Assembly: GCA_016617855.1 (NCBI GenBank)
Contig: JAECUM010093618.1
Location: forward strand, 1-64,000
Length of the DNA stretch: 64,000 nucleotides
DNA from: Megalonaias nervosa
Lineage: Eukaryota; Mollusca; Bivalvia; Unionida; Unionidae
Direction of reading: 5' to 3'
The notes beneath the pieces are model-generated. The model worked only from the letters and a program-made list of their open reading frames with translations, made no database searches and was not told where the DNA came from. The position numbers and the translations under genes were made by a program. The number at the start of each line of letters is the position of its first letter. The stretch's first letter is position 1. This document shows positions 1 through 64,000 of the stretch, piece by piece.

Positions 1-1756
1 CACTTTGTTCCGTATAGTATCTCAACAGAAATTGTCCATCGTATCCCGAGAAATTGTGAGCCATCACCGTGGCATGGCGATGACAATCTCCATAACGTTC
101 GATATCTTCTTGGCTCCACGTCTCGTCGATAGGGTCTAAGATCCATTGGGCAAAATCGGCTAGTGTGTTCGGTCCTCGAAAGATTTTTTCACGTCCTCCA
201 GGAATCTTGCTGCAATGAGGGCAATGAGCCAAGATAGGCTCTTGGATACACTTCTCGCACGCTCGGTGAGCCACGCAGAAATTAGGAATGTGAATGCCAG
301 TCTCTTGCATGCATTCGAAATCGAAAAAGATGAAATTCCCTTTCTTCTTCTGGTCATTATCTTCTTCTTCATGTTTAGAATGGTATTTTTGAATGTAGCA
401 TTGGTGTTCCAAGTCCACGATTTGGCGACAAATGTGACATCGTTTCTTTCCTCGACAAATGTGTAACTTAACACTATTGGTACGTATGCCTTGTCCACAA
501 GTAGGGCACAATCTCAAGAGCTGACAAGCACATTTCTGCTGTGAACCTTGCGTCTTTAGGTGTTGTTGGTAACAGGCAGGACTGACAAACGTGCGCTGAC
601 AAGCAGAGCAATGCACTCGTTCTTGTCCTTCGTCCAGACAGGGTGTAGAAGCTAAACATCCTGAGCATTTCGATCCGCAATGCTTATGTTGCTCTCGATT
701 GTTATAGCCATAGTCACATTTCTCACAGTAATAACTGTATCCCAGGAATGCAGTGATACTGGTAATGGCATCAAAATGTTCGTCGTGATGATAGACGTGA
801 ATGTATTTTCCGTCTTTAAAATCTTTACCTCGAAACAACAGAGGTCCGCGCACTTCTTGAGGGTGAACTTTCAAGGTGTAACGTGGAGCCAAGACGTCTT
901 GCAACTTTTGCATTTCAGGAATGCCACAGGGTGTGTCTTTAGCTAACCCCGCTTGCTGTAACAGGAGTTCTGCTTCTTTTCGTTGTTTGGCTCGGTCCGA
1001 TTGTTGAATAGTTTTCCAGGCTCTTTTCCATTCTACCGTATCGTTCTTGTCGGCATACGTTTGTCCCACCACGATGGCACGGGCTAAACACATCTTGTCT
1101 TTTGGATTGTTAATTTGGACGAGACTACGCTTGAGGTTACGCAAGTTGTCTACCAACATCAACTTTTTTTTACCTGTCCCTTGGGGAAGAGACACGTGGG
1201 TCATGTACAGTGTCGCTTTTCCGTCCGTGATGTGAAATTTGTCGTTGGATTGTTGTACGTGTTGAATCTTGTCCATGATTTTGGAAGGTGTCAATTCTGT
1301 TGGACTGCTAAACTCGATCCAAACGGGAGACTTCAAATTGTCGTGATGAATAGAAAGTCTCAAGCGATCGTCTTCTTTGGCTTGACATTGCCGTTTTAGT
1401 GTGGTTAACAAAGAATCCCACACATCGGTGATGAACCCTTCTGCTTTTTCCAAGGGTACGTCAGACTTGAAATCTTTAAACTTCACTGCGTACGTGTAGG
1501 CCGTGGTTCTAAATTTTCTGGAAGAGCGTTTGTCCGTCTCCCGAATATGGTAGTACTTTTCAGGGTTTACTGATGGTAATGGACTTTGATTTGGTGTAGA
1601 CTCTTTAGGCTTCGATTCTGGTTCACTCATCTCATCTTCAAAATCGCTGGCATGAATTTGTGCCAAGACTTCAGCTACTGTGCGAGGCGATAAATCACGT
1701 TTCTGCCTCTTACTTTCTTCTTCTTCTTTCTTTTCGAAATGATGCGATCGTTTCAT
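1..1756 (-). CDS. Family B DNA polymerase, N-terminal 585 codons (3' end outside window)
   Basis: The frame is open without interruption from the ATG at 1756 to the left edge. It begins with a charged, Lys/Glu-rich leader, then a long polymerase N-terminal region, a Cys/His-rich segment at about residues 340-450 (many CxxC pairs), and an exonuclease domain. Exo motif I reads FFDFEC, with the acidic pair at D479 and E481. A second set of CxxC residues follows, and Exo motif II reads AHNFSGYDGQF at about residues 562-572. This arrangement is that of protein-primed type PolB from Maverick/adintovirus-like elements; the polymerase palm lies outside the window. The start is supported by a TATA box 56 bp upstream in a divergent promoter. 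There are no stops or frameshifts, unlike the other PolB copies in this window. Membership of PolB is secure; the exact virus group is inference. Confidence 0.88.
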   Translation of the reverse strand, partial: MKRSHHFEKKEEEESKRQKRDLSPRTVAEVLAQIHASDFEDEMSEPESKPKESTPNQSPLPSVNPEKYYHIRETDKRSSRKFRTTAYTYAVKFKDFKSDVPLEKAEGFITDVWDSLLTTLKRQCQAKEDDRLRLSIHHDNLKSPVWIEFSSPTELTPSKIMDKIQHVQQSNDKFHITDGKATLYMTHVSLPQGTGKKKLMLVDNLRNLKRSLVQINNPKDKMCLARAIVVGQTYADKNDTVEWKRAWKTIQQSDRAKQRKEAELLLQQAGLAKDTPCGIPEMQKLQDVLAPRYTLKVHPQEVRGPLLFRGKDFKDGKYIHVYHHDEHFDAITSITAFLGYSYYCEKCDYGYNNREQHKHCGSKCSGCLASTPCLDEGQERVHCSACQRTFVSPACYQQHLKTQGSQQKCACQLLRLCPTCGQGIRTNSVKLHICRGKKRCHICRQIVDLEHQCYIQKYHSKHEEEDNDQKKKGNFIFFDFECMQETGIHIPNFCVAHRACEKCIQEPILAHCPHCSKIPGGREKIFRGPNTLADFAQWILDPIDETWSQEDIERYGDCHRHATVMAHNFSGYDGQFLLRYYTEQS

Positions 1757-1803
1757 CTTGACGGCAAAAAGTCAAATGACTACATGTGAAACACCATGAA
1801 CCC

Positions 1804-1837
1804 CTATATATCTATGTCAGACCAGGGCATATATAAA
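1804..1837. promoter_or_regulatory. Divergent TATA promoter between PolB and the zinc-knuckle gene
   Basis: Two TATA boxes lie back to back in 34 bp: TATATATAG on the minus strand (1804-1812), 56 bp from the PolB ATG, and TATATAAA on the plus strand (1830-1837), 61 bp from the ATG at 1891. The short, symmetrical layout is repeated at the next gene pair. Confidence 0.7.
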
Positions 1838-1890
1838 GGGCTAGTGACTCCCCTCTCAGTATTCATTTCGCTCTCAAGCCGACCAGCACA

Positions 1891-2343
1891 ATGGAAGAAC
1901 CCACACAGATCGAACTTCTGATTAGAGCATTGCGAGGTGTGATAAGAAAGTTTTCTTCAGACAAGCCGACGGACTACTCTCCTTCCTTTCGAGATAAAAG
2001 TCAAGATACTTGCTATATCTGTCAAAAGAAAGGGCATTGGGCTACAGAATGTCCAGACCGTCAAAGAAGCAAGGCCAGTGTCAAAAGAAACAAAAGTCAA
2101 GATACCTGTTATCATTGTCAAGAGAAAGGACATTGGTCTTCAGAGTGCCCTAAGAAACAACAGGAGCAGGAGAAGGAGGAAGAAGAAACAGAGGTGACCT
2201 CGACAAAAGAAGAACCCCGACACGTTCAGAAAGAGAAGACAGAAAAGAAAAGAAGACAAGAAAAATGTGAGGAAGAAGAAGAAGAAGAAGAAGAAGAGGA
2301 AAAAAGTGTAAAAGTGAAGAAATTGAAAAAACAGAGAGAGTGA
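1891..2343 (+). CDS. Two-knuckle CCHC zinc protein with acidic tail
   Basis: The protein has 150 residues. Two CX2CX4HX4C knuckles are visible, CYICQKKGHWATEC and CYHCQEKGHWSSEC, each preceded by the same KSQDTC sequence, so the knuckle module is an internal duplication. The C-terminal half is almost entirely Glu and Lys. CCHC knuckles bind single-stranded nucleic acid in retroviral and cellular proteins; here a role in replication or packaging is only inferred from its promoter shared with PolB. I see no canonical polyadenylation signal or histone-type stem-loop in the 240 bases after its stop. The gene is intact. It is not an ordinary Gag, because no capsid domain or reverse transcriptase is adjacent. 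Confidence 0.8.
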   Translation: MEEPTQIELLIRALRGVIRKFSSDKPTDYSPSFRDKSQDTCYICQKKGHWATECPDRQRSKASVKRNKSQDTCYHCQEKGHWSSECPKKQQEQEKEEEETEVTSTKEEPRHVQKEKTEKKRRQEKCEEEEEEEEEEEKSVKVKKLKKQRE

Positions 2344-2582
2344 AAGAAAAAAGACACAGAAGAAATCTATAAACTTTTTTAAAAGTGTTGTGTTGTGTTA
2401 TGTTGTGATATTGAATTGTAAAAAAATTTGTAACAGAATAGACCAAACTGAAAAAAACGTAAGTGTCTCTTGGTTTTCATTATTTAGAAATAATAAGGAC
2501 CTACACTCATACACTCACAACACGTACATCATAGGGTTAAAGAAGGGATTTTGAGTTTTAATTGATTTTGGCAAAATGAATA

Positions 2583-2623
2583 GTCACTCTTTTCGAGAGT
2601 ATTGGGTAGCCCTGAAAAGGACT
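2583..2623 (-). terminator. Histone-type mRNA 3' end of the coiled-coil gene
   Basis: Read on the minus strand, starting 31 bases after the stop codon of the coiled-coil gene, the 16-mer AGTCCTTTTCAGGGCT forms a 6-bp stem (one T.G pair) with a TTTC loop, followed by ACCCAA as in canonical histone mRNAs. About 9 bases further on is CTCGAAAAGAG, resembling the histone downstream element; its AAAAGAG is complementary to the CUCUUUU core of metazoan U7 snRNA. Stem-loop: 2608-2623; downstream element: 2583-2599. Confidence 0.72.
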
Positions 2624-2654
2624 GTTGAGTGTTTGTTTTTTCCTTAGAACAAAC

Positions 2655-3293
2655 TCAGGAACGAGAATCAATTCGCTTTAACTGCCTTAAGCCTTTGCCA
2701 CGGCCAAGGCCTACTTGTGGACTTGCTCCTGTCAATGATTTAGTAGATATCACTAGGGGTGGTATCTGTGGTGTAGTCACAGGGTTAGGTTGTTTGGCTC
2801 GGGAAGGTCTTTTTCTCTTGGGTCGTAATAAAGAAGTCTGATACATTTGTTTCAGACTTCTTAACTCGGCCAAAATGTCCAAGAGTACCGTGACCGTTTG
2901 ACTTTCTCTGTTCTCCTTCTCTTCTAGACTTTGTTTCTTCTCTACTGCTTCTTCTTCTTCCTGTCGTTTCCTTCTTGCCTCTTCTTCTTCTCGCTGTTGC
3001 TGTTCAAGAAGAAATGCTTGCTCTGCTTCTTTCTGCTGCTGTAAAAATTTCTCCAATTCTTCTCTCTGTCTTTGTTTAAAATCGTCGACACGTGGTAAAG
3101 AAGGAGAAAGTGGCGAAGGTACTGATACCGGAACAAATTCTTGGGAAGAAGATAAAAAATCTACTAAATCCCAGTTGAAATCAACCTCTTCGGGAAGTAG
3201 CACTGTGTTCACTTTGGTAGCTGCTGCTATACCATTACTTCTCGTCTCCACAGCCGGTGCACCCCAATTCATTGTCTTCTTAGGTTCCGTCAT
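2655..3293 (-). CDS. Glu/Gln-rich coiled-coil protein of the virus-like unit
   Basis: The protein has 212 residues and I do not recognise the family. The first 70 residues are Pro/Ser-rich and probably disordered. Residues about 70-165 are a continuous charged stretch rich in E, Q, K and R, predicted to be a long coiled coil. The C-terminus is basic (LRPKRKRPSRAK) and could bind nucleic acid or serve as a nuclear signal. The start is 52 bp from a TATA box in the divergent promoter shared with the gene at 3529. Its message appears to end in a histone-type stem-loop. The frame is intact. A scaffold, core or terminal-protein role is possible but not shown. Confidence 0.7.
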   Translation of the reverse strand: MTEPKKTMNWGAPAVETRSNGIAAATKVNTVLLPEEVDFNWDLVDFLSSSQEFVPVSVPSPLSPSLPRVDDFKQRQREELEKFLQQQKEAEQAFLLEQQQREEEEARRKRQEEEEAVEKKQSLEEKENRESQTVTVLLDILAELRSLKQMYQTSLLRPKRKRPSRAKQPNPVTTPQIPPLVISTKSLTGASPQVGLGRGKGLRQLKRIDSRS

Positions 3294-3344
3294 GTTTCAC
3301 AAAACAATACCGCATCGATTCACTGCGCACAGACGCTAGTGTGC

Positions 3345-3482
3345 CTATATAGGAAATGTGACGTCACAGGTAGCTCTCTTCGGATTGGAAGACAGACTCC
3401 GCGAAGTGACTGAATTTTGTAACGCGTGTTGGGATTGGTGAACCCTTTCAATCCGTTTCGATCCGGTCTTCCACTATAAATA
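3345..3482. promoter_or_regulatory. Divergent promoter with TATA, inverted CCAAT and CRE sites
   Basis: TATA boxes lie at 3345-3353 (minus, 52 bp from the ATG at 3293) and 3475-3482 (TATAAATA, 54 bp before the ATG at 3529). Between them are a perfect CRE/ATF palindrome TGACGTCA (3359-3366) and two ATTGG motifs, inverted CCAAT boxes, at 3384-3388 and 3434-3438. The arrangement resembles a divergent histone gene-pair promoter. Confidence 0.65.
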
Positions 3483-3528
3483 AACGCGGTTCACTTCATT
3501 CCCTTCACCTGTTCTCGTCACAGAGAAG

Positions 3529-3783
3529 ATGTTGATCGACGTAGAATCCTCTACTTTGGTATCCTCAATGCTGTTCCGTACAGACTTACCCATGTATGTG
3601 AAAACAAAATGGACTGTCATCCGGATCACCGGTGCCACTATTTGGAAAAGAAGATGTTATGTGGAAAGACAAGGCTGTCTTAAGCGGACTCTCATCTACG
3701 GACCAGAAGTGAGACACAGTTTAAGACAAACTTTGAGAAATTTGAGGAAGAAAAGAAGACCTATGCGATGTCCTGTATGTTAA
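3529..3783 (+). CDS. Small basic protein of the virus-like unit
   Basis: The protein has 84 residues; the N-terminal 25 are neutral to acidic and the rest is strongly basic, ending in an Arg/Lys-rich stretch and CPVC. The family is not recognised. A real gene is supported by its TATA box 54 bp upstream, an uninterrupted frame, and a near-consensus histone-type stem-loop 33 bases after the stop. The composition suggests a DNA-binding or condensing protein, but it has no recognisable histone fold. The terminal CxxC could bind metal with another partner. Confidence 0.65.
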   Translation: MLIDVESSTLVSSMLFRTDLPMYVKTKWTVIRITGATIWKRRCYVERQGCLKRTLIYGPEVRHSLRQTLRNLRKKRRPMRCPVC

Positions 3784-3815
3784 CGGAATGGTGTTAACAT
3801 CACATAACAAACAAC

Positions 3816-3852
3816 GGCCCTTTTCAGGGCCACTTCCAATGCCTCGAAAAGA
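3816..3852 (+). terminator. Histone-type mRNA 3' end of the small basic gene
   Basis: GGCCCTTTTCAGGGCC (3816-3831) fits the metazoan replication-dependent histone stem-loop pattern: 6-bp stem opening with GG, loop TTTC, stem closed by T-A. It is preceded by ACAAC and followed by ACTTCC. CTCGAAAAGATC begins about 11 bases downstream, sharing CTCGAAAAGA with the element after the neighbouring gene. In histone genes such a stem-loop is bound by SLBP and the downstream element by U7 snRNP. Confidence 0.78.
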
Positions 3853-3889
3853 TCTTAAATTTCATTTTGTCTCCACCCTAAACGAATAT

Positions 3890-4013
3890 ATAAAATCCTT
3901 CCTCTACTAAAAAACACGAACGCTCTTGATTCGTGTTTGTCTATAGCCCTCTCTCAGGTAGCCTGACGTCACAGTACTTCTCTTTTTGCTACATTGTTAC
4001 CAGTGTGACGTCA
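3890..4013 (+). promoter_or_regulatory. Orphan TATA box, hairpin and two CRE sites
   Basis: TATATAAAA lies at about 3890-3898. Twenty bases later is a perfect 9-bp hairpin (arms AAACACGAA and TTCGTGTTT, 9-nt loop, about 3913-3940). Two further perfect TGACGTCA sites lie at 3964-3971 and 4006-4013. No convincing open frame follows; the longest is about 31 codons from the ATG at 4013. It may drive a small RNA or be an end or origin region of the unit. Confidence 0.45.
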
Positions 4014-4028
4014 TGCCACCTGTCGCTT

Positions 4029-4215
4029 ATCGCTATACAAACCCACAGTATATTAGTCGCCACTCTACCCAATTTCCATTGACGCTATACAGGCCCAGGG
4101 TGTGCTAGTCACTCTACCCAATTTTCCATTGACGCTATACAGGCCCAGGGTGTGCTTTTATTTCTTGACGCTATACGGGCCCGGGGGGGGGGGGGCTGTA
4201 ATGCTAATTCCCATT
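4029..4215. repeat. 60-bp tandem repeats and a G13 run near the right end of the unit
   Basis: Two near-identical units of about 60 bp contain GACGCTATACAGGCCCAGG and CACTCTACCCAATTT, followed by two partial units. A GC-rich patch, GGGCCC plus 13 G, lies at about 4177-4195. The repeats sit where the compact coding unit gives way to AT-rich host DNA, so they may mark its end. Confidence 0.6.
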
Positions 4216-4354
4216 GACGCTACGGTAACCCCTATTACTACTGATACTTGTTTTAAAGCCTTGTAAATAGCTTTAGGGCATCAACGTCATTCATGGATTA
4301 AAGTTGTGTATTTTTTAGTTTTGATAATGCTTCCAGTAGGAATGGGGTATGCCT

Positions 4355-4489
4355 GCTTTAACAACTGTTAGTGTAACACATTTGGCGCTTTAACAACTGT
4401 TAGTGTAACACATTTGGTGCTTTAACAACTGTTAGTGTAACACATTTGGGTGCTTTAACAACTGTTAGTGTAATACATTTGGGTGAACA
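4355..4489. repeat. 32-bp minisatellite, four copies
   Basis: Four head-to-tail copies of a unit containing CTTTAACAACTGTTAGTGTA and then ACACATTTGG, almost identical to one another, so recently amplified. No coding content is seen between here and the SINE at 4692. Confidence 0.85.
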
Positions 4490-4691
4490 ATTAAACATAT
4501 TTCACAAAGTTCAGCATCCCTGTCAGAATGCTCAGTGAAAGCAGTTTGAGGATGTTATAATTTCATTTTCTTTTTAAATGCATTTCTAATTCAGCTTCGC
4601 ATATTTTAAATTTAATGCTTTTAAGTATTTCCTTTTTGTTCCTGTTGTACACTAGCCATTCCTAGAGAAATTCTTCCAACATTTATTGACC

Positions 4692-5020
4692 GCCCCGGTG
4701 GCCTAGTGGTTAGAGCGTCAGCCTCAGATGCGGGAGGTCGCGGGTTCGAACCCCGACAGAATCATACCAAAGACTTCAAAAAATGGTACTAACAGGTGCC
4801 TCGCTTGGCGCTCAGTATTAAGAGGTTAGTGTTAGGACTGGTCGGCCTGGTGTCAGGATAATGTGACTGGGTGGGACATCATGCCACATGTTTGCGACAT
4901 GATGCCCCAGTGCTAGACATCACTATAAACTGTCACACTGCAGACATCGTAGCGATATGACTGAAAAATTGTTAAAGCTATGTTAACAATCTAAATCTCT
5001 CACTCACTCACTCACTCACT
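4692..5020 (+). mobile_element. tRNA-derived SINE, family A, copy 1
   Basis: The head is tRNA-like with RNA polymerase III A box (TGGCCTAGTGG) and B box (GGTTCGAACCC). A core of about 250 bp follows, ending in TGAAAAATTGTTAAAGC and a CTCACT-type tail. The same core recurs at 38,158 (plus) and 51,957 (minus), which proves a dispersed family. This copy has the best preserved promoter boxes. It is not a functional tRNA: no acceptor stem closes it. Confidence 0.85.
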
Positions 5021-5767
5021 CCAACATTTATTAAATTATTTCAATAAAACGTTAATTTAGCAATATTAATAAGGTCAGACACCAAGATAATGCTGGACAA
5101 GTTGAGTTGTCCTACCTCAATGCTTGCGTAGCAAGGATCCGCTTGACATTAGGCAAACAAAAAGAATGTTATATTATCTTGATTTTGTTATATATCTGCA
5201 ACCTTTACCTGTCATAAATCTTTTCTCCGCCATAAATCGTTCCACCATCTACAACTACCAAATCTTTTGGACGGCTTGCATTTGGTGCAAGGAAAGACTG
5301 CACTTATTTTGAAGATGCAAGGTCTAAATCACTGTGACGAAAAAGGACAAAAATGATGGCGACAAAATAACATTAGTTCTACATCACATACCTCAAAAGC
5401 ACTTTTTGGAAGGTTATCAATGGTGAAAAAAAGAAGTTTGGTGGCATTGGGGTCATAGGTCAAGGTCGCAGTGACTGTTAGAAAATTGGTTTCTGCACAA
5501 TAACATTAGTTCTACATCACAGACCGAGACTAAACTCGGTGGATGGCTTGCACTTAGGTTCATGAAGAAGCTTGTCATTTTTTAAGTCAAAGGTTGAGGT
5601 CCCTGAACAAAACAAACAATTGCAATAGGCAATTCACCTACCAAATGGCAGAATGAACTGATGAACAGATGACTGTAATGAAAGGTGATTACTGTACTAT
5701 AAGGCTCCTGAAGCTCGATGCTTAGGCGTTTGGTCCTTAAAGAATTTCAGATTTCAGAGTTGCATTA

Positions 5768-5856
<89 letters not shown>

Positions 5857-7079
5857 GGCAAGCTCTGTGTAGACTCATCAGAGGTGAACATAGTGGTATC
5901 GATATAGGGCTTTTAGTATTTGTTTACTACTACAGGACAAAGTCTTCAATATCCCAAATCTTTGCCCATAATTAACACAGGAGTGTAAATTACATGTTAA
6001 CCTGTGATGATCCTCAAGTAATGTTAATATATTGGGGTCGGTGCATAGTTGTAGCTGCCTACCACTGTTAATATTGATCACACACCATTTTATATAATAT
6101 ATTATACAGAGACTGTCAGAATATAATTCAGAGAATATATCCCTTATGAGAATATTTTATATTTATTGTGGTTATAATTCTATGCAATATATTGCATGAG
6201 AATAGTATGGCTACAATATATTTCGCAGCGATTGTGTCAGAATGATATTGAACAATAGTCGTGGCATTTATTATTTAAATTGTAACAAATTAAGATTGAT
6301 GCATACAGTATCTTAAAATAATTTTGAGTAGATCCAATTCTGGGATTAAATTGCTGGAGTAATGAAGGGTTTCTAAGGTTACGAAAGGTTAAATCTCTGT
6401 TTCATTTGCTTAGTTTAGATCACATACAGTTTTTTCAGAGGTTCAGACGATGTACGATTTTTCAGTTGCATATACGAAGCCTTTTGATAAGTGATCAAAG
6501 TAGGAATTATCTTGGAAGCGCAATGACTGCGGCTTGACCAATTTTCTGAGAAAAAAAAATGTTTAAAATCAGTGTTTGATATTATGCGGAGAAATGAAGT
6601 AGCTGACATGGAGTATACCATCGATTGTAGATGAAATGATGATCATCCATCGTGGATCAAGTGAACAGTAATGTCTCTAAAGATGGTGTAATTAGCGAAT
6701 ATAGTAAATGTTGCAGCAGTGGAGATCAAGGATAATTTAATTAACAATATGCTTTTGACATTATAAAGGCATATATGCCCACCGATTTCAAGAATACAAA
6801 AAAAATTCAATGACGAAGAAGGGGGACAGCTGGCATTATATGATATGTACGAAAGATCTATTTAATCAAAGAATAGTCAGCATGGATTATATGTATAAGT
6901 TGCACAAAAGGTTTGTGATTTTTGGACATCAACGTAAACAGAGTCTTAGTTGAAGTTTGATTGTACGATGGATTACAGGTACTTTAACCTGATTTACGCT
7001 TGAACGAAATCTGATCGAAAATTACATGAACTTTAGGCTTGGGTAACTGCATTTTATTGACTTACCGCAGTTTCCCAAT
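5021..7079. other. Non-coding AT-rich host DNA
   Basis: No convincing gene. It holds an imperfect repeat around 5365-5515 (ATAACATTAGTTCTACATCAC occurs twice), a microsatellite block at 5771-5857 and AT-rich unique sequence. Short frames here have no recognisable domains. Confidence 0.6.
5771..5857. repeat. Compound (CT)n(AT)n(AC)n microsatellite
   Basis: About 39 bases of CT are followed by about 24 of AT and about 23 of AC, all perfect. Confidence 0.95.
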
Positions 7080-8340
7080 TCCAGCCTAGATAAATTCGTG
7101 AACAACCTTGTAGCGAATGATACTGATCGATTCAAAATCACCAACCGATACGGTGGTGCGTATGGTGGAACAGTTGGTTTACACAAACGCAAAGTAATCT
7201 ATCCCTACGCAGGCCCGGCCCTAGGGCAAGGCGAACGAGGCAACCGCCTTGGACCCTGCGCTTCTCCGCAATGCAGTTTTCTTGCTTGGGGCCCCGCGCT
7301 CATCGCTTGCTGCCTTGGGCCCCGCATGCTGCCTTGGGCTCCTCACATCCTAGGGCCGGGCCTGTCCTTACGGGTACATGAGCGTTTGGAACAAGTTTTT
7401 TTGAAACTCATTTACCACCGACTGATGTATTCCATTCGTCGTTGTCTCATGAAGGTAGTTCTACCAACGATTACGAACATACAAACAATGTCTGGTCTGT
7501 GTTTAGTTGTCATCATGTTAGTGCCTATCATAATCCGTATTTACGCATCCATCTATTGTTGCTCTCTGTGTATTTGAGACTTTTCATGATACCGATGTGC
7601 GTGAGAACAATCTTGATCGCGCATATTGCTCTTCATCTCCTGGAATGGCTTGGGATGCATTGCTGTCAAAGACGAAATTAGGACTGGGACTACTCATTCA
7701 CTTTATATCTATATTTTAATTTAGATGTATGGACTATGTAGTCTGAAATAAAGGATTCTTATCTTATCTTATCTTTGATATTGACCAACATACTTTTGTT
7801 GAGCACTGAATCCGTGGAGGTATGTCAATGGCAAGCATCCGATACGTTCGTGTAAAAAATCCTAGCATAGATGGTTATAGTCCCACTGTCCCAGATAGCT
7901 GAGTCATGTATCTTTACACAATCTTTAGCGTCGGGTAATGAAGGAGTTCATGTATGTTGGTTGGTTTGAATGGACTGATCCCGAGCACATAGATATTCAT
8001 AAACACGCATATGAGTACTACAGCAGCAACGAGCATGGAAGCTTCTTTGAAGTTAATTTTGGAGTATCCAGACGAGCTTCCCTACACCCGTAACGATTAT
8101 CCGCTAGCCCCAGAAGAATTGGTGGTACCTCGTGGATGTTTTGTCACTGTAACAATGCGCAATCGTGGACGAATCCAAACGCACGTTCTCTGAATTCACC
8201 ACACTTGTCCCAAATGTTCGGATTAAAAAGAATTCTGCAGTTCACGTGCGACATATGCAGTTGTATTTGCAATAGGAATGCGTGTAAGCAAAGTTCACCT
8301 GGGCACCGATTCACTAACAACCTAAACCCAAGATTTTGTT
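7080..8340 (+). pseudogene. Decayed family B DNA polymerase fragment
   Basis: Pieces of a protein-primed-type PolB are readable in several frames: NNLVANDTDRFKITN near 7100, KVIYPY just before a MITE insertion, a run at about 7470-7680 ending in LEWLGMHC, then YVGWFEWTDPE near 7950 and NDYPLAPEE near 8085. The order matches a second decayed copy at 61.2-63.5 kb, which has NNLAANDQFKVTH, KGIYPYKYMT, TRNGLGYTAV and YPLAPK in the same sequence. There are many stops and frameshifts, and the N-terminal domain is missing. It is a relic of a Maverick-like element, distinct from the provirus at 10.2-25.8 kb. Confidence 0.65.
7210..7364. mobile_element. hAT-type MITE inserted in the PolB relic
   Basis: This 155-bp GC-rich insert has perfect 16-bp terminal inverted repeats CAGGCCCGGCCCTAGG. 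It is flanked by 8-bp sequences TCCCTACG and TCCTTACG (one mismatch), the target duplication size of hAT transposons. Removing insert and duplication would rejoin the polymerase reading around its YPY motif, so it landed in an already resident PolB. The open frame seen across it is chimeric. Confidence 0.88.
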
Positions 8341-9467
8341 AAGTTTTTACGTACTACTTTTGTGCGTGACTAGTTTCCCTCACATTTTTACGTAACGGTA
8401 CAGCAACTCGCAGGAAGACCTAAGTGCAAATGTTTTTGATAAGTAACGTAGAGAGCGAGAGTCACAGAGTGAGGTTTTGAGCTGTTCTCTGACATTCTAG
8501 TATGTTTTATAGTGGATCTTTCTCTAACATAGATATTTGACACATATTTTTACCATTTCTCAGTAAAGGAATAACATGTTAGCATTCATATGGCTAATGA
8601 TACATTGTACATAGTTGATTAACCCCAAAATATAAATAAGTTAGACATTGCGTCAAAGCTTTACAGACATTCCGTCAAAAATCACTGCAAAAAAGCACCC
8701 TGTGTATAGGGTATGTCAAGGACAGGGAGTGCTGATATCCAGACAGTTTTCCATCCATTGTGATATAGAATATATTGATGTGAGTGAAAAGAGAAACAAA
8801 GATGAGAAAAAATCGAATCAAGTTTTTTTCCATGCCTACTATTAATTCCAAATATCAAATCCAGTAGACGGCAAATTCTTTCCATTCCTGCTATTCATTA
8901 CATGAAACATTTTTGTGCGTGTTTACATTTGACACTATCAGCATTGCAACTCTTAATGGTAATGGCAGCTGTCATTAATAAATCGAACGTAAATATTTAA
9001 AACAGTTCTTGCTGTAGACGATCATCATCATCATCAGACAGCGTATCCTCAAGAATCTGGAATAAATGTTTTAATAATGGCTGATAATACAAATTCTTTC
9101 AAGTTGACGATGTGCTCCGCAGGTAAAAAATACGTGTCAGATAAAACAAGAAATTAATATAAAGGGACATCTGCTGAAGAACTTCTACAACGGAAAGTTT
9201 GGGTTCTTTTATCTTCACTGATAGTACTCACAATTGGATTTTGCACAAAATTTCATTCTGATACAGTGATATGATACAGAGACTAATATACAATTCCCAC
9301 CGGATTTTTATGATTCGATAGTGAAATTATTAACATTTCCACTGATTTATTATGATTCGATAGTGAGGTTAATAAACTATTCCGACGTGTTTATATTCCT
9401 GTTTCCATTGAAATTCGCACATTTGTACAATAATTCCTTAAAAGAAATAATGTAACATTGTTTTCTG

Positions 9468-9605
9468 TACCTGACCTTGTCCAAAACTGAGTTGATTTCT
9501 GCTTGACCTGATTGTCTTTTTTATTTATTTATTTCATGTATGTAAACAACTAATAACAGCTTCATTATTCTCTATGTGTAAGAGCTTATTATCAGGATTA
9601 TTTAT
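9468..9605 (+). repeat. Dispersed repeat shared with 43,178-43,320
   Basis: The two segments align over about 140 bp in the same orientation, sharing CTTGTCCAAAACTGAGTT, TTTCTGCTTGACCTGATTG and GTAAACAACTAATAA. The family is unidentified. Confidence 0.75.
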
Positions 9606-10072
9606 TATGGAAACTATCCTCAATCAAAGAAACGGATCCACATCACGTCTCACTGTATACCAAGATTTGACGAGTGGATAGAAGGGAGGGGGTGTTTGAC
9701 ATAATGAATAGCAGATTTTTTCAGGGTTTCGTCCTACACTGTAAACAATTGAAACAAAACTGAAATTATAACGCACTTGAAACTTTCTTCTTAGTACTTC
9801 AGTGACTATCAAATAAAAGTTCGGAAGGCTGAAGATGACGCATATAATTGCATTAAAACACATTTAACTTCCCATTTGTAACAGTGGACTCTGCTGGTTT
9901 GTTGTTGAAAGCTACATTCTGAGGACCTCTAGTAAGTTTATATATTTGAAGGAAATAAAAACAGTGAGTGATTAGATAACTATTTTGATACGGGTAAATA
10001 AATACACAGGACAGCCGTTTCCATCAACAAGTAAGTTTAGTTCTGCATATTCATCAACTTGTATCTCGACAG

Positions 10073-10073
<1 letters not shown>

Positions 10074-10129
<56 letters not shown>
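10074..10129. repeat. (CT)n microsatellite
   Basis: About 28 perfect CT units. The small open frames on both strands across it are repeat artefacts. Confidence 0.95.
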
Positions 10130-10134
<5 letters not shown>

Positions 10135-10199
10135 GCAGAGAGACTGAACCCTACAACTTTTTTAGAGGGGTCCGTTTGCAAAAATAAGGGTTCTGCGAA

Positions 10200-10386
10200 G
10201 ACTGAAAAATAAGGTCAATAATCGTAAACCGAAGCTGTTAACCGATCATATTTCCATACAACGGGAAACATATCCAATTAACTTTTTTGTCACCCCGCGC
10301 TAATTATTGTTTTCAAATTTTAGACGTGTTCGTTGCGACGAGCTCACACACTTGTTGTCGTCGGCCTCTCTGCTGCCGGTAATTAA
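10200..10386 (+). repeat. Left terminal inverted repeat of the provirus
   Basis: It matches the reverse complement of 25,581-25,771 with scattered substitutions and small indels, from GACTGAAAAATAAGG through ACCGATCATATTTCCATAC and TTTTAGACGTGTT to TAATTAA. It is most similar at the outer end. Confidence 0.93.
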
Positions 10387-11050
10387 CCAAAAATTTTATC
10401 GAGACCACCACGATACCTTGACCTAGGATCATGTAAATTTATCGTTTTAAATCCAAACGGGGTAACCTGAGCTTGTGCAAAGAAGTTTTTGAATTTAATC
10501 ATGTCCATATCCCTTGAACACCAAGTTTGATGAATGTTTCGTAACGTATGTGTATCGATCCCGTTAAACACAACTAAAATATTACAGTTATCTCTGATCA
10601 CTTTTGGTATTTGTGTATACCGCTGGGTAACATAAATCGCGTCTGTGTTTTATGTCTACCTCGGGAAAATATCCGAGCTGGATTTGTTTATCTGTCCAGC
10701 ATAACATCATCGTATACTACTAAATTGTTAATATCCCCGTCAAGGTCATCTATGGATGGTGCATCATTGATATCGGAGATAAAGTCGATAACATCATTAC
10801 CATCTTCGGTCAAGGGCGCTGCGTTTTCATTAAAATTCTTAAGTACTTCATAACATCGCTGGTCATCTACCGATGGTGCCACTAAGTACAACTTATCCCA
10901 TTTGAGCCATCTCATTATCAGATTAAGTAGCAACTGTGTTTTACCACTTCCAGATGGTCCAATTATTCTTATCCTTATAGAATTCGGTAGTGCTGGATGA
11001 TGTTTAACTGTCTCACACGCTTGTGTCGCTGAGAAGTTAATTATATCCAT
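10383..11050 (-). pseudogene. FtsK/HerA-like (A32-type) genome-packaging ATPase, broken
   Basis: Walker A is GPSGSGKT (residues 31-38) and Walker B is LVVYDD (about 110-115). The C-terminal part (10,383-10,601) lies in another frame and carries the expected conserved end. Packaging ATPases of the Maverick/adenovirus-like lineage pump DNA into the capsid using ATP. Here an in-frame TAA at 10,688-10,690 just after Walker B and a later 1-nt shift in an A-rich run separate the halves, so no functional enzyme is made. It lies next to the left inverted repeat, transcribed toward it. Confidence 0.82.
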
Positions 11051-11063
11051 ACTAATTTATATC

Positions 11064-11569
11064 ATGGATCTATATTGTGTTCGATGCAGAGCACCCACGT
11101 CCACCAGTGGATTAACTTCAGTGACAACTAAAAATAAAAAACGTGCTTTTACAGGTAAATGTGAGCGATGTGGCACAAAAAATTTAGATCTATTTCGTCG
11201 AAAACAAAAACCGGCGGTGACATTGCTGCTTCGCTGGGAAAATTACCAGGAACTCCATGGGCTAAATACCCTGGTGAGAAACATCTGCCTGGCTATAATT
11301 ACTGTGGTCCTGGAACTCGACTTGATATCCGACTCGATAACCAAGACCAACCAAAACCTGGAGAGGATCCAATACACGCAATTGATCAAGCATGTCATAT
11401 TCATGATGTTGCGTATAAAAGCAAAGATTTACAACAACGACATCTTGCAGATGTAAAATTGATTCATGCGTTAAATTCTATACCTGATAAATCTCTCAGA
11501 GAAAAGCTTGCTAGTTTTCTAGTAAAATCTGCGATGAAAGGTAAACTAATCCTAGGGGCTGGTAATTAA
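11064..11569 (+). pseudogene. Zinc-ribbon plus phospholipase A2-domain protein, frameshifted
   Basis: The N-terminus has two CxxC pairs (C5/C8, C33/C36). In the next frame lies a compact PLA2 domain: calcium-loop motif YCGPGT, then DQACHIHDVAY with the catalytic His-Asp pair. This is the PLA2 form known from parvovirus VP1 unique regions and from adintovirus-type elements, where it helps virions cross endosomal membranes. The two parts are separated by a frameshift in an A-rich stretch near 11,200. The gene points away from the ATPase, sharing a 13-bp intergenic gap. Confidence 0.8.
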
Positions 11570-11590
11570 TCAAATGATTATTATCATAAT

Positions 11591-12559
11591 ATGGAATCGG
11601 TTTATTATAGTCCAAGAGGATACTGGAGAGGCAGAGCAGCAATTAGTAAACTTGCTGAAGCAGCAAAAGTCTCATGTGTTGTTGCTGCAAATTGGTTAGC
11701 ACGACAGGCAATATGGCAAATCTATCTACCATCACCTAAAAAAATTCAGTACGCGCATTTTGATGTCAGCGTTCCTAATGAAGTTCATCATGCAGATATT
11801 TTGTTTTTACCACACGATACTATTAAAATTGGTAGACGGCGATCACGTATATACAAATACGCGTTAACTGTCGTTGACGTTGCAAGTAGATATAAAAAAG
11901 CAGAACCGTTATCAGCTAAAACAGCAACTGAAGGTGCATCTGCGTTTGAACGAATTTATCAACGTGATGTTCTGCGATGGCTACAGTTGCTACAGGCTGA
12001 TCCTGGCAAAGAATTTCTTGGTGCAGTATCATCGTTGATGAAGCAACATAATGTTAATATCAGACGAGGGCATACAACAATTCATCGCGATCAGGCAATC
12101 GTTAAACGATTTAATCGAACACTTGCTAAGAGATTATTTGGATACCAGTATGCGAAGGAAATAATTCAGGCAGATACGAGATCTCGCGAATGAGTTGCAA
12201 GATTACCAAGTGTGATAGCTGCGTTAAATAATGAAATTACTCGTGTAACTTCTATGAAACCTATTAATGCAATTACAAAGGAACATATACTGTACAACGA
12301 CGTGACTTTTCAAAACAGCCAGTGTTAGGTAATGTGAGTGTCAGATATTTATATGAACCCGGTGAACTCGAAGGGGGTAGAAAAAGAGCAACTGATCCTA
12401 TCTGGAGTGTGACCACACATAAAATTTTCAGCGTGGTTAGATCCACAGGTAGACCTGCAATCTACAGACTGGATTCAACTGCTCCTCAACGTGGATTTGT
12501 ACGTGAATAATTGCAAGTAATTCCTGAAGATGCACAATTACCACCGCGTTCACTTCTGT
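11591..12559 (+). pseudogene. Retroviral-type (rve) DDE integrase, broken, with catalytic Glu lost
   Basis: The core reads HADILF (D69), then TVVDVASRY, LQADPGKEF (D137) and QAIVKRFNRT. The spacing from D137 to K172 is exactly 35, so the catalytic Glu of the DD35E triad is replaced by Lys. A stop follows at codon 201. The C-terminal region is readable in other frames (YEPGELEGG and DPIWSV, about 12,345-12,400), with another in-frame TAA after FVRE near 12,510. In Mavericks this enzyme inserts the element; this copy cannot be active. Confidence 0.85.
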
Positions 12560-13883
12560 AAACTGGCACCCCTACGTCGATTACATTCAAGACAGGTCAG
12601 CATCACATTTTCGCGTGTGTGACCAAGACTAGTATTAATTCTATGAGCGGTAAACTGTCTTGGATTATTATTCGAATACTGCTACAACATATTACAGTTA
12701 CAACTTGTACAGTGATTATTCTGTTGTTGTTTCAGTGTCATGATAAATTCAACGTCGAGATCAAAGTGGCGGTTATATTTTTTTGTCAGATTGTCGATAC
12801 CCAGATAATTTTTCCTTGATGACGACGAAGTCGTTATTTACATCATCAGTGATTTTTTCGGTGATTACGCAATCCATAATAACCCTGTGAAGCTGAGATA
12901 TTCTTCTGACTACACCGCGAGATAAACTAAATTTGACCATTCGATCCGATCATCAATAATCCAAATATTTGTATCAGAAATAGTTAATCCTTGTGATGAA
13001 TGAATCGTTATAGAGTATCCTAACGTCCATGGAGTTTTACTCGTGCTCAACGAGCCAGTGACAGCACTGACAGGAACTGCGACAATATCATTTAGTACAA
13101 GATGTTGTTTACCACAACCCGGAATTTCAACTTCAGTATTCTGTTGTCTGGTATCTGCTGGTAGATAACACAGTGGAACAGGTAGACTTGAAAATCTTTC
13201 CTTGTGCCGCAGGAATAATTTCTCTTGCAGTGTATCTTTGGCTATCTTTCTACTTGGAACTAACAAATCATTTGGTCTCCACAAATTCCAAAAATCATTC
13301 ATCGTAGTTTCTGGAATTACTCCACGCATTATTTCGCACTGTATTCTATCTGGCTGCAGTCTGATTAACTTTTTAAATTCTTCAGCAGTTCATCAAAAGT
13401 TCTATGATCATCAGTTATTTCTTCGTAATAATCCACAAATGATTTTAACCATTCGTGTGGAGACTGTCCAACAAAGGGTGGTGGTTGACCATGATCGCCA
13501 TACATTATCACAGCAGTTTTTTTCGTCAATAACCAATCAAGGAACATTTGTAATGTATCCAACGAAACCTTACAAATTTCATCTCAGATAATAATCTTGG
13601 GAATATATTTCTCACCCATCCGCGATGGAGTCCACGCGTCTCCACACCATCTAAAGAAACTATGATACGTTTGAGATTTCACTCGCCGTTCGGTCATTTC
13701 TCTGGCGAGTCTGTGTGTGGGTGTTAGCACAATCATGTGTGTGTTTTTGAATAATTCAATCGCACGTGTTGTTTTACCAGAACCTCCATTTAAATATACG
13801 GTTTTATGTCTTGCTATAGGATCATATACAGATGATGCTGTCGATGCTGGTATTTGATTGTTATTTTTGTAATATTTTTCCAT
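12560..13883 (-). pseudogene. Superfamily 1 helicase (Pif1/RecD-like) with HNH-like C-terminus, broken
   Basis: In order on the minus strand: Walker A LNGGSGKTT, motif Ia VLTPTHRLA, Walker B with its expected Trp codon as TGA directly before Asp-Glu, motif III GDHGQPPP, and a UvrD/Pif1-like motif V/VI region, IHSSQG and VYLAV. The remainder is frame-shifted and carries CTSC and CLECN cysteine pairs around an H-x-IN...LGHT.EN stretch, an HNH/zinc-type module. The reading frame is the same as the end of the upstream PolB, separated by one TAA and 8 codons. A 5'-3' unwinding role in replication is inferred from the family. Confidence 0.75.
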
Positions 13884-13907
13884 AATTTCAACGTCGGCAG
13901 ATCCAGA

Positions 13908-15985
13908 TTAATCATGTATATTTTTGCGTTTTATTCTCCATGATCCCCATTCACCAGTGCCAAGTAATCCATCTAGCAAACCCAGATATTTTTTATTTAT
14001 ATAAAATGAATCCGTGGCAACTCTAACCGCGGTATCAATAAATTTGTTTATCATCGATAATAAGTTTATTGAAACGTACGCGAGCATCGAAGATCTTAAA
14101 TGAGTAAACTGCGGTGACTCACCATCAATATAACTCACAATCGTACCTAATTTAGTTCCGTTCGATAAATAAACATCATTTCCGTTTATAAACATATTTC
14201 TCTCCGTTGTATCAGCAATTATAAAATCGAGTTCTGCATCGTCCATGATCAACCTCGTACACGTTCGTTTAGGATTATATGCACCACCCTGAGTAAACAT
14301 ACCTATTATTTTTCTTTTGCAACTTTCTCATTATTTTCTTTGTTGTAAGCGGATACAAATTTGACGAGTTTAACAACTTCATCGCTGTCGAGGTTAGGAA
14401 ATTTTTCCCTCACATCACTTTCTACATCAAATTTATCGGGTTCTGGCAACCAAACCTGTTTCTGCGGACGATACGATATTATCGCGCCACTTGCACGTAA
14501 CGATATTAATATTTTTACATCAATCATATATCGTAACAACACAATAGGAACCCAGTGTTTTTCACAGAAATGTCTTCCAAACCACACATAAACAATCGGA
14601 TGAAGATCTCGTGCAAATTCAAATGAATCCAAGCAGGCGAATCCAGTCAGATCAAAATCTGGCAAAGGTCCATTTATTGCAACTCTTGTCATCTCGTGTG
14701 TTGGATGACCAAATCTTTTAAAATATCGAGAACACTGTCCGTATCCAAGAAAACTTCCAGGATAACACGCTACCATATCAACTGATATAACGTCGCTATA
14801 ATCGTACTCGGTATTCCATAATCGGCCGTGTCCGCAATGCTAATGTGCATCAACGAGAAATTCCGATCTTGTAGGTTTCCATGAATTTTTCTCCTGAGCA
14901 AAGTGGGCAGCAACTGATGGAACGGTAAAACAGTTATTCAGTAATTGCTCGATAACATTATCATCTTTCGTGTATTTCAGCGCAAGATTTTTCATTTCTT
15001 CGTGGAGTGATTCTGCACGATAAATTTCTCCGATAGGCCTTACAAACTGATCGTAATTGCCATCATCGACGCTTCAAAATAGCCACACGGATACAGGATC
15101 ACTCTTACTAATATTTTTAATTGAATCAAATATAAAGCCGTTGTAAAATTTAATTGTTCTCTTTCGTGGAAATATCATCACCGCTGACATCCATGCATGC
15201 GCGTTATGATCAATGATTGTTATCGGAGTTCCATTTTTTGTGTATTTCGGCGCGTATAAAATCTATCTGGTTAATGTCTTCACCCTAATCTGAAATCTTA
15301 ATCGCTTTTCTAACTCGGCAACGTCGCTGATAGACGCTCCGGTATCTTTAACTTTTTCTGCCCATGTGTTAATTTTTTCACGTCGAAAATCCGTTAAACC
15401 GTTTCCACGTATCGCTGCTGCGAATTGTTCTGTAACTCGCTCAGATACACAATTTATCATTGACAGTTTCATCGGTGCAAGATCATCCACATTGGGTTTA
15501 TCATTTAACGGATATAGTGCATAAACAATTGCAGTCACAGGATACGCTCGCTCGTAATATGATTTGTTAATGCCGGTTAGCGTACCTGGTCTGGAATTTT
15601 TATTCAATGTGAGGATGCTACTTTCAACGGTCACGTGGACAGGGTCACGTTTGTCACGGATAATCCAAACTTCTTCATCTGTCTGCACAATAAATTTTAT
15701 CTGAATAAAATATCGCTGATCATCGAAGTAGTTAATGATGTTTCTTGCTCGCTTGTTAGTCATTCTACCATCGATATTATTCATGATTCTAAATGTTGAC
15801 CACGCATGAGCTGCACCATCGTCGCGAAATTCCTTCTTGGTTTCGTTGATACGATCAGTTATACCGTTGTTCATCAGCGCCAAATCTTGCATCGAAAAAC
15901 TAAATTTTGGTTTTGGTAGTTATTTGTCAAGATCAAATCTAGCTCTGGAAGACTTAATTGCAGATAATCTCGTGAATTCCTCCAT
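13908..15985 (-). pseudogene. Divergent family B DNA polymerase of the provirus, broken
   Basis: Motif A-like DMVACYPGSF appears about 300 codons in, followed by conserved FGHPTHEMTRVA and WFGRHF blocks, and motif C-like VATDSFYI (Asp conserved) near 14,015. The N-terminal part (15,263-15,985) contains a D-H-N block like an Exo motif. In-frame stops occur at 15,920 (TAA), after TLTR (TAG), near 15,075 (TGA) and near 14,840, plus a frameshift at about 14,303. The sequence is clearly different from the PolB at 1-1756. Assignment rests on motifs A and C and on context; motif B is not confidently seen. Confidence 0.65.
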
Positions 15986-16020
15986 CTTATAATTAAGGCA
16001 AATATGTGTTTAAGTAAACT

Positions 16021-16027
<7 letters not shown>

Positions 16028-16098
<71 letters not shown>
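16028..16098. repeat. (TA)n microsatellite inside the provirus
   Basis: About 33 AT units between the divergently transcribed PolB and the zinc-ribbon gene; a possible later expansion in the intergenic promoter. Confidence 0.95.
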
Positions 16099-16101
<3 letters not shown>

Positions 16102-16107
16102 CATATA

Positions 16108-16344
16108 ATGATTCAAGCAAACAATAAATGCATTTGGTTAATGATAGGATTTACAATACCGCGTAACCGCGCATGCGTAAATGAATTCTGTGGTTACAAC
16201 ATGCAAAGTTTTCGGCGTGGAAGTGTAGGACCAAAACCGTGCTTGCGGTGCGGTGTTGGAGTCAGAGAAGAAACACGGTTATGTGTACAATGCGGTGGTA
16301 AAAGATACAGAGAGCTGAAACGATATTATGAAAAAAAAATGTAG
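16108..16344 (+). CDS. Small zinc-ribbon protein of the provirus
   Basis: The frame is intact with 78 residues. CVNEFCGYN is followed by CLRCG and CVQCGGKRY, giving three CX2-4C pairs, and the C-terminus is basic and Tyr-rich. It resembles small zinc-ribbon regulators but I cannot name a family. It lies divergently from PolB across the TA repeat. The start could be the internal Met at residue 12, since the first residues are hydrophobic and may be intergenic. Confidence 0.5.
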   Translation: MIQANNKCIWLMIGFTIPRNRACVNEFCGYNMQSFRRGSVGPKPCLRCGVGVREETRLCVQCGGKRYRELKRYYEKKM

Positions 16345-16423
16345 AGTCTCCTATAAAAACCGCCGAAGACTATCTCGCCAGGTTTTCAAAATAACAATTT
16401 AGACAAATAATATTAGTATATAA

Positions 16424-16934
16424 ATGGAGCAAAATGAATTTGTGAAACATCCCATCATCAAAAATTATGAAGCATCTCGTGATGGTATCATCAGAAACTG
16501 TCGACTGAAAAACCAAGTTGGTGTTGTTGATAATACTGGTTATCTCAGATTTAATGCTGAGGAAAGAAAGATATTTATCTCATACATTCGTGCTCGAATG
16601 TTTTCATGGACTGATCGAAAACGACCTTGTGATCGATCATATTGATCGAAATCGGAAAAATAATTCTTTATCGAATTTGCAAGCCATTACGCAAAGGCAG
16701 AATTGACTTGATGAGACCGGAATACACAAAATGGTTGGAAAGAGGGCTGTTAAATCTACAAATGTAGAGACAGGCGAAAAAATAATATTTCCATCAATAA
16801 ATGCAGCTGCTAAATATTTTGATATTATCCCCCCTTCAGTAAAACATGTCGCAGATAATATAACTAAATCAGCATTTTCAAAGAAATTCGAACAGAGATC
16901 ACATTTCAGTACGCGTCAACTTTTTAATGATTAA
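16424..16934 (+). pseudogene. HNH homing endonuclease (NUMOD4-HNH-NUMOD1), frameshifted
   Basis: NUMOD4-like start FVKHPIIKNYEASRDG, then in the next frame an HNH core ECFHG...DLVIDHIDRNRKNN with the catalytic DHID and LSNLQAITQ, then in a further segment NUMOD1-like INAAAKYFDI. This is the domain order of phage and large-DNA-virus homing endonucleases, which cut DNA to spread their own gene. A frameshift near 16,580 and a stop near 16,704 break it. Finding one inside a Maverick is notable. It is flanked by non-coding sequence, consistent with a free-standing homing gene. Confidence 0.8.
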
Positions 16935-18170
16935 GCGAGATAACTCTGTCATCGCTGATAGAATAACTGCGCAGTTGTCTTGCTTTTTACTGCGTGACAT
17001 TACATTACTGTAGCGATTCTTATTTTTTGTTTGTAGTCAGTGATTTGAAGGATATTTACCCTCCATAAGTTGTATTTTAACTCTGTTTTTGTTGGCTGTG
17101 CTACATGTGAGGGTTTATAAATTCCGATCATTTTGCGTGCAAATTCATTAAGTTAAGCGTGTGTAGGTTTATGTGAAATTCCAGTAAGTTATTTTTAGAT
17201 CTTACAGTCACGCAACAACATCTGTTTCCTATACATCCGGTGGTACTTTATGTCCACGTTGTATTCAGTTTAAATGTGTGTGAAATTAAATCCACACTAC
17301 AATTTAGCTGAAACGTGTGTGAAATTACACTGCATTTTATTCAGCTGAAACGTGTGTGTAGATTTATTACTGCAGTTTACCTAAGTTACCTTGCTATCGC
17401 ACAAGTAACTTTATAGTAATTTCCGAACATTGTATTTGTAAGAATGGGACCATGGTACAGTGTTAAGAATGTTAGATTCTGATACTGAGGCCTGGGGTTC
17501 GATTCCCATGGCAGACACATTGTCGATGGAACGGTATGATGCCAAATTTTTCTTAATAGTTGGGGCTTCGCCAGCCCTCGAACGTCAACAGAAAAAAAAA
17601 CACTCTCCCACAATGTCACCACGTGGTGGGTGTACTTTTTCACTCCCTGGGGTTGATTATGGAGGGAGAGTGTACATGATGTTGAACGTAGAGAAGGCCC
17701 CGTTTGTGTATGTGCCGTCCCTAGAGATAAGTTTATGTGTATGTTGTCCCTAGAGATAAGTTAGTTAATTCCTAGAGATAAGTTAGAATTAAGTTTATGT
17801 GTATGTGTACGTGCTGTCCGGATCGCCCTCTGAACCTTCTAGAATGTCGTTTGGCAATCTAGGGTTCACATGGGATTGTGTTTCGTCTAATTTCGAATGT
17901 CCTCTGAGCTTGCTAGGATGTCGTTTGGCACTCTTGGAGTTCACATGGGGATTGATTCCAATGCCCCTGAGCTTGCTAGGATGTCGTTTGTGAAGCTAGG
18001 AGTTCACATAGGGTTGTAGTGTGATTATATGTTTTTGTAAATGTTTATTTTCAGTTTCAGAAATATTTTTTTATTAATATTTTAGTTTTATTTTTATTAT
18101 TTTATTTTTATTAATATACTAATTCTGATTCAGATTTTAATTTTAATTTTAAATAAATATTTATTATATA
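16935..18170. other. Non-coding interval of the provirus with short repeats
   Basis: It holds three imperfect GTGTGTGAAATTA-type repeats (17,270-17,360), a tRNA-like segment at 17,445, three copies of CCTAGAGATAAGTT (about 17,718-17,785) and three copies of a 57-bp unit containing AGGATGTCGTTTGGCA (17,830-18,010). No gene is supported. Some or all of this is probably host repeat inserted in the fossil. Confidence 0.55.
17445..17690 (+). mobile_element. tRNA-derived SINE-like insertion
   Basis: A box-like TGGTACAGTG and B box GGTTCGATTCC are 45 bases apart, followed by a non-tRNA body with an A-rich tract and a GGGAGAGTG inverted repeat. It is not a tRNA gene because the acceptor arms do not pair. 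This differs from family A. Boundaries are approximate. Confidence 0.5.
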
Positions 18171-18749
18171 ATGAATCAAGAAAATATTAATGTTGTTATT
18201 GTTGCCATTAAGCAATTACAACATGACGGTATAAAAATTTCTGATGAACTTAATCTTGAAAAAATTATTTGTGATTTTCAATCATTACAATTTCGAAAAT
18301 CCGAGAACAGGCATACACTACCATCCGATTACAGATTTGTAAAGTTGATTCAGCAGGCAATGTTACAGTCGGTGGCTACAGTTACAGATGATCAGGTAAA
18401 ATTATTTATTCCTCTTGGAAGTTCAATCGAAAAAATTAGGTCAAAATTATCTCACGAATACGAAACAATAAAACGAGTAAATGCTCGTATAAGACAACTG
18501 AACGAGATTATGACAGCGAGTAAAGCCGCAGAAGAGTTACTGGAGACAGAGACGAGTGTTACTCGTCCCATAGTGAAAGTGAATGTAGTGACAACTAAAC
18601 CATTTATTTCTAAAAAGAATCAGAATAATTTATTTTTTTGTTGCACAAACTCGAGATCTGTGATCGCAAGATACCCCGGATTTCTCAGAAATATAAAATT
18701 ATTTTTTATTCTAATAATACAATTTATGAAATTTGTTCAGATTTCTTGA
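18171..18749 (+). CDS. Unrecognised provirus protein, 192 residues
   Basis: This is one of the few uninterrupted frames in the provirus. It is helical and charged, with a probable coiled coil around residues 85-125 (EYETIKRVNARIRQLNEI). The last 40 residues are Asn/Phe-rich and may be a read-through past the true end after a frameshift. It is the only plus-strand gene facing the minus-strand virion cluster. No function is proposed. Confidence 0.5.
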   Translation: MNQENINVVIVAIKQLQHDGIKISDELNLEKIICDFQSLQFRKSENRHTLPSDYRFVKLIQQAMLQSVATVTDDQVKLFIPLGSSIEKIRSKLSHEYETIKRVNARIRQLNEIMTASKAAEELLETETSVTRPIVKVNVVTTKPFISKKNQNNLFFCCTNSRSVIARYPGFLRNIKLFFILIIQFMKFVQIS

Positions 18750-18871
18750 TTTATTCATGCAAATACCCTATCAAAATTTGTGAAATTTGATCAGATTTCT
18801 TGGTTTTAGTTGTGTAAATACACTATCAAAATTTGTTGGTTTTAGTTGAGTAACTTCTACGAACGTAAGAT

Positions 18872-19539
18872 CTATGAGCGTACATACATATTTACGTTCA
18901 GTGATTCCCCTTGTAAATCCAAAAGGTGTCCAGATTGATCAGTAAGCTTAAAATGTACCCGCGATAATAGTGGGTTATGCACACGCAGATAAACAACGTT
19001 GATTGGCTCGGATACAATTAAATACCCTGGGGTGACTTGTGGGGTAAATGTGTATAAAATGTATCCTTGCTGAGCTTGATTAGATTTTTGTAAATCTACT
19101 TGATAACTGCCATCGACGACGTCACAAACTAGACTGACTGCGATCGTTGATGTTATATTTACAATCCCCGGAGAAACATGTCTGCCTCCGCCGTATCGAT
19201 CGTTATCGTACCATAAAATGTTAGCTTGCGGGATTGCTTTACTCCACGCGTCAAGAACTTTTGGAAAATGTTTAACATCATTGACTAATTTTATCTGATC
19301 ATTATCATCAAAACTTTTTGAGGTGGAATTACCCCCGCAGAATTAATTATACCAGGTATTCTAGTTTTATAAAAAAAAAAAAAAAAAGCTGTGGTATCAT
19401 TGACGTGTTTGACGTCTGATGCAATCATGTTCAGGTGTTGTATAGTTTCGATGATATGTTGTTTAACACCATCGATGTAGTGCATGGCAATACTGGAAAA
19501 TAAATTTATTAATTCATCAAGTATTTTTTTTATGTTCAA
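18872..19539 (-). pseudogene. Spike-like or minor virion protein, frameshifted in a poly-A/T run
   Basis: The N-terminal 82 codons are helical (MNIKKILDELINLFSS). After a frameshift downstream of the 17-base A run at 19,371-19,387, a clean frame runs to TAG at 18,872, ending LTDQSGHLLDLQGESL. Such a beta-rich end with LxDQxGxxLxLxGE spacing is typical of conserved Maverick virion genes. The 5' end overlaps the upstream gene by 23 bases. The function is inferred from position in the virion cluster. Confidence 0.5.
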
Positions 19540-20286
19540 ATTTTAGAGCGCTGGCGAGTTCCTCCAAAAGCTTTTTATTAAATGTTTTTAATCCATGTTT
19601 AGCTTCATAGTTGTACAGATCACGTTTAACTACAAATTCCGACCCCTCAGCATAATATAATTTGTCACCGTCATAAAAGTATTCAACTCTACCCGGTCTC
19701 ATTACACCCTTCCATTGGTAAGTTTTTCGATATTCTAGAATCTTTATGACTTTTTTTCTGTCGTAAGGAATTTATCCTTAGTCGGTTCTGGTGGTCCTTC
19801 ATAAACCGGCGCAACCTCAGGCCATCCAAGTACAGTGCTGATTGATGACTGATAAATATCGACTGCGTAATCCGGTAAATAAATTTCAATCGCGGATGAC
19901 AGCGTTCGTTCGTGAACCGTAATAGCTATCTTGGATTCTTTGCCAGTGATAGATTTAATTCTACGTTGGAATTCTTCGTTGATCTGTTCTATTTGATAAC
20001 TGCCCGTGGGAATACTAACAAGTTGCCAATCGGGAGTTCCATCTGGTTTATTTTTATTTGCAAATACTAATGAGTTGTTTGGTTGTAATCCACCGAATGA
20101 TTTTGATCTGATATTTTGCCAACTATAATAAACTAGTAATTGTGCTAGTGCTATTTCTTTTGCTGTAATTGCAGTTGGAAAAACAACACTAAATTCAGGA
20201 TTAGTTGAACTGGTTGATATCATCGTTGTTTTCAGCTGTGCTTTCTTGGTGACGATCTGTTGTAGTAGTTCTTGCGACGACGACAT
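19517..20286 (-). pseudogene. Conserved Maverick structural protein (penton- or spike-like), frameshifted
   Basis: The protein opens MSSSQELLQQ, with a beta-rich domain containing VVFPTAITAKEIALAQL, a PTGSYQIEQINE block and STVLGWPEV. A frameshift in an A-run near 19,755 separates a C-terminal part (RPGRVEYFYDGDKLYYAEG). The LGW and PTGSY landmarks recur in my recollection of adintovirus structural genes. It lies between the membrane-protein gene and the spike-like gene. Assignment as penton or spike is tentative. Confidence 0.5.
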
Positions 20287-20314
20287 TATTTAATTATCAA
20301 TTTCTATCTACTAA

Positions 20315-20790
20315 TTATAATTCCATCTTTCCTGGTGAACAATCAGGATTTTTTTCTGGTTCTAATGCCTCGTTGTAAATCTTAATTATTTCTGTGAACT
20401 CGTTGTCGGTAATTATACCGTCGTTGAGGAACGACGAAATCAACGATAACTTCGAGTACGCTAATGTTGACGCGTGCAGTTTTAACGTGTACTCGTGTAA
20501 TTTCACGTTTGTACACGTCGATATTTTTTTGCAATAATATTAAGAACACCAGCGATTGTTGTCGCGGATGAAACACAAATTATTGCTACTGCCGGTGACG
20601 TCATCGTTACCTAGGACAAAATTACACCAGACGACGCAATGATCGCAGATGCCAAATAAACAACTACGTCGATGACAACTGCGCGTCTGCGATATTTTTT
20701 TACTTCTGCGCTGTACTCGTCGATGATATTTTTCAGTTTGGTTTGACACTCACATACTTGATTGTATCTGTGTTGGTTAGCGTCGATCAT
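20315..20790 (-). pseudogene. Two-helix membrane protein of the provirus, broken
   Basis: A hydrophilic N-terminus of about 38 residues is followed by two hydrophobic segments (VVVYLASAIIASSGVIL and VAIICVSSATTIAGVLN) joined by a short turn, then a charged C-terminal region with FLNDGIITDNEFTEI. An in-frame TAG sits between the two membrane segments and a frameshift follows near 20,505. Small hairpin membrane proteins of this design are common in Mavericks; their role is not established. Confidence 0.65.
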
Positions 20791-20861
20791 TATACTATAT
20801 TAAATAATTGCTTGAGGTGTTTCAGCGACGAATTCAAGACACCACCAGTAAGACGCTGCGG

Positions 20862-21791
20862 TTAATTTTTATCAGACGGTTCCAGTATAAAAGTTTCTTC
20901 GGTATCCTTATTTAACACTACAGATACAGTTCCAGAAAAATTATCAGTTGAATGACGCCATGGATATGTAGTAAATATCCTATATTTTGCAGAGCTGAAC
21001 ACGGACAGACTGTACACACCAGTAACCATTGCGGTATGTTTGATAGTGTTATCGCTCGGTGTCTACGTTGATGATCCTGATGATACTGTGTATACGATAT
21101 TGTTGATCTGTGCGTGAGGAATTTTAACGAGGTTAGTTTTTTTTAACGATATTAGGAATTCCACTGATGATATCATTGAGTCTCACGTTAACGTCGGCGA
21201 GTTTTATGTCAACGGTTGGTGGACTTCCAAAAAATTCATTAACGGTTCAGTTTACGTTTCTGCGAAAATTCAGAAACAGTTGTACTTGATTAGTAAAATC
21301 AGTTTTGAGTGTGGTCATTCCATCATTGATCGTCGACAACGAAGTTGTCATTGGAATGTTGTTATCGTCGACGTATTTTTTTGTTGCGGCGTCGAGATTA
21401 TATGTTGGTTCTCCCACGCTGGTAATTTTATTGTTGTTATGTTGAGAATGCCGGTCATCATATCACCGGTCTTTAAAACTCGTTCGGATATACTATCTCG
21501 GATCGAAGACGGAGTAACAACACTAGGGACAAGCTTTCCTTCTTGGTCATACACGGCAACGAGATTTTCTCGTGTTGCTCTGTTACGAACAATGATATCG
21601 CTGATTGAAATATTACTCATCAATTTTCCTTCACGGTTTTGAAATACTACAAGTTCACCAGCATCAACGTTGGCAAGATTGAGCAAATCAGATATTTCGT
21701 CGCTGATCTGTTTTGTTACTTGTTTGAGTAAGTCTTCACCTGGTGTTTGTTGGGTTTTAGTTTTAGCTGATCTTCCGTAAATATCTACCAT
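20862..21791 (-). pseudogene. Fibre-like protein with tail-fibre GDMMTG motif, broken
   Basis: The N-terminal half has 147 codons with ISDEISDLLNLANVDAGELV and then LKTGDMMTGILNI, which resembles the GDxMTGxL motif of phage tail-fibre repeats. The frame then shifts in an A-run near 21,380, with two further breaks. The last segment ends SGTVSVVLNKDTEETF before TAA at 20,862. It is likely a receptor-binding or fibre protein, by motif and position only. Confidence 0.5.
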
Positions 21792-21815
21792 TATACAATA
21801 TAATATAATAGCTGT

Positions 21816-22220
21816 TTAGAACGATAGATGCTGGTTAACGGTGTACTCGTGCACAACTTTATAGGGTGGCACTGATGATTTTGAAATCGCGTCAAGTACA
21901 GCAATTGCTTCACGGCCACATATTGGTGGGTCGGTTATTTTTTGTGTTGGTAACGTTAAATACCAAACTGGAATTTGCATGTTGCTTACATATTTTAAAA
22001 ATTCTTTTAGTGGTGCTAACCCGTACGAATCAAAAACAATTCCACGTGGATCAATCGCGTATGCAACCCAATGTGTACCTGTGTTGGTGGATTCATTGAG
22101 ATTAATAACACCAGTTTCAACGCGGTTTGGTATACGCGGTATTTAATCACGCATAAAAACACCTCTGAATTTTTTTATGTTTATCTGGGTAGCAGCATCA
22201 AGTAAATCAAAATTGGACAT
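21816..22220 (-). pseudogene. Adenain-like cysteine protease, one internal stop
   Basis: The frame has 134 sense and stop positions, broken only by TAA at codon 26, right after FRGVFMRD. It shows His50 in GTHWVAYA, Asp64 in VFDSYG and Cys101 in ICGREA, the His-Asp/Glu-Cys order of adenovirus maturation protease and the Maverick PRO gene. It would cleave capsid precursors. The start follows 8 bases after the stop of the pX-like gene. Apart from the stop the coding sequence is well preserved. Confidence 0.85.
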
Positions 22221-22228
22221 TGGAGGAA

Positions 22229-22700
22229 TCAACGAAGTGTTCCTGGGATTCTTAATCCGCTACCGTACCGGGGTAGCGTCCCTGGCAATCTCAGACCCTT
22301 TCCCCTTTTTTTTTTTTTAGATCTTTTTAAACCCTTCCCTGTAGCTTTCTTTAATGCCATTCCAGCAGCAGTTCCAACAGCACCTAACGCAGCTGCTTTG
22401 CAACAGCTGGGGCTGCAGCGGCTATTAACGCTGGTATAGCTGCGAGAAGTGGAAATATACCACCCGTCTTAGCGATGTCCTTAATAGCACCCGCAGAAAG
22501 ATTAAGTCGTATGCCAGTCTTTGATTGCTTAGCGTCGTTGAAGTGTTTAAGTTGACGTTCTGTCAGTGATAGTTTATTTGAACCACCTGTGATTTGTTCT
22601 CGCTTCAGCGATATTTTTACTCCACAGTTATCTTTGGACGCTGATTGTTTTTTAATCTGACCAGGAGTCAGGCTAACACTAACGTTATGATATTACATTT
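22229..22700 (-). pseudogene. pX/minor-core-like protein of the provirus, broken
   Basis: Two related blocks, SLTPGQIKKQSASKDN and SLTERQLKHFNDAKQS, each precede VKISLKR or IRLNLS and a GG. An Ala-rich hydrophobic stretch (PLLAAIPALIAAAAPAV) then leads into a Lys-rich tract and a Gly/Arg end. These features match Maverick minor capsid or adenovirus pX-like proteins, including GG-type protease sites. A frameshift after the Ala stretch and another in the poly-A tract break it; the likely ATG is followed at once by TAA. Confidence 0.6.
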
Positions 22701-22731
22701 ATAATTATTATTCTGATTTTTAAATTAACAA

Positions 22732-24111
22732 TTACATGTTTTCGACTGGGGCATCGACGACTCTCATGCGACCACCAACACCTTCAAGTAACTTTGTTTT
22801 ATCGGATAATATAACAGCGATTGCTCTGTAATTGGCAATAGTACCTAGTGTTGTTACGTTAGCTCGAAAGTATATGTCAACGACGGATTGTCTGAATAAA
22901 TCTAAATATTCCAGTAAGAAATAATAGATCGGATACAGCGTTGTAAAATCAAACTGTGATATTTGTAAACCAGAATCAATATTCTGATCACGCCCCATAA
23001 ATGTCATCAAACGATGATATGCACGTGGTACATGATTATTATCGAAATTTAGTGATATACTCTCGGAAGGTTCTTGATGTCCATTTATCCGCAGCGAAAC
23101 TTCTATGACGCCAAGTTTGTCAAATATCATCATACTACGCGTCTGGTTGTTCACTCGTGCAGCATCCTGAAGCGCAACAAATATATGTCGCGGCGCAGAA
23201 ACACCTTGTTGTGATGCTATTTTCTACTTGAATATCCCTTCAATGCTATCTTGAACAGCATCGGTGGTCATAGTCAACCACGATAACGTTGATTTACCGC
23301 CTTGATTCATGAAAGAAAGTAATTTTTGTTCCTCAGTGATCGATGGAGTCATCGTTGGCATCCACAGCGAAAGTTTTGTCAGTTTCACTTTACCAGTATC
23401 ACCATGAGGTCGCCATATTGCATCGTCGTCGGTAGCTTTTCTTACAAGTATAATTGTATGCTTGACTCCAAAAATGACCTTGCGGACATTTCTGCAAAAT
23501 CCAAAGATATGTGAAAGCGGTATCGCGCATGAAAATCTTCTACGTATACCTTTTAACATTGATTAACGCGCCCGAAATCCTAAGTTGAAATCTGGGTCAA
23601 TATTAATAATCATACTTTGCACATCCGCGTCGGCGTTTCTGGCAAAGTTTCTTGGGCGTCCTACTTCATATTGGTTATATTCGGGAGAATCAGTAGCATC
23701 CTTGACAAACATCATTGATGGACCAACTGTCCTTGAATAATCATCGCTGTATCGCGCAAGACCAAGTATCGTTGTAGCTACATCGACGTCTCTTTGAATT
23801 GATTCAATATTTGCTCCATCAATCATATACGTATCGCTGTCAAACAACACCATAATACCGTTATTGACAAATCCAACATTAATACCAGCATCGTATTCAG
23901 TATCATTCGATCTTAGAATTTCACCTTCGATCTCAAGAAATGCTTCAGCGGGTAAGAAATATCTGCATGTGTCCTGAACTTGTAGTTCAATTTTTCCTCG
24001 CTGATCCGATGTAATTGCGTTGTAAGAATAATATTGATAATCACGAACAGACTCATCTTTGAGAACTGGTGCGTCCATGTCAAATGCGGGATCAGATATG
24101 CGCTTAAACAT
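22732..24111 (-). pseudogene. Major capsid protein (double jelly-roll type), two internal stops
   Basis: A single frame of 459 codons is broken only by TAA at 23,563 and TAG at 23,224. Landmarks are RGKIELQVQDTCRYFLP near the start, FLEIEGEI, VGFVNNGIM, PLSHIFGFCRNV at about residue 200, DDDAIWRP and, near the end, TTLYPIYYF. Length and landmarks agree with Maverick/adintovirus capsid proteins of the adenovirus-hexon lineage. It follows the minor capsid gene by 11 bases. Few lesions over 1.4 kb suggest moderate age. Confidence 0.85.
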
Positions 24112-24122
24112 CTTTATTATTA

Positions 24123-24575
24123 TTATCGTGTTCGTCTAACACGAAGACCGCTTCCTGCTATTAAACTTGCGGTTATATTTTTTTCATTTTCTAATATGTG
24201 TACACTAGACAACTCTGCTAGTTTTTGGTTTGCAGCTTGATCTATTATTTTACTAATATTTGTAAGCATAACCTCAGTGCTGGGTAATTTTACTGGCTGT
24301 GGTTTTCGTCGTATCAATTGTGCTAGTCTATCTCGGATTGCCGAGAATGCTTTACCGGCAACGTCGCTGATAGCACCAATTCCTTTAACACGAACAACAT
24401 CGATAGCTTTCACACCTAATCGTTTTGCAATCGGTATTGCTTTTGGGGCTAGCCTTGCAAATAGACCCTGAACAACATCATCAAGTCCATCACCGTAGTA
24501 AGCGCTATATGTAGGTAATAGCGAATTTATCACCCTGACGTTGACAGGGGCACGTTGAGCATTATGTATAATCAT
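24123..24575 (-). CDS. Minor capsid protein, intact
   Basis: The protein has 150 residues, uninterrupted. YYGDGLDDVVQGLFARL follows a short N-terminus, then a basic middle (IRDRLAQLIRRKP) and a C-terminal SLIAGSGLRVRRTR. A small basic gene directly upstream of the capsid gene is constant in Mavericks and adintoviruses and is taken to be a pVI/pVII-like internal capsid protein. The GSGL and GDGL sites could be protease cleavage points. Confidence 0.7.
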   Translation of the reverse strand: MIIHNAQRAPVNVRVINSLLPTYSAYYGDGLDDVVQGLFARLAPKAIPIAKRLGVKAIDVVRVKGIGAISDVAGKAFSAIRDRLAQLIRRKPQPVKLPSTEVMLTNISKIIDQAANQKLAELSSVHILENEKNITASLIAGSGLRVRRTR

Positions 24576-24602
24576 TTTATTATAGTTGTTATATCTAACT
24601 GT

Positions 24603-25562
24603 TTAATCACTGTAGCAATCATCAACGATTTCATCGATGAGAGCCCGGTAAACATTAATGTCCATGATACCACCTGTAAATAATCGTTGACAAATCGATG
24701 TTATCTCATTGATGATTTCTGGGGAATTATTACCAGCTCGTTTTCCTCCAATGAGGATTTCTAGTCTGTCCGCGTCAGCAAGGATGTTATCGGAACATGA
24801 AGTAATAAGACCACTTCCCCTGGTACTTGTACTAATGCCACTTCCAGTTTCGCCAGTAGAATCGTCACTCGTTTTTTGTTGTGATGGTTGCCCAACGGAG
24901 ATTTTTCATCTTGTAAAAGATATTTTTTTTTTTATCTCATCGTCAAACTTCATGTTAAGTTGGATCGTCATTTCTTACCTGATCAACTCCGTAGTATATG
25001 CGATATATCCATTTGTTCCAGTCATCACGGTTTATACGACGGCCATGGTACTCTGGTTTCAGAAACTTTTCTCTATTATTATAACTTTTCGCCGTACTCA
25101 CAGCTAAATGTTTCATGTTTCTGGCTCTCCTAATATCATTAACACTTTCTACGGTAAATTTATCAATAAGCAAAACTCTTGCTCATTTTTGTATATGATA
25201 CTTTGTATCACCTTCATCTTCATCACGAGCTTGGTCAGTATCTTCAAGTACTTCTTGTACTACTTCTTGTAATTGTGGCTGAGCCGCAGCTATCTCACCT
25301 GGAAGTTCTCGCAGAATTTTGTTTCCTTAATTCGCTCTGCTATTTTTCCAGTTGCTCCAGCGTTTTATTCCAATGCGGGAAAAAGACCTTTAGTAGTCTT
25401 TGTAATACGTTTAAACAATTCTTCTGCGGCTTCTTCAAAGCCTTCTTTGAGATTTTGACGTGCATATAGTTTTTGTTTAACAGAATCTCTCACGCGTAGA
25501 CATTTCTTGATTGCTTCTAGTCGCTCTCGAGCTAGTCTAGCTGAGTGTGGTTCACTGATCAT
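24603..25562 (-). pseudogene. Conserved provirus protein next to the right terminus, broken
   Basis: Starts MISEPHSARLARERL, helical, with EEAAEELFKRITKTTKG. After frameshifts near 25,350 and 25,190 it continues with VNDIRRARNMKHLA, a DDWNKWIYRIYYGVD block, and then in a third frame LIGGKRAGNNSPEIINEI to TAA at 24,603. The RNM and WNKWIYR blocks suggest one conserved protein of about 310 residues, but it may be two adjacent genes. No function is known to me. Confidence 0.5.
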
Positions 25563-25580
25563 TATTGATATAACAATGAT

Positions 25581-25771
25581 TTAATTACAGCAACAGAGAG
25601 GCGGACGAAAACACGAGTGTGTGCGCATCGCAAACAAACACGTCTAAAATTTGAAGAAAAAAAATAGTCAGCGCGGGGTAACAAAATAGTTAATTGGATC
25701 TGTTTCCCGTTGTATGGAAATATGATCGGTTAACGGCTTCGGTTTACGATTATTGACCTTATTTTTCAGTC
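25581..25771 (-). repeat. Right terminal inverted repeat of the provirus
   Basis: Reverse complement of the left terminal repeat. The outer 95 bases are nearly identical; the inner part has more indels (for example AACACACTCGTG against CACACACTTGTTG). Confidence 0.93.
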
Positions 25772-26500
25772 CCCTTTGAAGTGCAGAGCCTTATGGCATT
25801 CCTAATTGAGACAGTAGTCGCCATCGAAAATAGTTCCTACTGGAGGAATGTTTAAGGTGTAAAGATCAATAATAATCATCTTCCTTTGAACCATGACAAT
25901 CTGGCAACAGAAATGCAGAGACTCGTCTAATTGTAAACCCTGTACTGCAACCTTCAGTAGATGGGTGTGCACCTATTCCCGTTATTGAAGAAACCTTGGT
26001 GAAAGATGATGGGGGTTTGCCAAAAAGGATGATGTTCCCAGAAACAAATCCACATTCTTCCTTTAAGCTAAAATGGATCAACACATTCCCCGTGATTCCT
26101 ATTCAAACACTTGAACAGAGGGCTAGCTGAATGCCCATGAGGAAACTGGGAAGAGGAATACACGACAGTAAAGGACTCGAGTCACCAGGACCAAAGATCT
26201 CCTACTTGACCTCAGGTCACACTTAGCATTTTCTAAAGACCTGAAACAACTGTTACAGATCGATGTTGCTGGTCATTCAAATCCTAAGAGGACACTGATG
26301 GAATAAAACCTCCAAAAAGCATCTCTGCCTCTAGACAAGCGCCCTTTAGAAGGTTTTTACTGTGTTCCAGCAAGACCATATAAGTCTCCAGAGTAACAAC
26401 CCTGCAAAGGTGGGGCAGCTCAGGCAACAATGTCATGCAAATGGACAAGGCATTCCTTGTTATTCTCACTCCAGCCTCCAACAATCACTAAAGCACACAT
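25772..26500 (-). pseudogene. DIRS-like reverse transcriptase start, decayed
   Basis: On the minus strand, fragments in several frames read like the first part of a DIRS-type RT, ending FSMATTVSIRNAIRLC exactly at the provirus terminus; upstream there is a helical, Leu-rich Gag-like stretch (ITRNALSICMTLLPELPHL). RT motifs further on are missing. A 35-bp stretch at 26,202-26,240 recurs inverted at 43,468. The assignment is by resemblance to the DIRS family and is tentative. Confidence 0.45.
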
Positions 26501-27292
26501 GAACACAAATTTTCCTACTTTAAAAGACGGAATGATGATGCCGAAAAAAGAATGACATGCAGGAGACTATGGCGACAAGCATACAAGCCTTAAGCACCTC
26601 TGACTGTAGGGTTTTGACCATGAAGCAAGGCCAGGTCCCCATATAAATTTCCACTTCTGATACACAGGCTTGGTGGGGGGTCTATATCTGGCCACTAAAT
26701 TCAGTGATCACAGTGATGAAGGAGAAAAGACCACTCCATGTAGCCTGGCAATCCCTTAGCTCCTGGAAACCTTTTCAAAAATTTCCCATATGATCAATGA
26801 ATCGGGGTTCAAGAGATCTGATCATGTTGATGCCCAGAAAAGTCCCTGCAGATTGGAGATTTTCTTGATCTCTAGGCCTGAAGGCTTAGGATACTAGTAT
26901 GGGTGGAGGTTTACAGCCTCATCATCTATCCAGATTTCTTAGTCTTTAACACCTGGCCCAACAGTGAGAGGAGGCAGGGGATTCAAAGGAAGGATGAAGG
27001 ACTATCTCAAGTACTTAAAACAGAAAATTCCAAACTAAAAGAAGGGTGCAATTACTTGCCCAATCACCAGAATGGGAATGGGACAACATTAATGGGGCAC
27101 CAATGCTAAAGCACAGCACAACAAGCTCCTGAATTTTATAAAAGGCTCCTACACAACACTAAAACTTTCAAATATTCATGGGATGATTACTGAATAAGGA
27201 AATTTTTTATTAGAATGTCAAAAAAATATTTTGACCACAACACAAAGGCAAATCTGTGGGTGATTTTAATGCATACTATGAACAGCATGCAA
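26501..27292. other. Non-coding host DNA
   Basis: No domain-bearing frame. Possibly the Gag-like continuation of the DIRS relic, too decayed to read. Confidence 0.5.
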
Positions 27293-27578
27293 GGTAATGA
27301 GGAAGTGTATTCTGCACTGGGTCTAGACATGGGAGTCAGACTGGCTCTGCATATTCTGGTCTAGGTAATGAGGAAGTGTATTCTGCATTGGGCCTAGACA
27401 TGAGAGTCAGACTGGCTCTGCATATTCTGGTCTAGGTAATGAGGAAGTATATTCTGCATTGGGCCTAGACATGAGAGTCAGACTGGCTCTGCATATTCTG
27501 GTCTAGGTAATGAGGAAGTGTATTCTGCATTGGGCCTAGACATGAGAGTCAGACTGGCTCTGCATATTCCGGTCTAAG
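27293..27578. repeat. 71-bp minisatellite, four copies
   Basis: The unit starts AGGTAATGAGGAAGTGTATT and ends GCATATTCTGGTCT. Copies 2-4 are almost identical and copy 1 differs at a few bases. Confidence 0.92.
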
Positions 27579-28974
27579 TTTCCAGAACTATCTATCTGAT
27601 AGAGAATGGAATAATGAGCTTGGATGAGATATGTTTCATCCCAGAAGAAGTAATCTAAGCAATAATGAGGGGCATTGTGTTACTACAATTAATATACTGG
27701 GTTGACATAATGTCTTGAAGTTGGTTGGATATTAAAAATGTGCTAGAAATCATAATACTGAATTGACCAATCAGAATACCAGTTCAGTTTCTTTTCTTAT
27801 AGATTTGTTATAACATGTAGCTCGGAATAAGTCCTAAATTATTGTATTTATCAGCATCTATATTGAAACTTGCAAAATGTATCTTATTTAATCTATGAGC
27901 AGAAGATGACTAATTTCTATTGATTTTCTGTGCAACCTTTGTGTCACTAATTTCATGAACAAGTAGTATTAGTGGTAGATTTTCTTAAATTGGATAAAAC
28001 TCACAAATTTTAACTGAAACTGGATAACACTCACACAAATTTCAACTGAAACTGGATAAAAGTCAAACAAACTGAAATCAGATAAAAGTTTCACAAACTT
28101 CAATTGAAATCAGATAAAAGTCACACAAATTCCAATTTAAATAAGAGAAACTCTAATGAATACATTCCAAAGGAGAAACTCACATATAATTGTGAGAAGT
28201 TAGTTGATGCATGATACTGCAATTGATTCAATTACAAGCTGAGCTGGTCATTTTAACCATGTGAAGTAATTCATAATAAGTAGAATATAAATATATTTAC
28301 AAATTCAGAGATGATATATGCTGAAAAATATTAAGTTACATTTTTATGATCTGAAATGTATAACACTCTGATAACATACACAACCTCACTGTTGTATGCA
28401 TGCATAGTATCCGAGATATTTTAAAGATCTATTTTGTAGATAATAAACTTATACAAGAGGCACATTTCTTCTAAAATGCCTATTAGTTTAACCTAACCCT
28501 ACTTTCCAATTTTGGATACTTTAATGTGTTGAGATGTTTAATAATTTTGGATACTTTAATGTGTTGAGATGTTTAATAATTTTGGATACTTTAATGTGTT
28601 GAGATGTTTAATAATTTTGGATACTTTAATGTGTTGAGATGTTTAATAATTTTTGGTCATATTACTTCAGCATTTAAAAAATGTAAATGTTATATACTTA
28701 TATACTTCAAAAATGAAAAAAAAACAACAGCCTACAATCATTTTAAAACAAAGAAAACTTACTGGTAAAATTACCAAAAATATATATTGGGAAAGCCATG
28801 TAAATCTTCCTTCAGCAATCTGAGAAAACAATGAAAGAAGCATCAAGAGACATGAATTTATTTAACACAGAAAATAAAGAAAGAACACAAGGGTCTCAAA
28901 GGGAACTGATACTCTATTGGATGGAGGAATTTCCAGGAAATCAACATGAGATCATTTCTTCTTTTTAACTGTCA
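27579..28974. other. Non-coding AT-rich DNA with two short minisatellites
   Basis: About five copies of a degenerate 30-bp unit with AAACTGGATAAAAGTCA lie at about 27,990-28,140, and a 36-bp unit TTTTGGATACTTTAATGTGT and so on is repeated about four times at 28,513-28,655. No gene is seen. Confidence 0.75.
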
Positions 28975-30290
28975 AGTGTTGAAACCATCTCTGATAATCT
29001 TGTTCAACAAAAGTTTTCAAGTTGGCCACTGTGGTGGCCATATTGGGCATAAGATTGGCACCATTTTTGTAAAGATAAAATGGACACCATCAGAAGACTA
29101 TAACCATCCATTCAGGAGAATTAGTGACAATTTTCGTTATGTTCATTGTGGCTGGCTATAGTGGATATTATATCAACATGCTTCATTTAGTACCAACAAA
29201 AAATTATAAATAAACCTACTGGTGAAAACCCACTATTGATCTTACGTTCAACTTAGAAGCAGTGATTTCATTTCCAAGATGGCCACAGTACTGGATACCA
29301 TGGACATCAGATTGGCATGCTTTTTATTTAAAACCAAAAGAAAACATTGTAGAAGTCTTCTGGTGAAAACTACATACTGATAAGACTTTCTGTTCTTCAG
29401 AAGTAGCAATAACAAGATTTTAAGATGGCTTCTATGGTAACATTATTGGATGTTTGATTAGCACAAGTTTCATTTAGGACCAACTAGATATCATAAGTCA
29501 CTTAGTAAAAAAACTATACTTACATCCAGATGACACCATTTTCACTTTAAGAAATGTTTTGGTGAAAACCCCATTCCAGTGCAACTTTACACTCATGAAG
29601 ACTAGAAATCACAAGATTTTCAAGATGGCTAATATTGTGGCCATACTGGATATCAGATTGGAATCATTTTCATTTAAAACCAACCAGACATCACAAGTAT
29701 TTTAGGAAAACCCCAAAGCTTATGTCTGGCCAACACCATTTTCATTAGTTGTAACTAGACATCATAAGAATCTTTTGGTGAAAACCCCATGCTAATTTGA
29801 CTTCCTATTCATAAAGTCTAGCAATAACAAGATTTTCATGATGGCTGCTATTGTGGCCATATTGGATGTCAGGTTTGCCACCATTTTCATTTAGGACCAG
29901 CCAGACATAATAAGAAGCCTTTCAGTGAAATGCTCAATAGCAACAACAATATTTTAGAAAATGACTGCTGCATATTGATGTGAAATCAGCACCTTTTCAT
30001 TTAGGACTAACCAGACATCATACAAGGTTTCATGGTGAAAAGCTCATGTTGATATGACTTTCTATTCAAGAGAGTTTGTAATAACAAGATTTTCAAGATG
30101 GCTATGGTGATTTCAGACATAAGATTGGCACATTTTCATTTACGACCAACTGAACAGTCTTCAGTGAAATAACCACCCTCCAAGAGATGTAGCAACATGA
30201 TTTTAAAAATTATTTCTGTGGCAGCCATACTGGATGTCTGAGCACCACCATTTTCATTTAGGATCAACTAGACCTGTGATGAATATATGT
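28975..30290. repeat. Degenerate satellite, array 1
   Basis: Roughly seven diverged units of about 140-210 bp, each with a core AACAAGATTTTCAAGATGG, then a GGCCATATTGGATGTCAGAT-like block, CACCATTTTCATTTAGGACC, and CTGGTGAAAACCCCAT. The same family forms array 2 at 53.6-55.8 kb. High divergence between units indicates an old array. No coding is supported. Confidence 0.8.
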
Positions 30291-31729
30291 GTAAACTTTC
30301 ACAGGAATCCTCTTAGTAGTTTCAGTGGATTAGCATTAATAAATTTGTGTTAACAGACGATGAACAACAAGCAATCCCTTAAGATCTCCTTATCTTTGAC
30401 CAGAAGAGCTAAAACGAATTTACTCACAATAATTTACTGAATTCATAGTACAGTCTCTAACAAGAACTGTTAATAACTAAATGTAAACAACAAAGGATAT
30501 GACCAGGCTGACCAGATACAAAAAAAAATTGTTTGTGGACTGGAAGCTACTTCTTACAGTTGGTGATTTGGAGCAGTAACGGACATTTTCTGCATATCCT
30601 ATTGAAATTAAAGGCTGACAAAACAAAAGTATGCACTTATTAATCTTATAAGTACACGCTTTATTTCGTTATTTGTCATTCACAACTTTTCTGAAATACG
30701 AAAATTCCTTTTGTAAATATAAATAGTACCACTGTAATGAATTTTTAAAACAATGACTGAAAATGTCACAAAAATATCTACATGGTTCCCACGCTTTTCT
30801 AAAGATAAATTTCCAGGTCATTTCCAGAGTTTTTCCAGGATGAAATTAATTTTTTCAAGGTTCACATATGACCATTAGTGAATGGAATTAAAATATAATT
30901 TTAGATCATCAAAATATTCATTTTCTAAATCTAAAGATGTTTCTCTTTCAAGACTCTCCAAAGCATAAAAGTCAGAAAAAAAGATCATGTACAAAACTAA
31001 AAACGTATCACAAGAACAAGTTTGACTATATTCCTATAATTTAGCATGTAAAGTCATTTCAATGTACAGAATACAATTTCTGACTTTACTTTGCTGACCT
31101 GCATTATTTTGCTATGTGGAAACAACATAATGAACATAAATTAGTTTTGTTTCCTTTCAAACCTTTAATTCTAAAAAATTCTATAGCAATATATATGTAT
31201 GTTATACTAAAACAAAACATTTCCTATCTGTTATGAATATGTAATTAAATGCTTGTGTGTTGGTTTTAAATTATTTTTTATTTTAGTTTTGTTTCATTAC
31301 ATTTTATTGTAATGATAATTTTCACAGGATTTTACTATTTTCAGAAAATTCATTTCTGTTTTGACCTGAATAGAACGTAAAAGGTATTACATTATCAGTA
31401 TTTTTAGCTCACCTTGGTTGAGACATTTTGTAAACACTAAGCAGAAATGATTGGCTATTACCAAGGTCATTTTCAGCCCACGGGTTAGCTGAGTTGTAAA
31501 CAGCCTTTCTTTTTCTATATATTTCCAGAGTGAGAATCTGATTCTTAGATAAGGCTATTCTAGCTATGTGCTAAATGGCACTTTTTTATTGCGCTGTTCA
31601 ATTTAGTGATCACGTCACCCTGTCACGTGAGCAACCATGTGATCTAAAATCGAGGCTTAAAACAGCCATTTTGCTAGTAGATTTATCAGTTGTAATTTTT
31701 ACACCTCAGAGCTCAGAGTGTTTTATTGT
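30291..31729. other. Non-coding AT-rich DNA
   Basis: Nothing recognised apart from an isolated sequence near 30,782 (ATGGTTCCCACGC) that resembles a hAT terminus whose partner may be at 33,975. Confidence 0.5.
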
Positions 31730-32151
31730 TGAAGCCAGTTTGTTTTGAAATTCATCTATTTTTTGGGATTTAATAATTTATTCTCTAGAAAACTACACAA
31801 GTGCTTCTTCTTTCTATAAAATACTTGGACAAAGACATTCAGTGGAAATTTATTCTGGAATTCTAAATGGGAACATTATAAATTATTATTCAACGAGGAT
31901 CTGTTGCCATCAGTACAACGACCACATCTGACATCATCGTCTTCCATATTGTAATTTCATCAAGATTCGAACCTGGATTCAATTAGAACTGTTTAGTGAT
32001 AGGACTTATATTTTTCAATTCTAGGATTAATTTTTGGATTATATTCACAAACCGTAAGTCCTATTTCCTATTTTTAAACTGTTTTCTAGGGAAATACATT
32101 ATTTTGTTAAAACTTATAAAGCTTGTTGACTTCACTCTTTTCTTTTGTTAC
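31730..32151 (+). mobile_element. Solo-LTR-like repeat, diverged copy
   Basis: It aligns with the 3' halves of the repeats at 43,560-43,993 and 54,068-54,634. Shared landmarks are a GGACTT...GGGATT or GGATTA block, the GGGAAATA/AGAAATAAAT polyadenylation-like site, and the end CTTTTGTTAC. See the copy at 54,068 for the better case. Confidence 0.5.
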
Positions 32152-34772
32152 TTTTGTACGAGCCTACACGTAACATATTACAGTATGCAAATAACCCCAG
32201 TAAAAGCAGAGTATTAGAATCTTATCTTGTAACGAAAAGTTTAACCCTGAATTTATGTGTACAATTAAATCCCAAACAAGATTTTTCAAACAAACAAACA
32301 CTCCTTATGACAATTTGATTAAAAATCCATCATTAAAAATTTTTTACAAAAGGGTCGATTTAAATTTTGACAAAAGACCTTCAAAATTATACATTGCTGT
32401 ATAAACAAGGACTGAATTTTCTGTATAATCAACTTGTCTTCTTGTGATTCGATAAACCAGTCCTCAAACCTGTATTGATACAGGGGCTCCTCTTGTTTTT
32501 TAACAAATAAAACAAGGGACGACAATTTCTCATTTCTCCTGCGTTCTATTCAAGATCTGAAACCAATGTTTCAAGCTGTGTAATAGTTTCGCACCAAAGT
32601 TCAGCACAGAGATTCGACATTTTTGGACAATAAATTTGGCTTAAAACGAATAGAAGTCCGTTTTCTAATCCGGGTTTCCTCCGAATATTCCACCCCATTT
32701 TTCACATTTGGACATTTACGTTGGGGTGTGGGTCAGAGCAACTGCATATAAAAAATTTAGAATTTTCCGCTACCGTGTGGTAGCGGCATATGGTAGTCGC
32801 TTACCAGCGGGTCTAGCAAATTTAAAAGACATTATACCTGCAAGAAATCAATAGGAAAATTATTTATATTCTCAGAAATGGCAAGTCCTATATTCTTTAT
32901 GTCTTTAATCCACTGACAGACCAGACTCAACTACAGCAAAGATGAAACCTGACCCTGCACTCACCATTTGCATTACTAGTCACATGACTTCACAAATCTT
33001 AACTACATCAAAGTCCAATATTCACGTGATATCAACAACACACTCCATTTTAATGCTGTTGTACACAAATTAAATTATATTAAATGAAAGTCAGATACCT
33101 TCTGTAAAAACCAGAAAGAACATATAATTCTCAATGCATTTATTTCGAGAACAACAAGAAACCTGTTGCTGTCTCAGCAATCTGGTCAGTGAGATTCATC
33201 AACCTATCACGTGATCACTCATCACGTTCATCAATCACGTGATACAACAAAACCCCGGTAGTTGTTCAAAGAATGAATGTAAAGAATTTTGTATTCTTTC
33301 GTTTTTGTGCATTTATTACAACCAGTATACAACTTTTATTTAATGTTTTTTTTTTCTATAACATTTGAAAATGTGGGTTGTGAGATTTGTGTACTCGTGT
33401 GACTAGCAATGCAAATCCGAGTACCAGGTCAAATTTCATGAAATGTTTTGTCTTGTCTTTCAGCAGATTAAGGACATAAGAATTTTAATACTCTCAGTTT
33501 CTGAGAAAATAAATAATTTTCTTATCGATTTCATGCAGGTATGACTCGATTTAACAGAGAATTTAACACAGGCCATCTGGTAAGCGGCTACGTTTTACCG
33601 CCACCATGTGTGCCTCTTGTGATGCTAGACTGGTTTTCATACCTTCCAAGTAAAGAAACATAAGGATATCGTGCAGTCTGTGGAAAAAATCTGCTAGACG
33701 AATCTAATGTACTGATTCTTTGGATTGACTCAACACATGTGTATGGCAAAAGATCCATACTGCAACCTCCAAATATTCTGGTCAGAACTCAATAAATTTA
33801 GCTCAGGATCAGTTCAGTTACGACTCAATTACCTAACTGTTTCGGGCGTCAATTGGTGGCGGAAAATTCCCAGGTTTTTCCCGACTTTCATCAACATTTT
33901 AAAAATTCTAGGACTTTTCACGGTTGGGAAAAAAATTTTCATTTCTCCCGACTTTTTTCCCAATTTCCCGGTAGTGTGGGAACCCTGTATCTATTATGGC
34001 TTGGGATGACACCATGGCAAGGCATATGAATGAATAATTAATCAGCACATTTTTCTCTGAATGAATACAGCAACCTTGTATAAGGCACATTTATGCAATA
34101 ACTATGTCACTGACATGTTAACTAAGTCTTCTATTTACAAATAGCATAACTGAGATATTGTAAAATTTCATATATTTTCAACAGACACAAGTAAATACAG
34201 TTCAGCCCTACAAAGTTTAATACACCCTTTCAACAATCCACACATTTTGATCTTGGACAAAAGCTGCAGTCTTAAAATTTGAATAAAGACAATTAAACAA
34301 AACAAAACAAAACAACAAAAAAAACACCAGTTAGAACACATCCAAGTGATACTCATGGTAATTGATATATACTCACTTGTTTGGTCTTGTAAAACTGCAA
34401 ACAACACAGACCCTCATCTGCCCTCACATAGTTTTCCAGCAGATCAGATCTGGGTCTGCACAGTCTGCAGTTGAACTGGATTTATATGTATATTGTACAT
34501 GATAAATAGTCAAACCTGTCTACAACAGCCAATCATGGGAAAAGGCAAAAGAGGCCTTTGTAGACAGATGACATGTGAATGCAGACACAGCTCCCAAGCA
34601 TGGTTCAAGACAGATTTATGTACTATGAACCAAACAGCATTAGCATTATTATTAGTAGTATTATCATTATTATCATTTTACATGTATTATTATTAGTATT
34701 AGTTGTATATATGTATTTAGTTGAGTTATTTAGCAAGAATCAAGAAAACTACAACTGCGTACATGCAGTCAT

Positions 34773-34774
<2 letters not shown>
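32152..34774. other. Non-coding DNA with an 840-bp inverted-repeat structure
   Basis: An inverted pair of about 45 bp flanks 32,768-33,612 (GTAGTCGCTTACCAG against GTAGCCGCTTACCAG on the other strand), perhaps a nonautonomous DNA transposon. The left arm also has a self-complementary CCGCTACC...GGTAGCGG hairpin. Part of 32,690-32,800 is similar to 35,050-35,160. No gene. Confidence 0.5.
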
Positions 34775-34833
<59 letters not shown>

Positions 34834-34834
34834 A
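34775..34834. repeat. (CT)n(CA)n microsatellite
   Basis: About 17 CT units followed by about 12 CA units. Confidence 0.95.
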
Positions 34835-36656
34835 TTTTTATGTCATTATCTCTAGAAAATTACCAATTGAAAGCTTACCTGTAACTGTGACATATATTTT
34901 GTTAATCATGAAAACATGTGTTCAATCTTCAAACACTTGATATACAAAGCTCAAACTCACCAAGATCACATTAGAGTTGGCTTTTGTTTGCAACCTTTGA
35001 TGATTAGTGAATAAAAAGAAGCTTCCTGGACTATTGCTAGTTGCATCTAAACTGAAAACCCAAGTTTTGATATTTGGACATGTATGATGGGGTGTAAGGT
35101 CTGAGTCAACTGCCTATGAAAAAGATGGAATTTGCCACTGCAAAGCCTAATTCATCAGGCTGAGAACACATCAACACAGTAGTCAAATGATACAACAAAA
35201 TCATTGTTGACATGTGCTCCATTCATGGTGAATCTTTCTCCAAGTTGCTGCAACAATGATAATTTTCTGGTCTTTGTTCTCAAAATAACTATGTTGAGAA
35301 TTATGTGTCTGAAATATAAATCTGCACTTAAAACTGAATATTACCCTAATTATATTTTAAATCTCATAGATATTTTCCCAAAATTAAAAGTAAAATTTCA
35401 AAAATTAATTTTTTACATCCTATCAGCAGATATATTGTCAGTAAACGCAAAATCTCAAGAACAACATTATTGTAAAAAATAATATACACCAAAAATATGC
35501 ATGTCTGTTATTGGGAAAATGCAGCCACAGCTATAAGTGGAATATTCTGCTATAAAGATCAAATTTACCAGAGAACACATTTGTTACCATCTGATTTCTC
35601 TCATAACTTAAATATTTACTTGCAATAAATGTTACTGTAACAAGAGTTGACTGTACAAGGCAGATCTGGTTCTATGTTCTTTAGACCTTATCATTATAAA
35701 CTAGGACATTGGAGAAAACATAAACCCTTAATTGGTCCAAGTGCAGCTAAACCTGCTTATTAACATCTCTTGATTCTGTACAGAAAAGGCTTTATACATA
35801 CCCTTTATGAAGTTCTTGAAAGAATACACACACCACCCTTTATGAAGCTCTTAACAGACCTTAATAATCAGTAAATTGTTTGTCAAAACGTGACCCGTGT
35901 TTTAGTATTTTAAGTTTCATTCTTTTCCAAGGAAAAATACAGTTAATATGTTAATCTGTAATCTACATATGTGCTTATAAACAAAAAATAAGATCAACTC
36001 AACTCAACTATCCAAATGCAACTGTGCAGCAATGTTTGTACAAACTGACAAAAGATTACAAATTAACAGCAATGTTTGTACAAACTGACAATATATTGCA
36101 GATTAACAGTAAAGTTTGTACAAACTGACAAAAGATTACAAATTAACTGAATGTTTGTATAAACTGATAACTGATCACAAATTAACCATAATTTTGTAAA
36201 ACTGACAAGTGATTACAAATTAATAGCAGTCTGTGTACAAACTGACAATAGATAACAAATTAACAGCATGTAACCAATATATATGTGTGCACCCAAGGCC
36301 TCTGTACCACATCTAGATAAAAAGAAAATATACTATGATACTGAATCCTTAAATGAAGTTTTGCTTGTAAGTACTGTTTAATAATTATATCTTTTTGAAA
36401 ATAATAAATGGCCACAAATTGTTCATAATGGTTTGGCAAAGTTACAACTATAGATTGGCAATGATATATTCTATTTAGTACGCTGCCTTGATGCCTGAGT
36501 AATAAACAGGTTTGGATGTATGCTTCACTTAATATATATGTGTATATATTACTCTGCAAACTTCCTATCACTGTAGGCTGATTCTGAAATCATTCAGATA
36601 AGACTTCATTTGAAGATATGGCAATTACTCCTGTAAAATCAAGAACAGGGCGGCCA
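34835..36656. other. Non-coding DNA and probable 3' UTR side of the SENP8-like gene
   Basis: It contains a 40-bp minisatellite (36,025-36,265). On the minus strand an ATTAAA at about 36,377, some 280 bases after the SENP8 stop, is a possible polyadenylation signal. Nothing else is supported. Confidence 0.45.
36025..36265. repeat. 40-bp minisatellite, six copies
   Basis: The unit contains GTTTGTACAAACTGACAA and GATTACAAATTAAC. The first part is itself a palindrome (TTTGTACAAA). Confidence 0.85.
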
Positions 36657-36826
36657 TCAGCTTCCATATTCTCTGGCAGTGTGGTGAATAAGTTCCTTTA
36701 TTTGCTGTCTTTTCTTGGCAACTGAGGATGGATTGACCATGTCCATTAAGGAAATGTTGTATCCCTCACACAGTTCTTTACAAAGATGTTCTGCAGTGGC
36801 TATCACAAACACTCCACAATCATAAC
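36657..36826 (-). CDS. SENP8: SENP8/NEDP1-like deneddylase, last coding exon
   Basis: The exon follows a CTCTTTATAG acceptor and reads YDCGVFVIATAEHLC through to a TGA at 36,657. YDCG holds the catalytic Cys of C48-type (Ulp1/SENP) proteases; the C-terminal VAKKRQQIKELI agrees with the end of SENP8 rather than other SENPs. It joins in phase to the exon at 48,753. SENP8 matures NEDD8 and removes it from substrates. Across the three exons the Asp-to-Cys spacing is 44 residues, as I recall for human SENP8. The open frame upstream of the acceptor is intron. Confidence 0.88.
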
Positions 36827-37145
36827 CTATAAAGAGATCAACTGAATGGACAAGGTAAATAGATAATGAGTTAAATAATACAAATAATGACCAAACCAAA
36901 GTTACATTCATGCAACAAAGATGCCACTATAAATATGGCTATAAACATTTTCGCAAGGCTAAAGAAACGGAATAATATTACCAAATTTGTCCGAAAATAA
37001 CTGACATGGGTCTTTATGATGTAAAGTCTCATTATTCTACATGAAGTCCTGTTAATGAGCAGAAATGAAATTCCTGATGGATGTATGGAACTGTACAGGA
37101 TAGGACGTGACACACAAGGTGTTACAATTCTATAGTCTTCAGCTA

Positions 37146-37694
37146 TGTAACAGAAAGAAGTAAAACCTGCAAGTTTGGTGAAATTCAACAAATAATTTAT
37201 TTCTCAAGAATATAAAGTCAAATTTCAAAAGGAACTTACAGTATTGTAATTAATTCCTAAATAAGCCTTTATGTTCTATCACAATTAAAAATTACAGAAA
37301 ATTCCATATAATTTCCAAGCTTTGAATGTGCTGATGTACTAATAAGTTGATGTAACAACAGTCTTGATGTACCACATACATATTCCAAAATGTCTTTGAA
37401 TGAATTCACAATAATCCCAAAATAGCATTTTAGTCCAAAGAGTCAATGAGCAGTGTAATAACAATGAATAATTTAAATAAATGAGTCCTCTCAAATTATA
37501 TCTGAACACAATTAAGTGAGTCTACAGGCTGAATACAAAACAGCAATGAAAATTTTTGTTGACTTCATTCTTATATACTACTTTCACTTGATCTATGACA
37601 CAATTAAAAAGCTGATAAAGGGTAAGCCATATAACTACTCTACACTTAATCATGGATAAAGGTCAAGCATATATTATAAATTAAATACATATCA
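37146..37694 (-). mobile_element. Solo-LTR-like repeat, minus-strand copy
   Basis: On the minus strand it starts TGATATGTATTTAA, has a TATA box in AGTATATAAGAATGA, a block ATAATTTGAGAGG, a polyadenylation-like AATAAAT and the end TTCTGTTACA. It aligns along its whole length with the copy at 54,068. TG...CA ends fit an LTR. It lies in the large intron of the SENP8-like gene, in gene orientation. Confidence 0.6.
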
Positions 37695-38157
37695 CACCAC
37701 CATTAAGAGTTTTCCTTCAAGAATTTTTCAAGGATTTCTCCAACTTTTCAGGAGTATTTTTATCTTGTGGATACTGAAGTTTTTTGTTCATATCTTACAG
37801 TTTGTTACCACATAAATGGGTACAAATGTGTTAGAAAAACAAGCAACTGGTCTGTACAGCAAAAGGATGTTACTGTATCTGGTAACTACCAGTGTCCCAT
37901 GTTTTCATGTGATCCCCACTTGAATGGATGGATTGGAGCAAAATCCCATCCATACATCAGTTACTACTGAAGCAGAATGCATGCTCTACCAGTTTGATTT
38001 AACTGCAGGCAGGTTGTGTGGGTGCATCCCCACGTTATAACAGGATAATTTTTATCGAAGATATACATTTGGCTCCAAAGATGTATTTCTTCTTGAAATA
38101 CATTACCCTCATAATAATATATTAGGACAATATGTAAGAAGTAATTACACTACCTTA

Positions 38158-38625
38158 CCGTCGGTGGCTTAAGTGGTTAGAACATCCATCCTTGATGCAG
38201 GAAGTCACTGGTTCATACCCTGGCCAAGTCATAACCAAAGACTTATAAAAATGGTACTAGCAGCTGCCTCGCTTGGCACTCAGCAATAAGAGGTTAGTAT
38301 CAGGACTGGTCAGCCTAGTGTCAGGATAATGTGACTGGGTGGGACATTATGTTACAAGGGCCAACGGGGGGAGGGGGGGCAGGCCAAACAATGCTTTTTT
38401 AATTTTATAAAAGAAAAATTTTGTTTGAACAAGAACTAAGAGGCCCAGGTGGTTCTTACACCAGGGCCCATGATCGCTCTCTATGGCCCTGTATGTTACA
38501 TGTCTGCACCATGATGCCCCAGTGCTAGACATCACAATAAACTGCCATACTGCAGACATCATAGTAGTATGACTGAAAAATTGTTATAGCTACATTTTAA
38601 ATCGAAATCACACACACGCTCATAT
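38158..38625 (+). mobile_element. SINE family A, copy 2, interrupted by a MITE
   Basis: It matches the copy at 4692 from the tRNA-like head (TGGCTTAAGTGGTTAGAAC) through GGATAATGTGACTGGGTGGG to TGACTGAAAAATTGTTA. Its B box is mutated (GGTTCATACCC). A 137-bp insert at 38,355-38,491 splits it. Confidence 0.88.
38355..38491. mobile_element. Small hAT-like MITE inside the SINE
   Basis: The ends are inverted repeats, CAAGGGCCA and its complement-like TGGCCCTG. It is flanked by direct repeats TATGTTA on both sides. Removing the insert and one TATGTTA restores colinearity with SINE copy 1. Confidence 0.82.
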
Positions 38626-39201
38626 TCCCTTACCAATGAGAAGACCCATCTACAGTCTCCTCATGTATGTGAAGCAGCTTTAACTCTGACATGTAACTTT
38701 GCTACAGTAATGACTCCTTATGCCTCGAAGCAGCTGTCCAGGAAATATTTTTTTCATGCAGCTGCAGTGCAGTGTCACTAAGAAACAGCCAGGTAACATG
38801 GGAAGGCAGCCTACTGCACTGTTGCTTTAGGTCCCATTAGTTCAAACTGAGCCTTTTGGGATGAAAGATCTCAGAGGTAATGCTTGAGAAAATGCAGTCT
38901 GACCTCCATCCAATAGCCTGTATAATATTCAATTGCAAACAGCCACACTTGAATGCAATGCTTATGGCAATTGTCTTAGCCCCATGAGCTAAAACATGCA
39001 ATAACTTCATTTGATTTTGGGATAATTATCTGTATGCAGCGCCAGTAACCAAATCTTATCCAGGAATACATAGAATGAGCTGGGATACTGACCTTTCCCT
39101 AATTCAAAGAGAAGAGTTCTGCCTCTTCACTTTGGCAGAGTTTCATTTTAGATATCACTTCACAAGTCCTCACCAGGTGAAGGTTCCAACAAAGAGAGGT
39201 T

Positions 39202-40330
39202 TCAACACAAAAGACTGAATGACAATGAGAGGTGGCTGTTCTTAGCTAGTAAAGCAGAAGATATCATGAGTGAAATCAAGCCATCCATCCAGCACTGCAG
39301 ATAGTTCTGGTTGACCGACAAGTCATACATTTTGCTTATCCTGCACAATGTAACTAAGATAACTAAAATCAAGGACTTGTGTGAGAGGTGCACAAATGAT
39401 ACTCTAGAAAGAGGTTCAAATTGTGCCTTATTCAGCCATGTGAGAACCATCCCAGTCATGCACAAGGTCAAAGCCTTCAGTCCTGACTGATCAAACTTCA
39501 CCAGAAGTATTTGGTTTGTTATATATCCTCCCTTTGGAGACTGAGCATGACATATTGTGAAGTGGTAACTCTTTATCTCAATGTATACATCCTTCACTGA
39601 AAAAATACTCCACTTCCATTCACATAGTTTCAATTTGGTTGGTATTCTTACCCAAGCAATTCTCTCCATTACTTGTTACAAGGACTGTTTGCACCTGTGG
39701 GCTTCTTTTACATGATCCAGATGTGCAAGTTCAACAGACCTGGGTTCTGATGAAACTCCTGGCATCAAGGTTGTTTGAGCAGGTGAGGAATGCCTGATAT
39801 AACAAGTGGTTTATTCATGATCTTTCCCATTTGAGGGTAGCAATCAGGACAAGACAGCACTCCAACTAACTTGCTTTGGCAAAATCTTTGGGATCTGAGG
39901 TGGTATAGGATAAGTGTCTTCAGATTCAGTACTAGATAAACAAAAGTTAACTTTCCTTCTGTCACAAAAAGATACACCAGTGTCAGTCCCAGTAGGTAAG
40001 GATTTAACTGAATTCCAAGGGGTGAAGATTGACTATTTGGTTTGGAATAGTTGATTTCTTCAGGACAAGTCAGCTAATACATTTATCCTGCCCAGAATAT
40101 GGCAGGCTTTAATTTGGATATGTTGCTGATAACATCACCTTAGAACATCCCAAACCAGTAAGCAGAAGTCTGGGGATTTGGTCCCCCTTTGCCTTCTGAG
40201 ACAATTCACCATAGTGAAGTTGTGTTGGATAGAATGAGTATGCCCTTTCTATACAGCATCTCCTGCCACCAATGAAATGCACTATGGCCTTCATCTCAAA
40301 GATACTGACGTGCAATAGCCATTCATGAGG
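39202..40330 (-). pseudogene. DIRS-like retroelement relic: RNase H and tyrosine recombinase
   Basis: On the minus strand, 40,290 to 40,030 reads RQRGTKSPDFCLLVWDVL and ACHILGRINVLAD, as in the RNase H region of DIRS elements, followed by a VDLFAT-like step (YLFVTEGKLTFVY, 39,970). At 39,202-39,669 the frame LTWLNKAQFEPLSRVSF...LSHKSLILVILVTLCRIS resembles the tyrosine recombinase core (SELHALS-like site decayed). There are many stops. DIRS elements insert with a tyrosine recombinase rather than a DDE integrase. Confidence 0.6.
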
Positions 40331-43177
40331 AGGCTACAATCTGCTAGCTTCCAAAAATTATGGCAGGAGATGTCCATCACACTCAGCCATACTAGCCTCT
40401 TAAGTAAACATGATTCCAGGATGATGAACCTGCAAGCAAATTCTGCCGTAAGCCATGTGGTGCTTTCCTATCAATGAGAAGTAACCCTGAAAACAGTACT
40501 ATTGATTCCTGAGGGCAAAACTTCAATCACCATTGGGACAACATAATCAACTGCAATTGTCTCATATTGCATTGAGGAGATTCATTAGGCAAAGGAATTC
40601 TTGGGCTGAGATGTGATGCTTGAGAGGACTGAAGATGCCATCAAGTTTATTTCAAGGCATGTTCTTGTGGGAAAAAGACCCAGATGAAATGCATTTTAAC
40701 TATATACCTAATGGGGGTAAAACTTTGAGATATTATTATAATGAATTTGTCCTTATTTGCAAGGAATCAAAGGAGGAGCTGATGTGAAACGAGTACATCT
40801 TGAGCTAGAGTATAACACATCTGGTCCTTCTGTAGAATGCTTACCAGGTAAATGGAAATCACCTACATGGAGGTGACTCTGAAGAACAGCACAATTCTGT
40901 CAATAATGCAGATTAAAACCCTTGAGCTAAAGAAAGGAAAGTGTCCTGAACTGGTATGCTGAATCCCTGAATGCAACTAGCCTCCCTAGTCTCCCTTGTG
41001 AATGGTGTTGACAATCCATATTGTCATTTTCCACTTTAAACCATGGTGCTTGAATGAACAGAGCTGAATCTAATGTCAATGAGTGCCACTGGTATTTGTC
41101 AGCAACAGCTGTCTGGAGTAAACTCCCAGTGGTCAAGAGCTGCAGGATGTCCACCTAATCTCAAGGGAATTCTGTAAAGAAGGTCAACATATAATGGACA
41201 GGTACACAGAATGAGGTTTGAAGCCCCCACCCCCCGCCAATACAGAGTATCACCCAAGGAAATGCAATGCAATGAACCTCAAAATGGATGTTAGAAGGGA
41301 AGCATAAATATGGCCTTATATCTGACCAAATCAACAAAAACGGAAGGAGAATCCCCCCAGTCATGACTGCCTTAGAGGGTCCTTCCTGTTTCTCATTTCA
41401 TTGAAGATCCAAAGGAAAAGGGCATGTCTGTGTGTTTATGGGCCAACAGCAATCCAAGAAAGGTTGTGTGATGGCTGTCCAAACCAAGCAAAGGTTGTGT
41501 GATGACTGTCCAAACCAAGCAAAGGTTGTGTGATGACTGTCCAATGCAAGAAAGGTTGTGTGATGACTGTCCAAACCAAGCAAAGGTTGTGTGATGACTG
41601 TCCAATGCAAGAAAGGTTGTGTGATGACTGTCCAAACCAATCAAAGGTTGTGTGATGACTGTCCAAACCAATCAAAGGTTGTGTGATCACTGTCCAAACC
41701 AAGCAAAGGTTGTGTGATGACTGTCCAAACCAAGCAAAGGTTGTGTGATGACTGTCCAATGCAAGAAAGTTGTGTGATGACTGTCCAGAGAGCAGACATA
41801 GAGAGAAATGAATCTCCTCCCCCACAGTAATAACAATGCAATTACAGCATTAGATGAGTACTGAACTGCTCTGTCATTGCAAGAGCCATATGAGAAACTG
41901 ACTATACAGCATGACTGCCTGCATGGTTTTGGATGAAAGGGTTTATGATATTTGTTCGAACTGCTGGATAAAGATAATGATCTAATGTGCATGTAATTCA
42001 AGCACCATCTGATTTGTCCCCTATGCTGCTGGATGAAGAAATGACAAATGAAATCTGAACTTGTGAGTCTGAGTTGTTGTATACTGGCATGATATTGGGC
42101 ATCTGGGATTGTAATATTGCTGTAGCCTGTACCATGCTGGTAAACTGTGACAGACCATGAAGATGTATGACACTGGTATGTCATGGCATGGTCCTAGACC
42201 AATCCAATAGAAGCCATAGACCTCAAGCAGTTATGGACTGCACTGGTTCTGTAATGGCACCTGGGCACTCTGGCACAAAATTGGCCAAGGACCAAGATTG
42301 GTCTGTCTTAGCACCTGGGCCTCTTATGGTACCATGATACTTGGATACCATGGCACTATAATGACCACAGATATATTGTGGTATCTAGGCATATATAGGT
42401 CCTATAATGGGTGGAGATCATGTTATCTGCAATGCTGAAACCAGCATTATGGCACTGCGGAAGGTTACACCATAGTGAATCACCTTCACCTGTCCTTTCA
42501 AACTTAAGAAAAGGCCATATCAGAATCTGTGCTGACCATACATGATCCTCATGTGATGACAGAATCCAGTCTTGATGGAACAGAACCATCATTTCTTTCT
42601 TTCAGTGCCAAGGTCATAATACCTGTCACTGTCATTCATGGTCCAGGCATCCAGACCTTTAACATCACTGGAGCTGGTACCAGAATCAAGTTGTGACAGT
42701 CATAATGGAGCCATTCACCATTGGTTAATTTTGGTTTTGGACTGAGATGGGTCTGTAAGGTACTAGACCTGCTTGGGTCCATAACAGAAATAGACTGTTT
42801 CATGACTATTGACTGCCCAGGGTCCAAAACAGCAAATGGATACAACTACACTACACTGGCCATAAAGCAACATGGGACATTAGTAACACAATACTGCATG
42901 TCTCTGGGGGTCTGAAATAGCAACTGCACACAATGGCAGAAAACTGGTCATTATGGCACAATACTGATGTCTTTCTTGCAAATGTTTCTTGATGGCTTTC
43001 TTGCAAATGTACGATCAATGGCGGTACTACTCAGGGAATCATCCACTCTCTAACCAGCAAGCTATTTGCCTTATTTTAACTGTGTGCTGTTGTTATGTAT
43101 ATTTAATTGTTTGTTTGTTAGTTTTAATAAAAATTTATTTCATTACATGCTACTGTAATGTAACACTGCATGTTGGA
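40331..43177. other. Probable upstream part of the DIRS relic, plus a minisatellite
   Basis: Scattered minus-strand stretches look coding-like but too decayed to name; the segment at 41,455-41,790 is a minisatellite. No intact gene. Confidence 0.45.
41455..41790. repeat. 30-bp minisatellite, eleven copies
   Basis: The unit AAAGGTTGTGTGATGACTGT then CCAAACCAAGC alternates with a shorter variant containing CCAATGCAAG. Because unit lengths vary between 29 and 31, all three minus-strand frames stay open and produce repeated SHNLCLVWTVITQP-type peptides; these are artefacts. Confidence 0.92.
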
Positions 43178-43320
43178 GCTGACCTTGTCCAAAACTGAGT
43201 TCATTTCTGCTTGACCTGATTGACTTTTGTGTATTTATTTTGTTTAATTTTATGTAAACAACTAATAATATCTTCATTATTCTCTAATGTGTATGAACGT
43301 AATATCAGGATTTTATTCAG
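43178..43320 (+). repeat. Dispersed repeat shared with 9468-9605
   Basis: Same orientation and about 140 bp; see the entry at 9468. Confidence 0.75.
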
Positions 43321-43559
43321 GTAAACAAAAGCGAGTAAATATGTTGATTTGGGTCAGGGTTTTGGAGTTTCCTAAGTGAATTTTACAAGTTATTGTGTAG
43401 TAAATAAACGAGGCTCATTAGATCATTCAAGAAGGTTATTTTCCATTAGGTAATGGGTTTTTTTTTTTTGAAAATGCTAAGTGTGACCTGAGGTCAAGTA
43501 GAGAACTATATTATCTTGTGATTGTGAGGATGTTACTATTTGTGCTTTAACATCTAGCA

Positions 43560-43993
43560 CCTCCAAGTTGTATTATGTTGTGACCAGTTTGGCTGAATTT
43601 TCTTTTCTTCAAATTATTGAATTCAAGTGATTATTTTCTCTGAAAATACAAATTAAAGTGCTCTGATAAAATTCTTGAAAAGAGACATTCATTGAAATTT
43701 ATACTGAATTCAAACCTGGAATTATATTTCTGTGATTCAACAAGAGACTGCTGACACATCAACACTTTAATAGCTATCACAGACACGTCATCTACTTCAG
43801 TTTTGGATTTCTTGTACTTAATTTTATTCAGGACTTTATATTATTAGGACTTGTCTCTGTAATTCTTGGGTTATTTTGGGATTTTGATTCACAATACCTA
43901 AGTTCTTTTTTCTCATTTTCACTTTGTATTCCAGAGAAATAAATTATTTGTTAAATTTTACAAAGATTGTTGTCTTTCACTCTTTTCTGTTAC
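43560..43993 (+). mobile_element. Solo-LTR-like repeat, plus copy
   Basis: It shares the 3' half with the copies at 31,730 and 54,068, including GGGATTTTGATTCA, TTTTCACTTTGTATT, AGAAATAAATTATTTG and the end TTCTGTTAC. The promoter half is not clearly conserved. Confidence 0.55.
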
Positions 43994-45234
43994 TTATCTT
44001 AAGAGCATAGACTCGAAACAGCTATGCCTGCCTGAGACTGTAGTCCCATGATTCTCCATGCAATATTTGTATCCCCTAAATCAGACCACAAACATTCCAG
44101 ACATACAGTTTAATTATCCTCAAGCACTGCGAGCATTTAATGCTGCCCGTTATGCTGACATCACTGAATAAAGCATAAAATAAGTCTCTACAAGCACTGA
44201 ATAAATTACAATGACAAGGATGCTAATGAACAATGCAAATGCCTATACATTTTACATGCATGACCTTCCTGGTCTGTAATATGAGGCAGTAAGAGACAGA
44301 AATCATACAGTAGATCGAAAACACAATGAAATCATTCAAGCATTCCACAAACTTACCATGAAGCGGAAGCTAAATGAATAATATGATTGTCATTCAAAAT
44401 TACCCATAAGACCTTCATGGACTAAAATGTTATAAAGTCAGTGACTGAAAAGCGATGCATAAACTTACCATGAAGCGGACACTAGTGAACATATAAATAT
44501 CTGTAGATATTATCTGCATGGTAATGTACAGTCCATAACCACAAACCTATAACAGGTCGAGTAGATATTATTGAAATATCAACCAGAGCAGGTGAAAACA
44601 TTCAAGTGTTTCATAAACTTAATGAGAAGGAGATGCTATATAAATGTCATCAGAAATTTCCTGAATGACCTTCCTGGTCTGTGACACTATACAGTCAGTG
44701 ACCGAAAAGCACCACATAAATTTACTGTGAAGTGGATGCTAGTTAACACAGCATGTAATATTATCCAGTCAATGACTGAAAACCTATAATAGGTCAAGTA
44801 TTGAACAAATGTACAACCAACCATGGCAGGTACAACACAAATGGGCCAAGATTTATATTGTACAATGAAGCTGTTAATCTAAAAATAAGTCTGAAAACTT
44901 CATCTCAGCAAGAAAAGAATGAGAAATAACTAGAAAATATAGATGCATTATACTTACTTAATGTGACAAAGAGCTCCAACTTGCTCAGTAGCATGGAAAA
45001 TACCTTTTGATATAGGATATTTGCAAGGTTTCTAAAAGAGCATGCTTCCTAGCATAAGGCATAGACATTATTTGGTGCCAATCACTCAATCTAAGGGGAG
45101 ATCACTCTTATCTTATACCTACAGTATGTGGGCAGACAAACTTTCAGCTTTCTTGTAGCTAAAATTTAACTTGAAAAGGCTGGATTTGTAAGGAAATGGT
45201 CACACTTCTAAGGTATGTGATCAGGTAATGTTTT
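43994..45234. other. Non-coding intron DNA
   Basis: Diverged direct repeats (CATAAACTTACCATGAAGCGG occurs at about 44,350 and 44,460, with further weak copies) but no gene. Confidence 0.6.
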
Positions 45235-46245
45235 CAGACCTGCCTACACTGAAAAAATCAAAATCAGGAATTTGCCCCTATATCACCATTAAAAATCAGG
45301 AGGCAGGGTAAAAAATCAGGAGGTACAAGAGTAAGGTGTATATATCATGATAAAGATGTTTATTTTTGTTATTTCAGTCCACTGTATGTTGCAGATTTGC
45401 ATTTCTGCAAAAGTTCATCATTTATTTGTGCTTGGGTGCCAAATTTGCTAACAAGAATAGCTTCCAGGGTTGATGCTGACAGGCTGGCTCTTTGGCTGGT
45501 TCTGTTTTTTCTGACCATTGAGAATGCTCTCTCAGCATTGCTGTTGCTCTGCGGTATTGAAAGTACTGATAGCATTACTATCCCAAGGGTTGGAACAACA
45601 GTTGGCCAAATCCATTTTATTTTTTCCTGAGAGTAACCCATTAAAGGATGACTTACTTATTCATGCAAGCATTGCAGATGTGTCTAAACAATCTGTAGTA
45701 TCATTTAAGGACCTGACCTTTATCTCCAACCGAATGGAAGGAATCAACACTGATGATCTGCATTGAGAGTTTCAGCTTTACCAAATCTACAATTTTGACG
45801 CAGAATTGAATGTGGAAAGGGCCGATCATCAGTGGCAGAATGCATGATAGGCCCCGCGAGTTTATGGATGAATGAAAGCAAACTTCTTCTCCCAATCACT
45901 CCTATATTTTTGATCCCATTTCTTTTTCTTGGCTGGTGAAAAGTCATCAGTTACTTCCTTTTCTTCTTTTTTTCGCTTCTTGCTGAGAAACTTATCCATT
46001 AGGATGCTGAGATTTGCTGAAGGGGTCGGATAAAGAGAACCACACTGTGAGACAATACCAGACACAGAAAAACCAGAAACAGAAACACGGACAAGAAAAA
46101 TGATGTTTTTGCATATAAAAAAAAAAATTTTTTTTTTTTCTTCGGGGAGTTGAAAAATCGGGATTTTTCTTATAAATCAGGGAATCAGGAGATAGGTCCA
46201 TAAATCAGGATTTTCCCGATCTTTTCAGTGGGGTTGGCAGGTCTG
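45235..46245 (-). mobile_element. Internally deleted hAT transposon
   Basis: The ends begin CAGACCTGCC on both strands (45,235 and the complement at 46,245). Subterminal AATCAGGA-type motifs occur several times near each end, as transposase binding sites do in hAT elements. It carries the two ends of a transposase gene but not the catalytic middle, so it is nonautonomous. Flanks are T-rich; an exact 8-bp duplication is not clear. Confidence 0.78.
45369..46065 (-). pseudogene. hAT transposase remnants: N-terminal zinc-finger part and C-terminal dimerisation domain
   Basis: The C-terminal segment (45,369-45,641) reads LSIPQSNSNAERAFSMVRK, the signature of the hAT dimerisation domain, followed by LSASTLEAILVSKF. 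The N-terminal segment (about 45,850-46,065) has a Lys-rich leader and KKWDQKYRSDWEKKF then a decayed C..C...H zinc finger. The catalytic RNase H-like core between is deleted. Confidence 0.82.
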
Positions 46246-46825
46246 TGTTTTTGAAGAAGAAATGTGCATACAAAAATCTGAACCTATAAAGTTATATATT
46301 TTATTCAGTTCAATAATTTGTATTCCCTCAGGTAAATTCTGGCAAAATTCAAAGACTTTTCAAGGAAAAAAAACAACTCTGTTATCAAGGCAGACCCTCA
46401 GATTCAAGGATTTTTCAAGACTGCACGATCCATGGGTTACATATGGTATGAAATATTAGCCAAGAGCTCTCTGATCTTTACTGCCAACAAAAATGAAATA
46501 CACAGCTGGCAAAATTTAGCCTAGGCACCTTGGTTCCTGACACAAATATGCAAGTGGCATTGGCTGTACATTCTTTTGAGTGCAGCAGTGTCTGAGGGCA
46601 TGCAAATATCTATTATATAAAGTACAGATATTTACACAACTTTTGGTAAATGATTATGAATACAAGAGTTGTGAGGTTTTCAATGATGATCATTACATGC
46701 AACCCATCATAATATTTAAAAGAAAATATGTCTCAGCTACAATCTTAACTTTCTGTGTTAATTATAATTGTGGCTAGGTAAAACTACAAAATAATCCAAT
46801 TAATAAGACTCTTCTGGTGAACAGT

Positions 46826-47800
46826 GTAATCTTTGAAAGGTTAATTAATATTTGTATTTACAGTGTAATCTTTAAAAGATTAATTAACATTTGTATATAC
46901 AGTGTAATGTTTAAAAGATTAATTAATATTTGTATTTACAGTGTAATCTTTAAAAGATTAATTAATATTTGTCTTTACAGTGTAATGTTTAAAAGATTAA
47001 TTAATATTTGTATTTTGCAGTGTAATCTTTAAAAGATCAATTAATATTTGTATTTACAGTGTAATCTTTAAAGCATTAAATAATATTTGCATTTTGCAGT
47101 GTAATCTTTAAAAGATCAATTAATATTTGTATATACAGTGTAATCTTTAAAAGATTAATTAATATTTGTAGTTACAATGTAATCTTTAGAAGATCAATTA
47201 ATATTTGTATTTACAGTGTAATCTTTAAAAAATTAATTAATGTTTGTCTTTACAGTGTAATGTTTAAAAGATTAATTAATATTTGTAGTTACAATGTAAT
47301 CTTTAAAAGATCAATTAATATTTGTATTTACAGTGTAATCTTTAAAAGATTAATTAATGTTTGTCTTTACAGTGTAATGCTTAAAAGATTAATTAATATT
47401 TGTATTTTGCAGTGTAATCTTTAAAAGATCAATTAATATTTGTATTTACAGTGTAGTCTTTAAAATATTAATTAATATTTGTATATACAGTGTAATCTTT
47501 AAAAGATTAATTAATATTTGTATTTACAATGTAATCTTTAAAATATTAATTAATATTTGTATATACAGTGTAATCTTTAAAAGATTAATATTTGTATTTA
47601 CAGTGTAATCTTTAAAATATTAATTAATATTTGTATATACAGTGTAATCTTTAAAAGATTAATTAATATTTGTATTTACAATGTAATCTTTAAAAGATTA
47701 ATTAATATTTGTACTTACAATGTAATCTTTAAAAGATCAATTAATATTTGTATTTACATTGTAATCTTTAAAAGATTAATTAATACTTGTATTTACAAGT
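46826..47800. repeat. 40-bp palindrome-containing minisatellite, about 24 copies
   Basis: The unit is TTAATATTTGTATTTACAGT then GTAATCTTTAAAAGATTAA. AATCTTTAAAAGATT is an inverted repeat, so each unit can form a hairpin. Variants (ACAGT/GCAGT, GATTAA/GATCAA) are interleaved in higher-order fashion. The short open frame at its start is a repeat artefact. It lies within a SENP8 intron. Confidence 0.93.
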
Positions 47801-48752
47801 ATTTAGATTAAATCTATTGCTATATTTTTTCAAAATGAAAATAAAAACTGAAAACCACAAACAGCTGATGTTAATGGAAGCAACTTGTTACTTACATAGA
47901 GCTTTTTCTTAAGCATGAATAAAAACCATAATAAGGACCTATATGAATATTAAAATTAAAATCATAAAACACTTGGAATTTTTATCTGTTTAGTTCTTCC
48001 TGTGGAATCTTTGTTTTAAATTGCATCAGTTTAAAATCTAAATGAGTTCTGAGTTAATCTGTAACATGTGGCCCCATATTTTTTAATCCTTAAATTCATT
48101 TGGAATAATCATGTCTTAGGTTTAAAACTGATATCCATAAAGCAGCCAATGGCAACTGTGAGTCTACCATTATTTTGCCTACAGTTTTTCTCAGGATGAA
48201 CTTTGTTTCAAATCAAAACTGATGAAAACAATGATCAATAGATCACAACTTAAGGCAATGAATGCAGGTCTTGATGCATCCAGTGCCAATTCAGATATTT
48301 CCTGTGCTGTCAAAAATGGGTGGTTAAGGAGTGGTCAATTTCATGTCAATTTCCTTTAGAACAGGACTTTACAGACAAAAAAAGTAAAGCAAAAACAATT
48401 TTATACCACAGATACAGTTTTATGTTTGCTCCCTCTTTCTCTCTCTCTCTCGCTCTCATTTAAGGCAATGAGGGGATACCTCAGATACCATCTGCCATCA
48501 GAACTTTAATTTCTTTACAAGACTGAATGCTTGTGTCAAAGAAACATGTGAACATCACTTCTGGGATGATGACTGCACTTATGTATAGATGCCAACACTA
48601 ATGACATCAGCATCACTGACATTTTTTCTCAGGAGTAAGGTGAAACAATAATGGGTACAGGACTCATTCATTACCCCATATATTGTGCAACAAAATGAAG
48701 AATCTTAAATCCTAGGACCACAAAGTCATGATGATAACAAAATACTACATAC
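47801..48752. other. Intron DNA, nothing recognised
   Basis: AT-rich sequence with a short CT microsatellite near 48,430; no gene. Confidence 0.6.
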
Positions 48753-48806
48753 CATTTTGCTGCTGAGGTGAGTCTTGCTCCAGGAATTTCATTCTTCCCA
48801 TTGGAG
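48753..48806 (-). CDS. SENP8: SENP8/NEDP1-like deneddylase, internal 54-bp exon
   Basis: On the minus strand the exon lies between a TTCTTTCAG acceptor and a GTATGT donor. It encodes PMGRMKFLEQDSPQQQN with split codons at both ends (2 bases in, 1 base out), exactly matching the phases of the exons at 59,859 and 36,657. The content corresponds to the segment just before the catalytic Cys in SENP8. The intron to the next exon is 11.9 kb and carries the hAT, DIRS, LTR and minisatellite material. Confidence 0.85.
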
Positions 48807-49639
48807 CTGAAAGAAGAGATATGTTAACAGTCAGAATCATTCAACTTGGGTCTGAGAAACATATTTCTTTCAGCATATATACATTAGAGTGCCAATCATC
48901 AATACATGTACTGCTTGACAAACATACTAACAATAGATTCACATTTCAATGAAAATTTTTAAATATATTTGTGAAAGTTTATAATATTGTTTTCTATGCT
49001 ATCTCAATTTATACTAAATTTGACTTCCCTTTCAACCAGAAATTTTTTTTCTGTCATTACAAGATAATTTTTGTCAACTAATACAAAAGATAAAGTCATT
49101 TATTTCTACAAATCAAAGCAAGACAACTGTTTCAAGCTTTTCATGAGGACTTCAAATATTCTACATATATCAAGGCCATAGCTGTTATTAACACTGTTAT
49201 AAAATATATACAAGAATTAGAATCAAAAGAGATTCTTTATTTTATTTATATTTCATGAAGCATTGACTTGATGCATCCTAGTTTATCAGCTCCAGCCATA
49301 ACCCCAAAACATATAGCCAACAATTAACAAAATTATAGCCAACAATTAACAAAAGGAAGTTTGTCAACTGTCCACAATTAAACTGAATTAAATTTATTGA
49401 TGAAATCATTAACAATGTGGGACAATTGTAATAATTCCAAGACTAATCTCTCTCTCTGATAATTTAAGCTGCAATCAAAGTTTTTCAGATTTTATTTTCC
49501 AACAAAGAAATGCCTTGCACCATCAATGATAGTTTTCTCAATTGCATTCACTTGTTTTGGTACAGAGCTATATGTCCATTACTACCAAATGTCAGTATCC
49601 AAAATCTCTCATGTTAAGTCAATATCTGATTTATCCACC
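48807..49639. other. Intron DNA, nothing recognised
   Basis: AT-rich sequence; no gene or clear repeat apart from a short duplicated GCCAACAATTAACAAAA near 49,320. Confidence 0.55.
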
Positions 49640-50755
49640 AACTTTAATCCTTGGTTTAATTTTACATCTTTTCCCAATCATGGTTAATATTACACCTTTT
49701 CCCAATCATGGTTTAATTGTATATCTTTTCCAAGAATAATTTAATTTTACACCTTTTGCCAATCATGGTTAAATTAACACCTTTACCAAATCATGGTTTA
49801 ATTTTACATCTTTTCCCAATCATGGTTAATTTTACACCTTTTGCTAATTATAGTTAATTTTACACCTTTTCCTAATCATGGTTAATTTTACACCTTTTCC
49901 TAATCATGGTTAATTTTACACCTTTTCCTAATCATGGTTAATTTTACACCTTTTCCTAATCATGGTTATTTTTACACCTTTTCCTAATCATGGTTATTTT
50001 TACACATTTTCCTAATCATGGTTATTTTTACACTTTTTCCTAATCATGGTTATTTTTACACCTTTTCCTAATCATGGTTATTTTTACACCTTTTCCTAAT
50101 CATGGTTATTTTTACACCTTTTCCTAATCATGGTTATTTTTACACTTTTTCCTAATCATGGTTATTTTTACACTTTTTCCTAATCATGGTTATTTTTACA
50201 CTTTTTCCTAATCATGGTTATTTTCACACTTTTTCCTAATCATGGTTATTTTTACACCTTTTCCTAATCATGGTTATTTTTACACTTTTTCCTAATCATG
50301 GTTATTTTTACACCTTTTCCTAATCATGGTTATTTTTACACTTTTTCCTAATCATGGTTATTTTTACACTTTTTCCTAATCATGGTTATTTTTACACCTT
50401 TTCCTAATCATGGTTATTTTTACACTTTTTCCTAATCATGGTTATTTTTACACGTTTTCCTAATCATGGTTATTTTTACACGTTTTCCTAATCATGGTTA
50501 TTTTTATACTTTTTCCTAATCATGGTTATTTTTACACTTTTTCCTAATCATGGTTATTTTTACACTTTTTCCTAATCATGATTATTTTTACACTTTTTCC
50601 TAATCATGGTTATTTTTACACTTTTTCCTAATCATGGTTATTTTTACACTTTTTCCTAATCATGGTTATTTTTACACTTTTTCCTAATCATGGTTATTTT
50701 TACACCTTTTCCTAATCATGGTTATTTTTACACTTTTTCCTAATCATGGTTAATT
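49640..50755. repeat. 28-bp minisatellite, about 40 copies
   Basis: The unit CCTAATCATGGTTATTTTTA then CACTTTTT is repeated head to tail, very homogeneous in the middle (49,850-50,750) and more diverged at the left edge, as expected of an expanding array. The strand is strongly T-rich. It is in a SENP8 intron. Confidence 0.95.
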
Positions 50756-50800
50756 TAAAAATAATGACATTCACTTTTATATGCAACTCTGTATCTGCAC

Positions 50801-50803
<3 letters not shown>

Positions 50804-50863
<60 letters not shown>
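50804..50863. repeat. (CT)n microsatellite
   Basis: About 30 CT units just right of the 28-bp array. Confidence 0.95.
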
Positions 50864-50866
<3 letters not shown>

Positions 50867-51956
50867 ATAAATCAAGCCTACTCTTTATATTTTTTTAAAA
50901 GAGATATCCATGTAATACAATAATATACATGTAGCTAAGAACATCTTCACATACAATGAGATTTTCATGTTAATGTGTCTGCTTCAGACAGCAATTCTTA
51001 TGAAGAGAACTATGTTTTCACAATTTGATGATGCTTTACAAAAAAATACTGACTGCACAAGAAACTTCTTCATCCAACAGATGATATTGTTTCTTTAGCT
51101 GGTAGGGGGAATGCATGTATCATGAAAATATGAGTATACATTTACATGTCCCAGTCTCTCTATCTCAAAGAATCTAATAATTTGGTCAGCTATTTTCATC
51201 AACACTGACCTTAAAATGAAATGGCTAGGTAACTGTATTCCATTTTATATGATGCAGAGACAATGAACTGAAAATGAAATGGCTAGTTGATGATATTCCA
51301 TTTAACATGATGCAGAGACTGTATACAGCTACTGGTTTGGCCCCTGACATCTATTCATTTGAATCAGTTCTTGTGACTGCTCATAAAATTTTCACTCATC
51401 TCTCTCTCTCTCTCTCTCTTGCGCATGTGCATTTAAGACATTCATTACCTATATACTTATTATACAACTAACCATACATTCATCAGGCTTCTGTCATTCT
51501 GCTTTCAAGATTTTCCTATGCCTAGCATAAAGAAACAAACCATTCACAATTAAATTGATCATTCAATATACAGTATTGATAAATATCATGTGTTATTACG
51601 TATGCTGATGCCATCTAAAATATGATTTGGAAGAACTGAAAAACACATGCCAATTAATTTATATGGTGATTGTCAGGTAGAACTTTGTCAGGTAGGACTC
51701 CATGAGAAAGCATGGTGTACAGAGTTATTCTCAATAAGAAGTCTTAGCAACTCTGACAATATACAATGGGAGAAGGTGGAGGGACTGTTTAAACCTCTCC
51801 ATGCTCTCTCTATCCCCATCATAAGACATGGACAAACACAAACTTGTGTGGGCTGTACTGTATTTAATACCAAGCAGAAAAAAAAACAAAATGGATATAT
51901 ATTCTCAAAAAAGTATATTGTGTGTGTGAGAGTGATTTGGATTTTTAATGTTATCA
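50864..51956. other. Intron DNA
   Basis: It contains a short direct duplication (AAAATGAAATGGCTAG at 51,215 and 51,270, with ATTCCATTT and ATGATGCAGAGAC) and a CT microsatellite at 51,398. No gene. Confidence 0.55.
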
Positions 51957-52233
51957 TCACTACAATGTCTACAGTGTGGCAGTTTATAGTGATGCCTAGA
52001 ACTAAGGCATCATGCTCCAGACGTGTAGCATCATGTCCTAACCAGTCACATTATCCTGACACCTGGCCGACCAGTCCTAACACTAACCTCTTGATGCTGA
52101 CCACCTAGAGAGGCAGCTGTTAGTACCATTTCTATAAGTGTTTATAAGTATTTGGCATGACTCAGCCGGACTTCGAACCCGCGACATTTCATGTCCAAGG
52201 TGGTCACTCTAACCACTAGGCCACCAGAGTGGT
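51957..52233 (-). mobile_element. SINE family A, copy 3
   Basis: Reverse-strand copy. The tRNA-like head (TGGCCTAGTGGTTAGAGTG on the minus strand) is at the right end with a degraded B box GGTTCGAAGTCC; core block GGATAATGTGACTGGTTAGG follows. Shorter and more diverged than copy 1. Confidence 0.85.
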
Positions 52234-52244
52234 CTAAAACAAGT

Positions 52245-52399
52245 ATATTGCAGTTTTCAAAATGCTCATAAGAATGATGCAAAACAACACACATAACAAA
52301 ATCACTTATGTCTTTCTGTGCATATTGCAGTTTTCAAAATGCTCATAAGAATGATGCAAAACAACACACATAACAAAATCACTTATGTCTTTCTGTGCA
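52245..52399. repeat. Perfect 77-bp tandem duplication
   Basis: Two identical copies starting ATATTGCAGTTTTCAAAATG and ending TTTCTGTGC, with no differences, so very recent (or an assembly artefact). Confidence 0.93.
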
Positions 52400-52493
52400 T
52401 GAAAATTCCAGAACATCCAGGAAGTTTGAGAATTCCAAAATGGCCAGACAGTTTGAGATTTCTTATTTTGTACAAGATGATTTCCAAACTATG

Positions 52494-52719
52494 TTAGGCC
52501 CGCCCCCAAAAATATGTGTATTTCCAGTCTACCAACCGTCCCTATTTTTCGCTGCTGACCCGACCACTTTTTCCCCCAAGTTAAAAAAATCACACATTAA
52601 ATATATATAATTTAAAAAAAAAAAAAATATTAAAAAAAACATTTAAATAAAAAAAAATGACCAGCCTACCCTAACTTTAAAACAAGTGCAATACGAAACA
52701 TATTTGGGGGGAGGCCTAA
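52494..52719. mobile_element. MITE-like element with GC-rich inverted ends
   Basis: TTAGGCCCGCCCCCAAA at the left pairs with TTTGGGGGGAGGCCTAA at the right, imperfectly; the inside is AT-rich and A-tract filled. The superfamily is not clear because the flanking duplication is not resolved. Confidence 0.55.
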
Positions 52720-53599
52720 ACTCTCTTTTAGCAAAAAATATATATACTTAGGACTCTCTATTTGGCTTATGCATGAAATACAGTAGCCATCAAAAGCGCT
52801 GTATATACACAACTACTGAAATTGTCTTCAATTACTCGAAAGAGAAATGGTGAGAAAAGGTGCTATTATTTCAACTTTAGGTTTTTCCTGTTTTCAATGC
52901 ATATTGATCCCATTAATGCCAAATATATATGAACATTTACCTGCACACAAACTGTTCACTGTATATTAACAGCTACTCAAACCTTTCAAGTGATTAATTC
53001 ATCTTCATCATCAATTCTTCTTTCACATCATGATTTATTATTGGTACCACTGAACACTTTCAAACAGTACGACCATGTAATCGACTATGAGCAATCTAAT
53101 GACACTTGTATTGATTAATCAAAGCCAGCACATGCAGTCAAAACAATATAAGGAGTTTTGATTTCAACTACAATCCAATAATTAACAACTACATCCTTGA
53201 TGACTGCCATTTTGACACAGGTATGGTCAAGTAAAACAACCTATATGGCAAAATAAATGCATTCCATGTCCAATATAAATAATATTTACTATTACTTGAC
53301 ATTAAATCCTTGCAATATTAGTGATGTGTAGTTTAACCCTTGTGAACAAATCACACAAAATTGGACAAAAGGAAATTAAATGAATCAGGACAGCTTATAT
53401 ATTTATTTACTTACTCCATTAATATGGCCTCCAAAATAACAGAAAGTGTTCTGTACAATTTGCTTTCAATAAGTATGACAGAATTATATGTATCCCTGTC
53501 AAAATGAATGGAACTTATTCTTTAATGTTCAAGACATTACCGATGTGTTATAATCAATATTTACCATTGGTATGATTCATTTTAACAGCGGAGTGTTGA
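52720..53599. other. Intron DNA, nothing recognised
   Basis: AT-rich unique sequence. Confidence 0.5.
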
Positions 53600-54067
53600 A
53601 ACCATCTCTGATATTTCTGAGCTGTAAGTAGCTGCTGCAGCAGCCATATTGGATGTAAGATCAATACCATTTTCATTTAGGTCAAAGTTTACATTTTTAG
53701 ACATCTTTGAATGAATATGACCATCTATAAAGAAGGAGTAGCTGTAACAATATTTTCAAGATGGCTGCCATGATGGACATCTTGGCTGTCAGATCATCAC
53801 TATTTTCACTCAGGACCAAGTAAACATTGCAAGAAGCGATGAAAAAGCTCTGTCAACATTTGTACAGGATTGATGAAAACTCCATGTCAATAGTTGGCAA
53901 AACCCCATTAAAGTGGTGGAACAATAATAAGATACTCAAGATGGCTGCCATGGTGACCATACTGGATGTTCAGTCAGCACCATTTTCATTCTGAACCAAC
54001 TAGACATCATAAAAAAATGTCTGGTGAAAAACCCATTTCAGTATGAATTTCAGTTCAGAAGAAGTAC

Positions 54068-54634
54068 TGTTATGTACATTTAACTTTATATTGTGTGTTT
54101 GACTTTGTCAATGATTGTGTATAGAGTCTGGAAGAGAACTTGTGACCTATATCCATTGCATTTTATTATGTCTTAGGTCAAGTGATATTAGTATATAAGA
54201 ATGAGGCAAACAAAATAATTCCTATTTTTAGTTCAGTCTGTGGAACCACATTTAGTTGTGTTCAGCTATAATTTGAGAGGAATTATTTATTTAAATTATT
54301 CAATGGAATTACAAAGTGCTCATTGACTTTTTTGGACTAAAAACACTACTTTGGGATTATTGATTACTGATTCAAAGACAGTCTGGACTATATCAATGTG
54401 GTACAGCAAGATAATTGGTACATCAACTCACTCAAAAAACTGGTACTTCAGCACATTCAAGACTATTGAAATTCTTTCAGAATATTCTATTCTTCTGGAC
54501 TTGTAATAGAACACTGAGTATTATTTGGGATTTAATTCAAAATATTGTAGGTTCATTTTAAATTTTCACTTTGTATTGATGGGAAATAAATTTTTGAATT
54601 TTATACAACTTGTTGGTCTTGCTTCTTTTGTTAC
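54068..54634 (+). mobile_element. Solo-LTR-like repeat, best plus copy
   Basis: Begins TGTTATGTACATTTAAC, has TATATAAGAATGAGG (TATA box) at about 54,191, a presumed transcript start near AGTTCAGTCTG, a GAAATAAATTTTTG polyadenylation-like site and the end CTTTTGTTAC. Inserted in satellite array 2. Five copies of the family occur in this window and no internal region is joined to any, so they are solo LTRs if they are LTRs at all. Confidence 0.6.
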
Positions 54635-55392
54635 TTAGTTTATGACAAGAGTTGTAATAGCAGCAACTACATGATTTTCAAGATGACTTATGTAGTGGCC
54701 ATACTGGACATATGATTGGCACCACTGTCAATTGCAATCAGCTAAACATTACAAGACATCTTTTCATAAAACCCCATGTTAATATAACCATCCAATCATG
54801 AGGTGTAGCAATAACAAAATTTTAAAATTGCTAATGTGTCAACCATACTGGATGTCTTAATGGCACCATTTTCATTTAGGATCAAGCAGACACTGTAAGA
54901 AGTCTTCCAGTGGAAACCTCAGCTGATGTGAATTTCTGTTCAAGAAGTGTACCTGTACTTTCCATTCCCCTGGAGTAGCAATAACAAGATTTTCAAGATG
55001 GCTATCAGAACTATTGGAACTATTTTCCTCTAGGACTAACTATGTAACATAAGAAGTCTTCTGGTTAAAACCCCATTTCAATATGACTGTCTGTTTAGTA
55101 GGATTTTCAAGATGGCTGCCATATTGAAACTCAGATCAACACAATTTGTATTTAAAATGTCGTAAGATGTTGTTTAGGCAGCATGGCAATAACAAGTTTT
55201 GGTGGCCATATTGGAGACCTGATTGGCACCATTTTCATTTAAATTCAACTAGATATTATCTCATGTCTTTTAATGAAAACACCATCCCTATGTGATCATC
55301 CAGTCATGATGAGTAGCAGTAACAAGATTTCCAACATGCTTTCCATAGCAACTGTAATGGTAATCTGACCTGCATCATTTTCAGTTATGATA

Positions 55393-55625
55393 TGTGATTT
55401 TTGGGATTTAATGCTATCTTAAGTACATGATAGGCCATAAAAGACAGCTAGTCTATTCGGTGATACATAGCAGCTAGTGTATTTGGAGAAGGAAGAGTCT
55501 GGGATGGATCACCAACATGGAAAGCTACTGACAAGCTTCTCACATACCTACACTGATGGAGCCAAGAATTGAATCCACATTGACAGAGATGAGATGTGAG
55601 TGATCTGTCCTGGAAAACTTGCCAT
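55393..55625 (-). mobile_element. tRNA-derived SINE, family B, decayed copy
   Basis: It aligns with the copy at 56,112: CATGATAGGCCATA..., GGCAGCTAG-like, GGAGAAGGAAGA..., GCTACTGACAAGCTTCTCACAT. The tRNA-like head is almost gone. Confidence 0.6.
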
Positions 55626-56111
55626 CATGTGTCATTTTCATTCAGGACCAACTAGTCTTTCAGTAAAACACCATGTCAATATGACCATACATTCTGGAAG
55701 AGTACTAATAACAAGATTTTCAAGATGACCACTATAGCAGTCCAAACACAGGAATGGAACCAGCCTCAAAAACATTAAAACTTAAAATTTTCCATGCATT
55801 TGAAACGATTATTTACTGACTAGTCAAAATCAGTCATGTTGATATTGTTACGTGTATCTACTTTTTGTCACTCCTAGTACATAATTTTATCTATAATTTT
55901 TGTCATTTTTATTCATGGATGTAAATTTTTTGATTATTTATAGCTGAATTTTGTAAAGCATCAGTCCTATTGTAAGATATTAAAGAACATAACATTGCAT
56001 AGGATCTATGAACAGATGCTTACATATCTGTTGACAGTTTACTAATAATAAAATTAGTAGTAAATATGTTCACAAGTTTTGACCTTTATCACACTGGACA
56101 GGTCAGTCAAG

Positions 56112-56362
56112 TGGTTGTTGTTGTTGTGGGGCTTAACACCATTTTCAGCACACGATAGGCTATACTTGGCGGCCAGTATTAATGGTGGAGGAAGAAACCG
56201 GAAAATCTCCGGAAAGAACCACCGACCCACGAGAAGCTACTGGCAAGCTTTCTCACATATCCACATTCGCCGAATCCTAGACTCAAACCCATGCAGACAG
56301 AGGTGAGATGGCAGTGATCCGTAACGAAGAGCGCTTTAGACCACTCGGCCACTCGGGGCCCC
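56112..56362 (-). mobile_element. tRNA-derived SINE, family B, with (AAC)n tail
   Basis: On the minus strand it has A box TGGCCGAGTGG, a variable-arm-like spacing typical of a Ser/Leu tRNA origin, B box GGGTTTGAGTC, a body of about 170 bp with GATTTTCCGGTTTCTTCC, and an ACAACAACAAC tail. The open frames across it are artefacts. Confidence 0.82.
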
Positions 56363-57346
56363 TCAGTCAAGTGGTATCTTAGAAGAATTAAGTTAATTCC
56401 TATTGGATAAGTTAGGTCACAAGAATAGGTATTTCAAAATATTAGACTGAGTAGTAAGATCTGTCACATGGGGTATACTGCGTAAATAGTCATAATAGAC
56501 ACTTTGAAGGTTTATATATTAAGGAGAAAATTCAGCAATCAGGTTTCACCCCTAAAATGTACTGAAGCCTGGGATTAGAAAAGCATGTCACCATCTGAAA
56601 AGCCACCTCATCCCCACTCACTTTCTCAAATAACCATATGAATATTTTGTTTTGTATATCTCAGTTTGCACTTCATTTTATTATATGCATTTATCGTTTG
56701 ATATTTATCCTTTGATTAAATTACTGAGTACCTCACTTTTATTTATTGTTCTATTTATAGAGAGAATGGCTTAATAATCTCCAAGTATATGATATATCAA
56801 TGTTTTGTTTTTGTTGGTTTTGATTCATTATTGTTATATCATGTTGAAGACAAAGGAGCCAAGTACTTTTCCCATGGACATGCAGAGCCAACTGACCCAG
56901 GCTGGCCAGGATGGGTATCAAACCCACAACTGTTGGATTATGAGTTTGTTGCCCTACCAACATCAAACACAAAGATATTTATTTATTTATACTTAAAGTC
57001 ACGTGTGATGAATCAAGAAATATAAAGTTAAAGACATGGTATTCTGCCTGGATCGGCTGCCAGAGTGTTTACCAGGGCAAGGAAACAGACTCTCATTGCC
57101 TTGCCACAGAACTTTTTATGTACTGTATCAGTTTGCTGTTCAACATGAAAAAGTATAATAATTAAAACTAACCCTACAAATGCGCTATTAATACATGCAA
57201 ACAGATGGTAATAACCACAGGGTATTTGGACATTTAGGTGATCATGGTGATTACCACAAACTTTGATCTACATCAGGTATTTCTACAAATCTCAGTAATA
57301 AGTTGTTCTGGGTATCTACTATTATGACTCTGTGGTTTTAAATTAA
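56363..57346. other. Intron DNA with a weak tRNA-like segment
   Basis: On the minus strand near 56,972-56,900 a B-box-like GGGTTTGATACCC lies 45 bases after GTTGGTAGGGC, maybe a third, heavily decayed tRNA-SINE. Otherwise nothing. Confidence 0.4.
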
Positions 57347-57960
57347 GTCACAGAAAAGAGCGAAAACCAACAAATTTTGTAAAACTCAAAAAATAATTTA
57401 TTCCCTAGAATACAAAGAGAAAATTTAAAAAGAACTTACAGTATTCTGAATTAAATCCAAATAGTCCAAAAACTTCTATCACAACTCCAAATGTATGATG
57501 TTCCAGTTGAATTCCAGTGGTGTTCCAAATAAATTCCAATACTGAATGTGTTGATGTGTCTGTAGTCTTGAATGTGCTAATGTGCCAGTGGCCTGGAATG
57601 TTGTGATGTGCTAACAGTCTTTTGATGTATCACAATAATATAATCCAAAATGTCCCTGACTGAATTTGCTATAAATCCAAATTAATGTTTAAGTCTATGA
57701 ATATCACTGAGCACTTTGCAAATTCAGCAACCCTAACCCTAAATCCTAACCCTAACCCTAATAATTTGAGTAAATAAATCCAAACAAATTAAAAAAACTG
57801 AACACATCAATAAGACAGACTCCACTTTGCATGTTAAGGCAAAAAAGAATAATTGTTCAAGTAAACAAGTTTATATACCCCTCCACATGACCCAGGTTGC
57901 AATCACCTATTTCTAGAAATGCTGTCAACAGAATGGAAAATTTCTTTTCTGAAACTTTCT
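57347..57960 (-). mobile_element. Solo-LTR-like repeat, minus copy with telomere-like insert
   Basis: On the minus strand it ends CTCTTTTCTGTGAC and has AATAAATTATTTTTTGAG and a TATA box (GGTATATAAACTTG) as in the other copies. A CCCTAA run sits inside at 57,728. The upstream boundary is approximate. Confidence 0.5.
57728..57762. repeat. Short telomere-like (CCCTAA)n run
   Basis: About five units with one interruption (AACCCTAACCCTAAATCC, then more). The units match the animal telomere hexamer TTAGGG. Confidence 0.8.
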
Positions 57961-59394
57961 AAGGTCAGAATCTAAACTGCCTTTAACTCCAACTGATGTA
58001 AACATGTTTACAATTAATAATGATCTCAATATTTAATATATAATCAAAAAGATGTTTTAGTTATGTATTATGTTCTTTGCAACATAGATGTCACCAGTCA
58101 GGTAAACCATTTTGTTGATTTTTGGACTTTTGTTGACTTCTTGTATTTCCAATAAAAGTACACCAATTAAGGGTAAATCAGATTCTGCATGAATAATAGG
58201 CATATGAGATTGATGCTGTAATGAACAAGATGTTGATGTGAAAAAAAACATAAGACTTTTACTTCTGGGAAAAAACCTTTTTAAAAAACAATGAAAAGAA
58301 ATAACAGATTTGAAGACACTTTTACAAATTATAAATATAGCGAATATGCTGAGTATATTACAATTAACATAAATTAAAATTGGACATTTTTGTCAATGTA
58401 TGCCTTTATGGTGCAAATGAGTAATTAAATTTGAACTGATGCCTAATGAACAAATAAAACAAATCTACAGTGTTTACCAAGTAACATCTACCAGTTCCTT
58501 AAGCCATGATCTCCGTATCTTCGAAAGCCAACAGATTAGCTTTAACAGAGTTCAGCCAGGTTCCCACTAAAAGTTTTCTGTAGTATCCACACATGTTAGT
58601 ATGATAACACATCCTTTAATCTTTTTCACTGGTAAGTGGACACAGAAGGAAAAATGAAGCCAACAATGATTATTTCATAAAATTCTGTAACCATCTTGGA
58701 AAATTAATAGACAATGGCTATTTTGGTAACCACTCAATTCTGACGAATCAATACTTGTAGGCTTTCTTGGATATTATTCAACAGTGTTTTAGTAGTAACT
58801 ATCAACCCCATTACAATGGATTGAGGCTCATCAAGCAATGAAGGCACAATTAGTTTTCATTCAAAATGAAAGTAAAGCTGACAAAGAAAAGCAAATGAAG
58901 GAACCAGCAAATGCTTGCTGAAGAGTTTATACAAAAATAAATGCCAAGGCCATTAATTTTAAAAATGAAAAGAGAGATGATAAATTCTTACTTTAACAAC
59001 AAGGATGACTCCTGAAAGTGATAAAACTGTATTTTAGAAACAACAGCATTGCATCTTATTTCAGCTGTCATGTGGACATCTTATGTACCTTTCTCCCTTC
59101 ATAATGATACATACATGGCACTTCGTTCAATTTCCGGGAAAATGGCAGTTTCAGCTGTGAAAATGTCCCCTGGTGCTTGCTAAAGGTGCAACAATGAAAA
59201 GACTTTATTCTAAATAAAGAATAATCAGTAGGCCTGTCTTCTAAATTATTCCCTAAATTCATATGGCATTCCCTCATTATCATGCCCTACATTATAACAC
59301 CATCCTGGATATAACACAGCGATGGTGACCAAAATAACAACAAAGAAAAACATTTTTGATCATTCTCACTAAGGGTACATGTGTCCAGCAGTTA
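57961..59394. other. Intron DNA, nothing recognised
   Basis: AT-rich sequence without gene or clear repeat. Confidence 0.55.
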
Positions 59395-59640
59395 TGGACC
59401 CCAACTACCAAAGTACAAAGGACAAATGTACCATCCAACTACTAAAATAAAAGTGACAGCTGTACCTCCCAACTACCAAAGTACAAGTGACAGCTGTACC
59501 TCCCAGCTACCAAAGAACAAGGGACAGGTGTACCACCTAACTACCAAAGAACAAAGGATAGCTGTACTACTCAATTGCCAAGGTACAAGGCACAGATATA
59601 CCACCCAACTACTGAAGTACAAGTGACAGCTGTACCACTT
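59395..59640. repeat. 34-bp minisatellite, seven copies
   Basis: The unit CCAACTACCAAAGTACAAGT then GACAGCTGTACCTC has scattered variants; the plus-strand open frame over it is a repeat artefact. Confidence 0.9.
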
Positions 59641-59858
59641 TTCCTAACCAGACTGTATGTCTTAATTGTGAGGTTTTACTGGCTATGTAAAAATGGTCAG
59701 GGTAAATTAACAGTTTTTTCCATTGGCATAAATCTTTTTCAGATCATAAAATCCTGACTTGTTTAAAAAACAGAGACAATAAAAATTTAAATTGCTACAT
59801 ATTTTGTCTGAAAGTAATGACAAAATACTGCGAATGATTTATATGCCAAGAACCTTAC

Positions 59859-59974
59859 CATGTACATATGGTTGAAGTTTGTACGCCAGATTTCTAGCCT
59901 CCTCTGTATTGCTTCCCCTTTGAGAATCGTAGTGGCGGAACTCCTGTATGTTTCTGATGTACACAAGCAAACTC
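59859..59974 (-). CDS. SENP8: SENP8/NEDP1-like deneddylase, 116-bp exon with the catalytic Asp
   Basis: On the minus strand: acceptor TTTTCATTGTAG, then G completing a Trp codon, SLLVYIRNIQEFRHYDSQRG (HYDSQ holds the catalytic Asp), SNTEEARNLAYKLQPYVH, and a GTAAGG donor. The catalytic His is expected just before the split Trp, in an exon beyond this window. In-phase continuation through 48,753 and 36,657 makes a coherent SENP8 C-terminal half. The longer open frame around this exon is in a different frame and is not the product. Confidence 0.88.
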
Positions 59975-61254
59975 CTACAATGAAAAGATTACTGGGCTCA
60001 ATATGGAGATCTGCATTTTTACATTCACATTCACAATTATTTTTTGGTGAAAGACAAAAATTATGCATTTGATGAATTTTTTTGGTGAAACAAGTATTCC
60101 ATGAGATGTTTCTCTTGACTGTGTATGCCACAAAAATATTGCAGAGGCAACAGTGCAAGAAAAGCTCAATGGCATTAGAACACAATGCTGAGACATATGC
60201 CTTGGAAATACTGTAAATTACATTTGCTCACGTTACATGTTGATTTAGGTGCTTGACCATGCCATAAATGTGGTACTGGAGTAAAGTCATGTAATCAGCA
60301 TTGCCAACCATGATGATCTCCTGGCAAATATTCTCTTGTGTGCCAGTGAAGATTCTCCAATGAAACAAATATAGAACCGAATGTTGTAGAAATACCTCAC
60401 AATGTTAACATTATGAGCAAACACTAGACAAATGATACAGAAGTCAATGAAATAAAAGCAAAACAACTGCAGTTTCTGATCCTGGTAAAGTTAAAATGAA
60501 TAATAAATTAACTGAGTTTGCAATCAGACAACCATTTTCCCTTTCACATCAGCATATGGACTGTTATTCAATTATGGCAACTTATGCAAAAGCATGGAAT
60601 ACGAGTATATGTGAAAAGCTGGATTACTTGATTTATTAGGATTTGCAAGTGAAGCAGTCAGTTCTGCAACAATACTCACCCCACCCCACTGAAAAACCAG
60701 TCGGTTGTAATGGCAACATTAACAGCACAAATGAAAAAATCAGTGCTGAAGCATAACCTGCAAATACTAAGAAGCACAGAAAAAGCAGATTTACTGATAC
60801 TATTAGGATTTATAGTTGAACTGAATCTGACAGAGCTTTGTGCAGCAGCAAAACACAAAAAATGTCAAAATTCCTCCACAAGTGAAGAGGGCAGAAACTG
60901 AACACATAGTTGAGGATGAACAAAACTGCTGACACATCACAGTTGCAGTTGAATAGGCTCATAAATGAGCCCAAGTTCTAAAATTTAAATTTAACATGCA
61001 ATTATTGAACCCATGTACACACCAAAAGGCTTGAAAACTTTTATCAAAGATATGTCCAGGAATCATATCAATGTTATGATGCTCTAGCAGTACCCGAGTC
61101 AAAACAGACAGTATTCTTAGTGTTCATCTGACTGTGCCATTTAGTTGTTAAGTCATCAAACATGGATTCACAGAGGTGCCTGTGTGATCTTAAACAGCAA
61201 AGACACTGATGCCATCAATGATAAACTCAAAACAGGGTTTGAAAGGATTCTCTA
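59975..61254. other. Intron DNA; no supported upstream exon
   Basis: I searched for the preceding SENP8 exon (ending at a Trp TG donor) and did not find one here. A 63-codon frame at 60,710 has no recognisable domain. Confidence 0.5.
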
Positions 61255-63545
61255 GATATTGAAAAATTACACTAACTCTGGGTTGGGATGGATTCTTGAC
61301 AGATGTGTGAAAGTTCAACAGCATAATTTCCCAACAAACGTAACATTCCACGGGTCAAGTTACATGCTAATGCCAAAGTATGTTCTGCCTCTGTTGGCAA
61401 TAAAAATGAAAATTGATGACAGTCAATGTTGTGCATGGGTGTTCATGCATGTGTTACATCCAGATAACACATATCAACCTCGACAATACTAAAAATATTT
61501 GAATGAACTCAAGTTTGGTAAGATAGAATTTCCTGTGCAGGTTACTAAGGTTATATTCAAAAGTTTCAAGAACTCAACCCTAGTGATGCTATTATTGTGT
61601 ACGATTGAGACCAAAGTTGATCTACTGCTAACAAGTTACATGAATGGTTCAGTCACAATTTTATTATTATTGGATAAAGATCTTTCCCTTTTGCTTAACG
61701 AACACAATAAGTACCATGGTAACAAACTTCTATGTTGACATTGCCTGCATTTACTTAATATGCAATAGATGTTTCTTAAGAAAGGCTTGAAGGAGTGGAA
61801 TTTGGTGAATCAGCAAACAATTATGACTGAGCCTAGCAAAAACATTCTGAAATTTACCAATGCGCAGTGTAAGATGAATGTTCCACATGATATTTACGTA
61901 GATTTTGAATATTTTAATGTTCCACTTCCTGACACCTTCAGCAATGTTAAGTTCAAGACAATGCAACTTGCTGAACAAGTTCCATGCAGGTTTTGTTACG
62001 CTGTAAATAACTGAGCCACCATGTTATACCTTGACAAGGATTCGGTTGAAGTACTTATTAAATCGTTTTAAGTTACCACAATTGAATCTGACAACAACCT
62101 TCCTTTTGGGCAGAGAGGATTAAGACCAATGATGACACGACTTTTCCACGTCAAGACACTGCTGGATCTATTATGGTGCTTTCAGTTCAACCAATGAAAA
62201 AATTCATGATCATTGTCATATCACAGGCACATACAGAGGAGTTGTACACAGTGCATGCAATCTACAGCTGTGAATTGCTTCAAATAAAACAAATATTCTG
62301 GTTGAGCTGTATAACCTGCATGGCTACAACAGTCATTTAATAATGCAGCAGCAGCAGCCACAGTATCCTATAAGCATCATTCGAAAGTATGGAAAAATTT
62401 ATCAATTCATCAATAGACAAGCTAGTAAATAACCTTGCTGCCAATGATCAGTTTAAGGTTACTCATTGATAAAATGGTAACGGAATGTCTATCTTACTAA
62501 TTTGTAAAGGAATCTATCCCTACAAGTACATGACACGCATGTGCAAGCATAGTTTGGTTCACATTTGGTTGGTGACCATCTCAATCTGTATCTGGTTACA
62601 GATGAGCTTCTGCTCATGGATATCTTTGAGATGTTCATTAATACTGCTATATAAATACAAGCTTGATTTTGCACACTACTTTTTGTCACCAGAAATGGCC
62701 TAGGATACACTGCTGTTGAAAACAAAAGTGAAATTGGAACTGTTCACCAATGCTGATCATCAACTGTGTGTGTTGGATTTTTAGGGCAATAATCTTTATG
62801 GCTTGGCAAAGATGCAGCCAATACCTGTTGGCAGGTTTCAATGGGTAAATCCCATGACTGTGAATATACAAAAACATATTAGTGGGTATGGTCATAACAG
62901 TGAGATCAGAATTTATGAGGTTGAATTAGAATACTTGCACTATCCACTAGCACCAAAAGTGGTTGTCACAGTACCAGTGTAAAATTGTGGATGAATCTGG
63001 GCATAAGTTTATTGACTGTATTAAACTGGTTCCAAATCTGAAAACTAACAGCAACTACGCAGTACACATATGTAGTTTGCAGTTACATCATGAATGGGTA
63101 TGCATATGCAACAAATCCATTGAGTGCTGCAATTTCACCAACATGCAAAGAATGGTGCCATGTATCAAGATGAACACAGATCTATGCAAAGTCACGAGTT
63201 GAAAAGGACATCTTTAAACTCACGAAAGACGTGCTCAGAAAACCAGTGGAGAATCCCTGCAAACATATACATGTCAACTTTGTCCATGATGGTGAACAAG
63301 ACAAACTTCACAGGCTTGTTGCTGACACAGCATTTGATGCACACAAGCTATTTTATGACAGGCTTGTTGCTGTTCACAGTAAGGAAGGCAAGCTAAAAGA
63401 AAGTTAAGAAAAGCCTATCTATGTTGATGCATCTGTCTTGGATTTGTCAAAGCTCTTGCTGCATGAATTCTTCTATGATGAAATCAAACAATAAAACAAA
63501 AATGCTCAATATGGATACAAATTCATTTTTGATGCATATCATAAC
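61255..63545 (+). pseudogene. Decayed family B DNA polymerase (Maverick-like), nearly full length
   Basis: Colinear fragments in shifting frames: GSSYMLMPK and DDSQCCAWVFMHVLHP (61.3-61.5 kb) from the N-terminal domain, EFPVQV-like, an exonuclease motif YVDFEYF near 61,900, NNLAANDQFKVTH, KGIYPYKYMT, TRNGLGYTAVENKS, YPLAPK, then in the palm region NFVHDGEQDKLHRLVAD and VDASVLDLSKLL (63.3-63.5 kb). There are more than ten stops. The 3' end stops abruptly at the gypsy fragment. Same family as the relic at 7080. Confidence 0.72.
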
Positions 63546-63569
63546 CAATAATGTGTATGTGGACATGGC

Positions 63570-64000
63570 CAAATTTTCCAGGTATCGTTGTAGATGATGA
63601 CATCATCAATGTAAGCATCACAATTATCTAGACCAGAGGTAATCATATTCATCATGTGTTGAAAAGTACTTGGGGAACCCTTCATCCCAAATGGCATTAC
63701 TTTATATTGATAGAGTCCATCTGGAGTCACAAATGCCGAAATTTCCTTTCCCCTTTCCGTTAGTGGAATTTGCCAAAATCCTTTCAGAAGGTCAAATTTG
63801 GTGACGTACTTGGCATTTCCAATTTTATCTATACAGTAATCGATTCTTGGTAATGGAAATGAATCTGTTTTTGTCACGCTGTTCACCTTCCTATAATCAG
63901 TGCACATACGGAAAGTTTTATCTGGTTTCAGAAGAAGTATACATGGTGAACTCCAATCACTTTTACTGGACTCTATGAAATCGTTCTCCAGCAAATACTG
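63570..64000 (-). pseudogene. Ty3/gypsy reverse transcriptase fragment, open to the right edge
   Basis: On the minus strand the frame reads in from the edge with ENDFIESSKSDWSSPCILL, RMCTDYRKVN, KFDLLKGFWQIPL, YKVMPFGMKGSPSTFQ and YIDDV, the catalytic Asp pair, without any stop. It breaks off at NDTW near 63,583, where the sequence becomes the PolB relic, so the element is truncated at its 3' side. What lies upstream is outside the window. Confidence 0.88.

Follow-up and report, generated by a model that had tools for sequence, protein, structure and literature searches.

Maverick/Polinton elements are described as carrying genes for capsid proteins, an ATPase, an adenoviral-like protease, a family B DNA polymerase (PolB), and an integrase, together with terminal repeats (PMC9683012). 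Animal histone pre-mRNA is processed by a separate system, in which SLBP binds a hairpin and the U7 snRNP pairs with a downstream element, and in which CPSF73 cuts between the hairpin and the downstream element, leaving the upstream fragment as the mature mRNA (PMC7026596). Animal histone genes can also carry polyadenylation signals (PMC1924863). The locus presented here resembles both systems. With Mavericks/Polintons, including adintoviruses, it shares a family B polymerase relative, an adenain-type protease, terminal inverted repeats, a distance of ~20 kb between the outer signals, and many integrated copies; unlike any described member known to us or found in the literature search, it has signals for histone-type mRNA 3' ends. 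With the 3' ends of metazoan replication-dependent histone genes it shares a 6-bp stem closed by a UUUC loop and followed at most sites by AC, a purine-rich element after a spacer of 13 to 16 nt, and hairpin letters equal to those of the host histone genes. Unlike those genes, the genes that carry the signal here are non-histone genes (among their products are a basic 84-amino-acid [aa] protein and one predicted to form a coiled coil) that belong to a mobile, virus-derived element, and the loop of one of them, gene E, is UCUC or UCGC in the fetched copies.

The window, meaning the whole stretch of DNA that was analyzed, comprises the opening 64,000 bases of contig C52700 from Megalonaias nervosa, and the genome searched totaled 2.19 Gb. 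Positions 1 to 4242 (numbered from the first base of the window) hold the right-hand part of an element, the left part of which would lie beyond the start of the contig. The element appears to be an endogenous DNA virus of the Maverick/Polinton-like kind, seen here at its right end, given its PolB relative, adenain-type protease, and terminal inverted repeats. The polymerase gene (positions 2 to 1756, minus strand) is open at the contig start, and its 3' end lies outside the window. The piece present, the N-terminal 585 aa, was 40% identical over 93% to a protein (P0001) that carries DNA_pol_B_2; this N-terminal piece itself gave no DNA_pol_B_2 match in Pfam. The two named homologs of the piece are from Mya arenaria. 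A 150-aa CCHC protein with two zinc knuckles is encoded at positions 1891 to 2343 on the plus strand (Pfam zf-CCHC, E = 3.8e-14). The adenain-type protease was found in another copy of the element (L002, positions 292 to 762), where the Peptidase_C5 match (E = 0.0021, 18.2 bits) was below the Pfam cut-off of 21.3. In PDB searches, for which the queries were the PolB piece, the protease, and one capsid-like open reading frame (ORF), the protease matched S273R (E = 0.00075) and adenain (E = 0.01 to 0.04), a weak but consistent match. ORFs in a 3-kb piece of one copy (L094) have motifs by which we take them to resemble minor and major capsid proteins; Pfam, the PDB (one ORF), and viral contigs gave no support for a capsid identity. 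No relatives of the element were found in viral contigs, and no DNA of a relative was found from other species.

The right edge of the element was located by alignment of the window with other loci containing gene A, the rightmost gene of the window's element. In 28 of 29 such loci, the edge fell at window positions 4242 to 4246; the 29th (L055) was left out of the alignment, its hairpin differing from the search string. In 14 of 30 loci, including the window's own, the terminus TATTACTACT was present letter for letter with unrelated sequence beyond it, the other 16 being without the 17-base search string used for the terminus. The right end of the element reads ...ACT. A terminal inverted repeat region containing the gene A signal is assigned to positions 3816 to 4242 (plus strand) from comparison with other copies, its partner being outside the window. 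In one such copy, on contig C16, the two ends (L004 and L006) are inverted with respect to each other and match at 94% across a 66-base stretch that includes the hairpin, and at 86% over 180 bases. Two loci on contig C4 (L001 and L003) are likewise inverted, with 94% over 72 bases and 89% over 61 bases.

Two genes of the window, A and B, lie on opposite strands. Gene A (positions 3529 to 3783, plus strand, with its TAA stop codon at 3781 to 3783) encodes an 84-aa protein with a pI of 10.9, the predicted structure of which was uninformative (pLDDT of 55). Gene B (positions 2655 to 3293, minus strand) encodes a 212-aa protein with an acidic/hydrophobic N terminus, a basic C terminus, and, in the AlphaFold2 model (mean pLDDT of 69, pTM of 0.25), a long helix from residue 67 to residue 154 that is likely a coiled coil; 19 homologs of gene B were found at 64 to 90% identity. 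Searches of genes A and B in Pfam and PHROGs, and of a further gene, C, in Pfam, returned weak matches or none. A captured histone gene was considered and rejected, as no histone frame precedes the hairpins of the window.

The preliminary description had claimed, from the letters of the sequence, that each of these two non-histone genes is followed by a 16-nt stem-loop with a TTTC loop and by a downstream element, and both signals were confirmed by direct reading. The stem-loop of gene A, GGCCCTTTTCAGGGCC, is at positions 3816 to 3831 (plus strand), 32 nt past the stop codon. That of gene B, AGTCCTTTTCAGGGCT, is at positions 2608 to 2623 (minus strand), 31 nt past the stop codon, and is followed by ACCCAA. 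The candidate histone downstream element CTCGAAAAGA follows both hairpins, at positions 3843 to 3852 on the plus strand for gene A and at positions 2597 to 2588 on the minus strand for gene B. The resemblance to histone 3' ends was borne out by the Rfam Histone3 model (RF00032) in part: the model aligned over its full length at the ends of gene A (positions 3811 to 3856, plus strand; 32.4 bits, E = 1.8e-6) and gene B (positions 2628 to 2582, minus strand; 24.1 bits, E = 0.0022), with both scores under the gathering score of 34, and a scan of the window at the gathering threshold was empty. The loose pattern CCYTTTTCARGG, with two or fewer mismatches allowed, occurred 17 times in the window against 16.9 expected, which is the level of chance. 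What makes up the signal in the window is the combination of hairpin, gene-end position, and downstream element; the loose core does not do so by itself.

Genome-wide, the exact core CCCTTTTCAGGG occurred 5,725 + 5,869 times, compared with 27 + 32 times for the reversed control. The core CYTTTTCARGG followed 6 to 18 nt later by AAAAGA was found at 6,642 + 6,811 = 13,453 sites, compared with 29 + 21 = 50 for the control read backwards. A chance origin was rejected on the basis of these counts against reversed controls. Among 75 scored genome sites, drawn from 423,121 first-look candidates, Histone3 scored above its gathering cut-off at 66, with a best score of 44.1 bits. At about four hairpin-plus-AAAAGA sites per element, the counts suggest a copy number of ~3 thousand. 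When the gene A protein was compared with the genome, 100% identity was found for 35 of 150 scored matches (from 6,678 first-look candidates), one of the 35 being the window's own copy.

The host genome was interrogated for histone genes and for the factors that process their transcripts. PF00125 gave 11 matches and an H4 query gave 7, many of them fragments or interrupted by stops, and neither search located the main histone cluster. A hairpin followed the histone frame in three of the 18 histone loci (L069, L072, and L074). The only intact gene of the three, L072, is H2A.X-like and ends in SQEY; its 16-mer, GGCCCTTTTCAGGGCC, is identical to the gene A hairpin and is followed by AGAAAAGATG, the sequence past the 16-mer reading ACCAAATAGCCAGAAAAGATG (37.8 bits, above the cut-off). 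L069, an H2B-like locus that has lost its stop codon, has the identical 16-mer followed by TGTAAAAGAAA (30.7 bits, below the cut-off), and L074, a damaged H2B-like locus, has the 16-mer with one mismatch followed by TAGATAAGATG (24.5 bits, below the cut-off). The host histone loci have AAAAGA-type downstream elements, as do the genes of the mobile element. No histone-type hairpin was present in the fetched piece of the best H4 locus (L080); a hairpin near another H4-like match (L085) resembles the type found in the mobile element. Exons for the RNA-binding part of host SLBP were represented by PF15247 matches at two neighboring places on contig C954 (67.6 and 39.5 bits; cut-off, 27). Host U7 was not found by an Rfam U7 search of the genome, which returned nothing above the cut-off, or by Sm-site patterns, the first of which had 11 matches compared with 12 for its control and the second, which was repeat-rich, 137 compared with 76; none of the 11 fetched Sm-site pieces contained a convincing U7 hairpin.

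Processing of the host type is the likeliest reading of these signals, since they are host-like and similarly spaced. On balance, we consider it probable that the right end of a Maverick/Polinton-like element is present and that the transcripts of genes A and B, at whose ends the histone-type hairpins and purine-rich elements stand, are cut by the host SLBP/U7 machinery to give mRNAs lacking poly(A). The hairpin in the nascent element transcript would be bound by host SLBP, after which U7 snRNA would pair with (G)AAAAGA(G) and CPSF73 would cut between the hairpin and the downstream element. The resulting messages would come under the rules of histone mRNA, being stable and translated where SLBP is present, as in S phase, oocytes, and early embryos, and degraded elsewhere. 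We infer, in short, poly(A)-less mRNAs that would be coupled to the abundance of SLBP.

Polyadenylation is where this reading meets its strongest rival, under which SLBP would bind the hairpin while the mRNAs are polyadenylated further downstream, the hairpin acting in translation, localization, or stability. A possible back-up polyadenylation signal of gene B, ATTAAA, is located at positions 2557 to 2562 (minus strand), ~25 nt past the downstream element, and AATAAA or ATTAAA occurred within 200 nt past the hairpin in 38 of 102 cases, compared with 24% of random 200-mers. The signals are not depleted, and this, together with the ATTAAA of gene B, counts against an exclusively histone-type ending. 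A hairpin near a possible poly(A) signal is also reminiscent of Caenorhabditis elegans, in which histone genes carry the hairpin and AATAAA close together; the worm genes have an AATCC element (PMC1924863), in contrast to the host-like AAAAGA type found here. The arrangement downstream of the hairpin nevertheless makes this alternative unlikely. AAAAGA followed the hairpin after a near-fixed spacer of 13 to 16 nt in 46 of 52 distinct hairpin/downstream combinations (a set that includes host genes and one chance match), and the element matches that of the host H2A.X-like gene, as U7-type cleavage would need. Gene A, moreover, has no AATAAA or ATTAAA between its stop codon and the end of its downstream element.

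Copies of the element elsewhere in the genome were examined for the same signals. In 30 near-identical loci picked by the gene A protein, hairpin A had six of six pairs in 29 and five of six in one, and an AAAGA-type element followed it in 29. Hairpin B and its downstream element were both present in 28 of these 30 loci, the other two being clipped by contig ends. Ten divergent gene A copies, also picked by protein (10 of 150 listed), all had the hairpin in place together with AAAAGA, and the stem was fully paired in seven. The stop codon was lost in one of these ten copies. The gene B copies picked by protein (3 of 150) all had a paired stem and the element, with a TTTC loop in two and an altered loop in one. 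Conservation among divergent copies averaged 0.99 for the hairpin, 0.90 for the element, 0.53 for the upstream untranslated region (UTR), and 0.38 for the 30 nt past the element of gene A (9 representatives), and 0.90, 0.96, 0.62, and 0.80, respectively, for gene B (13 representatives), values that are inflated, as the gene A copies were mostly fetched by the hairpin and every counted copy was required to have it, and that leave one gene B copy without a recognized element (L037) out of the element averages. The fair comparison is that with the copies chosen by protein sequence. A gene A homolog from an ENA record (P0017), 63 to 74% identical, reads past the end of gene A as KPFSGPLTLLEN, which, judging from the protein letters, can be a translation of the hairpin followed by CTCGAAAA in that frame.

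The preliminary description had argued for function from stems that differ by compensating or wobble changes, and it had taken related elements without a stem-loop as the observation that would speak against it. Within this genome, the hairpin was kept in the protein-picked copies, and the changes in the stems were of the kind described. Stems varied among the 110 hairpin matches in the fetched loci. Across 17 distinct stems, decayed ones included, 93.1% of cells were paired, compared with 5 to 73% in slid controls; in this set, pairs 1 and 2 had exchanges between G-C and A-U that altered both sides, and pair 3 had wobble. Stem covariation was 0.252, compared with 0.180 in shuffled stems, and one of 500 shuffles was as high; two of the five covariation measures were not above the shuffles (both-side-changed pairs, 2, 191/500; further pair types, 5, 185/500). 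The set was built from eleven stems, of which two were dropped (a non-hairpin match and a host H2B-like stem), and to which eight were added. Its rows are related copies chosen by hand, and the covariation is therefore taken as support rather than proof.

The same signal was found at further sites along the element. Gene C (188 aa) has it on the sense strand, 17 nt past the stop codon in L003. Site D has it as well, where the hairpin of L008 is traversed by an open reading frame. At gene E, the signal is again on the sense strand and the stems are fully paired, with a TCTC loop in six of seven printed loci (four of five distinct copies) and a TCGC loop in L008; a gene E-type site in contig C112 has a TTTC loop. 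With A and B, this makes at least four genes of the element that carry the signal. Site types were judged visually from their sequence. Among the first 100 sites listed, at least seven contigs (C4, C16, C112, C154, C161, C181, and C192) show the order C, D, B, A, and in C112, where the loop of E fits the search pattern, E falls between C and D. Sites C, E, D, and B are oriented one way and A the opposite way. The span from C to A was 19.3 to 20.2 kb in six of the seven contigs and 34.9 kb in C4. The sites on another contig, C67, depart from this order. No further exact site was present between D and B in any of the seven contigs among the listed sites, under a pattern that misses loop variants. 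The histone-type signal seems to mark a subset of the genes of the element, since there is no histone-type hairpin in the 3-kb capsid-like piece or 3' of the zinc-knuckle gene of the window, where positions 1 to 6000 contain only two Histone3 matches.

The distribution of the sites bears on whether the hairpins are at work in the element today. They could be a relic, with a host histone 3' end taken up a single time by an ancestral element and then spread by copying and repeat homogenization, with no present function. The C and A signals sit in the inverted repeat, where they are alike within a copy and amount to one signal in two places rather than two independent ones; many of the copies are young and of common ancestry; and a likeness to the spacer of host H2B (CATATATCT-type) is seen in some of the spacers of the element. 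Sites B, D, and E, in contrast, are separate and internal and are found on the sense strand of different genes, with different stems in which compensatory or wobble changes keep the pairing, and the hairpin and AAAAGA are retained in the divergent copies picked by protein. A relic is accordingly regarded as quite improbable. A function of the virus's own, in which a terminal DNA palindrome or a virus-type 3' hairpin is bound by an element protein and the likeness to histone genes is convergent, would suit the two of five sites that lie in terminal inverted repeats and the use of hairpins as mRNA ends by some large DNA viruses, but it is very hard to credit when the host histone genes have the same loop, the same stem letters, and the same asymmetric downstream element and when three of the five sites are internal, tracking strand and gene end and not DNA termini.

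Under the preferred reading, cleavage by the host SLBP/U7 machinery, the element would make selected small accessory proteins, namely A, B, C, E, and perhaps D, while host DNA replicates and the histone machinery is available, and other genes of the element probably end otherwise. The element appears to be of a known kind and its way of ending mRNAs appears to be new. We know of no described Maverick/Polinton member with histone-type mRNA 3' ends, and histone-type 3' processing is generally regarded as serving hardly any genes but those of histones. A literature search by titles and the starts of abstracts, which covered few subscription papers, turned up, among the papers listed, none on Mavericks, adintoviruses, or other viruses that deals with 3' ends of the histone type; the preliminary description likewise knew of no described PolB element doing this. 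In the accessible text of one paper (PMC11071296), the word "histone" appears twice, for a histone-like viral protein, and "stem-loop" does not appear.

A wider interpretation is offered tentatively, with somewhat less than even confidence. A Maverick-type lineage may have adopted the animal histone 3'-end system as a regulon switch, by which its accessory genes would give poly(A)-less, replication-coupled messages in oocytes, embryos, and S-phase cells. Such a switch may have aided the amplification of the element to thousands of copies, and the hairpins of the element, which would outnumber the host's own, may tax SLBP and U7. If several genes of a virus-derived element do use histone-type processing, this would be a new viral strategy for ending mRNAs, and it would raise the question of whether SLBP and U7 are drawn away from the host's histone mRNAs by thousands of element hairpins.

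The palindrome TGACGTCA was read by eye at three positions in the window. The first (positions 3359 to 3366) separates the divergently oriented genes A and B, two element genes that end in a histone-type hairpin and downstream element; the other two are in the terminal region of the element (3964 to 3971 and 4006 to 4013). Palindromes of this form are CREB/ATF-type sites. Short tandem repeats resembling TTGACGCTATACAGGCCC were also visible by eye in the terminal region (4060 to 4200), as were short tandem repeats of differing units in the end regions of host genome loci L004 and L006. Between the family B DNA polymerase gene piece and gene B, and convergent with the latter, lies a gene for a CCHC zinc-knuckle protein (1891 to 2343); no histone-type end was found after this gene, and AATAAA was absent from the 480 bases downstream. 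Beyond the element end, a tRNA-like stretch (4692 to 4764; 26.0 bits, under the tRNA gathering score of 29) is perhaps the start of a SINE. CTCA repeats follow it near position 5000.

Each hairpin-bearing histone gene in the host genome (contigs C4555, C5748, and C13988) was a single H2A.X-like or H2B-like locus, and two of the three were damaged. The searches of this assembly did not turn up the core histone cluster.

In the element copy on contig C67 (sites 36190, 38171, 53658, and 54989), the gene B and gene A signals run in the same direction, in contrast to their usual opposite arrangement, which may reflect an inversion or an assembly join. At the ends of gene E, a further element gene, in loci L002, L005, L008, L009, and L031, the hairpins had TCTC or TCGC loops on paired stems, and most were accompanied by a CTAGAAAAGAG-like element. 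These hairpins would constitute a natural series of loop variants for SLBP binding.
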